DNA from: Nanobdellota archaeon
GTDB taxonomy: Archaea; Nanobdellota; Nanobdellia; Pacearchaeales; GW2011-AR1
DNA: 64,000 bases
Direction of reading: 5' to 3'
Assembly: GCA_027334715.1 (NCBI GenBank)
Contig: DAHWUG010000003.1
Span: 1-64,000 of the forward strand
A program made the translations under genes and the position numbers. Positions 1 through 64,000 of this stretch are shown one piece after another. Below the pieces are notes generated by a model. That model was not told the DNA's origin. It searched no databases and saw only the letters and a program-made list of their open reading frames with translations. The first letter of the stretch is position 1, and the number at the start of each line of letters is the position of its first letter.

Positions 1-1378
1 AATCCACAATTTCAAATTTCATTCCTGAAGCTTGTAATGATAATGGCATTTCTGATTTTCTAATGTCCAGTACGTCTTCTATCCATTGAAGGAAGGAATC
101 TGATCCAGAGCATCTGAATTGTGTTTTTAGTTCAAATTCAAAAATATTCTCTTTCGGAACACCTAGTTTTATGGCAGAATCTTTTATCAAGCTAACACTT
201 CCTATTTCATTGGGCCTGACAACCTGATTCTCATCTATGAAAAAGACCGATAATTTTGCTGGTTTTATGAGGTCATCAATCTGTGGATTTTTTGATTTAA
301 ATGCAGAGGGTACACCCCAATTATAACTATCTTTCCTTATCCTATGGGCTTCATCACATATTAAAACATTAATTTCATTTTCTTTCATTTGCGTAAAATT
401 GAAAAAGAATTTATAGAATTTTTCAGCTCTTTTACCAACCATTCTTCTAAGAGTTTTTGTAAATGCTGAAGATCCAGTAGCATGAAAAACTGGCTTACCA
501 GATCTCATAAGTTCACCCATAACTTCCAGTGCTATAACTGATTTACCTGTTCCAGGTCCACCCTTAACGATAATCACTGATTTATCATGTTGTTTAGTTT
601 GTTTTTTTGCCCTATCTATTATGGCATTGCGTGCAGCAATTTGGTCATCAATTAAGTTAAAAACTTGCTGTTTGTTTATCATATTCCCAACATGATCTAA
701 CAACATTTTAGATGGTCCTATCTCACTGTTGACAAAACGATTGAAAATTTGGAATCCTGGATCTTTTGATAGTTTCTCCCTAAGATATTCTCCTAACTTT
801 TTTACATCTTGTTTGGAAAATAATGGATACTCTTTAATTAATGATTTAAACTGCGAATTATATAAGACATCCTCTTCTTTTTTATTATAATTATGACAAT
901 ATGAGCATCCGATGAGATCTATTTTAGGTGTTTCTCTTAGAACCTTAATATAATCATTCATATCAATTATATATGCTTGAACCTGAGCACAAGGGTGTGC
1001 CTGTTGCCCCCAATGGTCACCATAGCTTACTTCAATATTTCCTTCTATGTCTATTTTCTTCAGACTATTATTTGACCATTGCTTTAATTCTATGACTATT
1101 ATTGTATCAACTCCATCTTTTGATCTTCCAAAGAGAATAACATCAATTCTTCTTTCAGAATAGGGAAGTCTGTACTCTATAACAATTTTATTTTGAGACA
1201 ACTCTGGAACATCTAAAGAATCTTTTAATACTCTTAAGGAAGTCTCCCAAGATCTATATTCTGAATCATTAACTTTTCTTTTAATTTTCTCCAAGAAATT
1301 TTTTGCTATAATATCTGCAATTTCATTATTTAGGACATCTTCCTTAAATTCTTGAATTGTCCCATCATATAATCTCAT
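1..1378 (-). CDS. PD-(D/E)XK nuclease + DUF2075-type (Schlafen-like) helicase, C-terminus outside window
   Basis: Open frame of about 459 codons running off the left edge without a stop, so the C-terminus is missing. The N-terminal part has a restriction-nuclease-like signature: D79 in RIDVILFG and E97-L-K99 in IVIELKQW, the D...ExK pattern of PD-(D/E)XK enzymes. A P-loop ATPase follows with Walker A GGPGTGKS (K279) and a Walker B/DEAH box VLICDEAHRI (D342, E343). The nuclease-like plus helicase order resembles DUF2075 / Schlafen group 3 proteins. The start lies two bases after the stop of the mazG-like gene, so the two are almost certainly co-transcribed. A role in nucleic-acid defence or RNA/DNA processing is inference; the domain reading is fairly firm. 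Confidence 0.85.
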   Translation of the reverse strand, partial: MRLYDGTIQEFKEDVLNNEIADIIAKNFLEKIKRKVNDSEYRSWETSLRVLKDSLDVPELSQNKIVIEYRLPYSERRIDVILFGRSKDGVDTIIVIELKQWSNNSLKKIDIEGNIEVSYGDHWGQQAHPCAQVQAYIIDMNDYIKVLRETPKIDLIGCSYCHNYNKKEEDVLYNSQFKSLIKEYPLFSKQDVKKLGEYLREKLSKDPGFQIFNRFVNSEIGPSKMLLDHVGNMINKQQVFNLIDDQIAARNAIIDRAKKQTKQHDKSVIIVKGGPGTGKSVIALEVMGELMRSGKPVFHATGSSAFTKTLRRMVGKRAEKFYKFFFNFTQMKENEINVLICDEAHRIRKDSYNWGVPSAFKSKNPQIDDLIKPAKLSVFFIDENQVVRPNEIGSVSLIKDSAIKLGVPKENIFEFELKTQFRCSGSDSFLQWIEDVLDIRKSEMPLSLQASGMKFEIVD

Positions 1379-1380
1379 TT

Positions 1381-1749
1381 TCAGAATTCATTATACTTTT
1401 TATTTGAACCTTTTGCTTTATCAATAGGGTATTTTTTAGAACTTTTTTCCATTTTTCTATCAAATGCTTCTGATAAATCAATATTATATCTTTGGGCTAA
1501 CCTGAATAAGAAATAAAGAACATCTGCCATTTCATCTTCTATGTCTTCTCTTTTCTTTGGGTCCTTAAACAATTCTTCAACTTCTTCTTTAGACTTAAAC
1601 CTAAATGGCTCAAGCAATTCTGATGCTTCTATACTTAATGCAATTGCCAAATCTTTAGCATTATGAAACTGGTCCCAGTCTCTTTCATCACAATATTTCT
1701 TGATGAATTCCTTAATTTCGTGTAGGCTTCTTTCGTGGTCTTTTGCCAT
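1381..1749 (-). CDS. MazG-like nucleotide pyrophosphohydrolase
   Basis: A 122-residue all-helical protein with the metal-binding pattern of MazG/RS21-C6 pyrophosphatases: E41xxE44 followed by E73xxD76 (EDEMADVLYF). Members hydrolyse (d)NTPs to the monophosphate and PPi, often as house-cleaning enzymes. It is the first gene of a two-gene minus-strand unit, with the nuclease-helicase starting two bases after its TGA stop. The pairing suggests that nucleotide cleavage and the helicase act together, for instance in phage defence, which is inference. Start chosen at the ATG preceding AKDHERS. Confidence 0.85.
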   Translation of the reverse strand: MAKDHERSLHEIKEFIKKYCDERDWDQFHNAKDLAIALSIEASELLEPFRFKSKEEVEELFKDPKKREDIEDEMADVLYFLFRLAQRYNIDLSEAFDRKMEKSSKKYPIDKAKGSNKKYNEF

Positions 1750-1828
1750 GGAAAACTAAATTTTTGGCCATTTATACACTTTTCCATTCTTCCCCAAACT
1801 TTAAATATTACTTTGCTCTAATTTAGTA

Positions 1829-2164
1829 ATGGGTCATCATAGGCATCACCATAGACACCATCATCACAGGCATCATCATTCTCATCGCTCTCATTCTTAT
1901 CATCATTACTCTTTATTTAACAGAATGACTCATTTTGCAACTAGACATCCAATCACAATTGGAGTTGTCCTTATACTTGCATCAATTGTTTTATTCAGAC
2001 TTTCTTTTACAAACACTTTCTTAAATAGTTCTGAAGTATTTTTGTGGTCAATTATTGTAAGTATTCTTTTATTTATTGGAGGATTTTTAACAATTGTTGG
2101 ATGGTGGAGAAATCACATATCTATGCTTACTACGAGGCATAATGTTAATTGGAGGAATAGATAA
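1829..2164 (+). CDS. His-rich N-terminus, two-TM membrane protein
   Basis: 111 residues. The first 27 are mostly histidine with arginine and serine, followed by hydrophobic segments at about 42-60 and 70-92. A TATA-like TTTAAATA sits about 25 bases before the ATG, so the transcript is probably nearly leaderless. It heads a chain of tiny membrane-protein genes. The His-rich tail could bind metal ions or acidic surfaces; I do not recognise a family and assign no function. A similar His-rich two-TM microprotein lies at 8248-8475. Confidence 0.6.
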   Translation: MGHHRHHHRHHHHRHHHSHRSHSYHHYSLFNRMTHFATRHPITIGVVLILASIVLFRLSFTNTFLNSSEVFLWSIIVSILLFIGGFLTIVGWWRNHISMLTTRHNVNWRNR

Positions 2165-2169
2165 TCAAA

Positions 2170-2415
2170 ATGTCAGATGATGAAATAACAATAGGAGAAG
2201 ATTTTGGTTGAAAAGTAATAAGAGTTCTTGGAGGAATTATCTGGACAATTGGCTTTATTTTGTTCATTATGGGAATTCTTATGATAGTAGGGGTGGTTGT
2301 TTCACCAAGTATTACAAGTTTAATTGGTTTAGCAGGTTCACCTTTATTTATAGCATTAGGTTGTCTCTTAATAATAACCGGCTCTCTTTCTATAATTGCA
2401 GGGAATTCAAAATAA
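2170..2415 (+). pseudogene. Small two-TM membrane protein gene interrupted by in-frame TGA
   Basis: Reading from the ATG at 2170, five bases after the upstream stop, gives an 81-codon frame with a single TGA at codon 14 (2209-2211). The rest reads as a coherent two-TM protein (KVIRVLGGIIWTIGFILF, then a second hydrophobic segment) ending at TAA 2413-2415. The TGA sits where tryptophan would fit (FG-W-KVIRVL), so a TGG-to-TGA change is likely. Options are a recent pseudogene, a sequencing error, or a shorter protein starting internally. TGA acts as a stop in conserved genes here, so reassignment is unlikely. Confidence 0.5.
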
Positions 2416-2458
2416 CCACTTCTCACAACCTTTAAAAATATCTGCACCCTTTAGCATT

Positions 2459-2731
2459 ATGGACGCAACACTTCTTGCTGCAATCCTTGGAGGCATTGGA
2501 GGATTGACTCGTGGGTTCATAGGACTTCTAAAAGCCTTGTCATTGAAGAGAAGAATTATCTGGATGTATTATGGAATAACAGTGGTGATTGCCGTTGTTA
2601 TCGGCATTTTTGTTGGAATCATATTCAACTTTGATGAACGCTTGTCTCTGCTTGCAGGCTATGCAGGAACAGATATATTAGAAGGAATTTACAAGAGCTT
2701 TGCAGTATCAAAGGTATATATTAAGAAATAA
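2459..2731 (+). CDS. Small membrane protein, holin-like layout
   Basis: 90 residues starting at the ATG 2459, preferred over upstream starts because a TATA-like TTTAAAAATA lies about 20-30 bases before it. There is a Gly-rich hydrophobic N-terminus (ATLLAAILGGIGG), a basic segment LKRR, a second strong TM helix (ITVVIAVVIGIFVGII) and a motif LLAGYAGTDILEGI near the end. The layout recalls small phage holins, but I cannot show homology. It is one base upstream of the next gene and probably co-transcribed with it. Confidence 0.6.
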   Translation: MDATLLAAILGGIGGLTRGFIGLLKALSLKRRIIWMYYGITVVIAVVIGIFVGIIFNFDERLSLLAGYAGTDILEGIYKSFAVSKVYIKK

Positions 2732-2732
2732 A

Positions 2733-3257
2733 ATGGCATTACGACCACCAAACCGGAAATCAAATCCAACAGAACAAAAGTCAGAAATAGGCGGATGGCT
2801 GCTGGTGTACTTAATTTTAATGCTTATATCTGTGATTTATTCTCTGATTTCAATAATATCCTCCATAATACTGATGAACAGCAACATATTAAGCATTTTT
2901 GGCTCTTCTTTGGTAATCAATGCAGGAACAATCATTTTTGACAGCATAGTATTTTTGCTTAATGTTGGCATTATCCTAATGATATTCTCAAAGAAAACCA
3001 CTGGACCTAAATGGATTATAACATTGGTATGGGCAGGATTTGTTATTGGATTGATAAAATTAGGAGCTTTTGTTATTCCTGCAACAGTCAAATCACTTTC
3101 AAGTCCTGCAAGCAGTGCTGGATTAAGCTCAAGTGCTTTATTATGGACAGCGATAGTATCTTCTTTATTTGGACTTATTTTTGGAATAGCATTAAATGTA
3201 ATAATTACTCTTTATTTCAAGAAATCGCAAAGAGTCAAAAATACATTTGTGAAATAA
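2733..3257 (+). CDS. DUF2569-like four-TM membrane protein
   Basis: 174 residues from the ATG at 2733, one base after the upstream stop. A polar N-terminus ends in EIGGWLLVYLILML, which resembles the IGGWL start of DUF2569 membrane proteins. Four hydrophobic segments follow at about 26-48, 58-80, 92-112 and 136-162. No catalytic residues are visible and the function of the family is unknown. It belongs to the co-directional run of small membrane-protein genes at 1829-3682. Confidence 0.6.
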   Translation: MALRPPNRKSNPTEQKSEIGGWLLVYLILMLISVIYSLISIISSIILMNSNILSIFGSSLVINAGTIIFDSIVFLLNVGIILMIFSKKTTGPKWIITLVWAGFVIGLIKLGAFVIPATVKSLSSPASSAGLSSSALLWTAIVSSLFGLIFGIALNVIITLYFKKSQRVKNTFVK

Positions 3258-3273
3258 AAAAAGGAGGTGAAAA

Positions 3274-3489
3274 ATGAATTTCAAGATAAATACCGTAAAA
3301 GCAGTTTCTTTATTGATAATCTCATTGATATTTGCATATATAATGTCTAATTTTAACCCAGTATGTTATAAGGGACTTTGCAGCGTGATATCTGTCAATT
3401 CTGCAATTTACTTTATAACAAGTTTGATAATAGTTTATTTAATCTGGAGTTTAATACAAAAAGGAAGTCAAAAACAAAATGAACTTTAA
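3274..3489 (+). CDS. Small two-TM protein
   Basis: 71 residues with two hydrophobic helices (about 9-25 and 43-62) separated by a short loop with two cysteines (PVCYKGLC). It is preceded by a strong Shine-Dalgarno AAAGGAGGTGA (3259-3270), stronger than for most genes here. It overlaps the start of the next gene, a shorter relative beginning with the same MNFK. Function unknown. Confidence 0.6.
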   Translation: MNFKINTVKAVSLLIISLIFAYIMSNFNPVCYKGLCSVISVNSAIYFITSLIIVYLIWSLIQKGSQKQNEL

Positions 3490-3682
3490 ACCAACGCTCT
3501 GGAAGACAGTATTAAGCATAATAATTGGCTATGGTCTTTCATATATTATAACAGGGATAGTATTTAGTGGATTAGGAAGCTTTGTCTCTGCCTATAACAT
3601 CGGATTATATGGACTTTGGATTGTTTTTGCTGTAGCATCTTATTGCATCTGGAGCGCAATGCAGAAGAAGGTGATTAAATAA
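3479..3682 (+). CDS. Small two-TM protein, likely paralogue of the upstream gene
   Basis: 67 residues with two hydrophobic helices. It resembles the preceding protein in its MNFK start, loop length and C-terminal pattern (YLIWSLIQK versus YCIWSAMQK), which suggests tandem duplication. The start lies inside the last 11 bases of the upstream gene, so translation is probably coupled. Function unknown. Confidence 0.6.
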   Translation: MNFKPTLWKTVLSIIIGYGLSYIITGIVFSGLGSFVSAYNIGLYGLWIVFAVASYCIWSAMQKKVIK

Positions 3683-3684
3683 AA

Positions 3685-3885
3685 ATGCCGACACTTACAG
3701 TAAGCATTGATGAGGATGTGAAGAAAGTCCTGGAGAAGAGGGCAAAGAAAAACATGCTCACCCTAAAAGAGCAGGCAGAGGAAATACTGAGGCAGAGCGC
3801 TGTAAGGACAAAGGGCACAACTGCAAGTTCAGATAATGGCATTGATGACGCTCTTGTCAGCATATTTTCAAGGAAGAAGAAATAA
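3685..3885 (+). CDS. Small RHH/antitoxin-like protein
   Basis: 66 residues. The N-terminus MPTLTVSIDEDVKKVLEKRA, with a short beta strand and two helices, resembles ribbon-helix-helix or FitA/Arc-type DNA-binding proteins; a polar linker and a basic C-terminus (FSRKKK) follow. It begins two bases after the upstream stop. No toxin gene is obvious next to it, because the following gene is a GNAT acetyltransferase (some toxins are GNATs). An antitoxin role is therefore only a possibility. Confidence 0.55.
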   Translation: MPTLTVSIDEDVKKVLEKRAKKNMLTLKEQAEEILRQSAVRTKGTTASSDNGIDDALVSIFSRKKK

Positions 3886-3895
3886 TTGTTAAAAG

Positions 3896-4360
3896 ATGGG
3901 TAAAATAAGATTAAGGCAGTACAAAATCTCAGATTTAAACAGACATGCAAGCCTTTTAGTCAAGAATAATGTTTATTCATCAAAAGCTATAGCTGTAAAA
4001 AAAGAATATCCTTGGATTAAAAAGGCAATTTTAAACTATAATAAACCTAATCCTGATTTCTATGTTTTAGCAATTGTTGTTAACAATAAATTTGTAGGAA
4101 ATATTGTTGTTGAAAAAATATATGAAAAAAGCGGTGCAAATATTGGTGTCTGGATTGGGAAGCCTTACTGGGGCAAAGGGTATGCAACAAAAGCAGCAAA
4201 ATTATTTCTCAAGGCAGTTAACAAGAAATTCAGAATAAAAACAGTAAGAGCAGAGTACAAAAAAGGAAACATAGCATCAGGCAAATTATTGATGAAAAAC
4301 GGCTTCAAGCAGGTTAAATCAAATAAGAAAGGGGTTGTTTCATTGGTTAAAAGAATGTAA
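3896..4360 (+). CDS. GNAT-family N-acetyltransferase (RimJ/RimL-like)
   Basis: 154 residues with the GNAT fold signature. Strand beta-4 (NIGVWIGKPYW) is followed by the acetyl-CoA pyrophosphate loop WGKGYATKAAKLFL, and the late NxxSGKLLMKNGFK segment is typical of RimJ/RimL-type enzymes. These transfer acetyl groups to protein N-termini, tRNA-linked or small-molecule amines; the substrate cannot be told. It starts about ten bases after the small RHH-like gene, so a GNAT toxin/RHH antitoxin pair is conceivable, though a housekeeping acetyltransferase is equally likely. Confidence 0.8.
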   Translation: MGKIRLRQYKISDLNRHASLLVKNNVYSSKAIAVKKEYPWIKKAILNYNKPNPDFYVLAIVVNNKFVGNIVVEKIYEKSGANIGVWIGKPYWGKGYATKAAKLFLKAVNKKFRIKTVRAEYKKGNIASGKLLMKNGFKQVKSNKKGVVSLVKRM

Positions 4361-4368
4361 TCTCTTGG

Positions 4369-4388
4369 TTTTGCTTTCACAAGCAAAA
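4369..4388. terminator. 8-bp perfect hairpin between GNAT and ksgA
   Basis: TTTTGCTT and AAGCAAAA form a perfect 8-bp stem with a 4-base loop just after the GNAT stop codon and ahead of the ksgA promoter region (TTTTAAGAG). It could end the upstream transcript; the sequence alone does not prove termination. Confidence 0.4.
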
Positions 4389-4419
4389 CAATTTTAAGAG
4401 AGAAATCATTTGAATATTA

Positions 4420-5205
4420 ATGCCAGGGAAAATGAAGGAAATTGGAAAAAATCCAGATAAAGGCCAGCATTTTTTAGTGGACAAAGATGTTTTAAGAAGA
4501 GAAGTAGAAATTTCAGAGCTGTCAAATAAAGACAGAGTAATTGAAATTGGGGCAGGAAAAGGAACCCTCACAAGAGAATTAGTCAAAAAATCCAAAAAAG
4601 TTCTGGGTTTTGAAATTGATAAAAGATACGGGAAAGAGCTTGAATCACTGGAAAAAGAGTATGACAATTTAAAGATGATTTATTCTGATGCGACAGGATA
4701 TTCGTGGGAAGGATTTGACAAGATAGTTTCAAATATCCCGTATTATCTCGGAGAAAAAGTGATTGCAAAGGCTGTTACAGACAACATACCCTTTATCGTT
4801 TTAATAGTGGGGGAAAATTTCAAGGACATTCTTATAAATAAATCATCCAAATCAGGAATACTCGCTAATATCTTTTACAAGATTGAACCTATTGAGAAAA
4901 TTGATAAAAATTCCTTTTCTCCCCCGCCAAGAGTTAATTCATGGATGATTAAATTAACGGCTAAAGATGAAGGAAAGCACGCTGATTTTATAAGAAATAT
5001 CCTTAAAAGAAAAGGGAAGCTGAAAAATGCAATTATAAGCAGTTTTATCCGGGAAGGAAATACAAAAAGGAAGTCAAAAGAGCTTCTGAAAAAGCTTGAT
5101 TTGTTAAATTCTGCATTGGAATCTCCCTCAAGCAGGATAAGCGGTAAAATGTTGGCGAAGCTGGAAGAAGAATTAAAAAAAGAAGAACAATCCAGTAATG
5201 CTTAA
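4420..5205 (+). CDS. ksgA: 16S rRNA adenine dimethyltransferase KsgA/Dim1
   Basis: 261 residues. Dimethylates two adjacent adenines in the 3' hairpin of small-subunit rRNA using SAM. Visible hallmarks are QHFLVD (16-21), the SAM loop IEIGAGKGTLTREL (41-54), the acidic end of strand 2 (GFEID) and catalytic motif IV NIPYYL (105-110). The C-terminal region contains SPPPRVNSWMIKL, as expected for the family. Length is normal for archaeal KsgA/Dim1. It is monocistronic, with its own AT-rich promoter downstream of a hairpin. Confidence 0.93.
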   Translation: MPGKMKEIGKNPDKGQHFLVDKDVLRREVEISELSNKDRVIEIGAGKGTLTRELVKKSKKVLGFEIDKRYGKELESLEKEYDNLKMIYSDATGYSWEGFDKIVSNIPYYLGEKVIAKAVTDNIPFIVLIVGENFKDILINKSSKSGILANIFYKIEPIEKIDKNSFSPPPRVNSWMIKLTAKDEGKHADFIRNILKRKGKLKNAIISSFIREGNTKRKSKELLKKLDLLNSALESPSSRISGKMLAKLEEELKKEEQSSNA

Positions 5206-5237
5206 AAATTGAAACTTAATGGAGTGCATTATAGAAA

Positions 5238-5366
5238 GGATATATTGCTATAATAAAAAAGGGAAAGATAGTTTACACCTGAATTGATGAATATGAAACA
5301 GTAATAAGGGGTAAATCTAAAGAAAATGCTTTTGAGGAGATATTAACGGAACTTAATAAAAAGTAA
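5238..5366 (+). pseudogene. Remnant of a small ORF with in-frame TGA at a Trp-like position
   Basis: Between ksgA and the convergent GTPase gene, one frame reads as KGYIAIIKKGKIVYT, then TGA at 5280-5282, then IDEYETVIRGKSKENAFEEI and further to TAA at 5364-5366. The flanking residues look like a small hydrophilic alpha/beta protein, and tryptophan would fit the TGA position. No good start codon precedes it (an in-frame TAG lies at 5232). It is best read as a decayed small gene. This stretch otherwise holds nothing I recognise. Confidence 0.35.
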
Positions 5367-5370
5367 ATTT

Positions 5371-6204
5371 TTAATTCTGCCTTATTTTCCCCTGCTGCCA
5401 GTCCTTCAAAACCTGCTTGGCAGTTCTCATGTCATCTATTTCTCCGTGCTTCTTTAAAAAATGGAGTTTTTTTCCCAATTCAGTTAAGAGAATTTCTGAA
5501 TCTCCTGCTGCATTGATGTTATAATTCTTTTCCAGAATTCCGGGATACTGCTGCATTATCCTGTGAACAGCCAACTGCGGGTCCCTTGCCTTGTCCCATG
5601 TTATTGCACCTATCTGCGCATGCTTTGCCATTAACTCCCTGTTTGAATAGGGCTTTTCATCAAGGGGGATTATTCCTGGAGTATCAATAAGATAAATTCC
5701 TGATGAAATTTTTAGTTTTTGAATCCCGCGAGTGTATCCTGCCTCGCTGGATGTTCCTGATACATTTCTTCCGACAAGAAGATTAATCAGCGAGCTTTTT
5801 CCCGTGTTTGGATATCCTATAACCCCTATGCTAACAGGGTCTGCATCTATTCTCTTTGCCTCTCTCTTTATCAAATCCATCAGAATCTTCTGCCCATGCC
5901 GTTGTGTTGCAGAAAAAAAAACCATTGGCCTCATTTTTTGGAGTTCAACATTCTTTTCCATGTCCCTTGGATTGATTAAGTCTGCCTTGTTGAATATGTA
6001 TATAAGGGGCTTTCTGAGATTTTTCACTTTTTCCTCAATTTTCTGGTTTCTTGTTTTTTCTATGAATCTTGAATCCAAAACCTCAAGAATTATGTCTGCA
6101 TTTTTTACGACAAGGTCTATTATCTCTGCAACATGAATTCTATGCTTGTCTGTATGCATGTTCTTTCCCCTCATTGGTTTTGCAGTTCCGAATTTGCTTT
6201 TCAT
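5371..6204 (-). CDS. Circularly permuted GTPase, YlqF/NOG family
   Basis: 277 residues with the permuted order of GTPase motifs typical of ribosome-assembly GTPases: G4 NKADL (about 72-76) comes before G1 GYPNTGKSSLINLL (about 129-142), and G3 DTPG (about 174-177) comes last. Relatives such as YlqF/RbgA, Nog2 and Lsg1 act in large-subunit maturation. The N-terminus is short and basic, and the C-terminus is helical. It is convergent with ksgA. A ribosome-assembly role is an inference from the family. Confidence 0.88.
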   Translation of the reverse strand: MKSKFGTAKPMRGKNMHTDKHRIHVAEIIDLVVKNADIILEVLDSRFIEKTRNQKIEEKVKNLRKPLIYIFNKADLINPRDMEKNVELQKMRPMVFFSATQRHGQKILMDLIKREAKRIDADPVSIGVIGYPNTGKSSLINLLVGRNVSGTSSEAGYTRGIQKLKISSGIYLIDTPGIIPLDEKPYSNRELMAKHAQIGAITWDKARDPQLAVHRIMQQYPGILEKNYNINAAGDSEILLTELGKKLHFLKKHGEIDDMRTAKQVLKDWQQGKIRQN

Positions 6205-6304
6205 GATTGTTCAGAGAATTAAATGTATATAATACATTCTATTTAGGAAACCTGTTAATATTATAATTATGACCTGTTTTTAGCTATAGCATTTTTTTCA
6301 GAAT

Positions 6305-6589
6305 TTAGTCAATGCTAACATAATACCATGTTCTTTTTGCAGTATTAAGGGAAATTCTTCTTTCTTTTGCTATTTTTTCCTCAAGAAGATCTGTTTCTTC
6401 AGGAGAAAGTGGAATAATATCTGGAACAGGAGTATGGCCCTTAAAATCTCTTTTAACTCCTGGCATGCTCCTGTATTTTTTAAGGACTTCTAATGGGCTT
6501 TCTGCAAAAATATATGCTGTGATAAATTCCAGCTTTCCAGCTCCCCTGTGAGCCCTGCATACGCGAACATTATACCATGACATTTTCAT
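6305..6589 (-). CDS. Conserved-looking hypothetical protein, 94 aa
   Basis: Soluble mixed alpha/beta protein with basic segments (RVCRAHRGAGK, KRDFKGHTP) and an acidic helix (SPEETDLLEEKIAKE). Its start overlaps the upstream gene's stop as ATGA, so the two are translationally coupled. I considered ribosomal L18a/LX but the sequence does not fit. It is the last gene of a minus-strand run of small unknown genes. Function unknown. Confidence 0.6.
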   Translation of the reverse strand: MKMSWYNVRVCRAHRGAGKLEFITAYIFAESPLEVLKKYRSMPGVKRDFKGHTPVPDIIPLSPEETDLLEEKIAKERRISLNTAKRTWYYVSID

Positions 6590-6909
6590 TCAGAAGCGTT
6601 GTTTTCCAAAGTGCACCTTTTTTTGGAATGCTTTAGAGGCCTTATTCTTGAAACATTTTTTTCCAGAACAGTTTCCCAGTCAACATTTCCCCCAATATTG
6701 GCAAAACTTATGTTAAGCAAGACTTTCTTGCGGCCGTCGTCATTTATTCCGCCATATCTTGCAATAAAGGAATATGAATCTAATTCATAATAGGCTATTT
6801 TTTCGCTAAGCATTGCGTCATCAATTCCTTCTGTATGGTCATATACCCCTTTTTTGCGTATCACAGCCAGATGAATCTTTCCGATAAAATTAGGATTTAT
6901 TTCCGCCAT
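6586..6909 (-). CDS. Hypothetical soluble protein, 107 aa
   Basis: Begins MAEINPNFIGKIHLAVIRKK and contains several beta-strand-like segments (KIAYYELDSYSFIARYGG, KVLLNISFANIGG), suggesting a beta-rich fold. It overlaps the downstream gene by four bases (ATGA) and lies three bases after the upstream membrane-protein gene, so it is part of one transcript. No recognised family. Confidence 0.55.
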   Translation of the reverse strand: MAEINPNFIGKIHLAVIRKKGVYDHTEGIDDAMLSEKIAYYELDSYSFIARYGGINDDGRKKVLLNISFANIGGNVDWETVLEKNVSRIRPLKHSKKRCTLENNASE

Positions 6910-6912
6910 AAA

Positions 6913-7119
6913 CTACCTGCTAAAATTATTTATTGTGGACTGGACCTGATTATCAATTACTTTCTGGACATAATGAGGAATGATAAAAAATACTGTAATG
7001 AGGACAATCAACACAAGAATCCCTGCAAAAATAATAACAACAATTGACCAGTCAACTTCTTTTTTTGCATGATATGAAAGTCCTGCAACTTCATTTATTG
7101 GTGCTGAAGCCATTTTCAA
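6913..7119 (-). CDS. Single-TM small protein
   Basis: 68 residues with one strong transmembrane helix (about 24-48, VDWSIVVIIFAGILVLIVLI) between a short N-terminal segment and a polar C-terminus. It lies three bases ahead of the next gene of the minus-strand run. Function unknown. Confidence 0.5.
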   Translation of the reverse strand: MKMASAPINEVAGLSYHAKKEVDWSIVVIIFAGILVLIVLITVFFIIPHYVQKVIDNQVQSTINNFSR

Positions 7120-7164
7120 TATAGCAGAAAACAGTATTAAAACTTTGGTGATTTTTAGGTGCAG

Positions 7165-7518
7165 TTATTCTACCTGAAATTTATCAATACTCGCTGTTCT
7201 TTCAGCTTCCTCTTTTCTTACCTTGTTTTTGTGCTGAATCAGTGCAGAAAGAATATTTGTCGCAACAGGAGCATAATTTAATACATGCTCAGGATGCTCA
7301 AGAATATTCCCTATCAACCATCCTGCTCCTGCAGCATATGTGTAATATCCTGCCATGTAGAAAGTTTTGCCTTCGGAATCCTTGCTCATTTCCCCGAATA
7401 ATTTTGGAAGATAAAATGGCTGAACAATAGTAGACAAAGCTCCTACGGCAATTCCACCTAAAAATTCCCCTGTTCCTGGAATCAGGTCTTCAAGCCTTTG
7501 AGTCATACTTTTTGCCAT
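7165..7518 (-). CDS. Hypothetical small membrane-associated protein
   Basis: 117 residues with Gly/Ala-rich hydrophobic stretches (TGEFLGGIAVGALSTIV and YYTYAAGAGWLIGNIL) and a charged C-terminus (KNKVRKEEAERT). It probably associates with or spans the membrane twice. No known family. It lies in the same minus-strand run between the RHH regulator and the single-TM protein. Confidence 0.5.
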   Translation of the reverse strand: MAKSMTQRLEDLIPGTGEFLGGIAVGALSTIVQPFYLPKLFGEMSKDSEGKTFYMAGYYTYAAGAGWLIGNILEHPEHVLNYAPVATNILSALIQHKNKVRKEEAERTASIDKFQVE

Positions 7519-7567
7519 GTTTTTATCATAAACATTGTCTTTTTAAGGATTATTGTACAGAAAACAA

Positions 7568-7780
7568 TCAGATATAGCTTGGAAAAGGCCTTGGTTCCTG
7601 TCCTTTTTTTGGTTCACGGGCCTGTTTTTTTGGTTTTGACTCATTTTCCCCTAATTCAGCTATCTTGTCTCTTATTGCTTCCCTGATAAACTCTGTTTTT
7701 GTGCTGTAATTATGTTTCTTCATTACTTTTTCTAATGTCTGGAGAAATCCCTTTTCCAGCTTAATACTTATTGTTTCCAT
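7568..7780 (-). CDS. Ribbon-helix-helix (CopG/NikR-type) DNA-binding protein
   Basis: 70 residues. METISIKLEKGFLQTLEKVM supplies the beta strand and first helix, and NYSTKTEFIREAIRDKIAEL the second helix of an RHH fold, followed by a Lys/Pro-rich tail. RHH proteins bind DNA as dimers at short direct or inverted repeats and often repress their own promoter. Three tandem 10-bp repeats lie just upstream (7791-7820), in the right place for autoregulation. No toxin gene is evident next to it. Confidence 0.8.
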   Translation of the reverse strand: METISIKLEKGFLQTLEKVMKKHNYSTKTEFIREAIRDKIAELGENESKPKKQAREPKKGQEPRPFPSYI

Positions 7781-7790
7781 GTTAATCCAG

Positions 7791-7820
7791 AGTAATATTA
7801 AGTAATACCAAGTAATATTT
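7791..7820. promoter_or_regulatory. Three tandem AGTAATA decamers, putative RHH operator
   Basis: AGTAATATTA, AGTAATACCA and AGTAATATTT follow each other with an exact 10-bp period, i.e. on the same face of the helix. They overlap the minus-strand TATA-like element (TTTAAATATT) of the RHH gene that begins at 7780. This is the expected layout for cooperative autorepression by RHH dimers, though binding itself is inference. Confidence 0.6.
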
Positions 7821-7849
7821 AAAACTATGGCTTATGGCTTTAAAGAAAA

Positions 7850-8164
7850 TTATGGTGCAGAATAATCTTCAGGTTCCTGCTGGCTGTTTCTATTCCTAAT
7901 TTTTGCAGCTTTTTCAATAGACTGCTCTGTCAATCCTACTTGTATATAAAACTGAAAACGAAACAAATAGGGCTTTTCCTTAATATAATCTTCAACAAGC
8001 ATTATTCCATGCTTTGATTTATCCCTTTTATATTTGACGTAATAAGATGCAATTTCCCTCGCGGTTTTTCCCTCTAGAGATGTTCTAACCATTTTCCTTA
8101 ACTCAACAAATGCGCCGCTTTCAAAATCAACGCATTCTGTTTCAGCTGAATCATCCAAGCTCAT
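7850..8164 (-). CDS. Hypothetical protein, 104 aa
   Basis: Soluble protein with an acidic N-terminus (SLDDSAETECVDFESG), then helices (TAREIASYYVKYKRDKSKHG; TEQSIEKAAKIRNR). It lies upstream of the RHH operator on the same strand. No family recognised. A role related to the RHH gene is possible but unsupported. Confidence 0.5.
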   Translation of the reverse strand: MSLDDSAETECVDFESGAFVELRKMVRTSLEGKTAREIASYYVKYKRDKSKHGIMLVEDYIKEKPYLFRFQFYIQVGLTEQSIEKAAKIRNRNSQQEPEDYSAP

Positions 8165-8247
8165 GGGAAAGCCAGAAAAAAAGCGTTTATAATCATTTAT
8201 GTATTGCTTTGGAGCAGGTTTATAAGTTCATTTAGCCAAGATATACA

Positions 8248-8475
8248 ATGCCAAAAAGAGACAGAAACAGATACAGAGAAGAATGGAAACATGACCATGA
8301 ACACTGCCATTACAGGCACTGCAGAAAAATGGGTGGTGGAATTTATGGGCTTGGATTTATAGGAGCTGCAATATTTTACCTGCAGCAATCAACCAGCTTC
8401 TGGATAGGAGTCCTGGGAATTCTTAAGGCTCTTGTCTGGCCTGCATTTGTTGTATATCACCTGCTTGGACTGTAA
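8248..8475 (+). CDS. His/Arg-rich N-terminus, two-TM microprotein
   Basis: 75 residues. The N-terminal 28 are charged and histidine/cysteine-rich (HDHEHCHYRHC), followed by two hydrophobic segments (IYGLGFIGAAIFYL and IGVLGILKALVWPAFVVYHLL). A TATA-like TTTATAAG sits about 30 bases before the ATG. The His/Cys cluster suggests metal binding at the membrane surface. It resembles the protein at 1829-2164 in plan, not sequence. Function unknown. Confidence 0.65.
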   Translation: MPKRDRNRYREEWKHDHEHCHYRHCRKMGGGIYGLGFIGAAIFYLQQSTSFWIGVLGILKALVWPAFVVYHLLGL

Positions 8476-8480
8476 AAAAT

Positions 8481-8657
8481 TTAAATTGTTTCAAGCAAAA
8501 AAGTATTGATTTCCAATTTAGTTAGCTTGTTCTTGTGATTGCACCATGGGCATATTGCATGAAACGAGCCTTTCTTGTCTTTTTTAAGATTATCTCCATA
8601 AACCGCACTGAATTCCTGCCTGCAGCTTTTCTTTTTGCATTTCTTAAGAATTCTCAT
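8481..8657 (-). CDS. 58-aa zinc-ribbon protein
   Basis: A short minus-strand frame from ATG 8657 to TAA 8481-8483. It has four cysteines in two pairs: C7 and C12 (KKCKKKSCRQ), then C36 and C39 (AICPWCNH). This is a small zinc ribbon with a basic N-terminus, likely to bind nucleic acid or protein. It is convergent with the His-rich microprotein gene, five bases from its stop. The 150 bases beyond its start, up to 8825, hold only a doubtful 20-codon frame (8720-8782, minus). Confidence 0.55.
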   Translation of the reverse strand: MRILKKCKKKSCRQEFSAVYGDNLKKDKKGSFHAICPWCNHKNKLTKLEINTFLLETI

Positions 8658-8824
8658 GCCAAATAAAGGGGTTAGAAATATAAATATCTAACTACTTCTT
8701 CGTTTTCTTATAATAATACTTATTTTGCTTTAGACAAGAGCGCCTTTCCAAAGCCTGTTTCGTATTTATGCATTTCTTTCATATGCAATTAAATCAAAAA
8801 TTGTTTAAAAATGTAATAAAATAT

Positions 8825-9304
8825 TTATTCAAAAAGGGCAAAGTAAATCACGCCGGGAATCTGGAAAAGGATAACTCCTGTGTGATAGATTGAATTTCTT
8901 GTCAGATTGAAAAACCAGGGAACAACATATGACGGGCCAAATCCCTGAAGCATAAGAACAACTGAAATAACCATCATGAATGTTCCCAGAAAAATCCAGA
9001 TTCCAACAAATGTATTGAGAATTTTGTGTGAAGAAAGGTCAAATGTGCTTCTCATGATAAAGCTTACAAGGGCAAAGGTCATTACAATAAAACTGATAAC
9101 AAAAGGAATTGATGCAGGAATGTTTATTCCGTTGAAAAAATTTCCTATTGTTCCGAGGCCTTCTATTGAAATAAGATTGAACATGTCATTGAACAAATAC
9201 CATGAAAAAAGGTAAAGGAGAACAAGAAGAACTTCTGAACGCGATGGCTGCTTCCATTTTATGCTTTCAACTTCTTTCCTCAGATTAATCAGCCTCTTTT
9301 TCAT
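8825..9304 (-). CDS. Four-TM membrane protein, unknown family
   Basis: 159 residues with a basic N-terminus (MKKRLINLRKEVE) and four hydrophobic helices at about 25-43, 66-85, 97-118 and 140-157. No catalytic motif. It stands alone between unrelated genes. Function unknown. Confidence 0.6.
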   Translation of the reverse strand: MKKRLINLRKEVESIKWKQPSRSEVLLVLLYLFSWYLFNDMFNLISIEGLGTIGNFFNGINIPASIPFVISFIVMTFALVSFIMRSTFDLSSHKILNTFVGIWIFLGTFMMVISVVLMLQGFGPSYVVPWFFNLTRNSIYHTGVILFQIPGVIYFALFE

Positions 9305-9498
9305 GCTACAATAAGTGAAAGCTTGTTTAAAATATTAACTAAATTTATCTTTAGTATGTTTTTTTACTGCAAAAATGTCTTTCATAAAGTGTACAAATCG
9401 ATTTTATTAGGTAAGGTACTCTAAAATAAAAAGATGGTAAAAAGAAGTGATGACTCCTGGACTTGCAATGTAAAAAACATACATTCCTAATACACAAC

Positions 9499-9629
9499 GC
9501 TTAAAAACCCATAAATCCACGCTATTTTGTAATGTCAGAAGTAGGGAGATTCGGTTCGTTAATATTTCGGTCGGTTGAACTAGTTCTAAGACAGACAAAT
9601 AACATGAGTGTAAGGAGGACAAAAATACA
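9499..9629 (+). promoter_or_regulatory. Promoter and ~100-nt leader of the RRM gene
   Basis: A TATA-like CTTAAAAACC (9500-9509) implies a start site near 9530, leaving a leader of about 100 bases before the ATG at 9630. This is long for an archaeon where most genes are near-leaderless. It ends with a clear Shine-Dalgarno TAAGGAGG. Long leaders are known on cold-shock and RNA-binding-protein mRNAs in other organisms. The preceding 190 bases (9305-9498) hold no gene I can support. Confidence 0.5.
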
Positions 9630-9959
9630 ATGAAAGTTTACGTAGGAAACTTGCCTTTTACAGTAGATGACGAAAAGCTCAGAGAACTTTTCAGTAAGTT
9701 CGGAGATGTTGAGGAAGCTACAATAATAAAGGACAAGTATTCAGGAAGATCGAAAGGATTCGGTTTCGTTACTTTCCAGGATGACGCTGCTGCCAAGAAA
9801 GCTATTGAGGAAATGAATGAGAAAGAAGTTGAAGGCAGAGCATTGAAAGTTAATGAAGCAAGGCCAATGGAAGAAAGGCCGCCTAGAAGAGATTTCGGTG
9901 GAAGAGGCGGAGGAAGAGAAGGCGGAAGAAGCTTTGGCGGTCCAAGAAGAAGGTTTTAG
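9630..9959 (+). CDS. RRM RNA-binding protein with RGG tail
   Basis: 109 residues: one RRM domain (1-80) with RNP2 VYVGNL (3-8) and RNP1 KGFGFVTF (about 46-53), then a Gly/Arg-rich tail (GGRGGGREGGRSFGG). The architecture matches the glycine-rich RNA-binding proteins of cyanobacteria and eukaryotes, which act as cold-inducible RNA chaperones. RRMs are uncommon in archaea, which suggests transfer. The gene is monocistronic, with its own leader, a strong Shine-Dalgarno and a T-rich terminator. Confidence 0.92.
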   Translation: MKVYVGNLPFTVDDEKLRELFSKFGDVEEATIIKDKYSGRSKGFGFVTFQDDAAAKKAIEEMNEKEVEGRALKVNEARPMEERPPRRDFGGRGGGREGGRSFGGPRRRF

Positions 9960-9985
9960 GAATTAAAAAACTTCTAAAAAATACA

Positions 9986-10004
9986 TTTTTTATTTTTATT
10001 TTTT
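9986..10004 (+). terminator. T-rich terminator after RRM gene
   Basis: About 27 bases after the stop codon lies a run made almost only of T with single A interruptions (TTTTTTATTTTTATTTTTT), typical of archaeal intrinsic termination. No stem is needed. Confidence 0.55.
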
Positions 10005-10116
10005 AAAATATCTTTTTAATTATGCATTATTATATTATATATTTTATAATATATATTTTACAGTATATAGTTTGACATCCGGAAAAGCTTAAATAATTTT
10101 AATATTACACATCCTT

Positions 10117-10365
10117 ATGCTAGAGGATATTGAATACAGAAATTATATAATCAAGTTGTCTAGTGAGCCCGAAGAAAAGCTTAGGGAAATTGCTGATAGT
10201 TACAAAAATGCCGGATGGCTGAGAAAGATTCTTTGGAGCATGTCTTCAGAAAAGAGGTTAATGGCAAAGGCAGCTGACTATCTCCTTACAGAAGGTAAAA
10301 AAAGAAGTCATGGAGAACTGGAAGGAAAGGTTATAACTGGTGAATTAAAGATAGTGCAGTTCTAA
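10117..10365 (+). CDS. Hypothetical helical protein, 82 aa
   Basis: Charged helical protein (EEKLREIADSYKNAGWLRKILWSMSSEKRLMAKAADYLL) with a short beta-like C-terminus. A TATA-like GCTTAAATAA (10087-10096) lies about 25 bases before the ATG, supporting a near-leaderless transcript. No family recognised. Confidence 0.55.
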   Translation: MLEDIEYRNYIIKLSSEPEEKLREIADSYKNAGWLRKILWSMSSEKRLMAKAADYLLTEGKKRSHGELEGKVITGELKIVQF

Positions 10366-10463
10366 AATTTTTTAAAAAAGATATTTTCTGTTTGCGGAAT
10401 GGGATAATTCTGAAAATAATAAAGAAATTATAAAATAAAAAATAACTTTTTATAAAAATCTAA

Positions 10464-10646
10464 TTAATTTTCAGAAAGAATTACATGCTCAAGCAAAGCG
10501 CCTGTATTCTTGGATTTTAAATCCAGAAATGCATATTGCGGCTCTCTACTCCTTATTTGCATGATTAGCTCGGTTATTTTTCTTCTTTCTTCATTTATTG
10601 CATCCTTTGCCTTGTAAATCCACTCATATTCAGGGTAATACTCCAT
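10464..10646 (-). CDS. Hypothetical 60-aa protein
   Basis: Short protein with a Tyr/Glu-rich start (MEYYPEYEWIYKAKDA) and a basic helix (NEERRKITELIMQIRSRE). It lies convergent to the 82-residue gene and divergent from the RNase P RNA promoter. Coding potential is plausible but unsupported by any recognised family. Confidence 0.4.
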   Translation of the reverse strand: MEYYPEYEWIYKAKDAINEERRKITELIMQIRSREPQYAFLDLKSKNTGALLEHVILSEN

Positions 10647-10693
10647 GTAGTTAAAAATGCAGGAATCGTTATTTAAAGATTATTATTCACAAG

Positions 10694-10703
10694 GCTTAAA
10701 TAT
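10694..10703 (+). promoter_or_regulatory. TATA box of RNase P RNA
   Basis: GCTTAAATAT lies about 25-30 bases ahead of the 5' strand of the P1 helix of the RNA, the normal archaeal TATA spacing. Confidence 0.55.
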
Positions 10704-10723
10704 GCCTGAATTGTTAATTTTTT

Positions 10724-11004
10724 GTAAGTCGGGAAGTTAACTTTCGGGATTCAGCCTTTAATCAGGCAGATGTCGAAAAATATCGATATCGAATTCTGAG
10801 GAAGGTCCGGCCACCACATAACGTTGCCTTTTGAAAAAAAGGTTCTCGCGAGGGAAAGCTCCAGAACAGAAACGACCCTATTAAGTTAGGCTGAAACGAC
10901 TGACTCAACAGGTGCAACCTCTTTGTGAGGGCTTAGTCGAATGTTAACACAAACTGTCCCTGCATGCGGGGAGTTTGACAGAAGCTGGCCTATTCCTGAC
11001 TTAC
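10724..11004 (+). ncRNA. rnpB: RNase P RNA (archaeal)
   Basis: A non-coding stretch of about 280 bases with the universal RNase P core. The 5' conserved region GAGGAAGGTCCGGCC (about 10798) and the 3' region ACAGAAGCTGGCCTA (about 10978) form the P4 pairing. The ends AAGTCGGGAA (10726-10735) and TTCCTGACTT (10993-11002) pair as helix P1 with one G-U. The RNA removes 5' leaders from tRNA precursors. Exact ends are estimated from P1. A tRNA-Phe gene follows 60 bases later. Confidence 0.88.
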
Positions 11005-11064
11005 TTTTATTTTTCTCTTAGAAAGTCTTTTAAAACAAATATTGCTCAGATTATCAAGTTTTAA

Positions 11065-11136
11065 GGGCAGGTAGCTCAGTGGGAGAGCACATGACTGAAG
11101 CTCATGGCGTCGGGGGTTCGATTCCCTCTCTGCCCA
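11065..11136 (+). tRNA. tRNA-Phe (GAA)
   Basis: Full cloverleaf of 72 bases: acceptor GGGCAGG pairing with TCTGCCC, D-arm TAGCTCAGTGGGAGAGC, anticodon stem CATGA/TCATG with loop CTGAAGC (anticodon GAA) and T-loop TTCGATT. The discriminator is A and CCA is not encoded. No intron. Confidence 0.92.
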
Positions 11137-11208
11137 TCCCCATAACATTTATAAAATTAAGTCTATTGGTATAAAAATAATGGTGATAAAAAATTAAAAG
11201 AGGAAAAA

Positions 11209-11466
11209 ATGGCTGAAGAAAGAATAAACAAGGATTCTATTGCATACACTCTTGGAATTTTAAGCATAGTTTTTGCATTTACGTCAGCATTGACCGGAAT
11301 AATTGTATCAATAATCGGAGTATACCAAAGCAAGGGGCTTAAAAAAGCAAGAAGATTGAATGTAATTGGCCTTGTTTTGTCAATAGTTATGTTCATAATA
11401 AACATTATTGCAGGAATTTACTTTTTAAACTCTGGATTGTCAAGCACGGGTACTTTCCCATTTTAA
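11209..11466 (+). CDS. Small two-TM protein, DUF4190-like
   Basis: 85 residues with two hydrophobic segments (YTLGILSIVFAFTSALTGIIV and LNVIGLVLSIVMFIINIIAG) joined by a short basic loop (QSKGLKKARR). This resembles the DUF4190 layout of LGI(I/L)S...GxxL....I.G. It starts after an AT-rich purine tract and lies one base ahead of the pilin-like gene. Function unknown. Confidence 0.55.
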   Translation: MAEERINKDSIAYTLGILSIVFAFTSALTGIIVSIIGVYQSKGLKKARRLNVIGLVLSIVMFIINIIAGIYFLNSGLSSTGTFPF

Positions 11467-11467
11467 A

Positions 11468-12025
11468 ATGAGCATAAAAAATTACAAGAAAGGCCAGATG
11501 GAAATGTCTATGGGAACAATAGTTACCATAGTTCTTCTGGTGATTGTTCTTGTTTTGGGAATCTTCTTTATACAAAAAATCTTCAACTCTGGTTCAAATG
11601 TTATTGACCAAGTTGATTCTTCTGTTAATGGTCAACTAAGCACATTGTTTGGTCAGGATCAGACAAAGCAGATAGTTTTTTATCCATCTAATCAAATGAT
11701 AATAAACAAGGGAAGTTCTGGCGGGTTTGCTTTTTCCTTAAGAAACACTGACAACACTAATGGAGTTTTTTCTTATGATGTTTTTGTTCAGGAAATCGGT
11801 TCAGATTGTACAATGACCAAAGATGAAGCAAATAACTTAATCATTCTTGGAGGAACAGGGGCCAATATAAACATACCATCAGGAAGTTTCCTTGAACAGG
11901 GGATACTTGTAAAGTTTAAGATCCCTCCCTCAGCGCCTTTGTGTGATATCAGATACGGAATAGACGTTCAAAAAGATGGAAATACTTATATTCCAACAGT
12001 AAGTGTTGATTTAACAATAAAGTAA
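11468..12025 (+). CDS. Class III signal-peptide (pilin-like) exported protein
   Basis: 185 residues. Basic N-terminus followed by KKGQMEMSMGTIVTIVLLVI: a G-Q junction before a long hydrophobic helix, the site cut by archaeal prepilin/preflagellin peptidases. The remainder is a beta-rich domain with two cysteines (SDCTM, LCDIRY). It is probably an exported pilin-like or pseudopilin-like subunit. It follows the small membrane-protein gene by one base. Related N-termini recur in the 33.8-41.8 kb cluster. Confidence 0.7.
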   Translation: MSIKNYKKGQMEMSMGTIVTIVLLVIVLVLGIFFIQKIFNSGSNVIDQVDSSVNGQLSTLFGQDQTKQIVFYPSNQMIINKGSSGGFAFSLRNTDNTNGVFSYDVFVQEIGSDCTMTKDEANNLIILGGTGANINIPSGSFLEQGILVKFKIPPSAPLCDIRYGIDVQKDGNTYIPTVSVDLTIK

Positions 12026-12080
12026 ATCTTTTATTTCCTGTAACCTTAACTTTTATTAATTGATTTTACATTGATTATTC

Positions 12081-13460
12081 ATGCATGAAAAACTTAAAAT
12101 CTATAATACTTTAACAAGAAAAAAAGAGGATTTCAAGCCGATAAAGCCGGGATTTGCAGGAATATACACATGCGGACCAACTGTCTATTGGTATCAGCAT
12201 ATAGGAAATCTTAGAAGCTATATTTTTCCAGATATTCTCAAAAGAGTACTAATCTATGATGGATTCAAGGTCAAGCAGATAATAAATATAACAGATGTAG
12301 GGCATTTAACTTCTGATGCAGATACGGGAGAGGACAAGATGGAAAAGGCTGCAAAAAAAGAGGGAAAAGCCGCAAAAGATATTGCAGATTATTATTTCAA
12401 AATTTTCAGGGAGGACTTAAAAAAAATAAATGTCCTTGAGCCAAGCGAATGGACAAAGGCTACAGAAAACATAAAAGAGCAGATTGAACTGATAAAAAAG
12501 CTTGAGGAAAAAGGATACACCTACAAAACAAGTGATGGAATTTATTTCAACACTTCAAAATTCAAGGATTATGGCAAGCTTGCGGGTCTTAAAAAAGAGG
12601 GGATCAAGGCAGGAAAAAGGATTGCTGTCGGAGAGAAAAAAAATAGCACTGACTTTGCACTGTGGAAATTCTCTGAAACTCCCGGAGAAAGGCTTCAGGA
12701 ATGGAATTCTCCATGGGGAATCGGATTCCCTGGATGGCATATTGAGTGCAGTGCCATGTCAATGAAATATCTTGGAGAACATTTTGACATACACACAGGC
12801 GGCCAGGACCATATACAAATACACCATACAAATGAAATTGCCCAAAGCGAAGCTGCAACAGGAAAAAAATTTGTTAATTACTGGGTTCACGGGGCATGGC
12901 TTTTGTTCAGGGGAGAAAAAATATCAAAAAGCTCCGGAGGATTATACACCATTTCAGAGCTTGAGAAAAAAGGATTTGAACCTTTAGACTTCAGGTATCT
13001 CTGCCTAGGAACGCATTATCGAAAGCCATTAAGCTTTACTTTTGAAAATCTTGAGACGGCAAAAAATTCATATCAAAGACTGAAGAATATAATAAAAGAA
13101 CTTAAAGAAAGCGGAAAAATAAACAAAAAATATCTTCAGGAGTTTGAGAAAGCTGTTAATGATGACATGGACATGCCAAGAGCACTGCAGGTGCTGTGGA
13201 ATTTGCTTAGAGACAAGAAAGCAGAAGGGAAAAAAGAAACTATTAAGGAAATGGACAAAATTTTTGGACTTGATTTGCTCAGGGAAGATAAAATTGAACT
13301 TCCTGCTGAAATAAAAAGCATGGTAAAGCAAAGGGAAGAAATGAGAAAAAAAGGAAGATGGGAAGAGGCTGACAGAATAAGGGATGAAATAAAAGATAAA
13401 GGCTATGTCATTGAAGATACAAAAGACGGATTTTTAGTAAAAAAAGAGCAAAAGATGTAA
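12081..13460 (+). CDS. cysS: Cysteinyl-tRNA synthetase
   Basis: 459 residues, normal for the family. Charges tRNA-Cys. Class I signatures are visible: zinc ligand C31 in TCGPTVY, the HIGN motif (40-43) and the KMSKS-equivalent EKISKSSGG in the second half. The zinc-site GWHIECSAM and GGQDHIQIHHTNEIAQSEA blocks are also clear. The start ATG is followed by HEKLKIYNT, as in other CysS proteins. It lies upstream of the RuBisCO gene, which has its own TATA box. Confidence 0.97.
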   Translation: MHEKLKIYNTLTRKKEDFKPIKPGFAGIYTCGPTVYWYQHIGNLRSYIFPDILKRVLIYDGFKVKQIINITDVGHLTSDADTGEDKMEKAAKKEGKAAKDIADYYFKIFREDLKKINVLEPSEWTKATENIKEQIELIKKLEEKGYTYKTSDGIYFNTSKFKDYGKLAGLKKEGIKAGKRIAVGEKKNSTDFALWKFSETPGERLQEWNSPWGIGFPGWHIECSAMSMKYLGEHFDIHTGGQDHIQIHHTNEIAQSEAATGKKFVNYWVHGAWLLFRGEKISKSSGGLYTISELEKKGFEPLDFRYLCLGTHYRKPLSFTFENLETAKNSYQRLKNIIKELKESGKINKKYLQEFEKAVNDDMDMPRALQVLWNLLRDKKAEGKKETIKEMDKIFGLDLLREDKIELPAEIKSMVKQREEMRKKGRWEEADRIRDEIKDKGYVIEDTKDGFLVKKEQKM

Positions 13461-13475
13461 CTTTTGTTTCATAAG

Positions 13476-13485
13476 TTTTAAATAT
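13476..13485 (+). promoter_or_regulatory. TATA box of RuBisCO gene
   Basis: TTTTAAATAT lies 43 bases before the ATG at 13528, leaving room for a short leader that carries an AGAGGA ribosome-binding sequence. This suggests independent transcription from cysS. Confidence 0.45.
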
Positions 13486-13527
13486 GGCAGAGATTTTCAA
13501 TAAAAATTAGGCAAAAAAAGAGGAAAA

Positions 13528-14829
13528 ATGACTGAAAAAAAAGTTGAATGGTATCATAGTTTTATAAATCTGAAATACAAACCAAAAAAAACAGACTTGA
13601 AAGTTCTTTATTATTTCGAACCTGCAAAGGGAATAACAAAGGAAGATGCCATAGGAAGAATTGCGTCTGAAAGCAGCACAGGGACATGGACAACCTTATT
13701 CAAGCTTCCTCCAAGAATGAAAGAATTAATGGCAACTGCCTACAAAATTGAAGGAAATTATGTTCATGTTGCATATCCTTTTGATTTGTGGGAAAGGGGA
13801 AACATGCCACAACTTCTTTCAGGAATTGCGGGAAATATTTTTGGGATGAAAGCTCTAAACAATCTTAAACTTATTGACGCATCTCTTCCTTATGAATATC
13901 TCCAGGGATTTAAGGGACCTAATCTGGGAATTCCTGGATTGAGAAAATATTTTCATGTTTACAACAGGCCGTTGACCGGCGCTGTTCCAAAACCAAAAAT
14001 TGGATTCACATCAGAAGAGCATGCGAAAATTGGGTATGAAACATGGATGGGCGGATTTGACCTAGTCAAGGATGACGAGAATCTTACAAGCACAAGTTTC
14101 AATAATTTTTACAGGAGGGTGGAGCTTATGGCAAAAATGAGGGACAAAGCAGAGAAGGAAACAGGAGAAATAAAGGATGCTCTGATAAACATAACATCTA
14201 AAACAAAAGAAATGGAAAAACGAGCAAAGTTTTTGCATAATCATGGATTCAAATATGCGATGATTGATGTTGTGACATGTGGCACAGCTGCTGTCCAGAC
14301 TTTAAGGGAGACAATGGGCGATTATGGAATGGCAATTCATGCGCATAGAGCAATGCATGCTGCATTTGATAGGAATCCCAAGCATGGAATATCAATGGAA
14401 TTTCTTGCAAAAATAATGAAGACAATTGGAGTTGACCAGATACATTCTGGAACAGCAGTAGGAAAATTAATTGGCAGCAGGGAAGAGGTTTTATCTGTTG
14501 CGAATGTCCTCAGGGAGAAAAATGTTAAACCTTATAAAAAAGTTTTATTAGAACAAGCATGGGGGAACATGAAACCCGCATTTCCGGTGACTTCAGGAGG
14601 ATTGCATCCCGGCATAGTTCCAGATGTTATGAATATTTATGGAATAAATTCAGTCATTCTTATTTCAGGCGGAATACATGGTCATCCTCGTGGAACAAGG
14701 GCAGGGGCAATTGCTTCAATGCAGGCAATAGAAGCAACAAACAAAAAAATAAGCCTTGAGGAATATGCAAAAACACATAAAGAACTTAGGGAAGCCCTGG
14801 AAAAATGGGGAAGAATGAGACCTGAATAA
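13528..14829 (+). CDS. rbcL: RuBisCO large subunit, archaeal form III / II-III type
   Basis: 433 residues with an apparently complete active site: E48 and T53 region (ESSTGTWT), N103, K155 and K157 (AVPKPK), carbamylated K181 with D183/E184 (VKDDEN), H273 (HAHRAMH), H306 (HSGTAVGK), K313, S356 and G381-G382. It should carboxylate ribulose-1,5-bisphosphate to two 3-phosphoglycerates. In DPANN archaea it is thought to work in the AMP pathway, feeding nucleotide ribose into glycolysis, not in a Calvin cycle. AMP phosphorylase and ribose-1,5-bisphosphate isomerase are not in this window. A Nudix gene follows after 18 bases. Confidence 0.93.
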   Translation: MTEKKVEWYHSFINLKYKPKKTDLKVLYYFEPAKGITKEDAIGRIASESSTGTWTTLFKLPPRMKELMATAYKIEGNYVHVAYPFDLWERGNMPQLLSGIAGNIFGMKALNNLKLIDASLPYEYLQGFKGPNLGIPGLRKYFHVYNRPLTGAVPKPKIGFTSEEHAKIGYETWMGGFDLVKDDENLTSTSFNNFYRRVELMAKMRDKAEKETGEIKDALINITSKTKEMEKRAKFLHNHGFKYAMIDVVTCGTAAVQTLRETMGDYGMAIHAHRAMHAAFDRNPKHGISMEFLAKIMKTIGVDQIHSGTAVGKLIGSREEVLSVANVLREKNVKPYKKVLLEQAWGNMKPAFPVTSGGLHPGIVPDVMNIYGINSVILISGGIHGHPRGTRAGAIASMQAIEATNKKISLEEYAKTHKELREALEKWGRMRPE

Positions 14830-14847
14830 AAAACTCCTGAAAATAAA

Positions 14848-15294
14848 ATGCCAAAGTACAGACAAGCTGTTTTTGCCTTGCCTTATGCAAAAACAAAAAA
14901 TGGAATTGAATATATTCTTCTTAAGAGAAAACTGCACTGGGTTGGGTGGGAATTCACCAAAGGAGGAATAGAGAAAGGAGAGAAAAAAGAGGAAACGGCA
15001 AGAAGAGAATTGAGAGAGGAAACTGGGAGACGTGCATTAAAAATAAAAAGATTCAATTTTTCCGGAAAATACAAATACAACAAAAAGTTTCCAACAAGGC
15101 ATGGAATGATCGGGCAAACGTTCACTCTTTTTGCGGGAGAAGTAAAAAAAGGGCCCGTAAAAATCTCAAGAAAAGAGCATTCAAGGCATAAATGGGTGGA
15201 TTTTTCCCAAGCAATTAAAATGCTGAAGTTTGCGGACCAAAGAAAATCCTTAAGAATTGTGAATTCATGGTTAATGCATGGCAGAAAAAATTAA
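14848..15294 (+). CDS. Nudix hydrolase
   Basis: 148 residues with a complete Nudix box spanning GGIEKGEKKEETARRE and LREETG (G-x5-E-x7-REuxEExG), which binds Mg and hydrolyses nucleoside diphosphate-X bonds. The layout resembles ApnA/diadenosine-tetraphosphate hydrolases (N-terminal LKRKLHWVGWEFTKGG). It follows rbcL by 18 bases and overlaps the NFACT-R gene by 17. Co-location with a nucleotide-salvage RuBisCO is suggestive only. Confidence 0.9.
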   Translation: MPKYRQAVFALPYAKTKNGIEYILLKRKLHWVGWEFTKGGIEKGEKKEETARRELREETGRRALKIKRFNFSGKYKYNKKFPTRHGMIGQTFTLFAGEVKKGPVKISRKEHSRHKWVDFSQAIKMLKFADQRKSLRIVNSWLMHGRKN

Positions 15295-15655
15295 GTTCAG
15301 GGAGATAAAAATTCCCACAGGTTCTGAGTTTATTCTTGGTAGAGACGAAAGAAGCAATGATGAGCTTATGAAAAAATTCAAGGGGAAAGAAAATGTTATT
15401 CTTCACACTAAAGCTCCGGGAAGCCCTTTTTGCGTTATAAAAAGCAAGGTTTTTGAAGGCGATGTGAATGCTGCAGCTGTTCTTTGCGCAAGATATAGCC
15501 AGGACTGGAGAGACAACAAAGGAGATGTTGCAATTAATGTTTTCACAGGAAAGGATATTTCCAAAGGGAAAAAAATGAAGGCAGGAACATGGAATGTAAA
15601 AGAATTCAGGACAATAATAGTTAAAAAGGAAGACATTTTGAAAGTTCTGAAATGA
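15278..15655 (+). CDS. Stand-alone NFACT-R (DUF814) RNA-binding protein
   Basis: 125 residues matching the NFACT-R core: FILGRDERSNDELMKKF, then VILHTKAPGSPFCVIKS, where the family has a conserved D/H-x-x-x-x-PGSH-like block. The full-length NFACT/NEMF/RqcH proteins bind stalled 60S-tRNA complexes; here only the R domain is present. A role in ribosome rescue or tRNA binding is inferred. It overlaps both neighbours (17 and 4 bases), so the set is co-translated. Confidence 0.8.
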   Translation: MAEKIKFREIKIPTGSEFILGRDERSNDELMKKFKGKENVILHTKAPGSPFCVIKSKVFEGDVNAAAVLCARYSQDWRDNKGDVAINVFTGKDISKGKKMKAGTWNVKEFRTIIVKKEDILKVLK

Positions 15656-16209
15656 TAAAAGTTGCTCTGATTGGTGCGCATGGATCTGGAAAAACTACTG
15701 CATGCCTGGACATTGCGCTTGGCTTAAAAAAAGAAGGAGTTGGTGTTGTGAAGATTCTTGATGAAGTAGCAACAGAGCTTCCAAGATTGCCCGGTTTTGC
15801 GATAAATGAAAGCACAACTGAATTGGCTCAGAGGTATATTCTGCTAGAACAAATGAGGGGAGAGATATTCTATGAAGCAAAACAAAATATTGATGTCCTT
15901 ATATGTGACAGGGGTTCTATTGATAATTATGCTTATTTTAAACGGGGAGGATTCAGCGATTCTGTACTTGATTCATTTGTAAGGGAGCATGCCAAGAGTT
16001 ATGACGCATTATTCAAGATCCATCCGGATTCAAAATATCTAAAAGATGATGGAATAAGATCAACGAGCAGACCATTCCAGATTGAAATAGACGGCATTGT
16101 TACCAAAATATTAAAAGAATGGAATATTCCGTTTGACTGCTATGACGGAGATCCAATATTGGCATCAAAAAAAGCAGTAAAAAAAATAATTAACTTAATG
16201 GACAGATAA
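15652..16209 (+). CDS. P-loop kinase/ATPase (AAA_28 / thymidylate-kinase-like)
   Basis: 185 residues. Walker A GAHGSGKTT (8-16) at the very N-terminus, and an aspartate-ending strand VLICDRGSIDNYAYF consistent with a kinase-like DRG motif. The fold resembles small nucleotide or nicotinamide-riboside kinases and AAA_28 proteins. The substrate is unknown. Start overlaps the upstream stop as ATGA. Confidence 0.75.
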   Translation: MIKVALIGAHGSGKTTACLDIALGLKKEGVGVVKILDEVATELPRLPGFAINESTTELAQRYILLEQMRGEIFYEAKQNIDVLICDRGSIDNYAYFKRGGFSDSVLDSFVREHAKSYDALFKIHPDSKYLKDDGIRSTSRPFQIEIDGIVTKILKEWNIPFDCYDGDPILASKKAVKKIINLMDR

Positions 16210-16210
16210 A

Positions 16211-16453
16211 ATGTCAACAAGCCATTCACAACTGGGAAAAAATGGAGTAACCGGGAATTTCATTGAAACAATGAAGGACCATTTTAAGAATCATGACAAT
16301 GTGAAGGTTTCTGTGCTGAAAAGCGCGGGGCACAGCAAAGAAGCAAATGAAAAATACAAAAACGAGATCCTTGAAAAAATGGGTGAACATTATACTGCAA
16401 AGACGGTAGGGTTCACAATATTTGTTAAGAAATGGAGAAAGAAAGCAAGATAG
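16211..16453 (+). CDS. CRM-domain (YhbY-like) RNA-binding protein
   Basis: 80 residues fitting the CRM/YhbY fold: QLGKNGVTGNFIETMKDHF contains the GxxG-type loop (GKNG), followed by VKVSVLKSAG and a basic C-terminus (FVKKWRKKAR). Bacterial YhbY binds pre-50S particles and plant CRM domains bind introns; an RNA or ribosome-assembly role is inferred. It starts one base after the kinase gene. Confidence 0.75.
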   Translation: MSTSHSQLGKNGVTGNFIETMKDHFKNHDNVKVSVLKSAGHSKEANEKYKNEILEKMGEHYTAKTVGFTIFVKKWRKKAR

Positions 16454-16463
16454 AATTTTGAAA

Positions 16464-16805
16464 ATGGAAAGAAGAGAGTATTTTGTAAGAAAAAGAAGCC
16501 ATTTGATTGATATCAGAGATTATATCGAAGAACTTTATGTTAAAGAAGGGAAAGGAATAGGGGTTATTAGGGATGGGAAAATAAATGTTTATCATGTTCC
16601 AGATTATTTTGGGGAAAATTCAAAATATTGCGGAAGTGTTATTGTCGCTCTATGTTTTTCAACCAATCAGGTCATACTTACTGGAAATCCATTAGATATT
16701 GGCTCAATGAAAACTGATTTAGAAAATGTTATTGAAGGCACTTTAATGGCAAATAAGATAGTTAAAAATGGGCAACAGTGGGGAAGCAGTAGGTTTATAA
16801 ATTGA
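16464..16805 (+). CDS. Hypothetical protein, 113 aa
   Basis: Start taken at ATG 16464 (MERREYFVRKRSHLIDIRDY), which avoids overlapping the CRM gene. Mixed alpha/beta protein with a Gly-rich middle (KEGKGIGVIRDGKINVYHV) and a hydrophobic strand with cysteines (YCGSVIVALCFS). No family recognised. Its 3' end contains the TATA-like element for the ribosomal-protein operon. Confidence 0.5.
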   Translation: MERREYFVRKRSHLIDIRDYIEELYVKEGKGIGVIRDGKINVYHVPDYFGENSKYCGSVIVALCFSTNQVILTGNPLDIGSMKTDLENVIEGTLMANKIVKNGQQWGSSRFIN

Positions 16806-16860
16806 AAATTGCCCTTAATTTAAGCTAACTTCACAATGTGAGGTTCTAATTCCGAAAGGA
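16791..16860 (+). promoter_or_regulatory. Promoter and leader hairpin of the S19e operon
   Basis: GGTTTATAAATT (16791-16802) would place transcription start near 16825. The leader then begins with a hairpin (16829-16843, stem CTTCAC/GTGAGG with loop AAT) and ends with CGAAAGGA ahead of the start codon. A hairpin at the 5' end of a ribosomal-protein mRNA could be an autoregulatory site; this is inference. Confidence 0.4.
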
Positions 16861-17301
16861 ATGCTAATAATGGAAAAAAATTCAGTATACGAGATGAACC
16901 CTCAGGAATACAACTTGAAATTAGCAGAAGCTTTGAAAAAAATTCCGGAATTCAAGGCGCCTGAATGGGTAGAATTTGTTAAGTCAAGCCCTTCAAAAGA
17001 AAGGCCGATAGACGAGCCTGATTTCTGGTACAAAAGAGCTGCAAGCATTCTCAGGCAAATTTACAGGAAAAAAACAATAGGAGTAAACAGGCTGAGAACA
17101 AGATATGGAAGCAAGAAAAACAGGGGAATGAAGCCAGAGAGATTCATGAAATCTGGCGGAAAAATAATCCGTGTTATTCTCCAGCAATCTGACAATGCAG
17201 GATTCACAGAAATTGTTAAAAAAATAAAAGGAGTAAGGGAAAAAAGGCCGGGAAGGCAGCTTACTGAAAAAGGAAGAAAATTCTTGGAGGCAATAAATTA
17301 G
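16861..17301 (+). CDS. rps19e: Ribosomal protein S19e
   Basis: 146 residues, of normal length. Recognised by PDFWYKRAASILRQIYRKK, then the RLRTRYGSKKNRG and GRQLTEKGRKFLEAI segments of archaeal/eukaryotic S19e. Component of the 30S head. A second in-frame ATG at 16870 (MEKNSVYEMNP) is an equally good start. First gene of S19e-L39e-L31e. Confidence 0.95.
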   Translation: MLIMEKNSVYEMNPQEYNLKLAEALKKIPEFKAPEWVEFVKSSPSKERPIDEPDFWYKRAASILRQIYRKKTIGVNRLRTRYGSKKNRGMKPERFMKSGGKIIRVILQQSDNAGFTEIVKKIKGVREKRPGRQLTEKGRKFLEAIN

Positions 17302-17302
17302 A

Positions 17303-17506
17303 ATGGGAATAAAAAATCCGGGGAAAAAAGCAACGCTTGCAAAGAAAGGAAGGCAGACAAAGTGGGCGCCTGTATGGGCAGTGCTCAACAAATACGGGAT
17401 GGGAAAAAAGGTGCATCCATCTGCAATGACAAGATACAGAAGATCATGGAGAAGGACAAAACTGCATATTAAACCAAGAAAACAGAGAAAATACCACTTC
17501 GGATAA
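17303..17506 (+). CDS. rpl39e: Ribosomal protein L39e
   Basis: 67 residues, very basic. The family pattern is seen in KKATLAKKGRQTKWAPVWAV and RYRRSWRRTKLHI. Usual length is about 51, so the N-terminus is slightly extended. L39e lines the exit tunnel of the large subunit. It begins one base after rps19e. Confidence 0.9.
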   Translation: MGIKNPGKKATLAKKGRQTKWAPVWAVLNKYGMGKKVHPSAMTRYRRSWRRTKLHIKPRKQRKYHFG

Positions 17507-17513
17507 ATAAAAA

Positions 17514-18206
17514 ATGGCAGAAGAAAAAAAGGAAGAAATAAAAAAACACGAAAAGACTGAAACTGAAGAAAAGAAAGAAATGATGGCAGAAGAAAAAAAG
17601 CCGGAGGCAAAAACAGAATCAAAAGCGGAGAAGAAAGAAGAAAAAAAGGAAGAGAAAACAGAGAAAAAGCAGGAAAAAGAATTCATAATCCCCTTAAGAA
17701 AAACATTCAGAAACACAGTCATATACAAAAGGACTCCAAAAGCAATAAGGACAATAAAGGAATTTCTCTTAAGACATATGAAGTTTTATGACGGAAACTT
17801 GAAAAGCGTTAAGATAGACAAATATCTCAATGAATTTATCTGGGCAAGAAGCATAAGGAATCCTCCTGCAAAAGTCAAAATTAAGGCTTTTGTAGACGGC
17901 GATTTCATAAGGGCAGAGCTTGCAGAATTCCCCGAAAATTTAAGATTCAAAAAAGAAAGGCTTGAAAAAAGAGAAAAGAAAGCTGAAACAGAAAAAGAAA
18001 AGGAAAAGAAGAAAGAGCCTGAAAAAACAGAGGAAACAAAGGAGAAAACAGAAGAGGAAAAGAAGGAAGAGAAAGAAAAGAAATCAGCTGTTGTAGAAGC
18101 CGGGAAGCAGATGGAAAAAACAACTGCAAAACAGGCAAAGCATCAGGCAAAAGGAGCACCAAAACAGCAGAAAACTCAGCCAAGACGAATGGCATTGCAG
18201 AAGTAA
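17514..18206 (+). CDS. rpl31e: Ribosomal protein L31e with long charged extensions
   Basis: 230 residues, but the L31e core occupies only about 57-145 (IIPLRKTFRNTVIYKRTPKA to AELAEFPENL). The first 56 residues and the last 85 are almost pure Lys/Glu, with Ala/Gln at the end. L31e is normally about 90 residues and sits at the tunnel exit, where extensions could contact SRP, chaperones or rRNA. Last gene of the S19e-L39e-L31e unit. Confidence 0.92.
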   Translation: MAEEKKEEIKKHEKTETEEKKEMMAEEKKPEAKTESKAEKKEEKKEEKTEKKQEKEFIIPLRKTFRNTVIYKRTPKAIRTIKEFLLRHMKFYDGNLKSVKIDKYLNEFIWARSIRNPPAKVKIKAFVDGDFIRAELAEFPENLRFKKERLEKREKKAETEKEKEKKKEPEKTEETKEKTEEEKKEEKEKKSAVVEAGKQMEKTTAKQAKHQAKGAPKQQKTQPRRMALQK

Positions 18207-18237
18207 AGTTTTATTAATTTCTAAAGCAGTTTATTAT

Positions 18238-18534
18238 ATGGAAAAAAATGAAATTATTGAAGGCATTCTGTATATGCTGCAGGGGGCAACTTCAAAATTT
18301 GATGGCCAGGGGTATAAATATTCACAAATTTTAGATTTTCTTAAGGCTAATGGCGTTATTGTTGAAAATTTAAGAGAGATTCTAAAAGAAATTGAAGATA
18401 AAGGGCTTATAGAAGAAAGGTATTTTGGGAAAGAGCATGACGATAGGATTGACTACGCCATAGAACAAAAAGGAATTGATTTAATAAAAAATAAGAGAAA
18501 AGAAGTGAGAAATAAGTGGAAATTGCAGTATTAA
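18238..18534 (+). CDS. Winged-helix-like small protein
   Basis: 98 residues. A helix-turn-helix-like core (YSQILDFLKANGVIVENLREILKEIEDKGLI) is followed by a wing-like strand (EERYFGKEHDDRIDYAIEQKGIDLI) ending TKxG-like, as in archaeal winged-helix proteins. It may bind DNA; the partner is unknown. Convergent with ogg. Confidence 0.5.
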   Translation: MEKNEIIEGILYMLQGATSKFDGQGYKYSQILDFLKANGVIVENLREILKEIEDKGLIEERYFGKEHDDRIDYAIEQKGIDLIKNKRKEVRNKWKLQY

Positions 18535-18538
18535 ATTT

Positions 18539-19141
18539 TTACTTCAGAATTTTTCCTGTTTCAAGATACCAGAGATAAAGGTCAAGTTCTCCAAGATTTG
18601 TATTTGTTTTTTTAGCAAGCTTGGACAAAATCTTCTCAATTTCAAGATACTTTTTAGGTGTTATTGCTTTTGGCTTCTCTATCATCCTGTTTTTCACTAA
18701 AAAATCAACAATATGGAAGTCAATTATTGCATAATTCTTGAAGCCAACGTTCCTTAAAAAATGGCTCGCTTCCTTCATGCCTAAACCCTTAATTTTATCG
18801 ACAAGAACCTCACGAATATTGGGGCTTTTTATATTAATATTCCTGAATTTACTTCTTGCGTCATAAATATATTTTGCCCTGACTGTGTGAAAACGGTAAA
18901 CTTCCTTAAGTTTTTTCTGAATTTGTTTTTCGTTTCCTGTGAAGATTGTGTTTCCCAGGTGATTTATAGTCCGCAATCCAAGGTCTGCGCTTGTGCCTGC
19001 AGTTAATATGCAGAAAACAAGCTCCCTGAAAAGGGAGTTAAAATCTCTTGGAACCATGGAAAATTCAACCATTCTTTTGCTGACCTCCTTGCCTACATTG
19101 CTTTTTCTGAGCTGGGAAATAAGGTATGTTGTCTTCTGCAT
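18539..19141 (-). CDS. ogg: 8-oxoguanine DNA glycosylase/lyase, Ogg2 type
   Basis: 200 residues, normal for archaeal Ogg2. The helix-hairpin-helix KIKGLGMKEASHFLRNVGF carries the catalytic lysine (K123), and the catalytic aspartate is D141 in IIDFHIVDFL. Removes 8-oxoguanine and cleaves the AP site. It starts one base after the endonuclease III gene, forming a base-excision-repair pair, with alkD divergent beyond. Confidence 0.93.
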   Translation of the reverse strand: MQKTTYLISQLRKSNVGKEVSKRMVEFSMVPRDFNSLFRELVFCILTAGTSADLGLRTINHLGNTIFTGNEKQIQKKLKEVYRFHTVRAKYIYDARSKFRNINIKSPNIREVLVDKIKGLGMKEASHFLRNVGFKNYAIIDFHIVDFLVKNRMIEKPKAITPKKYLEIEKILSKLAKKTNTNLGELDLYLWYLETGKILK

Positions 19142-19142
19142 T

Positions 19143-19754
19143 TTATTTTATGTTTTTTATTTTTTTAATAAGCTCGTCTTTCTGTCTTTTGCTTGTGTGA
19201 GTTTTCCCAAAACGAACCAGAGTTGAATTGACATGTCTCCAGTGATTTTGTGAAAACAGGGACTTTAAATCCTGCTCTATTTTTTCAGGCGCTTTGTTTT
19301 TCGTCCAGCCGACTTTTTGCGAGATGTATGAAACATGAGTATCAACACCTATTGAATCCTGGCCTATTTCAGACAAAAATACATTGGCAGTTTTCCTTCC
19401 AACACCTGGAAGCTCGATAAGCTTTTCAAAATCATGGGGAACATTGCCATTATGGCCTGAAACAAGAGATTTAGCGCAGTTTATTATATTTTTTGATTTG
19501 TTTTTATAAAAGTTTATTTGCTTAATTATTTTCTGGACATCTTTGATATTTGCATTTGCAAGTTTTTTAGGACTGGAGTATTTTCTAAACAGCTTTTCTG
19601 CAAAAGAAATTGTTATTTCGTCCCTTGTTCTGGCAGACATAATTGTGGAAATCAGGATTTCATAGTCATTTTTCCATGCCTCAGCCGCAAGGCGCATTTC
19701 TTTTCCGTGTTTCCTAAAAGCGTGCAATTGTTTTAATGCCCTTTTTGAATCCAT
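19143..19754 (-). CDS. nth: Endonuclease III-like DNA glycosylase lacking the Fe-S cluster
   Basis: 203 residues. HhH motif LPGVGRKTANVFLSEIG with catalytic K121, and catalytic D138 in IGVDTHVSYI, as in Nth. It excises oxidised pyrimidines and nicks AP sites. The C-terminus (GKTHTSKRQKDELIKKIKNIK) has none of the four cysteines that bind the [4Fe-4S] cluster of most Nth/MutY proteins. The cluster loop may be lost in this lineage. Upstream gene of the nth-ogg pair. Confidence 0.92.
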   Translation of the reverse strand: MDSKRALKQLHAFRKHGKEMRLAAEAWKNDYEILISTIMSARTRDEITISFAEKLFRKYSSPKKLANANIKDVQKIIKQINFYKNKSKNIINCAKSLVSGHNGNVPHDFEKLIELPGVGRKTANVFLSEIGQDSIGVDTHVSYISQKVGWTKNKAPEKIEQDLKSLFSQNHWRHVNSTLVRFGKTHTSKRQKDELIKKIKNIK

Positions 19755-19803
19755 TTTAATGTATTTTCAATAGAATTTTAAATGGCTTGAATTTTTATAG
19801 TTT

Positions 19804-20517
19804 ATGAGTGTTCAGGATTTAATCTTGGAATTGAGGGCAAAAAGCGACCCTGAAAGAGCTAAGCTGCTGCAGAGATATTTCAAGACAGGAAAGGGGGAAT
19901 ATGCAGAAGGTGATGTTTTCCTGGGAATTACCGTGCCAGAACAGAGAAAAATTGCAAAAAAACACTGGGAAAAAACAGATTTAAATGAAATTCAAGAACT
20001 TTTGAGCAGCAAAGTTCATGAGTATAGATTCTTGGCATTGCTGATTTTATGTGAAAAATACAAAAAATTAAAGAAAGACAAGCAAAAGCAGCATGAAATT
20101 TTCGAATTTTACCTTAAAAACACGAAAAACATAAACAACTGGGACCTTGTTGATTTGTCTGCGCCAAGTATTGTCGGAGATTTTTCAATCAGAGACGGGC
20201 CTCATGTGATAAGATTTCTGGCAAAATCAAATAATTTGTGGGAAAAAAGGATTGCAATACTCGCAACTTTCGCGTTCATCAAAAAAAGGGATTTCGGAGA
20301 AAGCCTTTTTATTGCAGACACATTAATGAATGATGAAAATGACTTAATTCACAAGGCTGTTGGCTGGATGCTGAGAGAAGTTGGAAAGAAGAACAGTGAA
20401 GTTCTGGAGCTTTTCCTTTCAACAAGATACAAAAAAATGCCGAGAACAATGCTCCGCTATGCGATAGAAAAATTCCCTGAAGAAAAAAGAAAGAAATATC
20501 TTAAGGGAGAAATATAA
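19804..20517 (+). CDS. AlkD-like DNA alkylation repair protein (HEAT repeats)
   Basis: 237 residues made of repeated helical pairs as in AlkC/AlkD glycosylases. Diagnostic segments are FLGITVPEQRKIAKKHW, EYRFLALLIL and NINNWDLVDLSAPSIVG, the last carrying the Trp/Asp that face the lesion. Releases N3- and N7-alkylated purines. It is divergent from the nth-ogg pair, so three repair glycosylases sit side by side. Confidence 0.9.
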   Translation: MSVQDLILELRAKSDPERAKLLQRYFKTGKGEYAEGDVFLGITVPEQRKIAKKHWEKTDLNEIQELLSSKVHEYRFLALLILCEKYKKLKKDKQKQHEIFEFYLKNTKNINNWDLVDLSAPSIVGDFSIRDGPHVIRFLAKSNNLWEKRIAILATFAFIKKRDFGESLFIADTLMNDENDLIHKAVGWMLREVGKKNSEVLELFLSTRYKKMPRTMLRYAIEKFPEEKRKKYLKGEI

Positions 20518-20524
20518 AAATAAA

Positions 20525-21391
20525 ATGGAAAAAATTGACATTGAAAAAATAAAGAAAAAGAAAACAACAAAAGAACTTTTGGAATTTGGAATAATAAATG
20601 TTGACAAGCCATCAGGACCAACAAGCTTTGATGTATCTGAATTTGTCATGAAATCCCTTGGATTGAGAAAGACAAGCCATTTTGGAACTTTAGATCCTAA
20701 GGTAACTGGTGTTCTGCCTGTTGCGCTTAACAGGGCATGCAAGCTTACCGGCTTTTTTCTCGGAGAAGACAAGGAATACATTGGAATAATGAGGATTCAT
20801 GAAGATATTTCCCTGGAAGAGTTGAAAGAGGCAATTAATGAAAAATTTTTGGGAAAAATAACCCAGCTTCCTCCTGTAAAATCAAGAGTTGCCAGGATTC
20901 AAAGGGAAAGGGAGATAAAAAAATTTGATATACTTGAAAAAGACGGGCAAAATTATCTTTTTCATGTTGAATGCCAAGGCGGAACTTACATAAGAAAGCT
21001 TATTCATGACCTTGGGGAAAATTTGGGAATTGGCGCGCATATGCTGGAATTAAGAAGGATCAGGGCAGGAATTTTCATTGAAGAAAAAAGCCACACGCTT
21101 TACGAAATTGAAGAGGCTATGAAAGATGAGAAAAAATTAAGGGAAATGATAATTCCGGGAGAAATTGTAAGCGAATTGTATCCTGTTGTCCAGATAAAAA
21201 AGGATGAAGTGGAAAAAATACTCAGAGGACAGCCCATTTATCTGGAAAATTTAAAGGAGAAAAGCAATTTTAATAAAGGAACTAAGATAAGTGTATTTTG
21301 CGATGATAGGTTTATAGGGGTTTATATGATACTATTAGAAAGCAGGATATTTGCAAAGCCTGAATTTGTTTTGCAGCCAATAGGAAAATGA
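20525..21391 (+). CDS. cbf5: tRNA/rRNA pseudouridine synthase Cbf5/TruB
   Basis: 288 residues. Motif HFGTLDPKVTGVLPVALNRA contains the catalytic aspartate D57, and GIINVDKPSGPTSFDV and GGTYIRKLIHDLG are the other family blocks. A PUA domain fills the C-terminus. In archaea Cbf5 works with H/ACA guide RNPs and on tRNA U55. Start is eight bases after alkD. Its TGA stop overlaps the start of trmY (ATGA). Confidence 0.93.
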   Translation: MEKIDIEKIKKKKTTKELLEFGIINVDKPSGPTSFDVSEFVMKSLGLRKTSHFGTLDPKVTGVLPVALNRACKLTGFFLGEDKEYIGIMRIHEDISLEELKEAINEKFLGKITQLPPVKSRVARIQREREIKKFDILEKDGQNYLFHVECQGGTYIRKLIHDLGENLGIGAHMLELRRIRAGIFIEEKSHTLYEIEEAMKDEKKLREMIIPGEIVSELYPVVQIKKDEVEKILRGQPIYLENLKEKSNFNKGTKISVFCDDRFIGVYMILLESRIFAKPEFVLQPIGK

Positions 21392-21969
21392 GAACATTTG
21401 TATATTTTTCACAAAGCGCAAGAACATCCGGAAATTTTGATGTTAAAAATCTAATGGATGCGGGAAGGTTGGATATTGCAATGCATGTAATAATAAACGC
21501 ATTTTTTCTGTCCCATGCATTGAGAGATGATGTTGCTCTACATCTTGTCTTTTACGGAATGCCTGACCCTCCAAAGCATATTGAAATTCGCGTAACAAAG
21601 GAAACAAGCCTCAGCAAGAAAGACACTGCGACTTTGATTAAAAAAATACTTTATAAATACAGGCCTGGAAAGAAAACAGAGGCAATGCCCGGCTGCTTTG
21701 TTGAAAAAAAGAGCTTTTTGCAGGTAATAGCTGAGCTTGAAAAAGAGGGAAAGAAGGTTTTTATTCTTGACAAAACAGGAGAAAATATCAGAAAGGCAGA
21801 CCTTACGGAAGAAAGCGTTTTTGTGATAGGGGATCAGGACGGGCTTCCAAAAAAAGAATTAAAAAGGCTGAAAAAAATAGCAAAGAAAATATCCATAGGT
21901 CCGAATGTCTATTTTGCCAGTCAGGTAGTCAGCGTGATAAATAATGAGATGGATATGAGAGGTGTGTAA
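21388..21969 (+). CDS. trmY: tRNA pseudouridine-54 N1-methyltransferase TrmY
   Basis: 193 residues of the SPOUT fold. N-terminus MRTFVYFSQSARTSGNFDVKNLMDAGRLD is the family signature, and the C-terminal knot region VFVIGDQDGLPKKELK and KKISIGPNVYFASQVVSVINN binds SAM. It methylates pseudouridine 54 in tRNA. The 4-base overlap with cbf5, which makes tRNA pseudouridines, fits consecutive steps in T-loop modification. Confidence 0.95.
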   Translation: MRTFVYFSQSARTSGNFDVKNLMDAGRLDIAMHVIINAFFLSHALRDDVALHLVFYGMPDPPKHIEIRVTKETSLSKKDTATLIKKILYKYRPGKKTEAMPGCFVEKKSFLQVIAELEKEGKKVFILDKTGENIRKADLTEESVFVIGDQDGLPKKELKRLKKIAKKISIGPNVYFASQVVSVINNEMDMRGV

Positions 21970-21985
21970 AATCAGCTTAACAGAC

Positions 21986-22117
21986 CTATGAATATATCTT
22001 GCGTTTAGAATCGATTAGGTATTCTATCTCTTCTATTCTCACCCCCATCCTGTACAGTAGGAATATTTCTTCCTGAATGTCTTCAGGTACATCTGCAAGA
22101 ACTGTTTTTTGTTTCAT
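21986..22117 (-). CDS. 43-aa small protein
   Basis: Short frame MKQKTVLADVPEDIQEEIFL continuing to ...DSKRKIYS, ended by TAG at 21986. It looks like a two-helix soluble peptide, similar in style to small Arc/MazE-like N-termini. It lies in the 366-base gap between trmY and the next membrane gene, convergent with trmY. Coding potential is plausible; no family recognised. Confidence 0.4.
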   Translation of the reverse strand: MKQKTVLADVPEDIQEEIFLLYRMGVRIEEIEYLIDSKRKIYS

Positions 22118-22132
22118 TATCACTTCTTTTAT

Positions 22133-22191
22133 TGCCCCATAAAGGGGGCATGATTATGACTCCTCACGACATTTTCCGGAAGAAAATGTCG
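22133..22191. other. Two adjacent perfect hairpins in intergenic DNA
   Basis: Hairpin 1: TGCCCC (22133-22138) and GGGGCA (22145-22150), loop ATAAAG. Hairpin 2: CGACATTTTC (22167-22176) and GAAAATGTCG (22182-22191), loop CGGAA, with partly pairing CTCC/GGAG flanks. They lie between a minus-strand microgene and a plus-strand membrane gene. A short 35-codon plus frame (22150-22257) overlaps them but I do not trust it as a gene. They could be a small structured RNA or a regulatory site. Confidence 0.45.
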
Positions 22192-22335
22192 GGGGAGGTG
22201 AAAAGAGAGGTTGAATTTCTGATTATCTCAAGAAAGCCCCTTATAAATCAATTGTGAAGATTTTGTAGAGAAACGCTTTATAGTGGTATTTTTCATAAGC
22301 TTTTTAAATGAAAACCCTTTTTAAAGGGCATAAAT

Positions 22336-23088
22336 ATGGTCAAAATAGCACTGACTCCTGACTGGTTTCTCGGAAAAGATTTAATAATCGATGTTTTCAG
22401 TTTTCTAGTGCTTGTCATATTCGCTTTTTTTGCTTACAAATCCTACAAGATGAGCAAAAACAAGGGAACATTCAGCTTAGGAAGAGGCTTGGGGTTCATT
22501 GCCCTTGCAGAGCTTGCAGACATTATGACAAAGCTCGTTCTTTATTATCACATCGGTCCAAGCAGGGCAATTGGAGAAGCACTTATAACAAGCAATATTG
22601 TTGGTTCTGTTGATATCTTTTATTATGCGGGATTTTTCTTCTACAGATTTTTCATGCTTCTGGGACTTTATTTTATCTACAGACTTCCTAAGAACAGGAA
22701 AAGATCTATTGAGGATTATATACTAATGTTTTACTTCATATTAATATCTGCATTTCTCAGCCAAGAATTCTTTTATATTTTTCATGCAACAGCCTTGATT
22801 CTACTTGGCCTTATAATTGCAAGCTATATAAAAGTCTACAGGGAAAACAAATTTTTCAACACAAAGATTCTCATAGCAGGATTCAGCATACTCGCAGTCA
22901 GCCAGATGTTCTTCCTTTTCTCTGAAATTCCCATACTTTTCGCAATTGCAGATGTAGTAGAATTAATAAGCTATATTATATTCTTAGGTCTAATTATACG
23001 TATATGGAAACATGGAAAGGAAAAGAAGTCGAATGGAAATAATATCAGATATGCTGGGGATAGTTCAAGAAAGAGGCGGAAGCATTAA
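22336..23088 (+). CDS. Seven-TM-like membrane protein
   Basis: 250 residues with about seven hydrophobic helices, tyrosine- and phenylalanine-rich loops, and a basic cytoplasmic tail ([12 protein letters not shown]...SSRKRRKH). Preceded by a TATA-like TTTTTAAATG (22301-22310) and the palindrome CCCTTTTTAAAGGG. The last 77 bases overlap the winged-helix gene in another frame. The pairing with a regulator suggests a sensor or transporter under its control; the family is not recognised. Confidence 0.65.
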
Positions 23089-23284
23089 ACCAACACACCT
23101 GATGTACAAGGCTAATCTTTCTCACAGCCAGATGAAGCTTTATTTAGAAGATCTTACTGGAAAGGATCTTGTAAAAAAAGAGGATACAAAGGCAGGCATG
23201 AGAATAGCGATAACGAAGCAGGGGCGTGAATTTCTTCTGAGATATAACCAAATGCGCGAATTTGAAAAGACATTCGGCCTTTAA
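23012..23284 (+). CDS. Archaeal winged-helix transcription regulator (HTH_45-like)
   Basis: 90 residues. [20 protein letters not shown] and [21 protein letters not shown] are the characteristic opening of small archaeal winged-helix proteins of the PF14947 type, with the wing [24 protein letters not shown] second ATG at 23033 (MEIISDM) is the more family-like start. It overlaps the upstream membrane gene by at least 56 bases, so expression is coupled. The target is unknown. Confidence 0.8.
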
Positions 23285-23333
23285 GCAAATCTATCAGATA
23301 AAACTTAATAAATCCTTTTTATCTTATTCTTTT

Positions 23334-23609
23334 ATGAAAAAATCCGTGCGAGTTTACATTGATGGAACTGTCCAGGGTATTTTTTACAGGGCGTTTGTAA
23401 AGGAAAATGCAGAGAAGGAAAATGTAAAGGGCTTTGTAAGAAATCTCGAAGATGGAAGAGTTGAAGTTTTTTTGGAGGGGGATACTGAAGATGTTGACAA
23501 AATGGTAGAGCTTTGCAAAACAGGACCAAAGCATTCTGACATCAAGAAAGTTGAAGTAAAGCCGGAAAAATTCCAAGATTTTAAAACATTTAAAATACTG
23601 CATATCTAA
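23334..23609 (+). CDS. acyP: Acylphosphatase
   Basis: 91 residues from ATG 23334. Contains the acyl-phosphate loop GTVQGIFYRAFV with the catalytic arginine (R in FYRAF) and GFVRNLEDGRVEVFLEGD with the catalytic asparagine. Hydrolyses acyl phosphates. The start is chosen so that the protein matches the usual length of 90-95. Confidence 0.95.
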   Translation: MKKSVRVYIDGTVQGIFYRAFVKENAEKENVKGFVRNLEDGRVEVFLEGDTEDVDKMVELCKTGPKHSDIKKVEVKPEKFQDFKTFKILHI

Positions 23610-23619
23610 CTGTAATAAT

Positions 23620-25074
23620 ATGGGACGAGAAGAAGAAATAATAAAAGAGCGTGAAAGAAAAATAAAAGAGCTTAAGGAAAAAGGAATCAATCCTTATGCC
23701 CATAAATTTGACAAAAAGAATCTTGTGAAAGAATGCCTTGAGGCAAAAATGGGAGAAAAGGTCCAGACAGCAGGGAGAGTAATGACAAAAAGGGAAATAG
23801 GAAAGATAACATTCTCTGACCTAATGGACTTCACAGGAAGAATACAACTTGTTTTTCAGGATGGGGAAACACCCGGCAAGGATTTTGATTTTTTCAGTAA
23901 GTATACTGATGTCGGCGACATAATAGGCGTTGAAGGAAAAATTGTCAAGACAAAAACAGGGCAGCATTCAATTCTTGTAAGGAAATTGGAACTGCTTACA
24001 AAATCAATTGTTCCATTGCCTGACAAATGGCATGGATTGCAGGACAAGGAGGAAAGATACAGAAAAAGGTACCTTGACTTGATTATGAATCCTGAAATAA
24101 GGAAGATTTTTGAGATAAGAAGGAAGATTTTTGACTATGTAAGGGAGTTCATGAAATCAAAGAATTTTTTTGAGGTTGAAACCCCTATTTTGCAGCCGAT
24201 TTATGGAGGAACAAATGCAAGACCCTTTGGCTCAAAGCTTCATGCCCTTGACATGGAAATTTTCCTGAGAATATCCAATGAGCTTTACCTGAAAAGGCTT
24301 GTTGTCGGCGGATATGAAAGAGTTTTCGAGTTTTCTCCTGATTTCAGGAATGAAGGAATTGACAAATACCATAATCCTGAATTCACGCAGGTTGAAACAA
24401 TGTTCGCTTATGCAGATTACAATGACAATATGAAGTTTGCAGAAGATATGGTTTCATACATAGTTAAAAAGGTTCATGGAAAAACAAAAATAAATGTGCA
24501 TGGAAATGAAATAGATTTCAAGGCACCATGGAAAAAAATCAGTTTTATTGATGTTGTAAAATCAGAAACAAAGGTTGATTTCTCAAAAATCAAAGGCATT
24601 GGCGAGGCAAAAAAAGCTGCTGAAAAAATAGATGTTGACTGCAAGAAATGCGACACTGTTGGCGAGGTTATGATAAATGTTTTTGAAGAAAAAGTTCAGC
24701 CAAAGATAATCCAGCCAACGCTGGTTTATGATTATCCATTGGAAGCTGCAGGTCTGGCAAAGCACAATGAGAAAAAAAGTGGATTTGTTGATTCATTTGA
24801 GATAATTGTGAATGGAATGGAGATTGGACTTTCCTACTGCGAGCAAAATGACCCTCACGTCCTTGAAAATTACTGGAAGTTTGCAGAGGAAAAATTCAAG
24901 AAAGGGGATTTTGAGGCACAGCCCATGGATCCTGACTTCATCAATGCGCTGAAAGTTGGAATGCCTCCAACTTCTGGACTGGGTATGGGAATAGACCGGC
25001 TTGCAATACTCCTGACAAATTCGCCTTCAATAAGAGATGTCATCCTTTTCCCATTCATGAAACCGGAGAAATAA
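23620..25074 (+). CDS. lysS: Class II lysyl-tRNA synthetase
   Basis: 484 residues. OB-fold anticodon-binding N-terminus (VQTAGRVMTKREIGKITFSD), then class II motif 2 (VFEFSPDFRNEGIDKYHNPEF) and motif 3 (GLGMGIDRLAILLTN). Charges tRNA-Lys. Complete, with a conventional start. An IS200/IS605 element follows directly after its stop. Confidence 0.97.
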   Translation: MGREEEIIKERERKIKELKEKGINPYAHKFDKKNLVKECLEAKMGEKVQTAGRVMTKREIGKITFSDLMDFTGRIQLVFQDGETPGKDFDFFSKYTDVGDIIGVEGKIVKTKTGQHSILVRKLELLTKSIVPLPDKWHGLQDKEERYRKRYLDLIMNPEIRKIFEIRRKIFDYVREFMKSKNFFEVETPILQPIYGGTNARPFGSKLHALDMEIFLRISNELYLKRLVVGGYERVFEFSPDFRNEGIDKYHNPEFTQVETMFAYADYNDNMKFAEDMVSYIVKKVHGKTKINVHGNEIDFKAPWKKISFIDVVKSETKVDFSKIKGIGEAKKAAEKIDVDCKKCDTVGEVMINVFEEKVQPKIIQPTLVYDYPLEAAGLAKHNEKKSGFVDSFEIIVNGMEIGLSYCEQNDPHVLENYWKFAEEKFKKGDFEAQPMDPDFINALKVGMPPTSGLGMGIDRLAILLTNSPSIRDVILFPFMKPEK

Positions 25075-25084
25075 GTATGGTTAC

Positions 25085-25705
25085 AAAAATAAACAACACT
25101 CGGGCTAAAGCCCGAGGTATTAAAGACAAAAACAAAATGTTATCACAAAGAAATCCAAGGCTGAGAAGAAGTAATGTAGTGAGCAACAGCTTCGCTGGTT
25201 GTGTTTCCGACGCTGCGAAAGAATTTTCCAGGGCTCCAGAAATGCCCTCTTTGGAAATAATTTCTCAGCCAAGGATGCTTCTTCAGCAAGCAGAAAGCAC
25301 TGTAACCTTTGAACAGCTGAAGGGCTTTGCTAACACTCATAGTTGTAGGCAGCTCAACGAACAAGTGAATGTGGTCAACAGCGATGTGAAGCTCATAGAT
25401 CTTGCAGCCTTCCCGATAAGCAACTTTTCTGATGAAGTACTCGCAATCCATTCTGATGCCATAGAACTTCATCGGGTCCATGGCGTATTTGCATTTCCAC
25501 ACAAAGTGAAAAGCATTTTGTCCAAAGCTATGACTGGAACTTTTCAAATCCATTTTTCATCTCCTAAGATAGCTCATGCTAAGTTTTTGTTTAATTCAGG
25601 AGGTCTAGAATCCAGACCTTCTGATTCTAGTCATTTCATAGAATTAAATTTGGGGGGCGGCGATTCCTCACCAGGCTTAAAAGCTTGGGTATCCTCGCCG
25701 CGGAT
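25085..25705. mobile_element. IS200/IS605-type element, tnpA only
   Basis: A single tnpA gene is bounded by hairpins typical of this family. Left: CTCGGGCT and AGCCCGAG (25099-25116), a perfect stem. Right: CTAGAATC/GATTCTAG (25605-25630), then GCGGCGA/TCGCCGC (25657-25701) enclosing CCAGGCTT/AAGCTTGG (25671-25688). There are no inverted repeats or duplications, as expected for single-strand transposition. No tnpB. Exact ends cannot be set from sequence alone. It separates lysS from the HD gene. Confidence 0.75.
25143..25553 (-). CDS. tnpA: IS200-like TnpA (Y1/HUH transposase)
   Basis: 136 residues. N-terminus LKSSSHSFGQNAFHFVWKCKYAM, HUH pair H61-x-H63 in VDHIHLFVELP and catalytic tyrosine Y126 in VAHYITSSQ are all present, so it should be active. 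The enzyme cuts and rejoins single-stranded DNA ends that fold as hairpins. Length is normal for the family. A long plus-strand frame over the same bases is its shadow. Confidence 0.9.
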   Translation of the reverse strand: MDLKSSSHSFGQNAFHFVWKCKYAMDPMKFYGIRMDCEYFIRKVAYREGCKIYELHIAVDHIHLFVELPTTMSVSKALQLFKGYSAFCLLKKHPWLRNYFQRGHFWSPGKFFRSVGNTTSEAVAHYITSSQPWISL

Positions 25706-25708
25706 GTA

Positions 25709-26308
25709 ATGAAAATAAGAATGGAAAAACTGCCAATCACAAGAGCAAAAGCATGGAGTCTGATCAAAAAGCACAACACGCACAGCCCTGACCTTGTGCA
25801 TTATCTTGAAAGCGAGGCTGTTATGAAGGAGTTGGCGCTGCATCTTGGCGAAGATTCAGAATATTGGGCAATGCTTGGCCTTTTGCATGATGTTGACTGG
25901 GGCATTACAAAGCATGATGTTTCAACACATCTGACAAAAATGCCTGAAATTCTCAGGAAAGAAGGATTTACAGAGTATTTTATTGAAACAATCTTAAGCC
26001 ATGGCTATGGCTTTGAAGAATTGCCTGCTTTGGCAAGCAAGACAAGGACAGAAAAGATACAGCATGCTCTTGCAGCTAGCGAAACAATAACCGGACTTGT
26101 TCATGCATATGCTTTAATGAGGGGAAACAAGATTTCTGACATGGAGCCTGCTGGCTTGAAAAAAAAGTTCAAGGACAGGGCATTTGCTGCAAAAATTTCA
26201 AGGGAGGTCATAAGGGAAATTGAACTTGTTGGCGTTTCTCTTGATGAATTTTTCAAGATTGCAATAGAAGGAATAAAAAAGATAAAAAGTGAGGTTGGTC
26301 TTGTATAA
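25709..26308 (+). CDS. HD-domain hydrolase
   Basis: 199 residues from ATG 25709 (ATG 25721 is also possible; the extension to 25685 lies inside the IS right end). HD motif LLHDVDWG with an upstream histidine (HSPDLVHYLESEAVMKELA) fits the HD superfamily of metal phosphohydrolases acting on nucleotides. The substrate is unknown. Probably once co-transcribed with lysS; the IS now lies between them. Confidence 0.85.
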   Translation: MKIRMEKLPITRAKAWSLIKKHNTHSPDLVHYLESEAVMKELALHLGEDSEYWAMLGLLHDVDWGITKHDVSTHLTKMPEILRKEGFTEYFIETILSHGYGFEELPALASKTRTEKIQHALAASETITGLVHAYALMRGNKISDMEPAGLKKKFKDRAFAAKISREVIREIELVGVSLDEFFKIAIEGIKKIKSEVGLV

Positions 26309-26318
26309 TTGACTTAAA

Positions 26319-26492
26319 ATGAAAATCATATCAAGAAAATCAGGGATAATCTTTGTTGCAGTAGGAATTCTTATGCAATTCCTCAACATCATAACTTATG
26401 GCTATTTGGGAATAGACATTGATATATTCGGAGCGCTAATATTCATTATAGGAGTAATCATAATGATTATTGGCTGGAAAAAGGTAAAATAA
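26319..26492 (+). CDS. 57-aa two-TM protein
   Basis: MKIISRKSGIIFVAVGILMQ opens a short protein with a second TM helix (LIFIIGVIIMIIGW) and a basic end (KKVK). It starts 10 bases after the HD gene and ends three bases before the histone start, so it fits an operon. Function unknown. Confidence 0.6.
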   Translation: MKIISRKSGIIFVAVGILMQFLNIITYGYLGIDIDIFGALIFIIGVIIMIIGWKKVK

Positions 26493-26495
26493 AAA

Positions 26496-26681
26496 ATGGG
26501 GCTGATAATAAAATCAAATATAAGAAAATCTGTCAAGGATTTGGACAAGGAAAATGCAATTACAGGTGTTGCAGATGAAGTTGGCGCTGCTTTGGAAAGA
26601 AAAAATGAGGAAGTTTTGATGGACGCGATAAAAAGAGCAAAGGCAAACGGAAGAAAAACACTGCAGGCAAGAGATATTTAG
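26496..26681 (+). CDS. Archaeal histone
   Basis: 61 residues, shorter than the usual 66-69. Histone-fold signatures are seen in KSNIRKSVKDLDKENAITGV (first helix/loop) and RAKANGRKTLQARDI at the end (GRKT...A.DI). Archaeal histones wrap DNA as dimers and extended stacks. Residues after the final helix are missing compared with typical proteins, so the C-terminus is minimal. It starts three bases after the preceding small gene. Confidence 0.88.
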   Translation: MGLIIKSNIRKSVKDLDKENAITGVADEVGAALERKNEEVLMDAIKRAKANGRKTLQARDI

Positions 26682-26724
26682 CATTTTTCGTTATATTTTT
26701 ATAGTTCTCATATTTTTGTGAAGC

Positions 26725-27144
26725 ATGAAAAAAAAGAGAGAGAATTCTGAGAGGGGAAAGAAAAGCCGTGCATCTGGGGCAAGATTTGAAATTAAAGTTA
26801 GGCAAGAACTTGAGAGTATGGGGTGGATTACTAGCAAATGGATGAATACTATTGACTATGAAAAAAACAAAATTGTTCCTGCAAAAAGAAAGTTCAACCC
26901 TTTCCTGAAAATCCTAGGTATGGGAACAGGATTTCCCGATTTTGTGTGTTTCCGAAGAAATTCAAATTCAAGCTACGAAATAATCGGCGTTGAAGTAAAA
27001 TCAAACGGATATCTTGATTCAATTGAAAGAGGAATGTGCGAGTGGCTGCTTGAAAATAAGATATTCAGCAGGATAAAAATAGCTAAAAAGGGAAAAAAGC
27101 CTGGTGAAGTTGAGTACATTGATTTCCAGGAAAAATACGGCTGA
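26725..27144 (+). CDS. PD-(D/E)XK nuclease-like protein (VRR-NUC/Hjc-like)
   Basis: 139 residues. The nuclease signature is E in ARFEIKVRQEL, D in GTGFPDFVCF and E-x-K in IGVEVKSNG. The overall order and the basic N-terminus (MKKKRENSERGKKSR) match VRR-NUC or archaeal resolvase-like nucleases that bind branched DNA. Target specificity is unknown. It follows the histone gene with its own TATA-like sequence. Confidence 0.75.
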   Translation: MKKKRENSERGKKSRASGARFEIKVRQELESMGWITSKWMNTIDYEKNKIVPAKRKFNPFLKILGMGTGFPDFVCFRRNSNSSYEIIGVEVKSNGYLDSIERGMCEWLLENKIFSRIKIAKKGKKPGEVEYIDFQEKYG

Positions 27145-27186
27145 AAATTTGTTAATGCAGTACAACAAATCTTATAACTTAATCGG

Positions 27187-27774
27187 ATGTGTAAAATTAT
27201 GGCAAATGTTAGGGGTTTTTACATCTTAACAATTTTATTTATGCTGCTTTTTCCTGTTTTAACTTTCATTTCTGGTTCCTGTGATTCAGAGCAAATTGAC
27301 ATAAATACTGCAAGTTTGTCAGAGCTTGACAAACTATCCGGAATAGGTCCTGCAAAAGCACAGGCAATAATTGATACAAGACCGTTTAGCTCTGTTGAAG
27401 ACTTGATAAGAGTAAGAGGAATAGGAAATGTGACATTAAGCAGCATAAAATCACAGGGGCTTGCATGTGTTTCCAATGAAAAAACAATAAGCAGCGAAGA
27501 AAATGTTAGTACAGAAAAAAACTCAAGCTTAAAAAATAGCCATGTTTCCACTGATAATACAACATTTTTAGCACAACCTTGCGCGCCTGAAAAAATTGAG
27601 CTTGAGACAATATATTTAAGCCCGCAAGCTATAAAAACCATTGAAAGCTCTGAAATTTCAGATAAGACAAACTATCCAATTTATGAATTGATTTCATTTG
27701 GCACTGTGCTTGGAATTTTGTTTTTAATTAAAACACTCGCGAAAAGGAAAAAGGAAAGAAATGAGCTCCAGTGA
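27187..27774 (+). CDS. Membrane-anchored ComEA-like HhH protein
   Basis: 195 residues. An N-terminal hydrophobic signal (about 8-30) is followed by a ComEA-type double helix-hairpin-helix (38-94; DINTASLSELDKLSGIGPAKAQ and LIRVRGIGNVTLSSIK), a Ser/Asn-rich linker and a C-terminal TM helix (YELISFGTVLGILFLIK) with a basic tail. Bacterial ComEA binds incoming DNA at the surface; here a DNA-binding domain outside the membrane is inferred. The start may be ATG 27199. It overlaps the next gene by 14 bases. Confidence 0.85.
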   Translation: MCKIMANVRGFYILTILFMLLFPVLTFISGSCDSEQIDINTASLSELDKLSGIGPAKAQAIIDTRPFSSVEDLIRVRGIGNVTLSSIKSQGLACVSNEKTISSEENVSTEKNSSLKNSHVSTDNTTFLAQPCAPEKIELETIYLSPQAIKTIESSEISDKTNYPIYELISFGTVLGILFLIKTLAKRKKERNELQ

Positions 27775-28261
27775 AGAAATAAAGGCAATGATGATTCTTG
27801 ACATAATAGGTAGGCCTGCACAGCATCTAGTTGAAACTCTTGAAAAGATGATAGATGAGATGAAAACAGAGAAAGGGGTTAAGGTTGTTTCAAAAAATAT
27901 AAAGGAGCCTGTGACAATGAAAGATAACAAGGAGTTCTTTGCGACTTTTGCTGAAATAGAACTGGAAGTTGAGGATATAATGACTCTTACAGGACTGATG
28001 TTCAAGTATATGCCTGCGCATATTGAGGTAATCTCCCCTGAAAAAATAAACCTTGCAAACACGGGATGGAGCGAGGTTCTCAGCGAACTGATAAGGAGGC
28101 TTCATTCCTATGATGAGATGACAAGAATTATACAAATGGAAAATGCAAGGCTTGTGGGGGAATTGCAAAAAGCAAAGACGGGAATTTATGTAAAAGAAAT
28201 TCCTGAAAAGAATGGGGAAAATAAAAACACAGAAAAAAAATCTTCCAAAAGGAAAAAGTAA
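27761..28261 (+). CDS. Hypothetical helical/alpha-beta protein
   Basis: 166 residues: an N-terminal part AMMILDIIGRPAQHLVETL that resembles small ACT-like or UPF folds, a middle region (TFAEIELEVEDIMTLTGLMFKYMPAHIEVI), a coiled-coil-like segment and a Lys/Asn-rich tail. It is coupled to the ComEA-like gene by overlap, suggesting a related function. No family recognised. Confidence 0.6.
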   Translation: MSSSEEIKAMMILDIIGRPAQHLVETLEKMIDEMKTEKGVKVVSKNIKEPVTMKDNKEFFATFAEIELEVEDIMTLTGLMFKYMPAHIEVISPEKINLANTGWSEVLSELIRRLHSYDEMTRIIQMENARLVGELQKAKTGIYVKEIPEKNGENKNTEKKSSKRKK

Positions 28262-28281
28262 AGAGAATTAATTATCAAAGC

Positions 28282-29682
28282 CTAGAAAGGTTTCTTTGGC
28301 TGAACTTTCTTGTATCTTTTTTTGTAGAAAATATAAATCACAAACAATGCAACAGCAAGCAAAATCCAGCCAATCCATCCGGAAGAACTTTGCTGCGGCT
28401 CCTGGCATATTCCTGGACTGAGGCAGCAAACGCCGGGATCATTTGTGTCTTCAAACTTACCACTGCATGTCTGATTTGAGTTGCAAACTGTTCCGTTAAG
28501 CTGACTGCATGTCGTAACAATAGAAGAAATGTTCCCGGATTCATTAAAATTGCTAATGAAGTTTAGATTAAGATTAAATGATGAGGAAAAATTGCCATTG
28601 TATGCAGTAACTATTCCGTTAATTGTTGATTCATTTCCATCTGATGCAATATTAAGTTCTATCTGCTGATTTGTATTTGGATTTAAAGAAGTCACGTTAC
28701 TTGGATTTAGGATAACATAAGGTTCAAGTGAAGGAGACATGTTGAAAGAAATGTTTGTTATTGTATCATTTCCGGTATTTGTCAAATACAAAATTCTTGA
28801 TATGTTTGAGTTCGTTGCAAACGACACATTTACTGAATTTGGCTGAAATGCAATTTCCTGAAAACCGGAAATTTCTGTTCCTGAGCTATTTCCTGATGGC
28901 TGCTGAGCCTGGTTTGTATTAAGATAAACGGGAAGGTCAAATGTCGAATTTCCTGAGGAAAATTCAATGTAAACAAGCCCGTTTTGCGAAAACTGGCTTA
29001 TCGGAAAATTTATTGTTGCTGTTTCAGCAGGATTTAATGTGACGGAGCTTGCATTTATTATTGCGCTTGTGTTTGTGCTTCCTGAGCCGAAAAGAGATGC
29101 AAAAAATCCTGAGCCGGAACTTGCTGAGTTTTCTTTCAGTCCATAATTGATTGTAATTTTACTGCCAAGAACATTTCTAAGATGCACTGAGAAATCCGTG
29201 TTCGCATTTACTGCTCCGGGATTTGTTGAAAATGCAAAGGTGTTGTTTGTTATGAAAAAATTCTGGCCGAAAGAGGCACTTGAAATCTGGTTTGCAGCTG
29301 TGTAATAACTGACTCCTGAGATGTTCATTGAATACTCTCCGGGTGGGAATTGGGAAGAAGAGCCAGCAAGACTGGCATAAACATAGTAATCATCACCAAT
29401 CCTTACAACCCCGTCATTTATTGGAATTTGAGTGTGGCCCCTGTAAAACGCGACATAGTCTGTAGTTATTTGATTTATGAATGAACCTGAAACAACTGTG
29501 ACAAGCGTTTCTCCCTGTGAAAAATTTTGGTTCATTGAAATCTGCACTGCTGAAACAAAGGGGAAAAATAGTGCTGAAAAAAATGTTAGCATAACCAGAA
29601 ATTTTAAGGGAATAAAACCAGACATTAAGCTTTTATTATTGGCCTTAAATTTTATTCTTAATGTTTTTTCGACTGTATTCAT
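28282..29682 (-). CDS. Secreted, C-terminally anchored surface protein with Cys-rich stalk
   Basis: 466 residues. A signal peptide lies at 20-48 (SGFIPLKFLVMLTFFSALFF), so ATG 29625 may be the true start. Beta-rich domains with many NxS/T sites follow, then a six-cysteine cluster before the end (CSQLNGTVCNSNQTCSGKF, CCLSPGIC) and a C-terminal TM helix with a basic tail (FYKKRYKKVQPKKPF). It is an envelope protein of unknown partner. Upstream member of a divergent group with the next surface gene. Confidence 0.75.
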   Translation of the reverse strand: MNTVEKTLRIKFKANNKSLMSGFIPLKFLVMLTFFSALFFPFVSAVQISMNQNFSQGETLVTVVSGSFINQITTDYVAFYRGHTQIPINDGVVRIGDDYYVYASLAGSSSQFPPGEYSMNISGVSYYTAANQISSASFGQNFFITNNTFAFSTNPGAVNANTDFSVHLRNVLGSKITINYGLKENSASSGSGFFASLFGSGSTNTSAIINASSVTLNPAETATINFPISQFSQNGLVYIEFSSGNSTFDLPVYLNTNQAQQPSGNSSGTEISGFQEIAFQPNSVNVSFATNSNISRILYLTNTGNDTITNISFNMSPSLEPYVILNPSNVTSLNPNTNQQIELNIASDGNESTINGIVTAYNGNFSSSFNLNLNFISNFNESGNISSIVTTCSQLNGTVCNSNQTCSGKFEDTNDPGVCCLSPGICQEPQQSSSGWIGWILLAVALFVIYIFYKKRYKKVQPKKPF

Positions 29683-29729
29683 ATCAATTAAAGAAAAAAC
29701 AGGTTAATAAATTTTAATATGCTGCAGAA

Positions 29730-31550
29730 TTACTTGCCCATCTCTTTCAGCTTCTTAAGAACTTCATCAAGCTCATTCTGGGATTTTGAAGGCACCCTTC
29801 TTATTGGCTGTGATGGTCTTTGTGGGGGAATAATTATTCTTCTCTCAGGCATTCTTTGAATTGGTCGTGGGTAATAAGGAGGACCTCTTGGAGGCTGCAT
29901 TCCAGGCTTTGATGATGTTTTTCCTTCCTTGAAAATTATTGCCCTTAATTTTTTCCTGAAAATAATTCCTAAACCGACAAGAACAATAAGAATGACCAAA
30001 ATCCATATCCATAAAGAACTTCCCCCGCTGGATGAAGAAGATGGCGCTGTTGAAATGACGCAGCATGTATCTCCTGGCAAAGTGCATGTGTAAGAATTTG
30101 TTGCCTGTTCTCCGGTTGCACATCCTCCTGCTCTGCAAGTTCCATTGTTTGATGTGCAATCATCAGTTGAAGTTGCTGTTTGTGTAATACAACCATAATT
30201 ACTGCAGCATAATTGAGATGAATTTGTGTCTGATGAAGGAAGATTAGTGTTTCCAAGTCCACAAATCTGATTTGAAGAACAAATTTCGCCACCTTGTTCA
30301 GCACATGTTTGCTGGGAAGGTGGTGTATTACAGCATACAGACAAAGAAGAACACTGATAATTTGTAAGGATGTTTTCCTGAGAGCATTGTGCAAGCAATG
30401 TGCAGGAATGTCCTGCTGTTATACAGTCGGGAGGGCCTGTTGGTCCTCCTCCTGAAGAAAACTGCCTTGGCCATGAAGATGCAAGGATAAATGCAGTGTC
30501 TCTTATGTTTCCTGAATTCCAGCATCCGGCAGAATCCTGGGAGCCAAGAAGCCATGTCTGTGCATTTGTTTTTTCAGATGAATTTTCATTTTGCAGAGGG
30601 TAAAGTGCCAGAGCTGTATCATAATATTTGTCGCCTGATTCCATCCAGTATTCGCTGCTTTGCTGCAATAAAAGAAGGGAAGTTTTATACTGTAATTTTG
30701 CAGTCAAAGCATAAAGAAATGCATCTGGCAAAAATTTCTGGTTTTCGTCAGCCATGACAATCAGGTAAGGAAGATAGTTTGAAATGTCCTGCCCCGCAGC
30801 GTTTAATGCAAGAGCTGCCCAGAGAGTTCCTTCATAATCGCAGGTTGTTCCTGTAGAGAAGCAGGATGATTTAACATTTTCAGTTGTTGTTCCTCCTGAT
30901 GCTGCAGAGTTTGTAGTGTCTGTGACATAAACTGTTGATGACGTTGATTTCCGGAAAAGTGTTGTTGTCAAAAAATCATTAGTGCATGAAATCTGGAAAT
31001 TCTTGTTGTAACATGAAGGGGAAACCTGAAGCAAATAGCCATTCTGAGAAAGTGCAAGGCAGTTTCCTGCTCCGCTGCTTAATTGCTTGTTTTCGTCTAT
31101 ATTAACTGTGTAAGATTGGCCGGAGTTATACTCTATAGTACAACTCGTTGAATTTGAACTGTCAATCTCAAGATACCATACAATCTGCGTCGGTGTTGCA
31201 TTTTGCGAATAAAGCCAGTTTTGCGCGCTTGATGAATCTCCACCAGAACTATTCAAGGCAAGAAGAGCCTGCGCAGTTGTCTTTATTGAGCATCCTGATG
31301 ATGGCCAGCATTTGCCAGAACCAATTGTTTTTGCGTCAGAGAGAAGATCTGACTGGCATTGCCCTATTGCAAGAAGTGAAAATGCCTTTTCTTCATCTGT
31401 CAAACTTGAGCAACTGTTGTTAATTTTATTTGACAGGCACTGGTATGCCTTGTCAATGCCCGTAAGATTTGAGGAAGTGTCTGCAGCAACAAAAGTCAAG
31501 CCAAGAAACAAAAGTATAAAGAAAATATACACCCCTCTTTTTTTCATCAT
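29730..31550 (-). CDS. Large secreted Cys-rich protein with C-terminal TM and Pro-rich cytoplasmic tail
   Basis: 606 residues. Signal peptide MMKKRGVYIFFILLFLGLTFVAAD; about 25 cysteines; a repeated helical part (SLLAIGQ..., ALLALNSSGG, ALALYPLQN) that looks like an alpha/alpha toroid. A TM helix near 525-545 (SSLWIWILVILIVLVGLGII) is followed by a basic, Pro-rich tail (PGMQPPRGPPYYPRPIQ). It resembles the adjacent 466-residue protein in its GNSSG-rich and CCxxx-C style. Probable cell-surface receptor or stalk; unknown function. Confidence 0.7.
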   Translation of the reverse strand: MMKKRGVYIFFILLFLGLTFVAADTSSNLTGIDKAYQCLSNKINNSCSSLTDEEKAFSLLAIGQCQSDLLSDAKTIGSGKCWPSSGCSIKTTAQALLALNSSGGDSSSAQNWLYSQNATPTQIVWYLEIDSSNSTSCTIEYNSGQSYTVNIDENKQLSSGAGNCLALSQNGYLLQVSPSCYNKNFQISCTNDFLTTTLFRKSTSSTVYVTDTTNSAASGGTTTENVKSSCFSTGTTCDYEGTLWAALALNAAGQDISNYLPYLIVMADENQKFLPDAFLYALTAKLQYKTSLLLLQQSSEYWMESGDKYYDTALALYPLQNENSSEKTNAQTWLLGSQDSAGCWNSGNIRDTAFILASSWPRQFSSGGGPTGPPDCITAGHSCTLLAQCSQENILTNYQCSSLSVCCNTPPSQQTCAEQGGEICSSNQICGLGNTNLPSSDTNSSQLCCSNYGCITQTATSTDDCTSNNGTCRAGGCATGEQATNSYTCTLPGDTCCVISTAPSSSSSGGSSLWIWILVILIVLVGLGIIFRKKLRAIIFKEGKTSSKPGMQPPRGPPYYPRPIQRMPERRIIIPPQRPSQPIRRVPSKSQNELDEVLKKLKEMGK

Positions 31551-31558
31551 ATATAGAG

Positions 31559-32926
31559 TTATACTTTATTTTTAAAATTATCTTTAGTGAAATTCTTTTT
31601 TCCGGCTTTACTTATTCTTTCATTAGCACGTTTTTCCTCGTGTTCGTCCCTCAGAGTTTTTCTTATCATGAAGCTTGAAGGATTTTTGTATCTCAATTCC
31701 TCCTCTGTTGGAACTATTCCTATTCCCTTGTAATAATCCTTGTCATAATTTGGCGGAGGAATCGGCTTTCCCCTAAAGCTTGAAATCAACTGGGAGACAA
31801 TATATCCCCCCTTAAGGGGAGTTTCATTTTTTTTGTTCCATTCATGAAGAATTTTTTCAATGTCTTTTCTGTCCATGCCGACTGAGCGGAAAAAATTTGT
31901 TATGATGAAAAGAGCACGCTTTCTGCCGTCGCCTTTCATTCCTTCAAGGATTTTCCTGATGCTTGGAGGATAATTCTTTTCAGATATTGATTTCAGTGCA
32001 ACTTGAGAAAATAATTTTCCTTCATAGTTTTTTTGCTCATCCTGCTCTGGATTTTGCGTCTTGTTCCAGTCAAGAGCCTCGCGAAGTAATTCTGAAGCTT
32101 CGCCATCTTTTGAATCAGGCATGAAATTCCTTATCTCAACCTTGAAAGGATCTGCATCTTTTGGCTGGAATTTCTGTATTACCTCTGGCTCTGGCTTTAA
32201 GACAACGCTTGCCAATGCTGTTTTTTCATGAAGAGAATATGGCATCCTGAAAAGATGCCTTGATGAAACAAGAATCAAGTCAGGAACAACTTCTGCTGAG
32301 GCTGAAAAATCCCTTACATATTTGTTTGGCTTTGTAAGCTGGGTTATTTTTTCCGTGAGTTCTTTTTTTGTGATGTCCATTACATATTTTGTGATTATTC
32401 TTGGCCATTCAGGAAACATGTCAGAAGTGTTTATGTTGTAAATTGTTTTTGGAAAAGCTTTCCATGGAACAATTATGTGAAATCCCTTGCTGCCTGAAAA
32501 TTTTATCCCAATATTTTTCACGCCATGAAATCTCAGGACTTTTATTATAAGCTCTGCCATTATCTTGCTGTAATCAAGATATTTTGAATCAATATCAAGC
32601 AAAAGGTCCCAGCCTGTTCTTAGTTCATTTAGTTGCTTCTGGCTCATTCCTGTTGAAATTTTCAAGGGGTCTGTCCAGATTTCTTCTGAACAATGAAAAG
32701 AAGTCGCGCCGTTTTTCACCATCTCAAAAATGTCTCCAGGATACTGGAAAGTGTCCGGTCTCTTACCAAAGCTTTCCATCATATAGCTTGGAGCTACTTC
32801 ACGATTGGCTGAAAATGAGAAGATGGCTTTCTGGATGTCTTTTCTTGAGTAATAAAGATGGTTTATTTTCCTTATTCTTTCCTCCTTAATTCTTGAAGAA
32901 TCTGGTTTAGCCTGAGAATTTTCCAT
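31559..32926 (-). CDS. priS: Single-chain archaeal primase (PriS with PriL-CTD-like end)
   Basis: 455 residues. PriS catalytic aspartates D111 and D113 (LLLDIDSKY), nucleotide-binding SGSKGFHI (144-151; H150) and later VPDLILVSSRHLFRMPYSLHEKT are clear. The C-terminal region (NYPPSIRKILEGMKGDGRKR, FFRSVGMDRKDIEKILHEW) resembles the PriL C-terminal domain, fused here to PriS. Only one cysteine (C79) occurs, so the four-Cys [4Fe-4S] site of PriL is absent. It makes RNA/DNA primers; a single-chain primase is known in Nanoarchaeum. Divergent from pcn. Confidence 0.88.
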   Translation of the reverse strand: MENSQAKPDSSRIKEERIRKINHLYYSRKDIQKAIFSFSANREVAPSYMMESFGKRPDTFQYPGDIFEMVKNGATSFHCSEEIWTDPLKISTGMSQKQLNELRTGWDLLLDIDSKYLDYSKIMAELIIKVLRFHGVKNIGIKFSGSKGFHIIVPWKAFPKTIYNINTSDMFPEWPRIITKYVMDITKKELTEKITQLTKPNKYVRDFSASAEVVPDLILVSSRHLFRMPYSLHEKTALASVVLKPEPEVIQKFQPKDADPFKVEIRNFMPDSKDGEASELLREALDWNKTQNPEQDEQKNYEGKLFSQVALKSISEKNYPPSIRKILEGMKGDGRKRALFIITNFFRSVGMDRKDIEKILHEWNKKNETPLKGGYIVSQLISSFRGKPIPPPNYDKDYYKGIGIVPTEEELRYKNPSSFMIRKTLRDEHEEKRANERISKAGKKNFTKDNFKNKV

Positions 32927-33043
32927 TGTTTTTCCAAACAGAACAATATTTATATAATTACTCTATACTTCATAATAACAATACTTAAAAGTGGAGTATT
33001 GCTTTTTAAAAAAGCAGGATTAATATTTCCGCGCATCATAAAA

Positions 33044-33769
33044 ATGCTTGTAAAACTTGAAAACCCGCTTCTTTTGTCGAGGATTGTTGATGTAATATCT
33101 GAGATAGTAGCAGAAGTCAGGATAAAAATCAATGAAAATGGGTTAAGCATAGATGCAATGGACCCTGCAAATGTGTCAATGGTTCATTTTGTCCTTCCAA
33201 AAAGCTCTTTTTCAAAGTTTGAAACAGGTGCAGAAGTTCTTGGAATAAACCTTGAGAACCTGAAAAGGATACTTAAGAGATCAGGGCCAGGAAGCTCTCT
33301 AATACTAGAAAAGCAGGACAATTACCTCAATATACTTATACAGGACAAGATAAAAAGAACGTTCAATCTTAGCCTTATTGAAGTTGAAAGTGAGGAAAAA
33401 GAAATGCCAAACCTTGAATTCAGCTCTGTTGTTGAATTAAATTCCACTGATTTAATTGACTCAATTGAAGACTGCGCTGTTGTTGCAGATGCATGCGCCT
33501 TTGTTGTCAAGGATAGCAAATTTATTATTGAAGCAAAGGGACTAAACAGCGCAATGTCTGAATTTTCAGCAGATGAGGCAAAGATTTCTGCAGAAAACTG
33601 CAAATCAAGATACAGCCTGGAATATCTGCAGAAATTCGTGAAGGCATCAAGGCTCTCTGACAAAACAGTTCTCCGTTTTGCAGATGACCACCCATTAAGA
33701 ATGGATGTAAAAAATGATTTTCTTGAGCTGTCATTTCTTCTCGCGCCCCGTGTCGAAACCGAAGATTAA
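33044..33769 (+). CDS. pcn: DNA sliding clamp PCNA
   Basis: 241 residues from ATG 33044 (an upstream frame to 32999 is not needed). LSIDAMDPANVSMVHFVL is the signature helix region of archaeal PCNA, and the C-terminus (RMDVKNDFLELSFLLAPRVE) has the usual acidic end. Forms a ring that tethers DNA polymerase and ligase. Divergent from the primase gene, sharing the intervening promoter. Confidence 0.96.
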   Translation: MLVKLENPLLLSRIVDVISEIVAEVRIKINENGLSIDAMDPANVSMVHFVLPKSSFSKFETGAEVLGINLENLKRILKRSGPGSSLILEKQDNYLNILIQDKIKRTFNLSLIEVESEEKEMPNLEFSSVVELNSTDLIDSIEDCAVVADACAFVVKDSKFIIEAKGLNSAMSEFSADEAKISAENCKSRYSLEYLQKFVKASRLSDKTVLRFADDHPLRMDVKNDFLELSFLLAPRVETED

Positions 33770-33805
33770 AACAAGATTTATAAACAAAATTTTCTTGTAT
33801 AAACA

Positions 33806-34585
33806 ATGGAAAAGAGGGGCCAGGTGACTTTTTTTATTATCATTGCAATCATAATAATTGTGGCAGGCGTTCTTGTCTATTTTTTTGTTCCAAAAGCTTC
33901 AACACAGACAACTTTTGATGTAAAAAATCCGCAGGGTTTTATACAATCATGCCTTCAGAAAACAATTGAAGGAAGAATAACGACTCTTTCTCTTCAGGGA
34001 GGAAGTCTAAATCCTGAATTTTATTTTACATACGAAAACAACAAGGTGCAATATCTTTGCTACACAAATGAATATTACAGCAAATGTGTTGTCCAGCCAC
34101 CAATCCTTACGCAGCAATATATTGAGTCAGAAATAAAAGATTCAATTTCAAGCGATGTCAGTTCGTGCTTTGACAGCCTGCAGCAGAGTTATAAAAACGA
34201 TGGCTATGTTCCAAGCCTTAAAATAGGAACAACAGTTGTGGAAGTTCTTCCAAACAAAGTTGTCACAGATTTTCAAAATTACACACTAACTGTAACAAAG
34301 GGCTCAACATCCACTTACAATTCCTTTAGTGTTGTTTTGAACAATAATCTTTATGAATTACTGGGTATAGCTAATAATATTGTTGAATGGGAAGCAACAT
34401 ACGGCGATGCTTCAACATCAGCATACATGACATATTACGAGAATTTGAAAGTTGAAAAAATGGTCCAGAATGACGGAACAAAGATTTACATCTTGACAGA
34501 CAGGAACACAGGAAATAAATTCCAGTTTGCATCAAGAAGTATTGTATACCCTCCTGGCTACAGTTCAGGAGTCACATCAGGTTAA
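33806..34585 (+). CDS. Class III signal-peptide (pilin-like) protein
   Basis: 259 residues. MEKRGQVTFFIIIAIIIIV is a short basic N-terminus with an RG-Q junction before a long hydrophobic helix, the prepilin-peptidase pattern. A beta-rich domain with cysteines (SCLQK, YLCYTNEYYSKCV, SSCFDS) follows. It is the first gene of a one-direction surface cluster (33.8-41.8 kb). Probably an exported pilin or pseudopilin. Confidence 0.78.
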   Translation: MEKRGQVTFFIIIAIIIIVAGVLVYFFVPKASTQTTFDVKNPQGFIQSCLQKTIEGRITTLSLQGGSLNPEFYFTYENNKVQYLCYTNEYYSKCVVQPPILTQQYIESEIKDSISSDVSSCFDSLQQSYKNDGYVPSLKIGTTVVEVLPNKVVTDFQNYTLTVTKGSTSTYNSFSVVLNNNLYELLGIANNIVEWEATYGDASTSAYMTYYENLKVEKMVQNDGTKIYILTDRNTGNKFQFASRSIVYPPGYSSGVTSG

Positions 34586-34601
34586 ATAAAAGAGATAAAA
34601 A

Positions 34602-36407
34602 ATGGCAAAAGAGTGTGATTTAAGCATAAGAGAAAGAAATTATGTGATTAGCAAAAAGAAGTTATTAACTATTTTTCTAATAGCGGGAATTTTGGCATTA
34701 ACAATTTTATTCTTTACAAATAAAGTTTCTGCAGATACACCTGCAAATTCATATTGCTGCGAAAAATTACAAGGCGGTGGATGGTGTCAGAATGTAAATG
34801 ACATTTCTTTGTGTGCAACAGGAAATGGATTAAGCACTCCTGCACCAACTTCATGCCAGTCAACAAGCTATTGCAGGCTTGGGACATGTGTTAATCCCCA
34901 GGAGGGTACATGCTTGCCAAATGTTCCATCACAGGTTTGTCAGAACAGCAAGGGAACATGGTTTGACGGAACTCCTAGCACAATTCCTCAGTGCAAGCTT
35001 GGATGCTGTTTCATTGGAGACCAGACAGCATTTGTCACCCAGACAAGGTGCAAGAATTTTGCAGGTGTTTACGGAGTGAATACAACATTCAGGACAGATA
35101 TAACAGATGAAACAACATGCATTGAAAGCGCAAACCCTCAGCAAATGGGCGCTTGTGTTCTGGATAATGGCGTGACACGAAACTGCAGACTTTTGTCAAG
35201 AGGTGATTGTCAGCAGCTGCAAACAGCCTCTTCAGGTAATACAACTGTAGAATTCCATGAAGGCCTTTTGTGCACTGCAGAAACCCTGAACACAGAATGT
35301 GCGCCTACAAAAAATACAGAATGCGTCCCTGGACAGGATCAGGTTTATTTTGTTGACTCATGTGGAAACATGGCAAATGTTTATGACTCTTCAAAACTAA
35401 AGGACCCAACATACTGGACAAACATAATTGATCCTTCTGCAAGCTGTAATCCTGGATCAAGCAATGCCGGCTCTTCTTCATGTGGCAACTGCAACTATCT
35501 TGCAGGAAGCACCTGTAAACCATACCAGAGAGGAAACCAGCAAACACCTAATCAGCCAAGCACTGGAAATTTTGTATGCGCTGATTTGAGCTGTCATTAC
35601 AATGGGAAGGTTTATTCTCAAGGCTCAAGCTGGTGCGTAACGAATACGCAAGGGGCAAGCAGCAATTCTCCTGGAAGCGAATATGCGGTGCAAAGATGCT
35701 TCAATGGAGAAGTCACTACAGAATTGTGCGACCCTTACAGGAACCAGGTTTGTCTTCAAGGTTCTCTCAACGGAAGCAGCAGCAGTTTTCCTGTTGCGGA
35801 ATGCGCTGTAAACAGATGGGAGGATTGCACTGTGCAAACAAATGAGCAAGACTGTTTGAACACTGACCAAAGAGACTGCAAGTGGGTAAATCTGACAAGC
35901 GCTACAGATGAAAATGGGAATCCTGTTGTTGTCAACAGCAACGGAACTCTCGTTCCTCAAGGCCAAGGACAGAAATTCTATGTGGGAACAGTTAATGTCG
36001 GGGGATTTAGTTTACAGTTAACAAAGGAAATTGGCGCTGCATGCGTTCCAGAATATTCTCCAGGATTTGTTTTCTGGAACGGCACACAGGACAGCAAAGA
36101 TAGTGGGTTGGCAAGTCCCCAGGCTATATGTGCACAGGCAAACCAGAAATGTGTTGTCAAATTCACAAGAAACGCAGTTGGCGGCTTTCTTGGGATTTCA
36201 AGCTGGTCATGCCAGAGTGGTTGCGAATGCGTCGGACTTTCCAAAGGAGCTCATCTGCCAGACATTAATGCAGTCTCACAGTGGATAAACCAAAGGATGG
36301 GGATGTGTGTTTCCATTGGTGATTGCGGCAACAAAACAAATTACATTGGAAATCCAGGATATAATAGTAATATCAACAATTTTGTTACAATATCAAAAGG
36401 TCAATGA
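34602..36407 (+). CDS. Large Cys-rich exported protein
   Basis: 601 residues. After a basic start comes one TM/signal helix (KKLLTIFLIAGILALTILFF), then more than 50 cysteines arranged in repeated modules (YCCEKLQGGGWCQN, CRLGTCVNPQEGTCLPN, CKLGCCFIGDQT, YCRLG...). This is a disulfide-rich extracellular protein, likely a stalk or adhesin. It follows the pilin-like gene by 16 bases. The next gene shares the short Cys-rich style, suggesting common assembly. Confidence 0.75.
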   Translation: MAKECDLSIRERNYVISKKKLLTIFLIAGILALTILFFTNKVSADTPANSYCCEKLQGGGWCQNVNDISLCATGNGLSTPAPTSCQSTSYCRLGTCVNPQEGTCLPNVPSQVCQNSKGTWFDGTPSTIPQCKLGCCFIGDQTAFVTQTRCKNFAGVYGVNTTFRTDITDETTCIESANPQQMGACVLDNGVTRNCRLLSRGDCQQLQTASSGNTTVEFHEGLLCTAETLNTECAPTKNTECVPGQDQVYFVDSCGNMANVYDSSKLKDPTYWTNIIDPSASCNPGSSNAGSSSCGNCNYLAGSTCKPYQRGNQQTPNQPSTGNFVCADLSCHYNGKVYSQGSSWCVTNTQGASSNSPGSEYAVQRCFNGEVTTELCDPYRNQVCLQGSLNGSSSSFPVAECAVNRWEDCTVQTNEQDCLNTDQRDCKWVNLTSATDENGNPVVVNSNGTLVPQGQGQKFYVGTVNVGGFSLQLTKEIGAACVPEYSPGFVFWNGTQDSKDSGLASPQAICAQANQKCVVKFTRNAVGGFLGISSWSCQSGCECVGLSKGAHLPDINAVSQWINQRMGMCVSIGDCGNKTNYIGNPGYNSNINNFVTISKGQ

Positions 36408-36425
36408 TAAAAAATAGTAATTAAG

Positions 36426-38882
36426 ATGATAATACAAACAAACAAAAAAGGAATGAGTTTCAAGAATAAATCTCTGGCATTGTTTCAGGCAGCAACAATT
36501 GTTCTCAGCATAATTGCATTCACTTATCTTGTTGCAATGACTATACCAAGTGTGAGTGCGTTCCCACCTGGACAATGTGCAATAATTGATAAAGGGACAT
36601 CTACAGAATCATATTGGCAAATGGGAAGCAATAATATGCTGAGCTGTGTTACAGGACATTGTAACCCACCAACAACAGACACGTTCACTGAAAATAATTT
36701 TTGTGTTGTATGGCTTGGATGTGGTACATCTCAAGGAGGTTCACATTGCAGCTCAATTTGCAGTCAGCAAAGTGATGGCTCTTGGTCAGTTAAATCAAGT
36801 GCTTTAGGATCTTGCCCTGCAGCTTCACCTTCTAGCAATTCAAGAAATCTACTCGATACTGCAAATACAGTTGTGGATACAGCTAATAGTATTACGAGTA
36901 TTCCTACTAATGCGGGGGGAATAAAGGATATTTTAAAAGGTATAACATCAGGGGTTACATCTGATGTTAAGAATCTTAAAGGATTTACCTTCAATGCGCC
37001 CAACCCGTCATTCCTTGATAATTTTGCTAATCCAAATCCTTATACAGGGGTTAAGGGTTGGATTTTTAACCCAACTATAGCGGGGAAATTGAGCATTGCA
37101 AATATTGTCGCGACAGCTGCAACTGCAGCAGGACTTTATGCTGTTACACAATGGGCTTTTGGAAAAGCAGGAGCAAATGCTGAATTTTCACATGCAGCAG
37201 GACTGGGTGTTGGTGCAGGATATTTTGCAAGCCAGATAGTGTCAAAACTTGGAATAAAAATTCTTGGATTTGGAAGCACAGGGGTGGGAGTTATAGTTGG
37301 GATAGCTGTTTTATTAATTTCATGGAAAAGTGTAAGATACCAAAGCTATCAATTCAACTGTTATCCATGGACGCCGCCAACAGGGGGGCATGATTGCTCC
37401 AAATGCAATAATGGCCAATTGCCATGCACAGAATATACTTGCAGAAGCCTTGGACAAGGCTGTGAGTTGGTGAATCAGGGAACAGGGGAAGAACTTTGCG
37501 TATGGAACAACAGCAGAGATGTTACTCCTCCTATAATGCAGCCATGGTTAGATATCCTTACTCCAGGGTACAAGTATACGCCAGACAATACATTATCTCC
37601 CCCTAATAATGGAGTAAAGATTGTGCCTTTGAACGACAATAACGGATGCATAAATTCAAGCAGCTCCCTAACATTCGGAGTAACTACAAATGAGCCTGCA
37701 ATATGCAAATGGGACACAGACAGCAGCCTCAATTTCTCAAGTATGAATAATTTCTTCGACGGAAGTCCTGTTGCAATCTACAATCACAGCCAGATGCTTA
37801 CTCAGTTGCCTGATGCAAATGCACTTGCTGCAGAAAACGCAACAATTGAGAACGGAAACAAGTATTCAATCTATGCAAGCTGCCAGAACACAAATGGGTA
37901 TGCAGATGTAGGAGATTTTGTTTTCAAGTTCTGCGTAAACCCAAGCCCTGACACAGAAGCGCCATTGATAGAGACAACAAGCATACTTAACGGAAGCCCT
38001 ATAGAATTCAACACAAGCTCTGTAAATCTTAGTGTTTTTGTGAAAGACAGTTATCCTGTTAATTGCAGATGGAGCAGCAATGACCAGGATTACAGCACAA
38101 TGGAAAATAACATGACCTGCCCTGAAAGCATTGTCCAGGTGAATGACCAGGGACTTTACCAGTGCAAGACGACACTTAATGGTCTCATTAGTTCCCAGAA
38201 CAACACTTTCTATTTCAGATGCCAGGACACTTCTCCTCAGCAAAATAAGAATTCGCAGTCTTATGCTTATACTCTTATAGGAACACAGCCATTGATAATA
38301 ACCTCTGTTGGTCCTAATAGCACAGTAATAAATTCAACAAATGTCGTAAAAGTGACGCTTACAGCAACTACTGCTGCTGGTTACAATCAAGGAGACTCTC
38401 AATGCTCATTCAGCACCACAGGAAATACAGGAAGCTATGACACTTTCTTCAGCGACGCAGGAAATAATTTCAACAATTACCAGCATTCACAGGACGTTTA
38501 TCTTGTCCCTGGAAACTACAATTATTACATACAATGCATTGACCAGGGGGGAAATACTGCTACAAACATGACAAGTTTCACAGTCCAATCAGATACAAGT
38601 CCCCCTATTGTTGTAAGGGCATATAATGATAACAATAACTTGAAGATTATAACTGACGAGAATTCAACATGTGTTTACAATACAGACAGCAATATAGGCT
38701 GCACATACCAATTCAGCGACGGTTCACCAATGCAGAATTCACAGGGAAATGTAAACCAGATTGCATGGGATGTAACAAAGACATTCTACATAAAATGCAT
38801 GGACAGCTTCGGCAACCAGCCAGATAGTGATGCATGCAGCATAATTGCAAGCCCCTACAGCATAAGCAACAGCAATCAATAA
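36426..38882 (+). CDS. Large Cys-rich surface protein with central hydrophobic region and Ig-like repeats
   Basis: 818 residues. N-terminal hydrophobic signal (SLALFQAATIVLSIIAFTYL), a Cys-rich head, a Gly/Ala-rich hydrophobic region at about 215-300 (NIVATAATAAGLYAVTQ, GVGVIVGIAVLLISWK), then repeated Ig-like beta domains each with cysteines (DTEAPLIETTSILNGSP..., SDTSPPIVVRAYNDNN). It may span the membrane with its centre and extend outward. The largest gene of the surface cluster. Confidence 0.75.
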   Translation: MIIQTNKKGMSFKNKSLALFQAATIVLSIIAFTYLVAMTIPSVSAFPPGQCAIIDKGTSTESYWQMGSNNMLSCVTGHCNPPTTDTFTENNFCVVWLGCGTSQGGSHCSSICSQQSDGSWSVKSSALGSCPAASPSSNSRNLLDTANTVVDTANSITSIPTNAGGIKDILKGITSGVTSDVKNLKGFTFNAPNPSFLDNFANPNPYTGVKGWIFNPTIAGKLSIANIVATAATAAGLYAVTQWAFGKAGANAEFSHAAGLGVGAGYFASQIVSKLGIKILGFGSTGVGVIVGIAVLLISWKSVRYQSYQFNCYPWTPPTGGHDCSKCNNGQLPCTEYTCRSLGQGCELVNQGTGEELCVWNNSRDVTPPIMQPWLDILTPGYKYTPDNTLSPPNNGVKIVPLNDNNGCINSSSSLTFGVTTNEPAICKWDTDSSLNFSSMNNFFDGSPVAIYNHSQMLTQLPDANALAAENATIENGNKYSIYASCQNTNGYADVGDFVFKFCVNPSPDTEAPLIETTSILNGSPIEFNTSSVNLSVFVKDSYPVNCRWSSNDQDYSTMENNMTCPESIVQVNDQGLYQCKTTLNGLISSQNNTFYFRCQDTSPQQNKNSQSYAYTLIGTQPLIITSVGPNSTVINSTNVVKVTLTATTAAGYNQGDSQCSFSTTGNTGSYDTFFSDAGNNFNNYQHSQDVYLVPGNYNYYIQCIDQGGNTATNMTSFTVQSDTSPPIVVRAYNDNNNLKIITDENSTCVYNTDSNIGCTYQFSDGSPMQNSQGNVNQIAWDVTKTFYIKCMDSFGNQPDSDACSIIASPYSISNSNQ

Positions 38883-39033
38883 GGAATAAAATTTTAAGGA
38901 ACAAACAGTCAATTGATGTTAAAGAGGTAACGCAGGGTCAGGTTTATTTTTTATTAGTTTAAGTTGTACTCATTAGAAAAGGAAGTTATAAATTTTATAT
39001 AAAATTTATAAGTAAGTATTTCTTGTATTAATT

Positions 39034-39567
39034 ATGGGGATGGAGAATAGAAAAAGAGGAATGAAAAAATCAGGCCAGACAGAAATTTCGTTCGGAATGA
39101 TTTTTTCAATAATACTCATAATATTTTTTCTGGCAGCTGCATTTTACGCGATAAAAGTATTCATGGGATTTAGTGACACCGCAAAAGCAGGGAAATTTTA
39201 CACTGATTTGCAGTCAGACATCAAAAACATATGGGGAAATTCTGCATTCAGCTCGGGCCAGCATGATTATATCATTCCAAGCGGGATAAACCTGGTTTGC
39301 TTTGTGGATTTTTCCTCTGATGCAAAAGGCAAGAATTCAAACCTTTACACAGATTTGAAAATGGGAACCTATACAGGAGATGAGAATCTTGTTCTTTATC
39401 CCCTAAAGCATAACAATTTTGATTCAAAGCGAATAGATTACATAGACTTGTCCGAAATAACCTCTGCGGAAAATCCATTTTGCATACAAACCAGCAACGG
39501 AAAAGTTTCAATGATTTTGAAAAAAGACATTGGACAGGATTTGGTGACAATAACGAGAGCAGGATAG
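39034..39567 (+). CDS. Pilin-like protein with modified class III signal
   Basis: 177 residues. MKKSGQTEISFGMIFSIILIIFF: a SG-Q junction in place of KG-Q, followed by a hydrophobic helix and a beta domain. ATG 39034 is one of several starts; ATG 39061 (MKKSG) also fits. Part of the cluster of alike N-termini. Probably an exported, peptidase-processed subunit. Confidence 0.7.
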   Translation: MGMENRKRGMKKSGQTEISFGMIFSIILIIFFLAAAFYAIKVFMGFSDTAKAGKFYTDLQSDIKNIWGNSAFSSGQHDYIIPSGINLVCFVDFSSDAKGKNSNLYTDLKMGTYTGDENLVLYPLKHNNFDSKRIDYIDLSEITSAENPFCIQTSNGKVSMILKKDIGQDLVTITRAG

Positions 39568-39612
39568 AAAGAGGATAAATAAAAATGCTAAATATAAAAG
39601 AGGGGCAAAAGA

Positions 39613-40584
39613 ATGACAAGCGGTAAAAGTTTCTTTAATAAAAGGTTAAAGTCAGATAAGGAGGGGTTTCTGCAGATTCCATTCTCATGGCTGTTTGCAA
39701 TAGTAGTCGGGGCGATAATAATTTTCTTTGCAATATATTTTACCACAAAATTGATGGGAACAGAGACAAAGGTTTCAACAGTGGAGACAGGCAGCCAGAT
39801 AAATGTCCTTTTAAATCCTCTCGAAACAAGTTTTGGCGAGGAACAGGTTACAGCATTGTCAATACCTGTTGAAAGCCTGTTGAGCAACAACTGCGATAAT
39901 GCAGGAAATTTTGGAAGCCAGCAGATAGTTGTCTCGCAGAAAGCAGGGGGCCAGTGGACAGACATAAACATTGCGCCAACATCGCATAATAAGTATATTT
40001 TCTCAAATGACAGCGTTGAAGGAAAGAATTTCTATCTTTTTTCAAAGCCGCTTGCACTGCCTTTCAAAGTCGGCGATTTGATTTACCTGACTTCTGCAAA
40101 TGATAATTACTGCTTTGTATCTGCACCACAGACAATTCAGGACGAGCTTTCAAACCTTAAACAGGGGAATATCTTCATTGCAAACTGCCCTTCAAACAGC
40201 ATAAATGTCTGCTTTTCACAGGCATCAAACTGCAGCATCACTGTTGACCAAAACCAGAAATCTGTGGAAAAAAACGGGCATACAATGTATTATGAAACAG
40301 ATGCTTTGATGTACGGAGCCATTTTTTCAAATCCAGATGTTTACGAATGCCAGATTCAGAGATTAATGAAAAGAACTAACGAGCTTTCAACAATTTACAA
40401 TGACAAGGAAACAATTATATCGATTTCAGGGGGATGTCCTGTTGATGCCAGCCTTAGCGTAGATCTTCTAAACCTCGGAGAAGCTGCAAAATCTGTAAAT
40501 AGCTCATCTGATTTGATAAATGTAAGGGCAATTGCAGACAACGCTGGATTGGAAAACAGCGTTTCTCCCTGCCCATTATGGTAA
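39613..40584 (+). CDS. Pilin-like exported protein, large
   Basis: 323 residues with a basic start (KRLKSDKEGFLQIPFSW), a long hydrophobic helix (LFAIVVGAIIIFFAIYF) and a beta-rich extracellular domain with cysteine pairs (NNCDN, DNYCFV, NCPSN, VCFSQASNCS). The junction EGFLQIP is a variant of the class III site. Probably processed like the neighbouring proteins. It is followed after four bases by the next gene. Confidence 0.68.
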   Translation: MTSGKSFFNKRLKSDKEGFLQIPFSWLFAIVVGAIIIFFAIYFTTKLMGTETKVSTVETGSQINVLLNPLETSFGEEQVTALSIPVESLLSNNCDNAGNFGSQQIVVSQKAGGQWTDINIAPTSHNKYIFSNDSVEGKNFYLFSKPLALPFKVGDLIYLTSANDNYCFVSAPQTIQDELSNLKQGNIFIANCPSNSINVCFSQASNCSITVDQNQKSVEKNGHTMYYETDALMYGAIFSNPDVYECQIQRLMKRTNELSTIYNDKETIISISGGCPVDASLSVDLLNLGEAAKSVNSSSDLINVRAIADNAGLENSVSPCPLW

Positions 40585-40588
40585 AATA

Positions 40589-41116
40589 ATGACAAAAATG
40601 CTGAAAAATAAAAAAGCGCAGATGAAGATACAGCAGATGGCTTTCATGCTTCTGGCTGTGACTTTGTTTTTCGCAATTGCAGGCCTGTTTGTAATTACAA
40701 TAAGCTTCTCAGGCATAAAGCAGTCTGCAGATCTTATTAAGGAGCAGAATGCGCTTCTTCTTGTTTCAAAAATAGCTGATTCGCCTGAATTTGCCTGCGA
40801 AAATGCATTTAACCAGCCTATGACAAACTGCATTGACACAGACAAGGCAATGGCCCTGAAAAAAAACATCCAGGATTACAGGAATTTTTGGGGAATTTCA
40901 GGCTTGGAGATGATATGGGTTTACCCTGATAATAACACAGGTACAGAGTGCACAACAGAAAACTATCCTGAATGCGGGGAGATAACGCTGATTCCTGTGG
41001 CAAATGGGACAGGAATTGGAAATTTTGTATCTTTATGCAGAAAAGCAATAGACAATAATTCAATACCTTACAATCAATGTGATTTGGGGAAGATCATAGT
41101 GATTTACAATGGCTAA
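40589..41116 (+). CDS. Pilin-like exported protein (KAQ variant)
   Basis: 175 residues from ATG 40589, chosen to give a short basic leader: MTKMLKNKKAQMKIQQMAFM followed by hydrophobic LLAVTLFFAIAGLFVITI. Junction KA-Q replaces KG-Q. The extracellular part has paired cysteines (ACENAF, NCIDT, CTTENYPECGE). It belongs to the same cluster. Confidence 0.68.
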   Translation: MTKMLKNKKAQMKIQQMAFMLLAVTLFFAIAGLFVITISFSGIKQSADLIKEQNALLLVSKIADSPEFACENAFNQPMTNCIDTDKAMALKKNIQDYRNFWGISGLEMIWVYPDNNTGTECTTENYPECGEITLIPVANGTGIGNFVSLCRKAIDNNSIPYNQCDLGKIIVIYNG

Positions 41117-41225
41117 AATAAGAGATAAAGCAGCTAAAGAAGATAAAAGATTAATAATGAAAATTTGGAATATGTTAAATTATAGCTTTTGCCTTGGAGA
41201 TGGGCTGACATATTGGCTTAAGTAA
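41109..41225 (+). CDS. Doubtful 38-aa ORF within the surface cluster
   Basis: Starts inside the last codons of the preceding gene (MAKIRDKAAKEDKRLIMKIW) and ends at TAA 41223-41225 with FCLGDGLTYWLK. It could be a short peptide or a coincidence of the AT-rich gap. No supporting signal. Confidence 0.3.
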   Translation: MAKIRDKAAKEDKRLIMKIWNMLNYSFCLGDGLTYWLK

Positions 41226-41261
41226 AGGTTATACAAATAAAAAGACAATGTGCGAAGAAAA

Positions 41262-41765
41262 ATGGGAATGGTAAACTTAAAGAAAAATCAAAATTACATC
41301 AAAAGAGGTCAGGAAGAAATAGTCGGCTTTGTAATAATTGTAGTAATTGTTTCCTTAATCCTTGTTTTTTTCCTTGTTTTCTCCATGAATAGTGTTCCCC
41401 AGACTAACAGCTATGAAGTTTCAAGCTTTTTAGGCTCTGCAATTCATTACACAACAACATGCCAGATTGATTCAGCATATCTTTCTGTAAGCGATCTTGT
41501 AAGTTCATGTTTGCAGAATGCAACATGCTCAGATGGCCAAAATTCATGCGATAATTTAAATCAGACTCTTAATACTTTAATGAAAAAAGGCTGGCGTTGG
41601 GGTCAGAATTTACCTGTAAAGGGTTATAGTCTAAATATTGTTTCCAGCTTCGGCAATGTTTTATCAGTCCAGAATGGAAATATAACATCCACTTACAAAG
41701 GAGCTCAAGAAATACTTCCTGTTTCAAGCGCAAATATAACTGTTTCTGTGACTATTTATTCTTGA
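41262..41765 (+). CDS. Class III signal-peptide (pilin-like) protein
   Basis: 167 residues from ATG 41262. MGMVNLKKNQNYIKRGQEEI carries an RG-Q junction followed by IVGFVIIVVIVSLILVFFLVF, then an extracellular domain with cysteines (TTCQIDS, SCLQNATCSDGQNSCDN). Closest in N-terminal style to the 33806 protein. Last gene of the surface cluster. Confidence 0.75.
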   Translation: MGMVNLKKNQNYIKRGQEEIVGFVIIVVIVSLILVFFLVFSMNSVPQTNSYEVSSFLGSAIHYTTTCQIDSAYLSVSDLVSSCLQNATCSDGQNSCDNLNQTLNTLMKKGWRWGQNLPVKGYSLNIVSSFGNVLSVQNGNITSTYKGAQEILPVSSANITVSVTIYS

Positions 41766-41857
41766 GGTTAAAGAATCCGTTAAGAAGTTGTTAATAATTA
41801 AATCTCAATTAGGTTAAGATGCATTGTATTTTATGCCTAAAATTTATTGGCTTTTAG

Positions 41858-42211
41858 CTATATTTTCAGATTTATTGTCAAAGTGTCTATCAAAAGCTCT
41901 GGCTTGTGCCTTATCCTGTTCTTTGTCTTTTCTTCTGTTAATTCTATGAAACCAAAGCGCTCCAATAGCTTTATGTCTTCATTGACTGTCTTGAAATCCC
42001 TTCCAAGTTTCTTGGCAAGCCCGTATATTGAGCCAGGATTCTCTATCTTTAGAACATGCAAAAGCCTTGCCTTTTCATTGCTTAATAAATGCCTTAAAGT
42101 AGCTAAGCCTTCAAAGTCAAAATCCTGCTTAAGAAAAAGGCCTTTTTTCAGTATTGAGAATGCGCCGTTTGAGCTAGTTATTGTTATTTCCCTTGTCTTT
42201 GAGCCTGCCAT
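41858..42211 (-). CDS. Winged-helix (MarR / HVO_A0114-like) regulator
   Basis: 117 residues. A DNA-binding core SIYGLAKKLGRDFKTVNEDI and KLLERFGFIELTEEKTKNRI matches archaeal MarR-like or HVO_A0114-type regulators. Located between the surface cluster and the S-layer gene, pointing away from the latter, so regulation of envelope genes is possible. It overlaps nothing real on the other strand. Confidence 0.8.
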   Translation of the reverse strand: MAGSKTREITITSSNGAFSILKKGLFLKQDFDFEGLATLRHLLSNEKARLLHVLKIENPGSIYGLAKKLGRDFKTVNEDIKLLERFGFIELTEEKTKNRIRHKPELLIDTLTINLKI

Positions 42212-42398
42212 TTTGCCTGTTTTTTACAGTTATTTTGTAATATTGGTTATTTATTTGAATGTTTTCTAATTATATGGGTTTTTTATGTATATATGATTAA
42301 GAATACCCTATATGTTAATAAATGTTTCTTTTTCTTTCTTTTCCAGAGATGGAAAGGAGACCTATATATTGTATTAATACTATAGTGACACCATAATC

Positions 42399-42641
42399 TT
42401 TATAAATAAAACCTTTAAAAATAAGAGTTTTAAGGAAAAGGTCATAAAATGGCATAGTAACCTTTTTAAAGAAAAATGAGCTATTATCAGTACACCGACA
42501 ACGCCTACGGGCGTTCTCATAGGGATTAATAAATATCATATTCAACAACACGGTGGCTTACCCTATAGCTATCGAGTTGGGGAAAGTTGTCCTTGGCAAC
42601 TCTTAATAGAGTTGAAAGGAGGTTGAAAAGAGAGAGAAAAA
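42399..42641 (+). promoter_or_regulatory. S-layer promoter and structured leader
   Basis: Two TATA-like sites: TTTATAAATA (42399-42408) and TTAATAAATAT (42526-42536). The leader holds hairpin AACGCC/GGCGTT around a TACG tetraloop (42500-42515) and hairpin AACTCT/AGAGTT (42598-42613) just before a strong Shine-Dalgarno AAAGGAGGT (42615-42623), an unusual 18 bases from the ATG. GAGTT (42574-42578) could pair with AACTC (42598-42602) instead, which competes with the second hairpin. The rest of 42212-42640 holds no gene I can support. Confidence 0.5.
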
Positions 42642-45272
42642 ATGAGATTAAATTTTAAGAGAATTTCTGCTTTAGTGGCAAGCGCTTTAATGCTTGGCAT
42701 GACTGCTGGAATTGCATCTGCTGCAAATTACCCGGCTCCTTTTGTAACAAACGGAACAGCTAATGTAGCTATTGTTTATGGTTCTGGAGCAGCGCTATCA
42801 GATAGTACTGCTGCAGGAAGCATTGCAACAAGCCTTAGTAGTTTTGTAAGCGGAGGGAGTTCAACTGTTAATATAACAGGAGAAAATGCACCTTTATTTT
42901 CAGGTTCATCTCCGATTTACTTGAATAGCTCATTGACTGCTGTTAAAGGAACTCTTACTTCATCAAATTTACCAACTGTTTTAGCAACAAGCACTTTCAA
43001 CGATGGAAGTGTTTCAGCTACAGTAACTCCAACCCTTGTAATTAGCACTGGTTCTGGAGGAGTAAATTCAAATAATGAAGTAGTATTCGTTAAGCCAACA
43101 GGATCAAGCGATCCTGTAGATGGGCTTAGTATGAGCACAACTGCAGGTTCAGGACTTTACAATATTACAGTAGGCTTTAGTCAAGCTGTTAATTTCACAT
43201 CATCTACAGCTTCTGGTCAAAGCTTGAATTTATTCGGGAATAACTATTATGCAAGTCCATTGAGTACTTCAACGCAACTTGTTTTATACAAATCTGCTCA
43301 GACTTTGACTTTAAGTCAGGGTGGAAGTGGCAACACAACAGCTACTGCTACGATAAATGGAGTAAGCCATACAGTACAGCTCATTAATGCAGGAACTTCA
43401 TCTGCTACAATATCTGTTGACGGAACAAGCCAATCAGTTAATGTAGGAAGTTCTGTGACAATAAATGGAGTTAGTGTTGCGGTAACAAGTGTCCAGTCTT
43501 CAACAGCTGGAGGAAACACAGCTACTGTTCTTGTAGGAGCTAACAAGCTTGTATTCAAGAACGGAGGAACAGTACTTCAAGGAGATAACAGCATTCCTAT
43601 AACTGGTACGACTGCTTATTTCACAGGTACGCCAACAAACCTCACACAGTTAGTTGTTAATGTAGCTGCAACTACAAATAATGACAACACTGTTTTATCA
43701 GGACAATCATTTGTTGACCCCGTGTTTGGAGGATTTCAATTCACATATGGTGGATTGACACCTTCATGGAACTCTGGAAGCAGTGATAGTGTAATTATTG
43801 GTACTGATGGAACATCAACAAACCAGATTACAATGACTCCTCTCGGAGGAAGTTCTGCTTCATCATTTGATTTTGCATCAAATAGTAGTTCTTTGACAAG
43901 CGGAGTTTACAATCTGACAACAATTAATGGATATCCCTTGCAGGTATATGAGGGAAGTAACCTCACACAGAATAGCTATGCCATAATTGGAAGTCCTAAT
44001 GAAAATTATGGATATCTTATCCTGGTTTCAAGTGTTAATACTGGAACCGGAGCAGGTACCTCTGGAGGAGATTCAGTATCAGTCAGTAATGTATTAGATC
44101 CTTCAAAAGCAATAGGTATTTCCTATAGTGGAAATTATAAGGGTTTAATGACAATGCCTGATGGAAGTCAGTATACCTTTACATACAACGGAAGCGGTTC
44201 AAATGGATGGATATCCTTAAAATATCCAACTTCAATTGAGTCTGCAGGACAATATGTATTATATCCAACAATACAAGCAGCTGGAAATGAAATGGTAGGT
44301 GTTTATGCAAATCAGACCATCAATTTAGCAAATACCGATGGAATGGGTAACAATGTAAGTGGTTTATTGATTCCAAAAGGAAATAGATATACTCCAACCA
44401 CTGTTTCTTACAATGGTGTAGCTAATGGTGGAAGTAACTGGACAATTGGCAGTAGTCAACTTGTTACGGGAAATGCATCATTAGTTACTACTGTTAATGT
44501 AACAGTTGGTCAACTCAAATATGCATTAACAGGAAGTGCAACAGCTAATAAAACATTAGTACAATTATACCAGCCTGGTACAGGCACACTTATAAGCAAT
44601 CCAGCGGTGGTTGTATTTGAACCAAAGTCAAGCGACACAAATGATAATGGATATTACAACGCCATAATTGTTCCTACACAATCTACAGTAAGTGGAAGCA
44701 CTACTTATGTTGGAACAGGATCTACAGCTTATTTCACGCAAAGTACATTATATGGGCCATTACCCCTTTCTAGCAATACAAAATTGTCAGAATGGATGGA
44801 TGGGTATGGAGCTCTAGTAAAACTAGATACTTCAAACTCAAACTATAACATAATGACTTTGTCAATACCTGATTCCCAATCTACAGCAAATCTGTATGTT
44901 GGTGCTGCGAGTTCAACTGTTTCAAGTGGTAATCTTGGAAATGTCCTTGTAACAGACTCACAAGTAAGCACGGTCGCGTCAAAAGACTTGGTCGTTGTCG
45001 GCGGAAGCTGTATTAATTCAGCTGCTGCTGCACTCGTCGGTGGGGCTTACTGCGGATCTGCATGGACTGCTGCAACAGGCATCGGTTCAGGACAGTTCTT
45101 GATAAAGGGTTACACAAGCGGAATACCTGGTAACAGTTTTGCGCTTCTTGTAGCAGGTTATGAAGCAGCAGATACAACAAATGCTGCAAATTACTTGACA
45201 CATTACACTGTTGATACAAGCAAAGCATACAGTGGTACTTCTGGTACAACTGCAAACTTGATTGTGTCCTAA
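42642..45272 (+). CDS. S-layer protein
   Basis: 876 residues. Signal peptide MRLNFKRISALVASALMLGM with AxA cleavage near residue 28 (GIASAANYP), then a Ser/Thr/Gly/Asn-rich beta protein with almost no cysteine or lysine, typical of archaeal S-layer subunits (Methanococcus-like N-terminus: KRISALVASALMLG). No C-terminal TM, so it is not itself an archaeosortase-anchored protein. It has a long structured leader and a T-rich terminator. Probably the most abundant surface protein. Confidence 0.85.
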   Translation: MRLNFKRISALVASALMLGMTAGIASAANYPAPFVTNGTANVAIVYGSGAALSDSTAAGSIATSLSSFVSGGSSTVNITGENAPLFSGSSPIYLNSSLTAVKGTLTSSNLPTVLATSTFNDGSVSATVTPTLVISTGSGGVNSNNEVVFVKPTGSSDPVDGLSMSTTAGSGLYNITVGFSQAVNFTSSTASGQSLNLFGNNYYASPLSTSTQLVLYKSAQTLTLSQGGSGNTTATATINGVSHTVQLINAGTSSATISVDGTSQSVNVGSSVTINGVSVAVTSVQSSTAGGNTATVLVGANKLVFKNGGTVLQGDNSIPITGTTAYFTGTPTNLTQLVVNVAATTNNDNTVLSGQSFVDPVFGGFQFTYGGLTPSWNSGSSDSVIIGTDGTSTNQITMTPLGGSSASSFDFASNSSSLTSGVYNLTTINGYPLQVYEGSNLTQNSYAIIGSPNENYGYLILVSSVNTGTGAGTSGGDSVSVSNVLDPSKAIGISYSGNYKGLMTMPDGSQYTFTYNGSGSNGWISLKYPTSIESAGQYVLYPTIQAAGNEMVGVYANQTINLANTDGMGNNVSGLLIPKGNRYTPTTVSYNGVANGGSNWTIGSSQLVTGNASLVTTVNVTVGQLKYALTGSATANKTLVQLYQPGTGTLISNPAVVVFEPKSSDTNDNGYYNAIIVPTQSTVSGSTTYVGTGSTAYFTQSTLYGPLPLSSNTKLSEWMDGYGALVKLDTSNSNYNIMTLSIPDSQSTANLYVGAASSTVSSGNLGNVLVTDSQVSTVASKDLVVVGGSCINSAAAALVGGAYCGSAWTAATGIGSGQFLIKGYTSGIPGNSFALLVAGYEAADTTNAANYLTHYTVDTSKAYSGTSGTTANLIVS

Positions 45273-45292
45273 GTAAAAAAGCAAACAAAAAA

Positions 45293-45320
45293 TTTTTATT
45301 TTTTTATTTTTCTTTTTTTT
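45293..45320 (+). terminator. T-rich terminator after S-layer gene
   Basis: A run of T with few interruptions begins about 20 bases after the TAA stop, as for a highly expressed archaeal gene. The remaining intergenic bases to 45514 hold only AT-rich DNA and a TATA-like TTTTAAATAC (about 45480) for the next gene. Confidence 0.55.
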
Positions 45321-45514
45321 CACTTCTGGCTGGAGCCGGAATTTAAGGATAAGAAAAAAAATTAGATTGTAAATGAAGAAAATTTTAGTATAAAATCTTA
45401 ATTAGATGGAGATTATTAATAATGACAATAATTGCTTAATGCTAGATTTGTAGATTAATATGCTCAGTATTCATTAAACTTTTAAATACGGCTTTACACT
45501 TTAAATTATAAAAA

Positions 45515-46117
45515 ATGAGAAAAATAATTTCCAGGGAAGAGCATGAGAAGAAAAGAAAAAGAAACCAGATAATACTTGCAGTTGTGCTTGGGGCTGTCAT
45601 GATATTAAGCACTTTGGGTTTTGCATTCCAGAATGCAATATTCAGCGGAAGCAGCAGTTATGGAAATTCGGGATTGAACCAGACAACTTACAATGGTTAT
45701 ACTTTCACAAACCAAAACAATCTTTGGTATATAGGAAATTTTTCTTTCACTTACCTGCCAAGTGAGGTTAATTATACAACAATCGGAATAAAATCTGCAA
45801 GTGTATACCAGCAAAATCCATTGTATATTTACTCAAATGACTCCGGAGCGCAGGTTGAAGTAACTACTGATTTAGGAATGCTGGCTCAAAGAGTGCAGCA
45901 AGCATGTCCTTCTCCTGCAACAGGAATTGCTGTTTCTAATTGCGATTCAAGCCTTCCTGTAAAAACCTGCAGCGATAACTTTATAATAATACAGCAAAGT
46001 AATAATAATGAAAGCATAACGCAGTCAAATGGCTGTGTTTTCATTAAGGGCCAGCAACAAGATTTGACAAAACTTGCTGATGCATTTTTATACAAAACAC
46101 TAGGGATTAAACAATAA
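45515..46117 (+). CDS. Single-TM anchored surface protein (pair member 1)
   Basis: 200 residues. A very basic N-terminus (SREEHEKKRKRNQ) is followed by one TM helix (IILAVVLGAVMILSTLGFAF) and an extracellular domain with cysteines (QACPS, NCDSS, KTCSDN, NGCVF). The pattern TYNGYTFTNQNNLWYIGN resembles TSFTYKGVKFDTVKF in the next protein, so the two are likely paralogues. Function unknown. Three bases ahead of the next gene. Confidence 0.6.
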   Translation: MRKIISREEHEKKRKRNQIILAVVLGAVMILSTLGFAFQNAIFSGSSSYGNSGLNQTTYNGYTFTNQNNLWYIGNFSFTYLPSEVNYTTIGIKSASVYQQNPLYIYSNDSGAQVEVTTDLGMLAQRVQQACPSPATGIAVSNCDSSLPVKTCSDNFIIIQQSNNNESITQSNGCVFIKGQQQDLTKLADAFLYKTLGIKQ

Positions 46118-46120
46118 ATA

Positions 46121-46750
46121 ATGAAAATAAAGAAAAAAAACCTGGGAAATCTTATTATAGGAATTGTAATACTAGTTGCATTCGTTGCCTTTATTGTTTT
46201 TATATCAAATCGCACCCAATCAACTTCATTCACATATAAAGGGGTAAAATTTGACACTGTAAAATTCTGTGATTCAGGGCCGCCTTGCTTGATACTTTAC
46301 AATACTTCCCTGCCTGTAAAATCAAATGGAACAGATTATGTTGTTACAATGCCAAAAGACTCAACAAACAATTATCTTTTTTACTTGAGAAATGACCCAA
46401 GAAAACTTAATGTGAGCTTCAATGGAACTCCTGTATACAACAAAAATATCGTTCTTAAATATGAATCTCCTTTTGTCTGCAATGACAGCGCTTTAGCTGG
46501 CGCGAATTTTGATTTATTGTACAAAATACTTGGCGCAAATGTTATAAAAGACCAAAACGCAACATGCGATCCTTATAACAGGTATACTTACATTGATTTT
46601 CTGCCTGGAAATGAGACAAAAATAGTTCAGTTTGGACCAGCTTGCTACAATATTTACATTAAGGGCTGCGAAGTCTTGCAGGGAACTGAGAAATACATGA
46701 TTGAGACTTTTGTGAAGGTAAATGATGAACTGTACAATCAGAGCTACTGA
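46121..46750 (+). CDS. Single-TM anchored surface protein (pair member 2)
   Basis: 209 residues. N-terminus MKIKKKNLGNLIIGIVILVAF with one TM helix, then an extracellular domain with paired cysteines (FCDSGPPCLI, FVCND, TCDPY, ACYN, GCEVL). Resembles the upstream protein in layout and strand motif. It ends convergent with the DedA gene. Confidence 0.6.
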   Translation: MKIKKKNLGNLIIGIVILVAFVAFIVFISNRTQSTSFTYKGVKFDTVKFCDSGPPCLILYNTSLPVKSNGTDYVVTMPKDSTNNYLFYLRNDPRKLNVSFNGTPVYNKNIVLKYESPFVCNDSALAGANFDLLYKILGANVIKDQNATCDPYNRYTYIDFLPGNETKIVQFGPACYNIYIKGCEVLQGTEKYMIETFVKVNDELYNQSY

Positions 46751-46754
46751 CTAA

Positions 46755-47381
46755 TTATTTTTTATGATTATTCTTTCTGTTTTTATTTATGTAATAAGCT
46801 AAGAATGTTATAAACGCAACAATCAAGATAACTGCTGTTACAATCTTAAGGAAAGAAGGAACAGCACTGCCAAAGAAATAACCAGTAGCTATTAGGAATA
46901 ATGTGTAAATTCCTGCGCCTATTGCGGTGTATGATATGAATTTGAGTACCTTCATCCTTGAAAATCCTGCAGGCAGGGAAATCAGATGTCTTATAACCGG
47001 AATAAGCCTGCTTGTGAAAATCGTGATTCCCCCATAATTCTTAAAATAATTTTCTGTAATGTCCAGATGACCTTTGTTTATGAAGAAGATTTTTCCGTAT
47101 TTTCCAACAAGATGATCAAATGTTTTTCTGCCTAGAAAAAGGGCTATTGCATAGCATAGCAAAGAGCCAATGATACTGCCCAAAACCCCTATCCCAAAGA
47201 CAAGAAAAAAATTCATTTTTCCTTGTGCAACAAGAGCCCCTGCAGGAATAAGAATAAGCTCGCTTGGCAAAGGAATTATGGAGCTTTCAATTGCCATGCC
47301 AACAAAAATCCCAAGATATCCCATGCTGTTCACAAAGGCGAGAATAGCATTTACAATCTGGGAAATAAAATTAAAGACCAT
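46755..47381 (-). CDS. DedA/VTT-family membrane protein
   Basis: 208 residues with six hydrophobic segments. DedA signature in PLPSELILIPAGALVAQGKM and ITIFTSRLIPVIRHLISLPAGFSRM (the conserved R...R.P.G motif). DedA/VTT proteins are implicated in lipid scrambling and proton/undecaprenyl-phosphate transport. With the archaeosortase and PAP2 genes beside it, an isoprenoid-lipid or envelope role is likely. Confidence 0.9.
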   Translation of the reverse strand: MVFNFISQIVNAILAFVNSMGYLGIFVGMAIESSIIPLPSELILIPAGALVAQGKMNFFLVFGIGVLGSIIGSLLCYAIALFLGRKTFDHLVGKYGKIFFINKGHLDITENYFKNYGGITIFTSRLIPVIRHLISLPAGFSRMKVLKFISYTAIGAGIYTLFLIATGYFFGSAVPSFLKIVTAVILIVAFITFLAYYINKNRKNNHKK

Positions 47382-47398
47382 TTAATTGCCTTTTTTCA

Positions 47399-47938
47399 TT
47401 ATTTTTTCCTTGATTTTGTTTTTTTGTAAAGAAAAATAATATCATGATAAAATGGTATTTTCTTTATTTTAAATGCCTTGACTTCTGCAAACCATATTGC
47501 AACAACAAAAATTGTGCTTATTGCATACCAGAAGAGAATATGGGTTATATCGAAAAAACTGGAGCCTGAAAAAGCCATTGAAGAAAGCAAAATTATTCTT
47601 AAAATGTTCAAAACAAGGAAGATTCCAAATGCCAGTAACAATATTTTAATCCTTTTTCCGATGGCAATCTCTCTTGTTGATAAGTTCAAAATAAGAAGCA
47701 AGTAGTATGCAGAACCGGCTATGCATGAAGGTATGAGCTCTATTGGGAAGATATTATTCAAGATGATTATATGCCCGCTTGCAATTAGGGTATTATAAAA
47801 AATACCAAGAATCCAGGACACAGGATAAACTGTTACAGGAGTGAAAATGGTGTAAAAAAGCCACAGATTTGGGATTGCAACAGCAATAAGAATCAGGTAA
47901 CGCAGGATCAGATCAAAAATTCCGTTTTTTTCAGTCAT
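47399..47938 (-). CDS. Archaeosortase/exosortase-like transpeptidase
   Basis: 179 residues from ATG 47938. The catalytic triad of archaeosortases is visible: C72 in ELIPSCIAGSAYY, R114 in VLNILRIILLSSM and H133 in DITHILFWYAIS. About six TM segments. The enzyme recognises C-terminal signals (motif + TM + basic cluster), cleaves and attaches the protein to a lipid. It resembles a Pacearchaeota-type branch. A plausible substrate is the protein at 48707-50437. Confidence 0.82.
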   Translation of the reverse strand: MTEKNGIFDLILRYLILIAVAIPNLWLFYTIFTPVTVYPVSWILGIFYNTLIASGHIIILNNIFPIELIPSCIAGSAYYLLLILNLSTREIAIGKRIKILLLAFGIFLVLNILRIILLSSMAFSGSSFFDITHILFWYAISTIFVVAIWFAEVKAFKIKKIPFYHDIIFLYKKTKSRKK

Positions 47939-47986
47939 AAATAACAAAGTGGAAACCTATTTAAATAATTTAACATTATCATCTAA

Positions 47987-48580
47987 ATGAAGGAAGTTAA
48001 GAAAAGAAAAGTTGTTTTCATATGGATTTTGATTGCAACAGTAATATTCCTTAGCTTTTACTTTGACCACAGCATTTCCCAGGTAGCCGAGAAAATAAGA
48101 ACAGCTGGCATGACAAATTTCTTCATTGCAATCACCTCGATGATTGCCGTAGTAATAATTTTCATATTTCTTAATGTGATATTTGCGGAAAGGGATAAAA
48201 GAAAATGGCTGATACCATTATGGCTTTCTGCTGCAATTTCTTATGCAATAGCATTCATTCTTAAGATAATAATACAAAGGCAAAGGCCTTTTGAACTGGG
48301 AATTGTAAGCATAGCAAACGGGGTAAAAGAGACTTTTGCTTCATGGGACTTTTCTTTCCCCTCTTCACATGCTATTCTTGTTTTCGCTGTGCTGCCCTTC
48401 ATATCAAAGGAATATCCAAAGCTTAAGTATGTCTGGATTGTTTTCGCATGCCTTGTTGCTTTCTCAAGGGTGTATCTTGGAGTTCATTTCCTCAGCGATG
48501 TTATCTCGGGCGCTGTAATTGGCTATCTTGTAGGATTTTTCACGCTGAAATGGTGGGAAGAAAAATTCAAAATAATCTGA
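47987..48580 (+). CDS. PAP2-family phosphatase
   Basis: 197 residues, six TM helices. The three acid-phosphatase motifs are seen: KIIIQRQRPF, SFPSSHAILVF (PSSH where the family has PSGH) and SRVYLGVHFLSDVISG. Dephosphorylates lipid phosphates, such as polyprenyl-pyrophosphate carriers. Divergent from the archaeosortase gene; fits a group of lipid-linked envelope functions. Confidence 0.92.
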   Translation: MKEVKKRKVVFIWILIATVIFLSFYFDHSISQVAEKIRTAGMTNFFIAITSMIAVVIIFIFLNVIFAERDKRKWLIPLWLSAAISYAIAFILKIIIQRQRPFELGIVSIANGVKETFASWDFSFPSSHAILVFAVLPFISKEYPKLKYVWIVFACLVAFSRVYLGVHFLSDVISGAVIGYLVGFFTLKWWEEKFKII

Positions 48581-48706
48581 ATTCAATGTTAATAAGAAGT
48601 ACAAGAATAAGTTCTATTTAAACTAAAGCATACAACATAGATAAGAGGTTATAGTTTAAAGTTAAGCAGATTATAATTTATAAAATAGAATAGTTAAAAC
48701 TTACAC

Positions 48707-50437
48707 TTACTTTCTTCTTCCTGATCTGACTGCAATAATTATTATTGCTATTATAAGGATTAAAATCAATATTCCTAATGCCCAAACCAGTGCATTGGTT
48801 GAGTTTATTCCAAGGAATCCGTTCTGTGCTTGGATGTTGACTGATACAGGCTGGCTTATTGTCTGTGTGCCTGATGCCAAGTCAAGTGAATAACTCTCTG
48901 TTCCCGAGGCGTTATTGTTTACATTAAATGTTGTTATGACATCATATGACTGACCCGGAGTAAGGGTTATTGTGCCCTGATTTACAGATGCTGAAGATGC
49001 CCATGTTTCATATCCTGAAACCTGAACAGTGTAAGTTCTCTGATTTGTTCCTGTGTTTGTTATTGTTGTCTTTACCTGCATAGGCTTTCCTGCCTGTCCG
49101 CCTGAAAGAATGCTTGCAGATACAGAAACTTGTGATTGAAGAGAACATCCTCCCTGAACTGTGAAAGGTATCAAATATTCTGAAGGGTGGTCTGTATTGT
49201 CTGAGAAGATATTGCCATTTTCATCAAGAACATCTAACTTCATTGAATATGAACCTTCACTGATTGCAGAGGGTACATTAAATGAAAATGAGAATTTCTT
49301 GCTGGTAAGGTCACCGCTTATATCTCCAACTGCAACATTCTTGCTTAATTGCAAAGATGGATCTGAACCAATAATGTCCATTGAAACAGAGCTCTGGTCG
49401 CTGTGTCCTGTATTCCAGAGAGTACCTGTAACCTGGACATTTTCTCCGCATTGGACAGTTGATGGCATGTTAATATTAGTTAAAGCAACAAAGTCGCTTG
49501 TATCTATTGATGCTTTTTTTGTCCCCAGTGCACAAACACTGTTTGAATTTGAATCTTGGCCATATGCAATTGCAACAAAGTAATAATGATCTCCTGTTGA
49601 TAATGTGGAAAAATCAGCATCTATATTGTTGTCAATTGAAAACTGTTGATATAACTGCTTTGTCTTTCCACCTGAAACATCAACACTCTTCAAATTTGAA
49701 GGGCTGATTACCCATTGCTGGTTATTTGAATCCCAAATACCCCAGTCAACTTGAACTCCATTAAGATCATTGCTTGAATTCTTGCTTTTTATATCAACTT
49801 CTGTATTGATATTTTCAAATGGAACCCAATGAGTATCATCTCCAACAGTTGTGTTTGCATTTAAAATAGGAAGCCCATTGTTAGTGAAAATAATTCCATT
49901 GACTGCCATCTGGCCCTGGCCAAATAAATTGCAATTAACTGCATTCTGCAAGTCAGAGCTCGTATCTTTTGCAAAGTTAATTGTAATTTTTATTGGAACA
50001 AATGATGAATAAGATTGGGGTGAGCTGGGGGTGTAGTATCCGGTCAAGTTCAATATTCCATTGTAGGTATCCAAAGGTTGATCAGAAGGTATTGTAAGTG
50101 TTAATGAAAAAGAAGTGCTTGTTCCATTAGATAGCATAAAAGGAAAATTAAGGTTAGTTGAAGGTGTTGCTAAAAAAGAGTTTGATGTGCCTGTTGCAGA
50201 AGTGAAATTTATTGGTGAAATTCCACTTATTGTAAAATTCCCTGTGCCATTCTCCTGAATCTGGAAATTTAAAGTGATTGTGTTTGCCGTGCCTGTTATT
50301 GCAGCATTTGTGTTATCAATTGTAAAAATGTTTGAACTATTTACTAATGTGATTGAGACAGACGCGCTTGCAAAACTCATTACGAATACCAAGGATAAAA
50401 TGCTCAATGCAAACAAGCTTAATGTTTTTGAGTTCAT
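48707..50437 (-). CDS. Surface protein with C-terminal TM-basic anchor, candidate archaeosortase substrate
   Basis: 576 residues. Signal peptide (MNSKTLSLFALSILSLVFVM, cleaved near ASA), beta-sandwich modules resembling CARDB/NEW3 repeats, and a C-terminal anchor: TNALVWALGILILILIIAII followed by the basic RSGRRK. This tripartite tail is what archaeosortases recognise, and such an enzyme is encoded near it. Function of the exposed part is unknown. Confidence 0.7.
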   Translation of the reverse strand: MNSKTLSLFALSILSLVFVMSFASASVSITLVNSSNIFTIDNTNAAITGTANTITLNFQIQENGTGNFTISGISPINFTSATGTSNSFLATPSTNLNFPFMLSNGTSTSFSLTLTIPSDQPLDTYNGILNLTGYYTPSSPQSYSSFVPIKITINFAKDTSSDLQNAVNCNLFGQGQMAVNGIIFTNNGLPILNANTTVGDDTHWVPFENINTEVDIKSKNSSNDLNGVQVDWGIWDSNNQQWVISPSNLKSVDVSGGKTKQLYQQFSIDNNIDADFSTLSTGDHYYFVAIAYGQDSNSNSVCALGTKKASIDTSDFVALTNINMPSTVQCGENVQVTGTLWNTGHSDQSSVSMDIIGSDPSLQLSKNVAVGDISGDLTSKKFSFSFNVPSAISEGSYSMKLDVLDENGNIFSDNTDHPSEYLIPFTVQGGCSLQSQVSVSASILSGGQAGKPMQVKTTITNTGTNQRTYTVQVSGYETWASSASVNQGTITLTPGQSYDVITTFNVNNNASGTESYSLDLASGTQTISQPVSVNIQAQNGFLGINSTNALVWALGILILILIIAIIIIAVRSGRRK

Positions 50438-50572
50438 TTTTCTGTAATCATTCTGCAGTTACTATGGTTTATAAACATTTATGTTTTAGAAAATATAATT
50501 TTTTTGTATAATCAAGAAAAAAAAACTGAAAGAATTTATATAGTTAAATGTTTTATTTTATTAACGGTAAAA

Positions 50573-50956
50573 ATGGCAATTAAAGCTAGAGAAAATTCTG
50601 TTGGGGCGTGGGCTTTTTTTATAGGCATTGTTTTGACAATACTTGTCGGAATATTTTCAAGGGAGTCTACAAACTCAGTTATTCTGGTTGGAATAATGAT
50701 TTTCGGAGTTATTGTAGGCGCATTTGTCACTGAAAAGAATTCAAGCACTTTTTTGCTTGCATCTGTCGCAACGCTTCTTGCAAGCTTCGCCGGAATTCAG
50801 GGGTTTGCAGCCAATATTTCCTTAAGAGGCGCTGTATTGAGTGGAGTTGGGGTGGGAGCAATACTTGTTTCAATACTCAACGCATTGCTTTTCTTCCTTG
50901 TTCCTGCAACAATAATTGCTTCCTTGAAGCTTCTTTTCTCAATATCAAAGGTTTAA
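50573..50956 (+). CDS. Four-TM membrane protein
   Basis: 127 residues from ATG 50573. Hydrophobic helices at about 10-29, 37-52, 64-82 and 100-120, with a short polar N-terminus (AIKARENSVGAWAFFIGIV). A TATA-like TTTATATAG lies about 35 bases before the ATG. No family recognised. Roughly 240 bases downstream hold no gene I can support. Confidence 0.6.
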   Translation: MAIKARENSVGAWAFFIGIVLTILVGIFSRESTNSVILVGIMIFGVIVGAFVTEKNSSTFLLASVATLLASFAGIQGFAANISLRGAVLSGVGVGAILVSILNALLFFLVPATIIASLKLLFSISKV

Positions 50957-51194
50957 ACTTTGAGGTGTCTGTTAATAGGAGCATAACAGGGCCTTTTAGA
51001 TAAAAATTCACCTTATTATTCCATATAAATAGGATAAAAATTTTCTGGTTAGAAATGATTAAATGAATAAGCATAAGTCATATTAAAATAATAAGTAATA
51101 CCTTAGCTGGATGAAAAACTTGTTTGGTTAAGTTTATTCAGTCGGGATAATTACAATTACCTGCCCTTTAATAAAAGTTATTCCTATTTAGAAT

Positions 51195-51599
51195 TTAATC
51201 CCAGCGGCTGCCTATGTTTTCCCTGTCTTCCTTTGGCTTTGGCATTGCCTCTTTATGTATCTTTGCGAAAGAAGGAGTTACTATTATAACATTCTCTCCG
51301 AAACCGGCAATATTGCCTTCCATTGCATCTGTTGTCTTTTTTATCTTAGAAACAGCTCTTTTAAGTTCTATAGGATCTCTTTGTCTTAGGGTTTTTATGT
51401 CTATGACTGCAATCGTGTACCCTTCTCTAAGAGAATTGAGTATTGGATTAACCTCTTCATAGTCTTTAAGTGAAAAAAGCTTGACAAAAACCTTCTGGTC
51501 GATTTCCTCTTTTCCCAAATCTATCTCAACATAATCCTCGCCTGATGATTCACCACTAAGAGATTTTGAAAATGCTCTTTTTATCTTGTCGAAAACCAT
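51195..51599 (-). CDS. sepF: Cell-division protein SepF
   Basis: 134 residues. N-terminal amphipathic membrane-targeting segment (MVFDKIKRAFSKSLSG), then the SepF core (KVFVKLFSLKDYEEVNPILN, GYTIAVIDIKTL, GNIAGFGENVIIVTPSF). Archaeal SepF anchors FtsZ to the membrane. FtsZ is encoded in the same strand at 60051-61136, though separated by inserted genes. Confidence 0.92.
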   Translation of the reverse strand: MVFDKIKRAFSKSLSGESSGEDYVEIDLGKEEIDQKVFVKLFSLKDYEEVNPILNSLREGYTIAVIDIKTLRQRDPIELKRAVSKIKKTTDAMEGNIAGFGENVIIVTPSFAKIHKEAMPKPKEDRENIGSRWD

Positions 51600-51664
51600 A
51601 TTAAAATTAAATTGTAGATATTTATAAAGATTTCGTAATTATTTTGGATACCTTTTTGCCGTCA

Positions 51665-51982
51665 TTACTTTGTTATTTGTCGTTGAAGTTCTTCAATTTT
51701 TTCTGAAAAAGATTTTTCCTGGCGCTCAAAACTTTTTAATTTAAGGTCAATTATCTTCTCTTTTCTTGAAAGTTCTTCATTCATCTCTTTTTTGTCTGTC
51801 TTTATCATCATCTGCCCGATTATTTTGTACACTTCATCCCCTGATTTCTCAAGCTCTTTCAAGGCCGCCTGCGTTTCCCTGAGTTCTATCTGAAAAGCCT
51901 GCTTCTGTAGAAATAAATTTTGCATATTTTGCTCTGCAATCTGAAGCTCTTCAATGTTCTTTTCCCTGTCTTTGTCAGCCAT
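51665..51982 (-). CDS. pfdB: Prefoldin subunit beta
   Basis: 105 residues: N-terminal helix (KNIEELQIAEQNMQNLFLQ), the central beta-hairpin KSGDEVYKIIGQMMIKTDK and a C-terminal helix (KLKSFERQEKSFSEKIEELQ). Coiled-coil chaperone that delivers unfolded proteins to the thermosome. The start is one base after the rpo12 stop. Confidence 0.92.
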   Translation of the reverse strand: MADKDREKNIEELQIAEQNMQNLFLQKQAFQIELRETQAALKELEKSGDEVYKIIGQMMIKTDKKEMNEELSRKEKIIDLKLKSFERQEKSFSEKIEELQRQITK

Positions 51983-51983
51983 T

Positions 51984-52121
51984 TTAAACAGCTTTCACTC
52001 TTTTAACGCGAGTTCTTGGCTTGTAAAAAATCTTGCTTCCGCAATTAGGGCAGACAAATCTTTTTTCAAGATTTGTATTCTGGATTTTTTTTCCGCACTT
52101 GAAACACTTATATATTGGCAT
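51984..52121 (-). CDS. rpo12: RNA polymerase subunit Rpo12 (RpoP)
   Basis: 45 residues in a short minus-strand frame. MPIYKCFKCGKKI and RFVCPNCGSKIFYKPRTRVK supply the C-x2-C...C-x2-C zinc ribbon of RpoP/Rpb12, with the basic end KRVKAV. Essential small subunit. One base upstream of pfdB and 14 bases downstream of rpl37ae. Confidence 0.92.
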   Translation of the reverse strand: MPIYKCFKCGKKIQNTNLEKRFVCPNCGSKIFYKPRTRVKRVKAV

Positions 52122-52135
52122 TTTATTTTTTGAGA

Positions 52136-52354
52136 TTATTCAAGATAATAAACATCAGATGCAAATTTTTTTCCGCATTTTGCGCATTGCCAGATTCCTT
52201 TTGAAAGCCTTTTGACTCCTGGCTTCCCGCAAAATGGGCATTTCTGCTTTTTTCTTTGTTTGTTCTCTATTGCAACAGTTGAAACCCTGACTCTCTTTCC
52301 GTATTTTGCACCGAATCTTCCTGCTGACTTAGTTTTTTTTAGTTTTGATGTCAT
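52136..52354 (-). CDS. rpl37ae: Ribosomal protein L37Ae
   Basis: 72 residues. Start at ATG 52354 (MTSKLKKTKSAGRFGAKYG); a longer frame into the tRNA gene is not used. Zinc ribbon CPFCGKPGVKRLSKGIWQCAKC. Part of the large subunit. Lies between tRNA-Pro and rpo12 in the minus-strand array. Confidence 0.93.
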   Translation of the reverse strand: MTSKLKKTKSAGRFGAKYGKRVRVSTVAIENKQRKKQKCPFCGKPGVKRLSKGIWQCAKCGKKFASDVYYLE

Positions 52355-52364
52355 TTTAATGAAA

Positions 52365-52437
52365 TGGGGATGCCCGGATTTGAACCGGGGTCGCAAGGTC
52401 CCAAACCTTGAAGGCTACCAGGCTACCCCACATCCCC
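52365..52437 (-). tRNA. tRNA-Pro (TGG)
   Basis: Minus-strand cloverleaf: acceptor GGGGATG pairing with CATCCCC, D-arm GGGTAGCCTGGTAGCC, anticodon stem CAAGG/CCTTG with loop TTTGGGA (anticodon TGG), T-loop TTCAAAT, discriminator A. No CCA encoded. Ten bases ahead of rpl37ae. Confidence 0.92.
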
Positions 52438-52476
52438 TTGATAAAAAGGGTAGAGGGATATTTATAAACTATTTCC

Positions 52477-53208
52477 TTACTTCTTTTTCTTTGCTTCTTC
52501 AGTTTTTTTCTCTGGCTTTTTTTCTTCTGCTTTAGCTGCTTCTGGCTTTGCTTCTCCTTCCTTTCCGGATACTGTTGCTCCTGCTGTGGCTCCCGTTTCT
52601 GTAGTTGTCCCTGCAGCAGCTTCTGCAGCAGCCTTAGCAGCCTCTTCCTGAAGCCTGATTTTTTCCTGTTCTGCCTGAACTTTAGCGAAATATTCTGTAA
52701 TGCTTTTCTTTTTCTCTTCTGACATTTTTGTCCTTTCTTCTGAAATTTCCTTGTCGTATTTTCCATCTTCAATATCCCTTATTACATCAACCGGATTTTT
52801 GTTTTCTACAATGATTCCGAGAGTTATGCATGTTCCAAGAACGCTCTTAACTGCATTTTTTAAATTCCTGCTTAGCATGTTTGGCAATTTTGTCTTTGAA
52901 ACAGATATTATCTGCTCTATAGAAGCATTTGCAACTTTTGTCTTTTTTTGCAATCCCGAGCCTTTTTCAATTCCAAGCTCTTTTTTGAGCAATTCTGAAA
53001 CAGGTGGAGAAAATACCTTTATTTCTATGTTCTTTGTTGTGACATCAATTTCTATTTCAACAGGAACTTTCATTCCCTTGAAATTCTCAGTTGCCTGATT
53101 TACTTTTTGAATAACCTGCTGAATGTTTATCCCTGCTGGACCAAGCTTCTGGCTAAGTGCAGGACCTGGCTGCATGCTTCCACCATCAACCAACATTTTA
53201 ACTTGCAT
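52477..53208 (-). CDS. rpl11: Ribosomal protein L11 with charged C-terminal extension
   Basis: 243 residues. The L11 fold (VKMLVDGGSMQPGPALSQKL, GPAGINIQQVIQKVNQA) occupies about the first 160; then comes a long tail rich in Ala, Glu, Lys and Thr (EEAAKAAAEAAAGTTTETGA, ending in KKK). Most archaeal L11 proteins are about 160 residues. Like the L31e tail, it could help exposed stalk contacts. Start overlaps the previous gene by 11 bases. Confidence 0.93.
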   Translation of the reverse strand: MQVKMLVDGGSMQPGPALSQKLGPAGINIQQVIQKVNQATENFKGMKVPVEIEIDVTTKNIEIKVFSPPVSELLKKELGIEKGSGLQKKTKVANASIEQIISVSKTKLPNMLSRNLKNAVKSVLGTCITLGIIVENKNPVDVIRDIEDGKYDKEISEERTKMSEEKKKSITEYFAKVQAEQEKIRLQEEAAKAAAEAAAGTTTETGATAGATVSGKEGEAKPEAAKAEEKKPEKKTEEAKKKK

Positions 53209-53452
53209 TTTTTTGCCCCCTATTTCTAAAATAGTCTGATAATCTTATTGCAATGTAATGATGGTCACCTGAAACTAAGTCACCAAAACCATCTGTTACC
53301 AAAACAGAACCTGTTAAAGCCATCGGTAGAAATTTAGCACTTAAGCCGGTCTTTTGTTCAATTAAACAAGTTAAATAACCGTTAAAAGCTGCTCTTGCTA
53401 AACCAAAGAGTCTATCTTCAACTGGTTTTCTTATACAATCTTCTTCATGCAT
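53198..53452 (-). CDS. Small protein between spt5 and rpl11
   Basis: 84 residues, MHEEDCIRKPVEDRLFGLAR to SDYFRNRGQKNAS, a mixed fold with a Gly-rich stretch (VTDGFGDLVSGDHHY). Overlaps spt5's 3' end by 8 bases and the L11 start by 11, so it is clearly inside one transcript. Usually spt5 and rpl11 are adjacent in archaea. Unknown function. Confidence 0.55.
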   Translation of the reverse strand: MHEEDCIRKPVEDRLFGLARAAFNGYLTCLIEQKTGLSAKFLPMALTGSVLVTDGFGDLVSGDHHYIAIRLSDYFRNRGQKNAS

Positions 53453-53906
53453 TTTCTTCTTCTCCGTTTTCTTCTCTTCTTACCACGCGAACATTGTCAA
53501 TCTTTATTGTCACGGGCAAAGGAACAACTGCTCCAAGCAAACTGACAACTACTTCTTCTTTCTGTTTATCAATTCTTAAAACTTTTGCTTTTTCGCCCTT
53601 AAGAGTTGAGCCGATTATTTCGACAATATCTCCCTCTTTTATGTCAATATTTTCCACAGAAGGCTCCACCATATTTTTTATTTCTTCGTAGCCGATTGTT
53701 TTTCCTATTATTCCCTTTACATAAGGCAGATTGAAAACAGCTTCCTCTGCGCTTTCCCTGTCCTCTGCTTCAAGAAGAACATATCCTCTAAGGCCATGGG
53801 GCCTTAAAACAGCATATGAATTAAGGTTCTTTTTCTCAATTCTGTCAGCAATCATGTCAACTGCTTTCTCTTCCTTGTTTGTCGTGACTTTTATTATGAA
53901 AATCAT
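53445..53906 (-). CDS. spt5: Transcription elongation factor Spt5 (NusG)
   Basis: 153 residues: NGN domain (MIFIIKVTTNKEEKAVDMIA; GLRGYVLLEAEDRES; YVKGIIGKTIGYEEI) then KOW (IKEGDIVEIIGSTLKGEKAK). Binds RNA polymerase clamp for processivity. Normally next to secE in archaea; here secE lies about 5 kb away behind two inserts. Confidence 0.93.
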   Translation of the reverse strand: MIFIIKVTTNKEEKAVDMIADRIEKKNLNSYAVLRPHGLRGYVLLEAEDRESAEEAVFNLPYVKGIIGKTIGYEEIKNMVEPSVENIDIKEGDIVEIIGSTLKGEKAKVLRIDKQKEEVVVSLLGAVVPLPVTIKIDNVRVVRREENGEEENA

Positions 53907-53985
53907 TTTTTAATTCAGCTCCGTCTATGTCTTAACTTTTTAAGAAATAGACAATAATTATTAAAGATTTGGGTTTATAAACTTA

Positions 53986-53994
53986 TCTGGGAAA
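53986..53994. repeat. Target-site duplication, left copy
   Basis: TCTGGGAAA directly before the left end of the transposon, identical to 56804-56812 directly after the right end. Depending on where the inverted repeat is taken to start, the duplication is 9 bp (10-bp repeat) or 7 bp (11-bp repeat AGAGAGTGTTA). Confidence 0.8.
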
Positions 53995-54011
53995 GAGAGT
54001 GTTAAGTATTC

Positions 54012-54308
54012 GTGGCTCATATAATTGCTGTTAGTGATGAGGGCTTAGATGAGATTACAAATGGGATACTTTTATGCAGAAATCATCATAAGGCTTATGA
54101 CGCTGGGTTATTCGGAATAAACAAGGATTATAATATTATTGTGAATAGAAAAGCAATAAATAAGTTAAGAGATTTTGGTCTTGGCGGAGAAGCTGATAAA
54201 TTTGTAAGAGAATTAAAACAAAAAATAAATCTTCCAGATAACCCAGATTTTTACCCAAACAAAGATTACTTAGAGAAAAACTGCAAGCAGAAAGGAATTA
54301 GGCAATAA
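54012..54308 (+). pseudogene. HNH endonuclease, N-terminally truncated
   Basis: 98-codon frame from a GTG at 54012, only 17 bases inside the transposon end. AHIIAVSDEGLDEITNGILL followed by CRNHHKAYDAGLF is the catalytic H...N...H core of HNH_2 nucleases, normally preceded by a recognition domain of 100+ residues. A stop (54003-54005) lies just upstream in frame, so the N-terminal half is lost. It is convergent with the methyltransferase, overlapping it by 11 bases, an arrangement like a restriction-modification pair. Confidence 0.7.
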
Positions 54309-55214
54309 GTTTTTTCTGTTTTAAATCAAACCTGAATTTAGAGCCTTTAAGATATTCTTCTGAAAGTTCAAATGCTAACCATTTTCTCCCTAATTTTTCA
54401 GCCGCTTCTCCCGTCACGTTGCTGCCTGCGAAAGGGTCAAGCACAATATCGCCTTTATCTGTCAAGAATTTTATAAAAAATTCTGGTAACTTAAATGGGT
54501 ATCTTGCTGGGTGAATTTTAATGTTATGCTCATTACACATATTAAGATAATGCGTATTACTTTCCGTATTTGAAAATGTTAAGAAATTTGGAGGGATTGA
54601 ACCGCCCCTGTCTAAATTAAAATTCTTTCCTATGTGATGCCCAGAAGGTCTAACTTTTGAACGATAACCTTTTTGCATTATGTATTTCATAGCATCGCTG
54701 TAAGGCTGTAAAACTTTTGTGTTATTTGCTTTTGGATTAGGAGTTTTTGAAAACCATAAAATATATTCTACTGCATCTTTAACACGAATACGTTTAATTG
54801 TTACCCACATAGCAGGAGCAGGCAAAGCTGCGGGTTTAGTCCATATAAATTCCTGTGCTAAATGAAAATTAACTTGCTTAACTAATTCTACAATCAACTC
54901 ATACACATACAAGGAACGGGTAGCTGTCCCTTTCTGCCAGCTTCCAGCTATATTCAAAACAAAGCTACCTTCTGGTTTCAGAACTCTATAAAATTCTTTA
55001 GCAAAGGGCAAAAACCATCTTACATAAACTTCCGCATCTGCGTTTCCATATTCCTTTTTTGCACGCAAGCCATAAGGGGGGAGGTTACGATTAAGTCAAG
55101 TGAATTATCGGGGATGTGCTGAATTAGCTTTAAAGTATCTCCATTAAATGCTTTACCAAAATCAGTTTTATAGTATGGCTTTACCCCATTCATTATCTTA
55201 CTATTTTTTTGCAT
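54298..55214 (-). pseudogene. Beta-class DNA methyltransferase (N4-C/N6-A), frameshifted in a G/C run
   Basis: Two overlapping frames join to one protein of about 304 residues. The first (from 55214) reads to DNSLDLIVTSP, then leaves frame at a run of six Gs on the plus strand (55076-55081). With one more C it would read DLIVTSPPYGLRAKKEYG, the catalytic motif IV. The second frame continues to the SAM motif I GDIVLDPFAGSNVTGEAAEK, so the order IV-then-I is the beta class. As sequenced, the protein is broken in its active site. It may be inactive, phase-variable or a sequencing error. Transposon cargo. Confidence 0.8.
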
Positions 55215-55407
55215 TTTTCTTTTCTCCTTTTTTAAAGATTGTTTTTGGTTTTTTCCAATAAGGAGATTTACAAGATGGACAGATTTCAGGAATTTCTCCT
55301 ATATCACGTGGAACCCAAGAATGACCGCAGCGATAACAACGATGTCCCAGAATAAGAACATTAACACCATACGCCTCTTTATTCATAACTATACTTCGTT
55401 CTGACAT
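55201..55407 (-). CDS. Zinc-ribbon protein upstream of the methyltransferase
   Basis: 68 residues with two C-x2-C pairs, HRCYRCGHSWVPRD and EICPSCKSPYW, typical of a DNA-binding zinc ribbon, and a lysine-rich tail (KKGEKKNAKK). Overlaps the methyltransferase start by 14 bases, so it is translationally coupled and could be a specificity or regulatory subunit. Promoter AT-rich at 55410-55460 (TTTATATATAAACC). Confidence 0.65.
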   Translation of the reverse strand: MSERSIVMNKEAYGVNVLILGHRCYRCGHSWVPRDIGEIPEICPSCKSPYWKKPKTIFKKGEKKNAKK

Positions 55408-55488
55408 TTTAAATATTTACCTACGTTTTCAACACATCCTTTATATATAAACCTTTTGTTGTATATAGGATTAAACATACATAAAAGA

Positions 55489-55546
55489 GAGTATACCTAA
55501 TTAGTATACTCCATCACCATAATGCTTATATACCTACTTGGTATAT
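55489..55546. promoter_or_regulatory. Two palindromic operators in the transposon's divergent promoter
   Basis: GAGTATAC and GTATACTC (55489-55496, 55504-55511) form a perfect palindrome with a 7-base spacer; ATATACC and GGTATAT (55528-55534, 55540-55546) form a second one with 5-base spacer, seven bases before the transposase start. The second overlaps the TATA-like region. They look like binding sites for a dimeric regulator of transposase expression, or for the transposase itself. Confidence 0.55.
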
Positions 55547-55553
55547 AGAATAT

Positions 55554-56789
55554 ATGGAAAACACACAGATTAAGCAGTTCTCAAACACAAGAGAACAAAG
55601 GGCTAAAGAAATCCTACAAATAGGAAGCCCTGTCATAGTTGATGAGAATACTTACTTAGTCCCTTCTCAATTTGACAGCAATAAGAAATATCAGGTTACA
55701 CACTTTGATAGTTATTCCTGTTCTTGTAAGGATTTTGAAGTCAGATGTAAAGGAAAAGGACTTTATTGTAAGCACATAAAAGCTATTATTCTATTTGAAA
55801 GCATTAAACAAAAATATGAAGTTAAGCCAGAAGTAGAAAAAGAAATAGAATTAATCATAGACACACCACAAAAAGATGTATGCCCTTATTGTTCTAATGA
55901 AAATATCTTTAAGAGAGGACAGAGAAAAACAAAGCTGGGAATAAAACAGCTTTATTGCTGTAAGAATTGTAAGAAAAGATTTGTATTAAGCCCAATAAAG
56001 AACATCAAAGGAAATGCTAAGTTAGTTTGTTTAGCTATGGATTGCTACTATAAAGGATTAAGTTACAGAGATATTTCAGACCAATTCTCACAATTCTATG
56101 GATTAAAGATTTCTCACGTTACGATAAGAGAATGGGTTTTGAGATTTTCAGAAGTTATGGAAAAATACTCTGAAACAATAAAGCCACAAATAAAAGGAGT
56201 TTGGAACGCAGACGAAACTCTTGTTTTAACAAAGCGTGGAAAAGACAAGAAAAACCAAATGGCTAACTATGATTATGTTTGGAATGTTATGGACAATAAA
56301 AGCAAATTCCTTTTAGCTTCTGAATGTTCAGGGCGTTCAAGAAATTCAAAAGATGCACAGCACGTTTTCAAAGAAGCATTAAACCAGAACGGAAAAATCC
56401 CATTTCAGATAATAGTTGATGGTTACAGGGGTTATGAAGATGGCTGTCGTAAGACTTTCAGAAATTGGGCTGGAGAAAGAAAGGTTAAATTTACATCAAT
56501 TAAAGGGCATAGAAAAGAGATAAACAATAACGCCATAGAAAGTCATCATAGCCATCAAAAAGAATTTCACAAGATAAGGAGAGGAGTTACAAAAGTTCAG
56601 GAATATCAAGATGGCTTTAAGGTATTCCATAATTTCGTAAGAAAATCAGCAAGAAAGGGCTTAACTCCTGCGGATAAGGTTGGAATAGGAGTTAATGGAA
56701 ACAGATGGAATACTATGCTATTAAATTCAATTAAACAGCAAAAAGCCACACAATTAACAGGAGAAGAAAATATGATTGAAAGCCATTAA
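55554..56789 (+). CDS. DDE transposase with SWIM zinc finger (IS6/IS240-like)
   Basis: 411 residues. N-terminal SWIM finger (C56-x-C58...C72-x-H74), then a zinc ribbon (CPYC 110-113; CCKNC 135-139), a helix-turn-helix (YRDISDQFSQFYGLKISHVT), and the catalytic triad D220 (WNADETLV), D289 (IIVDGYRGY) and E329 (NNAIESHHSHQKEFHK). The final catalytic block resembles IS6/IS240-type rve domains. It should mobilise the element bounded by the 10/11-bp inverted repeats. All three acidic residues are intact. Confidence 0.88.
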   Translation: MENTQIKQFSNTREQRAKEILQIGSPVIVDENTYLVPSQFDSNKKYQVTHFDSYSCSCKDFEVRCKGKGLYCKHIKAIILFESIKQKYEVKPEVEKEIELIIDTPQKDVCPYCSNENIFKRGQRKTKLGIKQLYCCKNCKKRFVLSPIKNIKGNAKLVCLAMDCYYKGLSYRDISDQFSQFYGLKISHVTIREWVLRFSEVMEKYSETIKPQIKGVWNADETLVLTKRGKDKKNQMANYDYVWNVMDNKSKFLLASECSGRSRNSKDAQHVFKEALNQNGKIPFQIIVDGYRGYEDGCRKTFRNWAGERKVKFTSIKGHRKEINNNAIESHHSHQKEFHKIRRGVTKVQEYQDGFKVFHNFVRKSARKGLTPADKVGIGVNGNRWNTMLLNSIKQQKATQLTGEENMIESH

Positions 56790-56803
56790 TTCCTAACACT
56801 CTC

Positions 56804-56812
56804 TCTGGGAAA
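56804..56812. repeat. Target-site duplication, right copy
   Basis: TCTGGGAAA immediately after the right transposon end, matching 53986-53994. It lies five bases before the stop codon of the lipoprotein gene, so the insertion spared that gene. Confidence 0.8.
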
Positions 56813-56816
56813 AATT

Positions 56817-59042
56817 TCACCAGTCCGGATTTTTATCGTTATTACCCCCAGTTATCTGTCCCCTGCTAGTGCCGTCTAATTTCATAATATAAATCTTAGA
56901 TCCGCTTCCTATTAATTCTGAAGAATAAACCATCATTGTCCCGTCTGGAGAAAATCTAGGGTGATAATTTATTGTGAGATTATCCGTCAACTGGCGTCCT
57001 GTTCCTCCTTGCAAATCCCAAATTATAATTTTTTTAATTCCATCAATGTAAGAATCAAATAACAATTGTTTCCCGTCGGGAGAAATATCTACTTCATCAG
57101 CATTCAAAGATCCCGGAATAATCACGCTAAGGCTGTCCCCATTAGGTCTCATTCTACATATTGTTCTCCCAGAACTAGTTAATTTTGAAAAATAAATCCA
57201 ATTGTCAGATGACCAGACAGGTGATGTTTCTTCTGCAGGATCTGTTGTCAGCCTTGTTAAACCAGAGCCATCTAAAGGATTTATTGTATAAATGTCTGTA
57301 TTATTATCTCTTCTTGAAGAAATAACCATCTTATTTCCGTCTGGTGACCATGAACCTGGAAAATTGACTCCTGTAGAAGTTATAGTCCTTGGATTGTTTC
57401 CTAAAATATGAATGTCCATGCGCCCATTGCCTACAAACTGACTATAGGCCAATTCTTTTCTGTCTGGAGACCATCTTGGTTCATTAGCAAGAAAATCGCT
57501 GCTAGTTACTGTTCTGCTTCCTGTACCATCCGGATTTATTGTGGCAATAACAGAAGTTGCATTACCCAAATCTGTTACATAAGCAATTTTTGGAGTACTT
57601 TGCATTGCTCCTTGTGTCAGAAGAGTGTCAAAATCAATGAGAGGAACAGAATAAGATGCAATTAAATGGCTTAAAACCTCGGCAGAAACTGATGCAGAAG
57701 CATCAAATCCCCCGTAAAGTTTCCAGTTTCCATCTGCAGACTGAAGAGTCATATTTATTAAAGCGTTTGCAGAAGGCCCTGCAACACCATAAAAAGGTAA
57801 TTTCAATGTTGGGCCCGCAAATGCAGTGATGCCCAATTCTCCCGTCACTTCCGGAATTGTAAAATCGAATAAATTTGAGAAATTCAAAATAGGAGTCCAT
57901 GAATTATTGTTGTATTTTATTCCCCCATTAAGGACCATATCCTGCCTTACTCTGAAACTTAAAGGATTTGCTTTGGTTAAGTTTACCCCTGCATCAATCT
58001 CTATTTTTGGGGTTATTATCAGGGGAATTGGGGGGAATGTTGGAATAACGCCGATAACAACCGGTGCAAGGGAGTATTCTGCAATCTTTACTTTGTATGA
58101 CGCCGCCATTCCAAGAAGATTAGAACCAATAGTTATGTCTGAAGATTCATTAAGTATCTGCTGAAACATCAAATTTTCAAGCTTGAAATTTTTAATGCTA
58201 AGGTCAAAATCAAAGCCGGCATCGAAGTTAACTGACCCATTTGCAATTATCTGGTCATCTGTTGTTGCAGAATTCCCGTCATAATCATAAAGAACAACAT
58301 TATTGAAATTTAGTTTAAAATTAAAATCCTGGGTTGAATTCACAGATCTTGAAACTCCCTGCAGGCCCGTAAATGATCGAACTTGTGAGGGTAAAAGTGA
58401 AGTATAATTAGAAATGACAGCTTCTCTTACAATATCTTCAAGAACTGCATTTTTTGTTGCAACAGATGTTTTATCATGAGAAACAGAAATAACCTGCCTA
58501 AGAAAACCAGAAGGTGTTGTTGAAGAAACTCCGGATGAAACTATATCACCAACTGCAAAACTGACTGGCTTAGAAAAGACAAGATTAGTATCTGTAACCT
58601 GCAACCCTGCTTGCTGAGAAGAGGAAAGTGAATAAATATTAAACAGATTTTTTACAGATAAGCTGTAATTTTGGGGAGTGGAAGAAGCTCCATGTTCATC
58701 AACAGCAGTTATTGTTACAGGAAAGCTCTGGTCAGAAGAAACTTCAGGTGCTATTCCTGTTATCAAACAATTGTTTGCTGAAATCCAGGACGGGCCTGCA
58801 ACAGTACATGTTGTGTTATCCCCATCAGGATCACTTCTCTGAATTTGATAGTAATAATTATGATTCTCATCAACACTTATCACAGGGGATGAAGAAATTG
58901 TTGGGTTGTGGTTTTGCTCTATCGGTGGAGGGTTATTTGGTGGTGGGTTGCTTGGACCTGAAATTTTTTCTCCGGCGGAACATCCTAGAATTAATGCAGC
59001 AAGATTTGTTGCCAGTAGACCTCTTTTGAAGCCTTTTAGCAT
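56817..59042 (-). CDS. Large lipoprotein with Ig-like and TolB-type beta-propeller domains
   Basis: 741 residues. Lipobox LAALILGCSAG (C21), then a Pro/Asn-rich spacer, an Ig/cadherin-like domain (NPTISSSPVISVDENHNYYY; IQRSDPDGD), a long beta domain (150-480), and a C-terminal propeller of repeated DG...RWSPDRKELAYS / SWSPDGNKMVISS / RFSPDGTMMVYSS blocks like TolB/PD40. Lipid-anchored on the outside, likely binding ligands or polysaccharide. Bacterial-looking; probable transfer. Lies inside the secE-spt5 array. Confidence 0.8.
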   Translation of the reverse strand: MLKGFKRGLLATNLAALILGCSAGEKISGPSNPPPNNPPPIEQNHNPTISSSPVISVDENHNYYYQIQRSDPDGDNTTCTVAGPSWISANNCLITGIAPEVSSDQSFPVTITAVDEHGASSTPQNYSLSVKNLFNIYSLSSSQQAGLQVTDTNLVFSKPVSFAVGDIVSSGVSSTTPSGFLRQVISVSHDKTSVATKNAVLEDIVREAVISNYTSLLPSQVRSFTGLQGVSRSVNSTQDFNFKLNFNNVVLYDYDGNSATTDDQIIANGSVNFDAGFDFDLSIKNFKLENLMFQQILNESSDITIGSNLLGMAASYKVKIAEYSLAPVVIGVIPTFPPIPLIITPKIEIDAGVNLTKANPLSFRVRQDMVLNGGIKYNNNSWTPILNFSNLFDFTIPEVTGELGITAFAGPTLKLPFYGVAGPSANALINMTLQSADGNWKLYGGFDASASVSAEVLSHLIASYSVPLIDFDTLLTQGAMQSTPKIAYVTDLGNATSVIATINPDGTGSRTVTSSDFLANEPRWSPDRKELAYSQFVGNGRMDIHILGNNPRTITSTGVNFPGSWSPDGNKMVISSRRDNNTDIYTINPLDGSGLTRLTTDPAEETSPVWSSDNWIYFSKLTSSGRTICRMRPNGDSLSVIIPGSLNADEVDISPDGKQLLFDSYIDGIKKIIIWDLQGGTGRQLTDNLTINYHPRFSPDGTMMVYSSELIGSGSKIYIMKLDGTSRGQITGGNNDKNPDW

Positions 59043-59083
59043 AACTAAACTGGAATTAAAAGATATTTAAAGATTTCTATTTT

Positions 59084-59266
59084 TTAGCTGAAGAAAAGAA
59101 GTTTTATGATTACTGCTATAAGAAATCCTATTGCACCAAGAAGCAAAACACCTATTGCAGATACCTTTGCCACCATTTCAAATTCTTTTTTTGATGGTTT
59201 TTTCAATACAAGCCAAACTCTTCTTGATTTCTCGTAAAATGCCTTAAGCCTTTCAATTAATTCCAT
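59084..59266 (-). CDS. secE: Protein translocase subunit SecE/Sec61-gamma
   Basis: 60 residues: amphipathic N-terminal helix (MELIERLKAFYEKSRRVWLV) with KPSKKEFEMVAK, then one TM helix (IGVLLLGAIGFLIAVIIKLL). Clamps the SecY channel. Usually adjacent to spt5; here separated by the lipoprotein gene and the transposon. Confidence 0.92.
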   Translation of the reverse strand: MELIERLKAFYEKSRRVWLVLKKPSKKEFEMVAKVSAIGVLLLGAIGFLIAVIIKLLFFS

Positions 59267-59311
59267 ATCTTAAATAAAATCTCTTGGTTTTTAAAAGTTT
59301 AGAAAATAAAA

Positions 59312-60040
59312 TCATTTATGTGCATTCATTAAATGCCTTATTCTTTTTTGCCATATTTGTGGCTGGAATACTTCTGAATCAGCAGCAGGGTTTGTTATTA
59401 CAACAGGAATCAGGCGCTTGTATCCAAATTCCTGGACTAAGCCCGAGAGAAGGCGGCTTCCCAAGTAATAATGATGAGCATGGGAAAGTTCGCTGATTGT
59501 TTTGGGCCATTTTAGATTTAATTTAAATTCTCTGCCGCTCAATAAAGTTGCAAAACCTTCTGATACTGTTTTATCCCACCAGAATCTTAAACTGTCAGAT
59601 TCCATGCTATATTGCGGGGGCCAATGGCCATTACCCATTTCAAGACTTATATTGTCAAGACCAAAATGCCCTGCTTCATGACCTGCTAATTCACTACAGG
59701 TGTTACGTCGATCATAATATACTTTTGATGTGTCAATCGCAATTGTATCTGAGTAATATTTGCCTAATGTAACCATATCTGGAAATACAGTATAAATTAT
59801 AGTAGGATTTGATTTATCTTTTAAACCTATTAATCTTCGGATTCTTGAGATTTCAAGAGGCATGGTGTCATTTATGCAGTTTTCTAATTCAACTCCTTTG
59901 CCATGAAGATACTTACTGCTTGAAGCTAATTCTGTAAAATTTTCACTAAATGAGATTTTTTTATTTTCATGAGAAAGTGAAATGGGGGCAGTAAGAAGTG
60001 TCGCAACTAATGCACTGCCTACAAATCTTCTAAATTTCAT
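59312..60040 (-). CDS. Secreted zinc metalloprotease-like protein
   Basis: 242 residues from ATG 60040 (upstream TTG unneeded). Signal peptide MKFRRFVGSALVATLLTAPI, then a zinc-binding HEAGH (in SELAGHEAGHFGLD) with a possible third ligand in SEGFATLLSG, as in gluzincins. Substrate unknown. Lies between ftsZ and secE, which are normally close in archaea. Four-residue HExxH and signal peptide are clear; the clan is inferred. Confidence 0.75.
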   Translation of the reverse strand: MKFRRFVGSALVATLLTAPISLSHENKKISFSENFTELASSSKYLHGKGVELENCINDTMPLEISRIRRLIGLKDKSNPTIIYTVFPDMVTLGKYYSDTIAIDTSKVYYDRRNTCSELAGHEAGHFGLDNISLEMGNGHWPPQYSMESDSLRFWWDKTVSEGFATLLSGREFKLNLKWPKTISELSHAHHYYLGSRLLSGLVQEFGYKRLIPVVITNPAADSEVFQPQIWQKRIRHLMNAHK

Positions 60041-60050
60041 TTTGTCAAAA

Positions 60051-61136
60051 TCATTCAAAAAATTCTATGCCTAGCTCTTCTTCTATTTCACCGTGCTTTA
60101 TTGTCTCCAGGCTTTCTTCCCTGCCCATTATCTGGGAACTTTTTACGCCTGTGACAATAAGAAGAACACGGATTGATTTTTCCATGTCAGGAGAAATTTG
60201 CGCACCCCAGATTAATTTTGCTTCAGGATTCAGCTTTGTTCCTATTGATTCAATAATAACCTTGCATTCATCAAGGGACATCTCAGGTCCGCCAATTATG
60301 TTAACAAGGGAACCTGTTGCATTAGATATGTCAACATCCAAAAGAGGATTGTTTATTGCTTTTTCAACAGCTTCTGTTGCCCTGTTTGTGCTGTCTGATT
60401 CTCCCATACCAATCAAAGAAACACCACCATCAACCATTACTGCTTTAACGTCTGCAAAATCAAGATTTACAAGGCCTGCTGTAGTTACAAGCTCTGTAAC
60501 TCCCTTTACAGCATTTGTCAGAATTTCATCTGCTATTTTGAAAGCTGTATGCAGGGGAAGATCTGGAGCTAGCTCAAGAAGTTTATCATTGGGTATAACA
60601 ATCAAGGTATCAACGACAGATTCCATCCTGTCTAAGCCATTCATTGCATTTTCAATTCTTTTTTTTCCTTCTATAGTAAATGGCAAAGTTACAACACCTA
60701 TTACCAATGCTCCTTGTTTTTTCGCAAGAGATGCAACCACGGGGGCTGCGCCTGTTCCAGTTCCTCCGCCCAAACCGCACGTAATGAAAATCATATCGCT
60801 GCCTGCAATTTTTTTCTTTATCTCTGACTCTGACTCTTTTGCAGCCTCTTCGCCGACCTTTGGATTGCTTCCTGCTCCAAGCCCCTGTGTTAATTCACGG
60901 CCGATGAGAATTTTTTGGTCAGCTGTGCTGTATAAAAGGTCCTGGGCATCTGTATTTACTGCTATTAATTCTCCGCCTTTAATTCCTATCTCCTTCATTC
61001 TGCTCAGAGAATTTCCTCCTCCGCCTCCAACACCAATGACTTTTATTTTTGCAGCCTGTTTCTTAATAAGCTCTTCAAGTTCCTTGTCAATCTCTTTTAC
61101 ATCAGAAGTAAGGTCTGTTTCATAAACATCTGCCAT
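60051..61136 (-). CDS. ftsZ: Cell-division protein FtsZ
   Basis: 361 residues. Tubulin-like GTPase with GVGGGGGNSLSRM, the signature loop CGLGGGTGTGAAPVVASLA and T7 loop (NLDFADVKAVM). Assembles the division ring with SepF. The C-terminal tail is short (EEELGIEFFE). Upstream gene of the array with FKBP. A long plus-strand frame over it is an artefact. Confidence 0.97.
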   Translation of the reverse strand: MADVYETDLTSDVKEIDKELEELIKKQAAKIKVIGVGGGGGNSLSRMKEIGIKGGELIAVNTDAQDLLYSTADQKILIGRELTQGLGAGSNPKVGEEAAKESESEIKKKIAGSDMIFITCGLGGGTGTGAAPVVASLAKKQGALVIGVVTLPFTIEGKKRIENAMNGLDRMESVVDTLIVIPNDKLLELAPDLPLHTAFKIADEILTNAVKGVTELVTTAGLVNLDFADVKAVMVDGGVSLIGMGESDSTNRATEAVEKAINNPLLDVDISNATGSLVNIIGGPEMSLDECKVIIESIGTKLNPEAKLIWGAQISPDMEKSIRVLLIVTGVKSSQIMGREESLETIKHGEIEEELGIEFFE

Positions 61137-61179
61137 AGAGGATAGAAAATGGTGTTATTTATAAAAATTGTTGTGGTTT

Positions 61180-61851
61180 TTAATCAGTCTTATTATCAGG
61201 TATGTTCCCTGTTTTTTCTGTTTCAGAAACTTCCAAATCAAGGTCAAGAACTTCCTTAAACTTTTCCTTGAACATTTCAATAAAGCTTTTCATGCCTTTT
61301 TCCACTTTTAGAATCAGTTTTTTATCTTTAACTTCAAAATCAAAGTCTTTTTTGAACAGAAAATCGTTAAATGCTCTTATTTTTTCATTGATGTCTGTAA
61401 TTTTCCTTTTTACTTCGATTTCGTATACAACATCTTTGCCTGCAAGAGGATTATTGAAGTCTATCATAACCCTTCCCCCTGAAACAGTCAAGGTTTTTCC
61501 AACTCTTCCATCAAAATTGAGCAAACTTCCCGGAACAGGATTTATCTGATGATCCCTGAATGTTTTAAGCGGAACCATCTGCACCAATGAAGGATTTCTT
61601 TTTCCAAAAGCCTGTTCTGACTTTAATTCAATTTTATATTTTCCAATGTCCTTGCCTATAAGAAAGTCATCTATTGATTTTAGAAACATCCCCTCCCCTA
61701 AAGAAAAGACAAATGGTTTTGCTTCTACAGGATGGTCATGTCCTTCGTGAAGCTTTTCAAGGTCTTTCTTGATTGTAGAATCAAAAACTTCTCCCCCACT
61801 GACTTTTCCTGTAAAGTCTATTTCAATGAAGTCTTTCTTGTTGAGTGCCAT
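61180..61851 (-). CDS. FKBP-type peptidyl-prolyl isomerase (SlyD-like)
   Basis: 223 residues. FKBP core split by an insert: DFIEIDFTGKVSGGEVFDST, an IF-like flap segment (YKIELKSEQAFGKRNPSLVQ), then VMIDFNNPLAGKDVVYEIEV. The C-terminal part is an extra alpha/beta region (FDFEVKDKKLILKVEKGMKS). Catalyses proline isomerisation and acts as chaperone. Upstream of ftsZ, same strand. Confidence 0.93.
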   Translation of the reverse strand: MALNKKDFIEIDFTGKVSGGEVFDSTIKKDLEKLHEGHDHPVEAKPFVFSLGEGMFLKSIDDFLIGKDIGKYKIELKSEQAFGKRNPSLVQMVPLKTFRDHQINPVPGSLLNFDGRVGKTLTVSGGRVMIDFNNPLAGKDVVYEIEVKRKITDINEKIRAFNDFLFKKDFDFEVKDKKLILKVEKGMKSFIEMFKEKFKEVLDLDLEVSETEKTGNIPDNKTD

Positions 61852-61943
61852 TAAAGAAAAATTGATGGTTAGTTTTTAAAACTTGCCCCTTAAGTTTTAA
61901 GTTTATCAAAAACCTTTTTAAACGCATTTTCTCTTCTTTAAAC

Positions 61944-62333
61944 ATGGTCTTAAAAATTATTAATGCGCATGATGCAAAGCCGGGCACAAATCTCATAATT
62001 GAAGGCTCAGTATACACTGTAAAAAAAATTGACATAAGCAAAACAGGAAAGCATGGCGCGTCAAAATGCAGAATAGAGCTTGAGCACATAGTATCAGGGC
62101 AGAAAAAAATAGTAGCTGTTCCAGGGCATGAAAGGTTTGATGTTCCTATGATTGATAAGAGAAAGGGGCAGGTTCTTTCTGTAAACGAAAATAGGGCAAG
62201 TGTCATGGATATGGAAAGCTTTGAAACCCTTGATATGGAAGTGCCTGAAGAATTAAAGGCAGATATCGGACCCAATTCAAATGTTGAATACTGGGACATT
62301 GAAGGAATGAAAGTAATAAAAAGGAAGATTTAA
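61944..62333 (+). CDS. eif5a: Translation factor aIF5A
   Basis: 129 residues. The hypusination/deoxyhypusine loop is in ISKTGKHGASKCRIE (K of GKHG), followed by the OB-fold (KKIVAVPGHERFDVPMIDKR). Promotes peptide-bond formation at proline stretches. A TATA-like TTTTTAAACGC lies about 25 bases before the ATG. Confidence 0.96.
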   Translation: MVLKIINAHDAKPGTNLIIEGSVYTVKKIDISKTGKHGASKCRIELEHIVSGQKKIVAVPGHERFDVPMIDKRKGQVLSVNENRASVMDMESFETLDMEVPEELKADIGPNSNVEYWDIEGMKVIKRKI

Positions 62334-62354
62334 ACTAAAAGAGAAAAATAAAAA

Positions 62355-62516
62355 ATGTCAAAAATACCTGAAGCAACAACAAGGCTTTTCAAGAATGTCT
62401 TTGTATGCAAAAATTGTCAGTCAAAAATCAGGGCAGATCCCCAAAAAATAATGAGGGGAAAAGTAAGGTGCAGGAAATGCGGAAAGAAAGCTTTTAGGCC
62501 CATAAACAGGAAGTAA
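62355..62516 (+). CDS. rpl40e: Ribosomal protein L40e
   Basis: 53 residues in a short frame. FKNVFVCKNCQSKIRADPQK and VRCRKCGKKAFRPINRK carry the C-x2-C...C-x2-C zinc site of L40e. Large-subunit protein. 21 bases after eif5a and two bases before the protease gene. Confidence 0.93.
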   Translation: MSKIPEATTRLFKNVFVCKNCQSKIRADPQKIMRGKVRCRKCGKKAFRPINRK

Positions 62517-62518
62517 AA

Positions 62519-63946
62519 ATGAGTTTTATTGTTTATGATTTAATATTTCTGATAGCATTTCTGGTATTTTTTTCAATATTCCTTTACACAAGAAGAAAGA
62601 ACCTGAAAAAAGACGGCCTCCTTTTCTTATACAGAAGCAAATGGGGAATAAATCTCATAAATTCAATAGGAAAGAAAAATAAAAAGACGCTGACAGTTCT
62701 TAGTTATATATCAGTATTCTGTGGTTATTTGCTTATGATTGGCGCATTGTACCTAATATATGGTGTTGTAAAAATTTATGTGCTGGAGCCTGCAATCGTA
62801 AGGGCAGTCAAGATTCCACCAATACTTCCATTGTTCCCATATCTTCCGCAAGTTTTCAAACTCAACTTTCTTCCTCCATTTTACTTCACTTATTGGATAG
62901 TAATCATCGCAATAATTGCAATAACTCATGAGATGGCGCACGGAATTTTTATGAGGAGATATAATGTAAAGATAAAATCAACTGGTTTTGCATTCTTTCC
63001 TTACTTCTTTCCAATTTTCCCGGCAGCATTTGTCGAGCAGGATGAAAAAAGCATGGAAAAGTCAACCAAGTTCCACCAGCTTTCAATTCTTTCTGCAGGG
63101 ACTTTTGCAAATTTGATAACTACCTTTTTGTTTTTGGCTGTTCTTATAGGATTTTTTTCATTGGCTTTTGCTCCAGCGGGAGTTGTTTATAATACTTATG
63201 CAACAGCTGCAATACCAATTTCAGGAATTTCAATGGTTAATGGAATGAATGTGAGCAATATCTCATATCAACAGCTTTTGGGTTCTACAGCAGATAATGG
63301 ATTCAATAATATAACCTTTGGCAACATGAATTATCTTACAACTAAAAGTGCATTGCAAGCGCAGAAAGATAACAGCAATTTTGTAATTGTTTATTACGAT
63401 TCTCCTGCAATAAAAGACAATTTAAGTAGCATAATTACTGGAATAAATGGTGTAAAGATAGACAGCGTTGCAAAGCTGCAGACAGAATTGCTAAAATACA
63501 AGCCTGGAGACAATATAACTGTTACAGAACTAACAGACAGCGGAGCAATAAACAAAGAGGTCATGCTTGAACCAAGACCGGATAATCCAAATATTGCGTG
63601 GCTTGGAATAGGCTTTTTCAGCAATCAGCAGGGTGATTTAGCGCAGAAAGTTGTAAGCTGGTTCTCGTCTTTCAGAAATCCTAATGTATACTACCGGTCA
63701 AAGTTAAGCAGTGATATAAGCGCATTCATTTACAACCTTCTCCTGTGGGTTATAATAATAAGCATAAGTGTGGCATTGATAAACATGCTTCCTGTAGGAA
63801 TTTTTGACGGTGGAAGGTTTTTCTATCTGACTGTTTTGGGAATAACTGGAAGCAAGAGCATTGCAAAAAAATCATTCAAATTCACAACATGGCTTTTCTT
63901 GTTTATTCTTGTCCTGCTTATGGTATTCTGGTTTATTAGTATCTAA
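62519..63946 (+). CDS. Site-2-type intramembrane metalloprotease (M50)
   Basis: 475 residues, several TM helices. Zinc site HEMAHG (H137, E138, H141), a PDZ-like domain (SIITGINGVKIDSVAKLQTE and GDNITVTEL), and the third ligand in NMLPVGIFDGGRFFY. Cleaves TM segments of regulators or signal peptides. Starts two bases after rpl40e, so it is co-transcribed. Confidence 0.93.
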   Translation: MSFIVYDLIFLIAFLVFFSIFLYTRRKNLKKDGLLFLYRSKWGINLINSIGKKNKKTLTVLSYISVFCGYLLMIGALYLIYGVVKIYVLEPAIVRAVKIPPILPLFPYLPQVFKLNFLPPFYFTYWIVIIAIIAITHEMAHGIFMRRYNVKIKSTGFAFFPYFFPIFPAAFVEQDEKSMEKSTKFHQLSILSAGTFANLITTFLFLAVLIGFFSLAFAPAGVVYNTYATAAIPISGISMVNGMNVSNISYQQLLGSTADNGFNNITFGNMNYLTTKSALQAQKDNSNFVIVYYDSPAIKDNLSSIITGINGVKIDSVAKLQTELLKYKPGDNITVTELTDSGAINKEVMLEPRPDNPNIAWLGIGFFSNQQGDLAQKVVSWFSSFRNPNVYYRSKLSSDISAFIYNLLLWVIIISISVALINMLPVGIFDGGRFFYLTVLGITGSKSIAKKSFKFTTWLFLFILVLLMVFWFISI

Positions 63947-63952
63947 AGAAAT

Positions 63953-64000
63953 TTATTCTTCCTGCTCTTCGTTTATATCAAAAGTAGGTGTGTTCAAGAA
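63953..64000 (-). CDS. C-terminal end of a minus-strand gene, cut by window
   Basis: An open frame enters from the right edge and ends at TAA (63953-63955): ...FLNTPTFDINEEQEE. The acidic end is typical of soluble archaeal proteins. It is convergent with the protease gene, seven bases away. Too short to identify. Confidence 0.4.
   Translation of the reverse strand, partial: FLNTPTFDINEEQEE

What the first reader, a model, noticed from the sequence alone, without database searches (positions are those of the whole stretch)
1..1749. MazG plus nuclease-helicase pair at the left edge
A pyrophosphohydrolase precedes a PD-(D/E)XK + DUF2075-like helicase by two bases. Nucleotide hydrolases coupled to nuclease/helicase proteins are recurrent in antiviral loci. 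The domain combination suggests a two-component defence unit that depletes nucleotides or degrades invading nucleic acid.
Basis: partly seen in the sequence, partly recalled or inferred. Interest (0 to 1): 0.5.

Follow-up and report, generated by a model that had tools for sequence, protein, structure and literature searches.

The report
MazG plus nuclease-helicase gene pair
At the broken end of a contig from a tiny archaeon sits a two-gene unit, a nucleotide-destroying enzyme next to a DNA-cutting helicase, that recurs and jumps between archaea, bacteria, plasmids and phages and is most likely an uncharacterised antiviral defence module.

Summary
On the minus strand, a 122-aa MazG-like pyrophosphohydrolase (1381-1749), closest in sequence to dCTP pyrophosphatase, is followed after two bases by a PD-(D/E)XK nuclease fused to a Schlafen-group-3 SF1 helicase (2-1378). 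The helicase is cut off by the contig end after 459 of about 620 residues, and its C-terminus was not found elsewhere in the assembly. The nuclease motif is invariant in 79 of 79 homologues, and the fold is confidently predicted (pLDDT 91). The pairing is not chance: in an unbiased phylum survey, MazG lies directly upstream of 14 of 15 other full helicases, yet only about 7% of genomes carry the helicase. Relatives are 50-58% identical between archaea and bacteria, and also occur on plasmids and phages. Neighbours are rich in defence genes. Some relatives carry a LexA-like S24 peptidase fused to the helicase, or an upstream TPR-HExxH metallopeptidase gene. No PADLOC model covers the pair and no paper found describes it. 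Best explanation: a mobile antiviral unit in which the helicase-nuclease attacks invader DNA and MazG removes dNTPs. Function is inferred, not shown; a repair/house-cleaning module is the main rival. In this genome no clear defence island is visible on the readable side.

The parts
1381..1749 (-). MazG-like all-alpha NTP pyrophosphohydrolase, 122 aa, dCTP pyrophosphatase 1 (RS21-C6)-like over its whole length; first gene of the pair
   Evidence: PF12643 E 3e-18; RS21-C6 / dCTP pyrophosphatase 1 structures 2a3q and 6sqw E 2e-20, profile E 1.8e-28
1618..1629 (-). MazG metal-site motif E41xxE44
   Evidence: both Glu identical in 52 of 52 paired MazG proteins
1522..1533 (-). MazG metal-site motif E73xxD76
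   Evidence: E73 and D76 identical in 52 of 52
1379..1380 (-). two-base spacer between MazG stop and helicase start
   Evidence: in relatives the spacing is most often -4 (overlapping ATGA) to +5
2..1378 (-). PD-(D/E)XK nuclease + SLFN-g3 (SF1) helicase, first 459 residues; C-terminus lost at the contig end
   Evidence: PF09848 E 3e-37; AlphaFold model pLDDT 91
884..1378 (-). N-terminal PD-(D/E)XK nuclease domain (residues about 1-165)
   Evidence: alpha-beta-beta-beta-alpha-beta core in the model; weak NERD match
1082..1144 (-). nuclease motif D79 ... E97-L-K99
   Evidence: invariant in 79 of 79 homologues
971..985 (-). RecB-type QxxxY motif (Q132-Y136)
   Evidence: invariant in 79 of 79 homologues; family assignment of the motif from general knowledge
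2..583 (-). helicase domain, first RecA-like lobe and start of the second
   Evidence: PF09848 match residues 266-459, profile positions 1-197 of 354
536..562 (-). Walker A GGPGTGKSV
341..355 (-). Walker B DEAHR
   Evidence: D342, E343, H345, R346 invariant in 79
110..121 (-). helicase motif QFRC
1771..1776 (-). possible archaeal TATA box (TATAAA) 22-27 bases before the MazG ATG, which would serve both genes
   Evidence: direct reading of the sequence; inference, no test

Best explanation
It is a mobile two-gene antiviral (anti-mobile-element) unit. The second protein uses its SLFN11/RecD2-like SF1 helicase to travel along single-stranded or end-exposed DNA, such as replicating invader DNA, and cuts it with its N-terminal PD-(D/E)XK nuclease. 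The first, a dCTP-pyrophosphatase-like MazG, hydrolyses dCTP or modified pyrimidine dNTPs so that the invader cannot resynthesise or chemically protect its DNA. Shown here: domain content, intact catalytic motifs, predicted fold, recurrent tight pairing, mobility, defence-rich neighbourhood. Inferred: that the nuclease and MazG are active, their substrates, the trigger, the direction of translocation, and defence itself.
For: Pairing: MazG upstream on the same strand in 50 loci, divergent upstream in 8, downstream in 2, of 93 testable; usual spacing -4 to +5 bases; 14 of 15 other phylum helicases have MazG directly upstream. Catalysis: nuclease residues invariant in 79 of 79; MazG E41, E44, E73, D76 and K99 in 52 of 52. 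Fold: model pLDDT 91; structural neighbours are Dda-like DSH9, SLFN11, RecD2, Dda and Dna2; a full-length relative's best hits are SLFN11 E 2e-12 and RecD2 E 9e-11. Mobility: 3 of 56 near relatives and about 16 of 236 phylum genomes have it; archaeal and bacterial members interleave in the tree; found on plasmids and phages or viral contigs. Neighbourhood: nearby genes match 407 PADLOC models, genes more than about 5.5 kb away 48, 127 proteins each. Neighbours include type I R-M genes, a McrB-like (DUF3578) gene and an ABC-three-component gene on a Priestia plasmid, Dcm and Vsr-like genes and HNH_2 nucleases, PAPS reductase with DUF4007 and PDC-S41.
Against: No member has been tested. No PADLOC model covers the MazG, and the helicase matches only PDC-S41, AbiO and Nhi partially. 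In the window the readable neighbours are mostly housekeeping. MazG is missing beside about a third of the wider family, its presence changes at least 19 times on the tree, and MazG and helicase distances are uncorrelated outside Actinomycetota (r 0.03), so strict co-inheritance is not shown. The PADLOC contrast counts models, many of them redundant, not genes.
Confidence: 0.6

Rival explanations
1. Accessory DNA-repair or house-cleaning module: the nuclease-helicase processes damaged DNA ends (Dna2/RecBCD-like) while the DCTPP1-like MazG sanitises damaged or modified dCTP. Some relatives link it to an SOS-like response through a fused LexA/UmuD-type S24 domain.
For: Structural neighbours include Dna2, RecD and RecD2; MazG matches mammalian dCTP pyrophosphatase along its length, an enzyme known for sanitising modified dCTP (general knowledge); S24 domain at the C-terminus of some relatives; stand-alone MazG in housekeeping surroundings.
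Against: Sporadic presence (about 7% of phylum genomes), archaea-bacteria transfer, occurrence on plasmids and phages and defence-gene neighbours are unusual for a repair system.
Confidence: 0.2
2. Weapon or accessory of mobile elements (plasmid- or phage-borne competition, super-infection exclusion or element replication) rather than host defence.
For: Found on 26 plasmid records and 3 phage records and 7 viral contigs.
Against: Most hits are in genome assemblies of many phyla, with no replication or mobilisation gene recurrent beside it.
Confidence: 0.12
3. MazG has no functional link; it is a small passenger gene kept near a nuclease-helicase that works alone.
For: MazG absent beside about a third of the wider family, at least 19 changes on the tree, non-congruent distances.
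Against: 14 of 15 in the phylum survey, with overlapping or near-overlapping frames; catalytic residues fully conserved in the paired MazGs.
Confidence: 0.08

Closest known systems
SLFN-g3 helicases (PF09848, formerly DUF2075), including the helicase part of human SLFN11/SLFN14
   Same: Same helicase family by Pfam; SLFN11 is the best structural match of the full-length relative (E 2e-12).
   Different: The N-terminus is a PD-(D/E)XK nuclease, not the Schlafen RNase core; prokaryotic; paired with MazG.
PADLOC candidate PDC-S41
   Same: Similarity to both ends of the profile in relatives (89 bits for P0001); PDC-S41-type proteins (best E 9e-288) sit beside three of the loci.
   Different: Far below a family-level match for members of this unit (44-92 bits on a 657-position profile); a distinct co-occurring family.
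AbiO and Nhi (phage-resistance helicase-nucleases)
   Same: Helicase region matches with E about 1e-9 to 1e-16.
   Different: Only the helicase core aligns; neither model covers a MazG partner.
dCTP pyrophosphatase 1 / RS21-C6 (MazG-like)
   Same: End-to-end sequence match, profile E 1.8e-28.
   Different: Here encoded next to a nuclease-helicase and horizontally mobile; substrate untested.
MazG as a predicted defence domain (DefensePredictor, PMC13092281)
   Same: MazG is listed among predicted defence domains, and the paper says none of these nucleotide-modifying domains had been validated.
   Different: The text read does not name a nuclease-helicase partner.
Dna2 / RecB-type nuclease-helicases and SF1B helicases RecD2 and Dda
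   Same: Nuclease plus SF1 helicase in one chain; structural hits; QxxxY motif.
   Different: Different domain make-up and family; accessory rather than universal.

Membership tests
SLFN-g3 helicase (PF09848) | match above the Pfam gathering score | tested here: met
   129 bits against a cut-off of 24
SLFN-g3 helicase (PF09848) | complete helicase with motifs of both lobes | tested here: inconclusive
   Walker A, DEAH and QFRC present in the window; the second lobe is lost at the contig end but intact in relatives L003 and L012
PD-(D/E)XK nuclease | D...ExK catalytic triad on the alpha-beta-beta-beta-alpha-beta core | tested here: met
   D79, E97, K99 invariant in 79 of 79; core topology in the model
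PD-(D/E)XK nuclease | nuclease activity | not testable with these tools
   needs biochemistry
MazG-like NTP pyrophosphohydrolase (dCTP pyrophosphatase type) | family match and ExxE ... ExxD metal site | tested here: met
   PF12643 E 3e-18; E41, E44, E73, D76 in 52 of 52
MazG-like NTP pyrophosphohydrolase (dCTP pyrophosphatase type) | dCTP as substrate | not testable with these tools
   needs an enzyme assay
Nhi / AbiO | full-length family match | tested here: not met
   only the helicase core aligns, about 27-58 bits
PDC-S41 | full-length family match | tested here: not met
   44-92 bits on a 657-position profile, while true members reach E 9e-288
eukaryotic-type Schlafen | Schlafen core RNase domain | tested here: not met
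   no Schlafen core match in Pfam; the N-terminus is PD-(D/E)XK
anti-phage defence system | protects against phage | not testable with these tools
   only indirect evidence from distribution and neighbourhood

The most novel reading that the evidence does not exclude
A widespread, unnamed defence family built on a MazG plus a nuclease-SLFN11-type helicase, onto which two unrelated proteases have been grafted repeatedly: a LexA/UmuD-type S24 autopeptidase fused to the helicase, and a separate TPR-HExxH metallopeptidase encoded upstream. The proteases would sense infection or DNA damage and switch the nuclease on. The window's copy could be of either form, because its C-terminus and the genes beyond are missing.
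Probability: 0.25. Interest if true: 0.75.

Novelty: new variant of a known kind. Interest (0 to 1): 0.5.

Why it matters
If true, it adds a prokaryotic defence family that joins dNTP hydrolysis to DNA cleavage, is present in DPANN archaea where little defence is known, and shares its motor with the human antiviral factor SLFN11. The protease-bearing relatives make regulated activation of a nuclease-helicase directly testable.

Tried and rejected
A chance ORF pair was rejected (domain matches, invariant motifs, recurrent pairing). Joining the helicase to its missing C-terminus within the assembly found nothing. The idea that MazG and helicase are strictly co-inherited was not supported (Mantel r 0.03 outside Actinomycetota; short proteins near saturation may hide a signal); the overall r of 0.57 may largely reflect the Actinomycetota split. 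Membership in PDC-S41, AbiO, Nhi and eukaryotic-type Schlafen was rejected on partial matches. Paper searches for MazG with DUF2075, DUF2075 with phage and defense, and nucleotide pyrophosphohydrolase with anti-phage found no description of the pair; Burroughs 2015 is not held. The sigma-70 promoter and terminator scan gave nothing above shuffles, as expected for an archaeon. The DNA methylase seen in the window could not be placed by motif search.

Full report
OBSERVATION. Reading right to left on the minus strand, a 122-aa MazG-like protein (1381-1749) is followed after two bases by an open frame of at least 459 residues (2-1378) that runs off the contig. The window is the first 64 kb of contig C4 (73.8 kb) of a 588-kb, about 90% complete genome whose 16S matches the archaeal model over its full length (1292 bits). 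The archaeal relatives with the closest copies are Woesearchaeota- and Micrarchaeota-like, so it is probably a DPANN archaeon (inference). The lost C-terminus is not elsewhere in the assembly.

DOMAINS. The small protein is MazG-like (PF12643, E 3e-18), and its best solved relatives are RS21-C6 / dCTP pyrophosphatase 1 over the whole length. Metal-site residues E41, E44, E73 and D76, and K99, are identical in 52 of 52 paired copies. The large protein has an SLFN-g3 (DUF2075) helicase domain from residue 266 (E 3e-37). Its N-terminus gives only a weak NERD hit, but E68, R77, D79, E97-L-K99-Q-W101, Q132 and Y136 are invariant in 79 of 79 homologues. The model (pLDDT 91) shows two helices, three strands with D79 on the second and E97/K99 on the third, then a helix with QxxxY and a strand: the PD-(D/E)XK core. 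Fold searches place the motor with SF1 helicases of the RecD2/Dda type and with human SLFN11; SLFN11 is the top hit (E 2e-12) for the full-length relative L012.

IS THE PAIR REAL? Among loci fetched by helicase similarity alone, MazG lies within 700 bases upstream on the same strand in 50, upstream divergent in 8 and just downstream in 2, of 93 testable; about 6 more MazGs lie elsewhere in 1.6 Mb. Ten pairs overlap by 4 bases and most others are 1-30 bases apart. A survey of 236 genomes of the phylum, not selected for MazG, found 15 other genomes with a full helicase, and in 14 the MazG is directly upstream (one copy, L101, is frame-broken). The converse does not hold: equally good MazGs occur alone among housekeeping genes (L121, L125, L130).

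DISTRIBUTION. Only 3 of 56 near relatives and about 16 of 236 phylum genomes have the helicase. The nearest relatives of the window protein are bacterial (Omnitrophota, Doudnabacteria) as well as archaeal, 50-58% identical, and interleave on the tree. It also occurs on plasmids of Streptomyces, Hymenobacter, Priestia and Methanosphaera, in a Microcystis phage with its MazG and in viral contigs. This is the pattern of a horizontally mobile accessory unit.

NEIGHBOURHOOD. For 127 proteins close to the helicase, 407 PADLOC models match; for 127 proteins further than about 5.5 kb away in the same loci, 48. The measure counts models, which are redundant, so it is indicative only. Individual neighbours include an N-6 methylase with HsdS, a restriction endonuclease, a DUF3578 (McrB-like) protein and an ABC-three-component protein on the Priestia plasmid; Dcm with Vsr-like genes in five loci and an HNH_2-type family in six; PAPS reductase with DUF4007, a Dnd-like setting; and PDC-S41-type helicases. 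In the window itself the readable side is mostly housekeeping, apart from a DNA methylase and other PADLOC matches at unplaced positions. The other side is missing.

PROTEASE LINKS IN RELATIVES. Nine relatives have helicases of 770-841 residues. In the four scanned, the extra C-terminus matches Peptidase_S24 (E 2e-8 to 7e-4), and the alignment of all nine shows the GxSM serine, a downstream lysine and, in most, an A-G site as in LexA/UmuD. Separately, 11 loci have a related gene, close upstream in ten and about 10 kb away in one (L054): usually a TPR protein of about 650 residues, in three a 268-288-residue form without TPR, with an invariant HExxH; Pfam names only the TPR part. Both features are scattered over the tree. 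Nuclease-protease pairing in antiviral systems has been shown for other proteins (PMC12799240). Whether the window copy has either feature cannot be told.

MECHANISM. I judge a defence role most likely (0.6): the helicase-nuclease engages exposed or replicating invader DNA and cuts it, while MazG removes dCTP or modified dCTP. Catalytic integrity, pairing, mobility and context are shown; activities, substrates, trigger and protection are inferred. The main rival is an accessory repair/house-cleaning module (0.2), supported by the Dna2/RecD-like architecture, the sanitising role of mammalian dCTP pyrophosphatase and the LexA-like domains. Against tight partnership stand the absence of MazG beside about a third of the wider family, at least 19 changes of its presence on the tree, and uncorrelated distances outside Actinomycetota.

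KNOWN OR NEW. PADLOC-DB 2023 has no model for the pair; only partial helicase matches to PDC-S41, AbiO and Nhi were found. DefensePredictor lists MazG among predicted defence domains and states that none of these had been validated. Paper searches found no description of MazG with this helicase, though most subscription papers and preprints are not held. I therefore call it a new variant of a known kind (helicase-nuclease defence), with the family-wide protease links as the most novel reading.

Noticed in passing
L011, L013, L024, L025, L026, L027, L029, L034, L039 (C-terminal 150-200 residues of the helicase): C-terminal Peptidase_S24 (LexA/UmuD-type) extension on the nuclease-helicase: Pfam match in the four scanned, catalytic Ser and Lys visible in the alignment of all nine.
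   Followed up: partly
L014:559-2574, L009:2629-4644, L031:2263-4236, L045:5776-7767, L064:7717-9642; short forms L033, L035, L091: Upstream gene with an invariant HExxH metallopeptidase motif, most copies with N-terminal TPRs; Pfam does not name the metallopeptidase part.
   Followed up: partly
neighbour proteins of alignment A3; L013:3954-5927 and L038:3944-6007 score with the helicase profile: Three neighbour proteins match PDC-S41, the best with E 9e-288; second SLFN-g3-type helicases lie beside the unit.
   Followed up: no
L024, L041, L042, L048, L052, L085: A family of about 310 aa lies near the unit in six loci; the two members scanned (L042, L048) are HNH_2 endonucleases.
   Followed up: no
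L101:1150-1503: The MazG copy beside this helicase is frame-broken.
   Followed up: no
window, position not resolved: One protein matches an N6_N4 DNA methylase (Pfam E 7e-41, PADLOC MTase_II E 5e-93), one a REase_II model and two mad2 models.
   Followed up: partly
window, position not resolved: A RuBisCO large chain (E 1e-80) is encoded in this small archaeal genome.
   Followed up: no
window:18542-20514: By sequence, two HhH-GPD-type DNA glycosylase-like genes (Ogg- and endonuclease III-like) next to a likely DNA alkylation repair gene; the families are in the window, the placement is by eye.
   Followed up: no
window:1829-2164: Divergent gene next to MazG encodes a small membrane protein with a very histidine-rich N-terminus and no Pfam match.
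   Followed up: no
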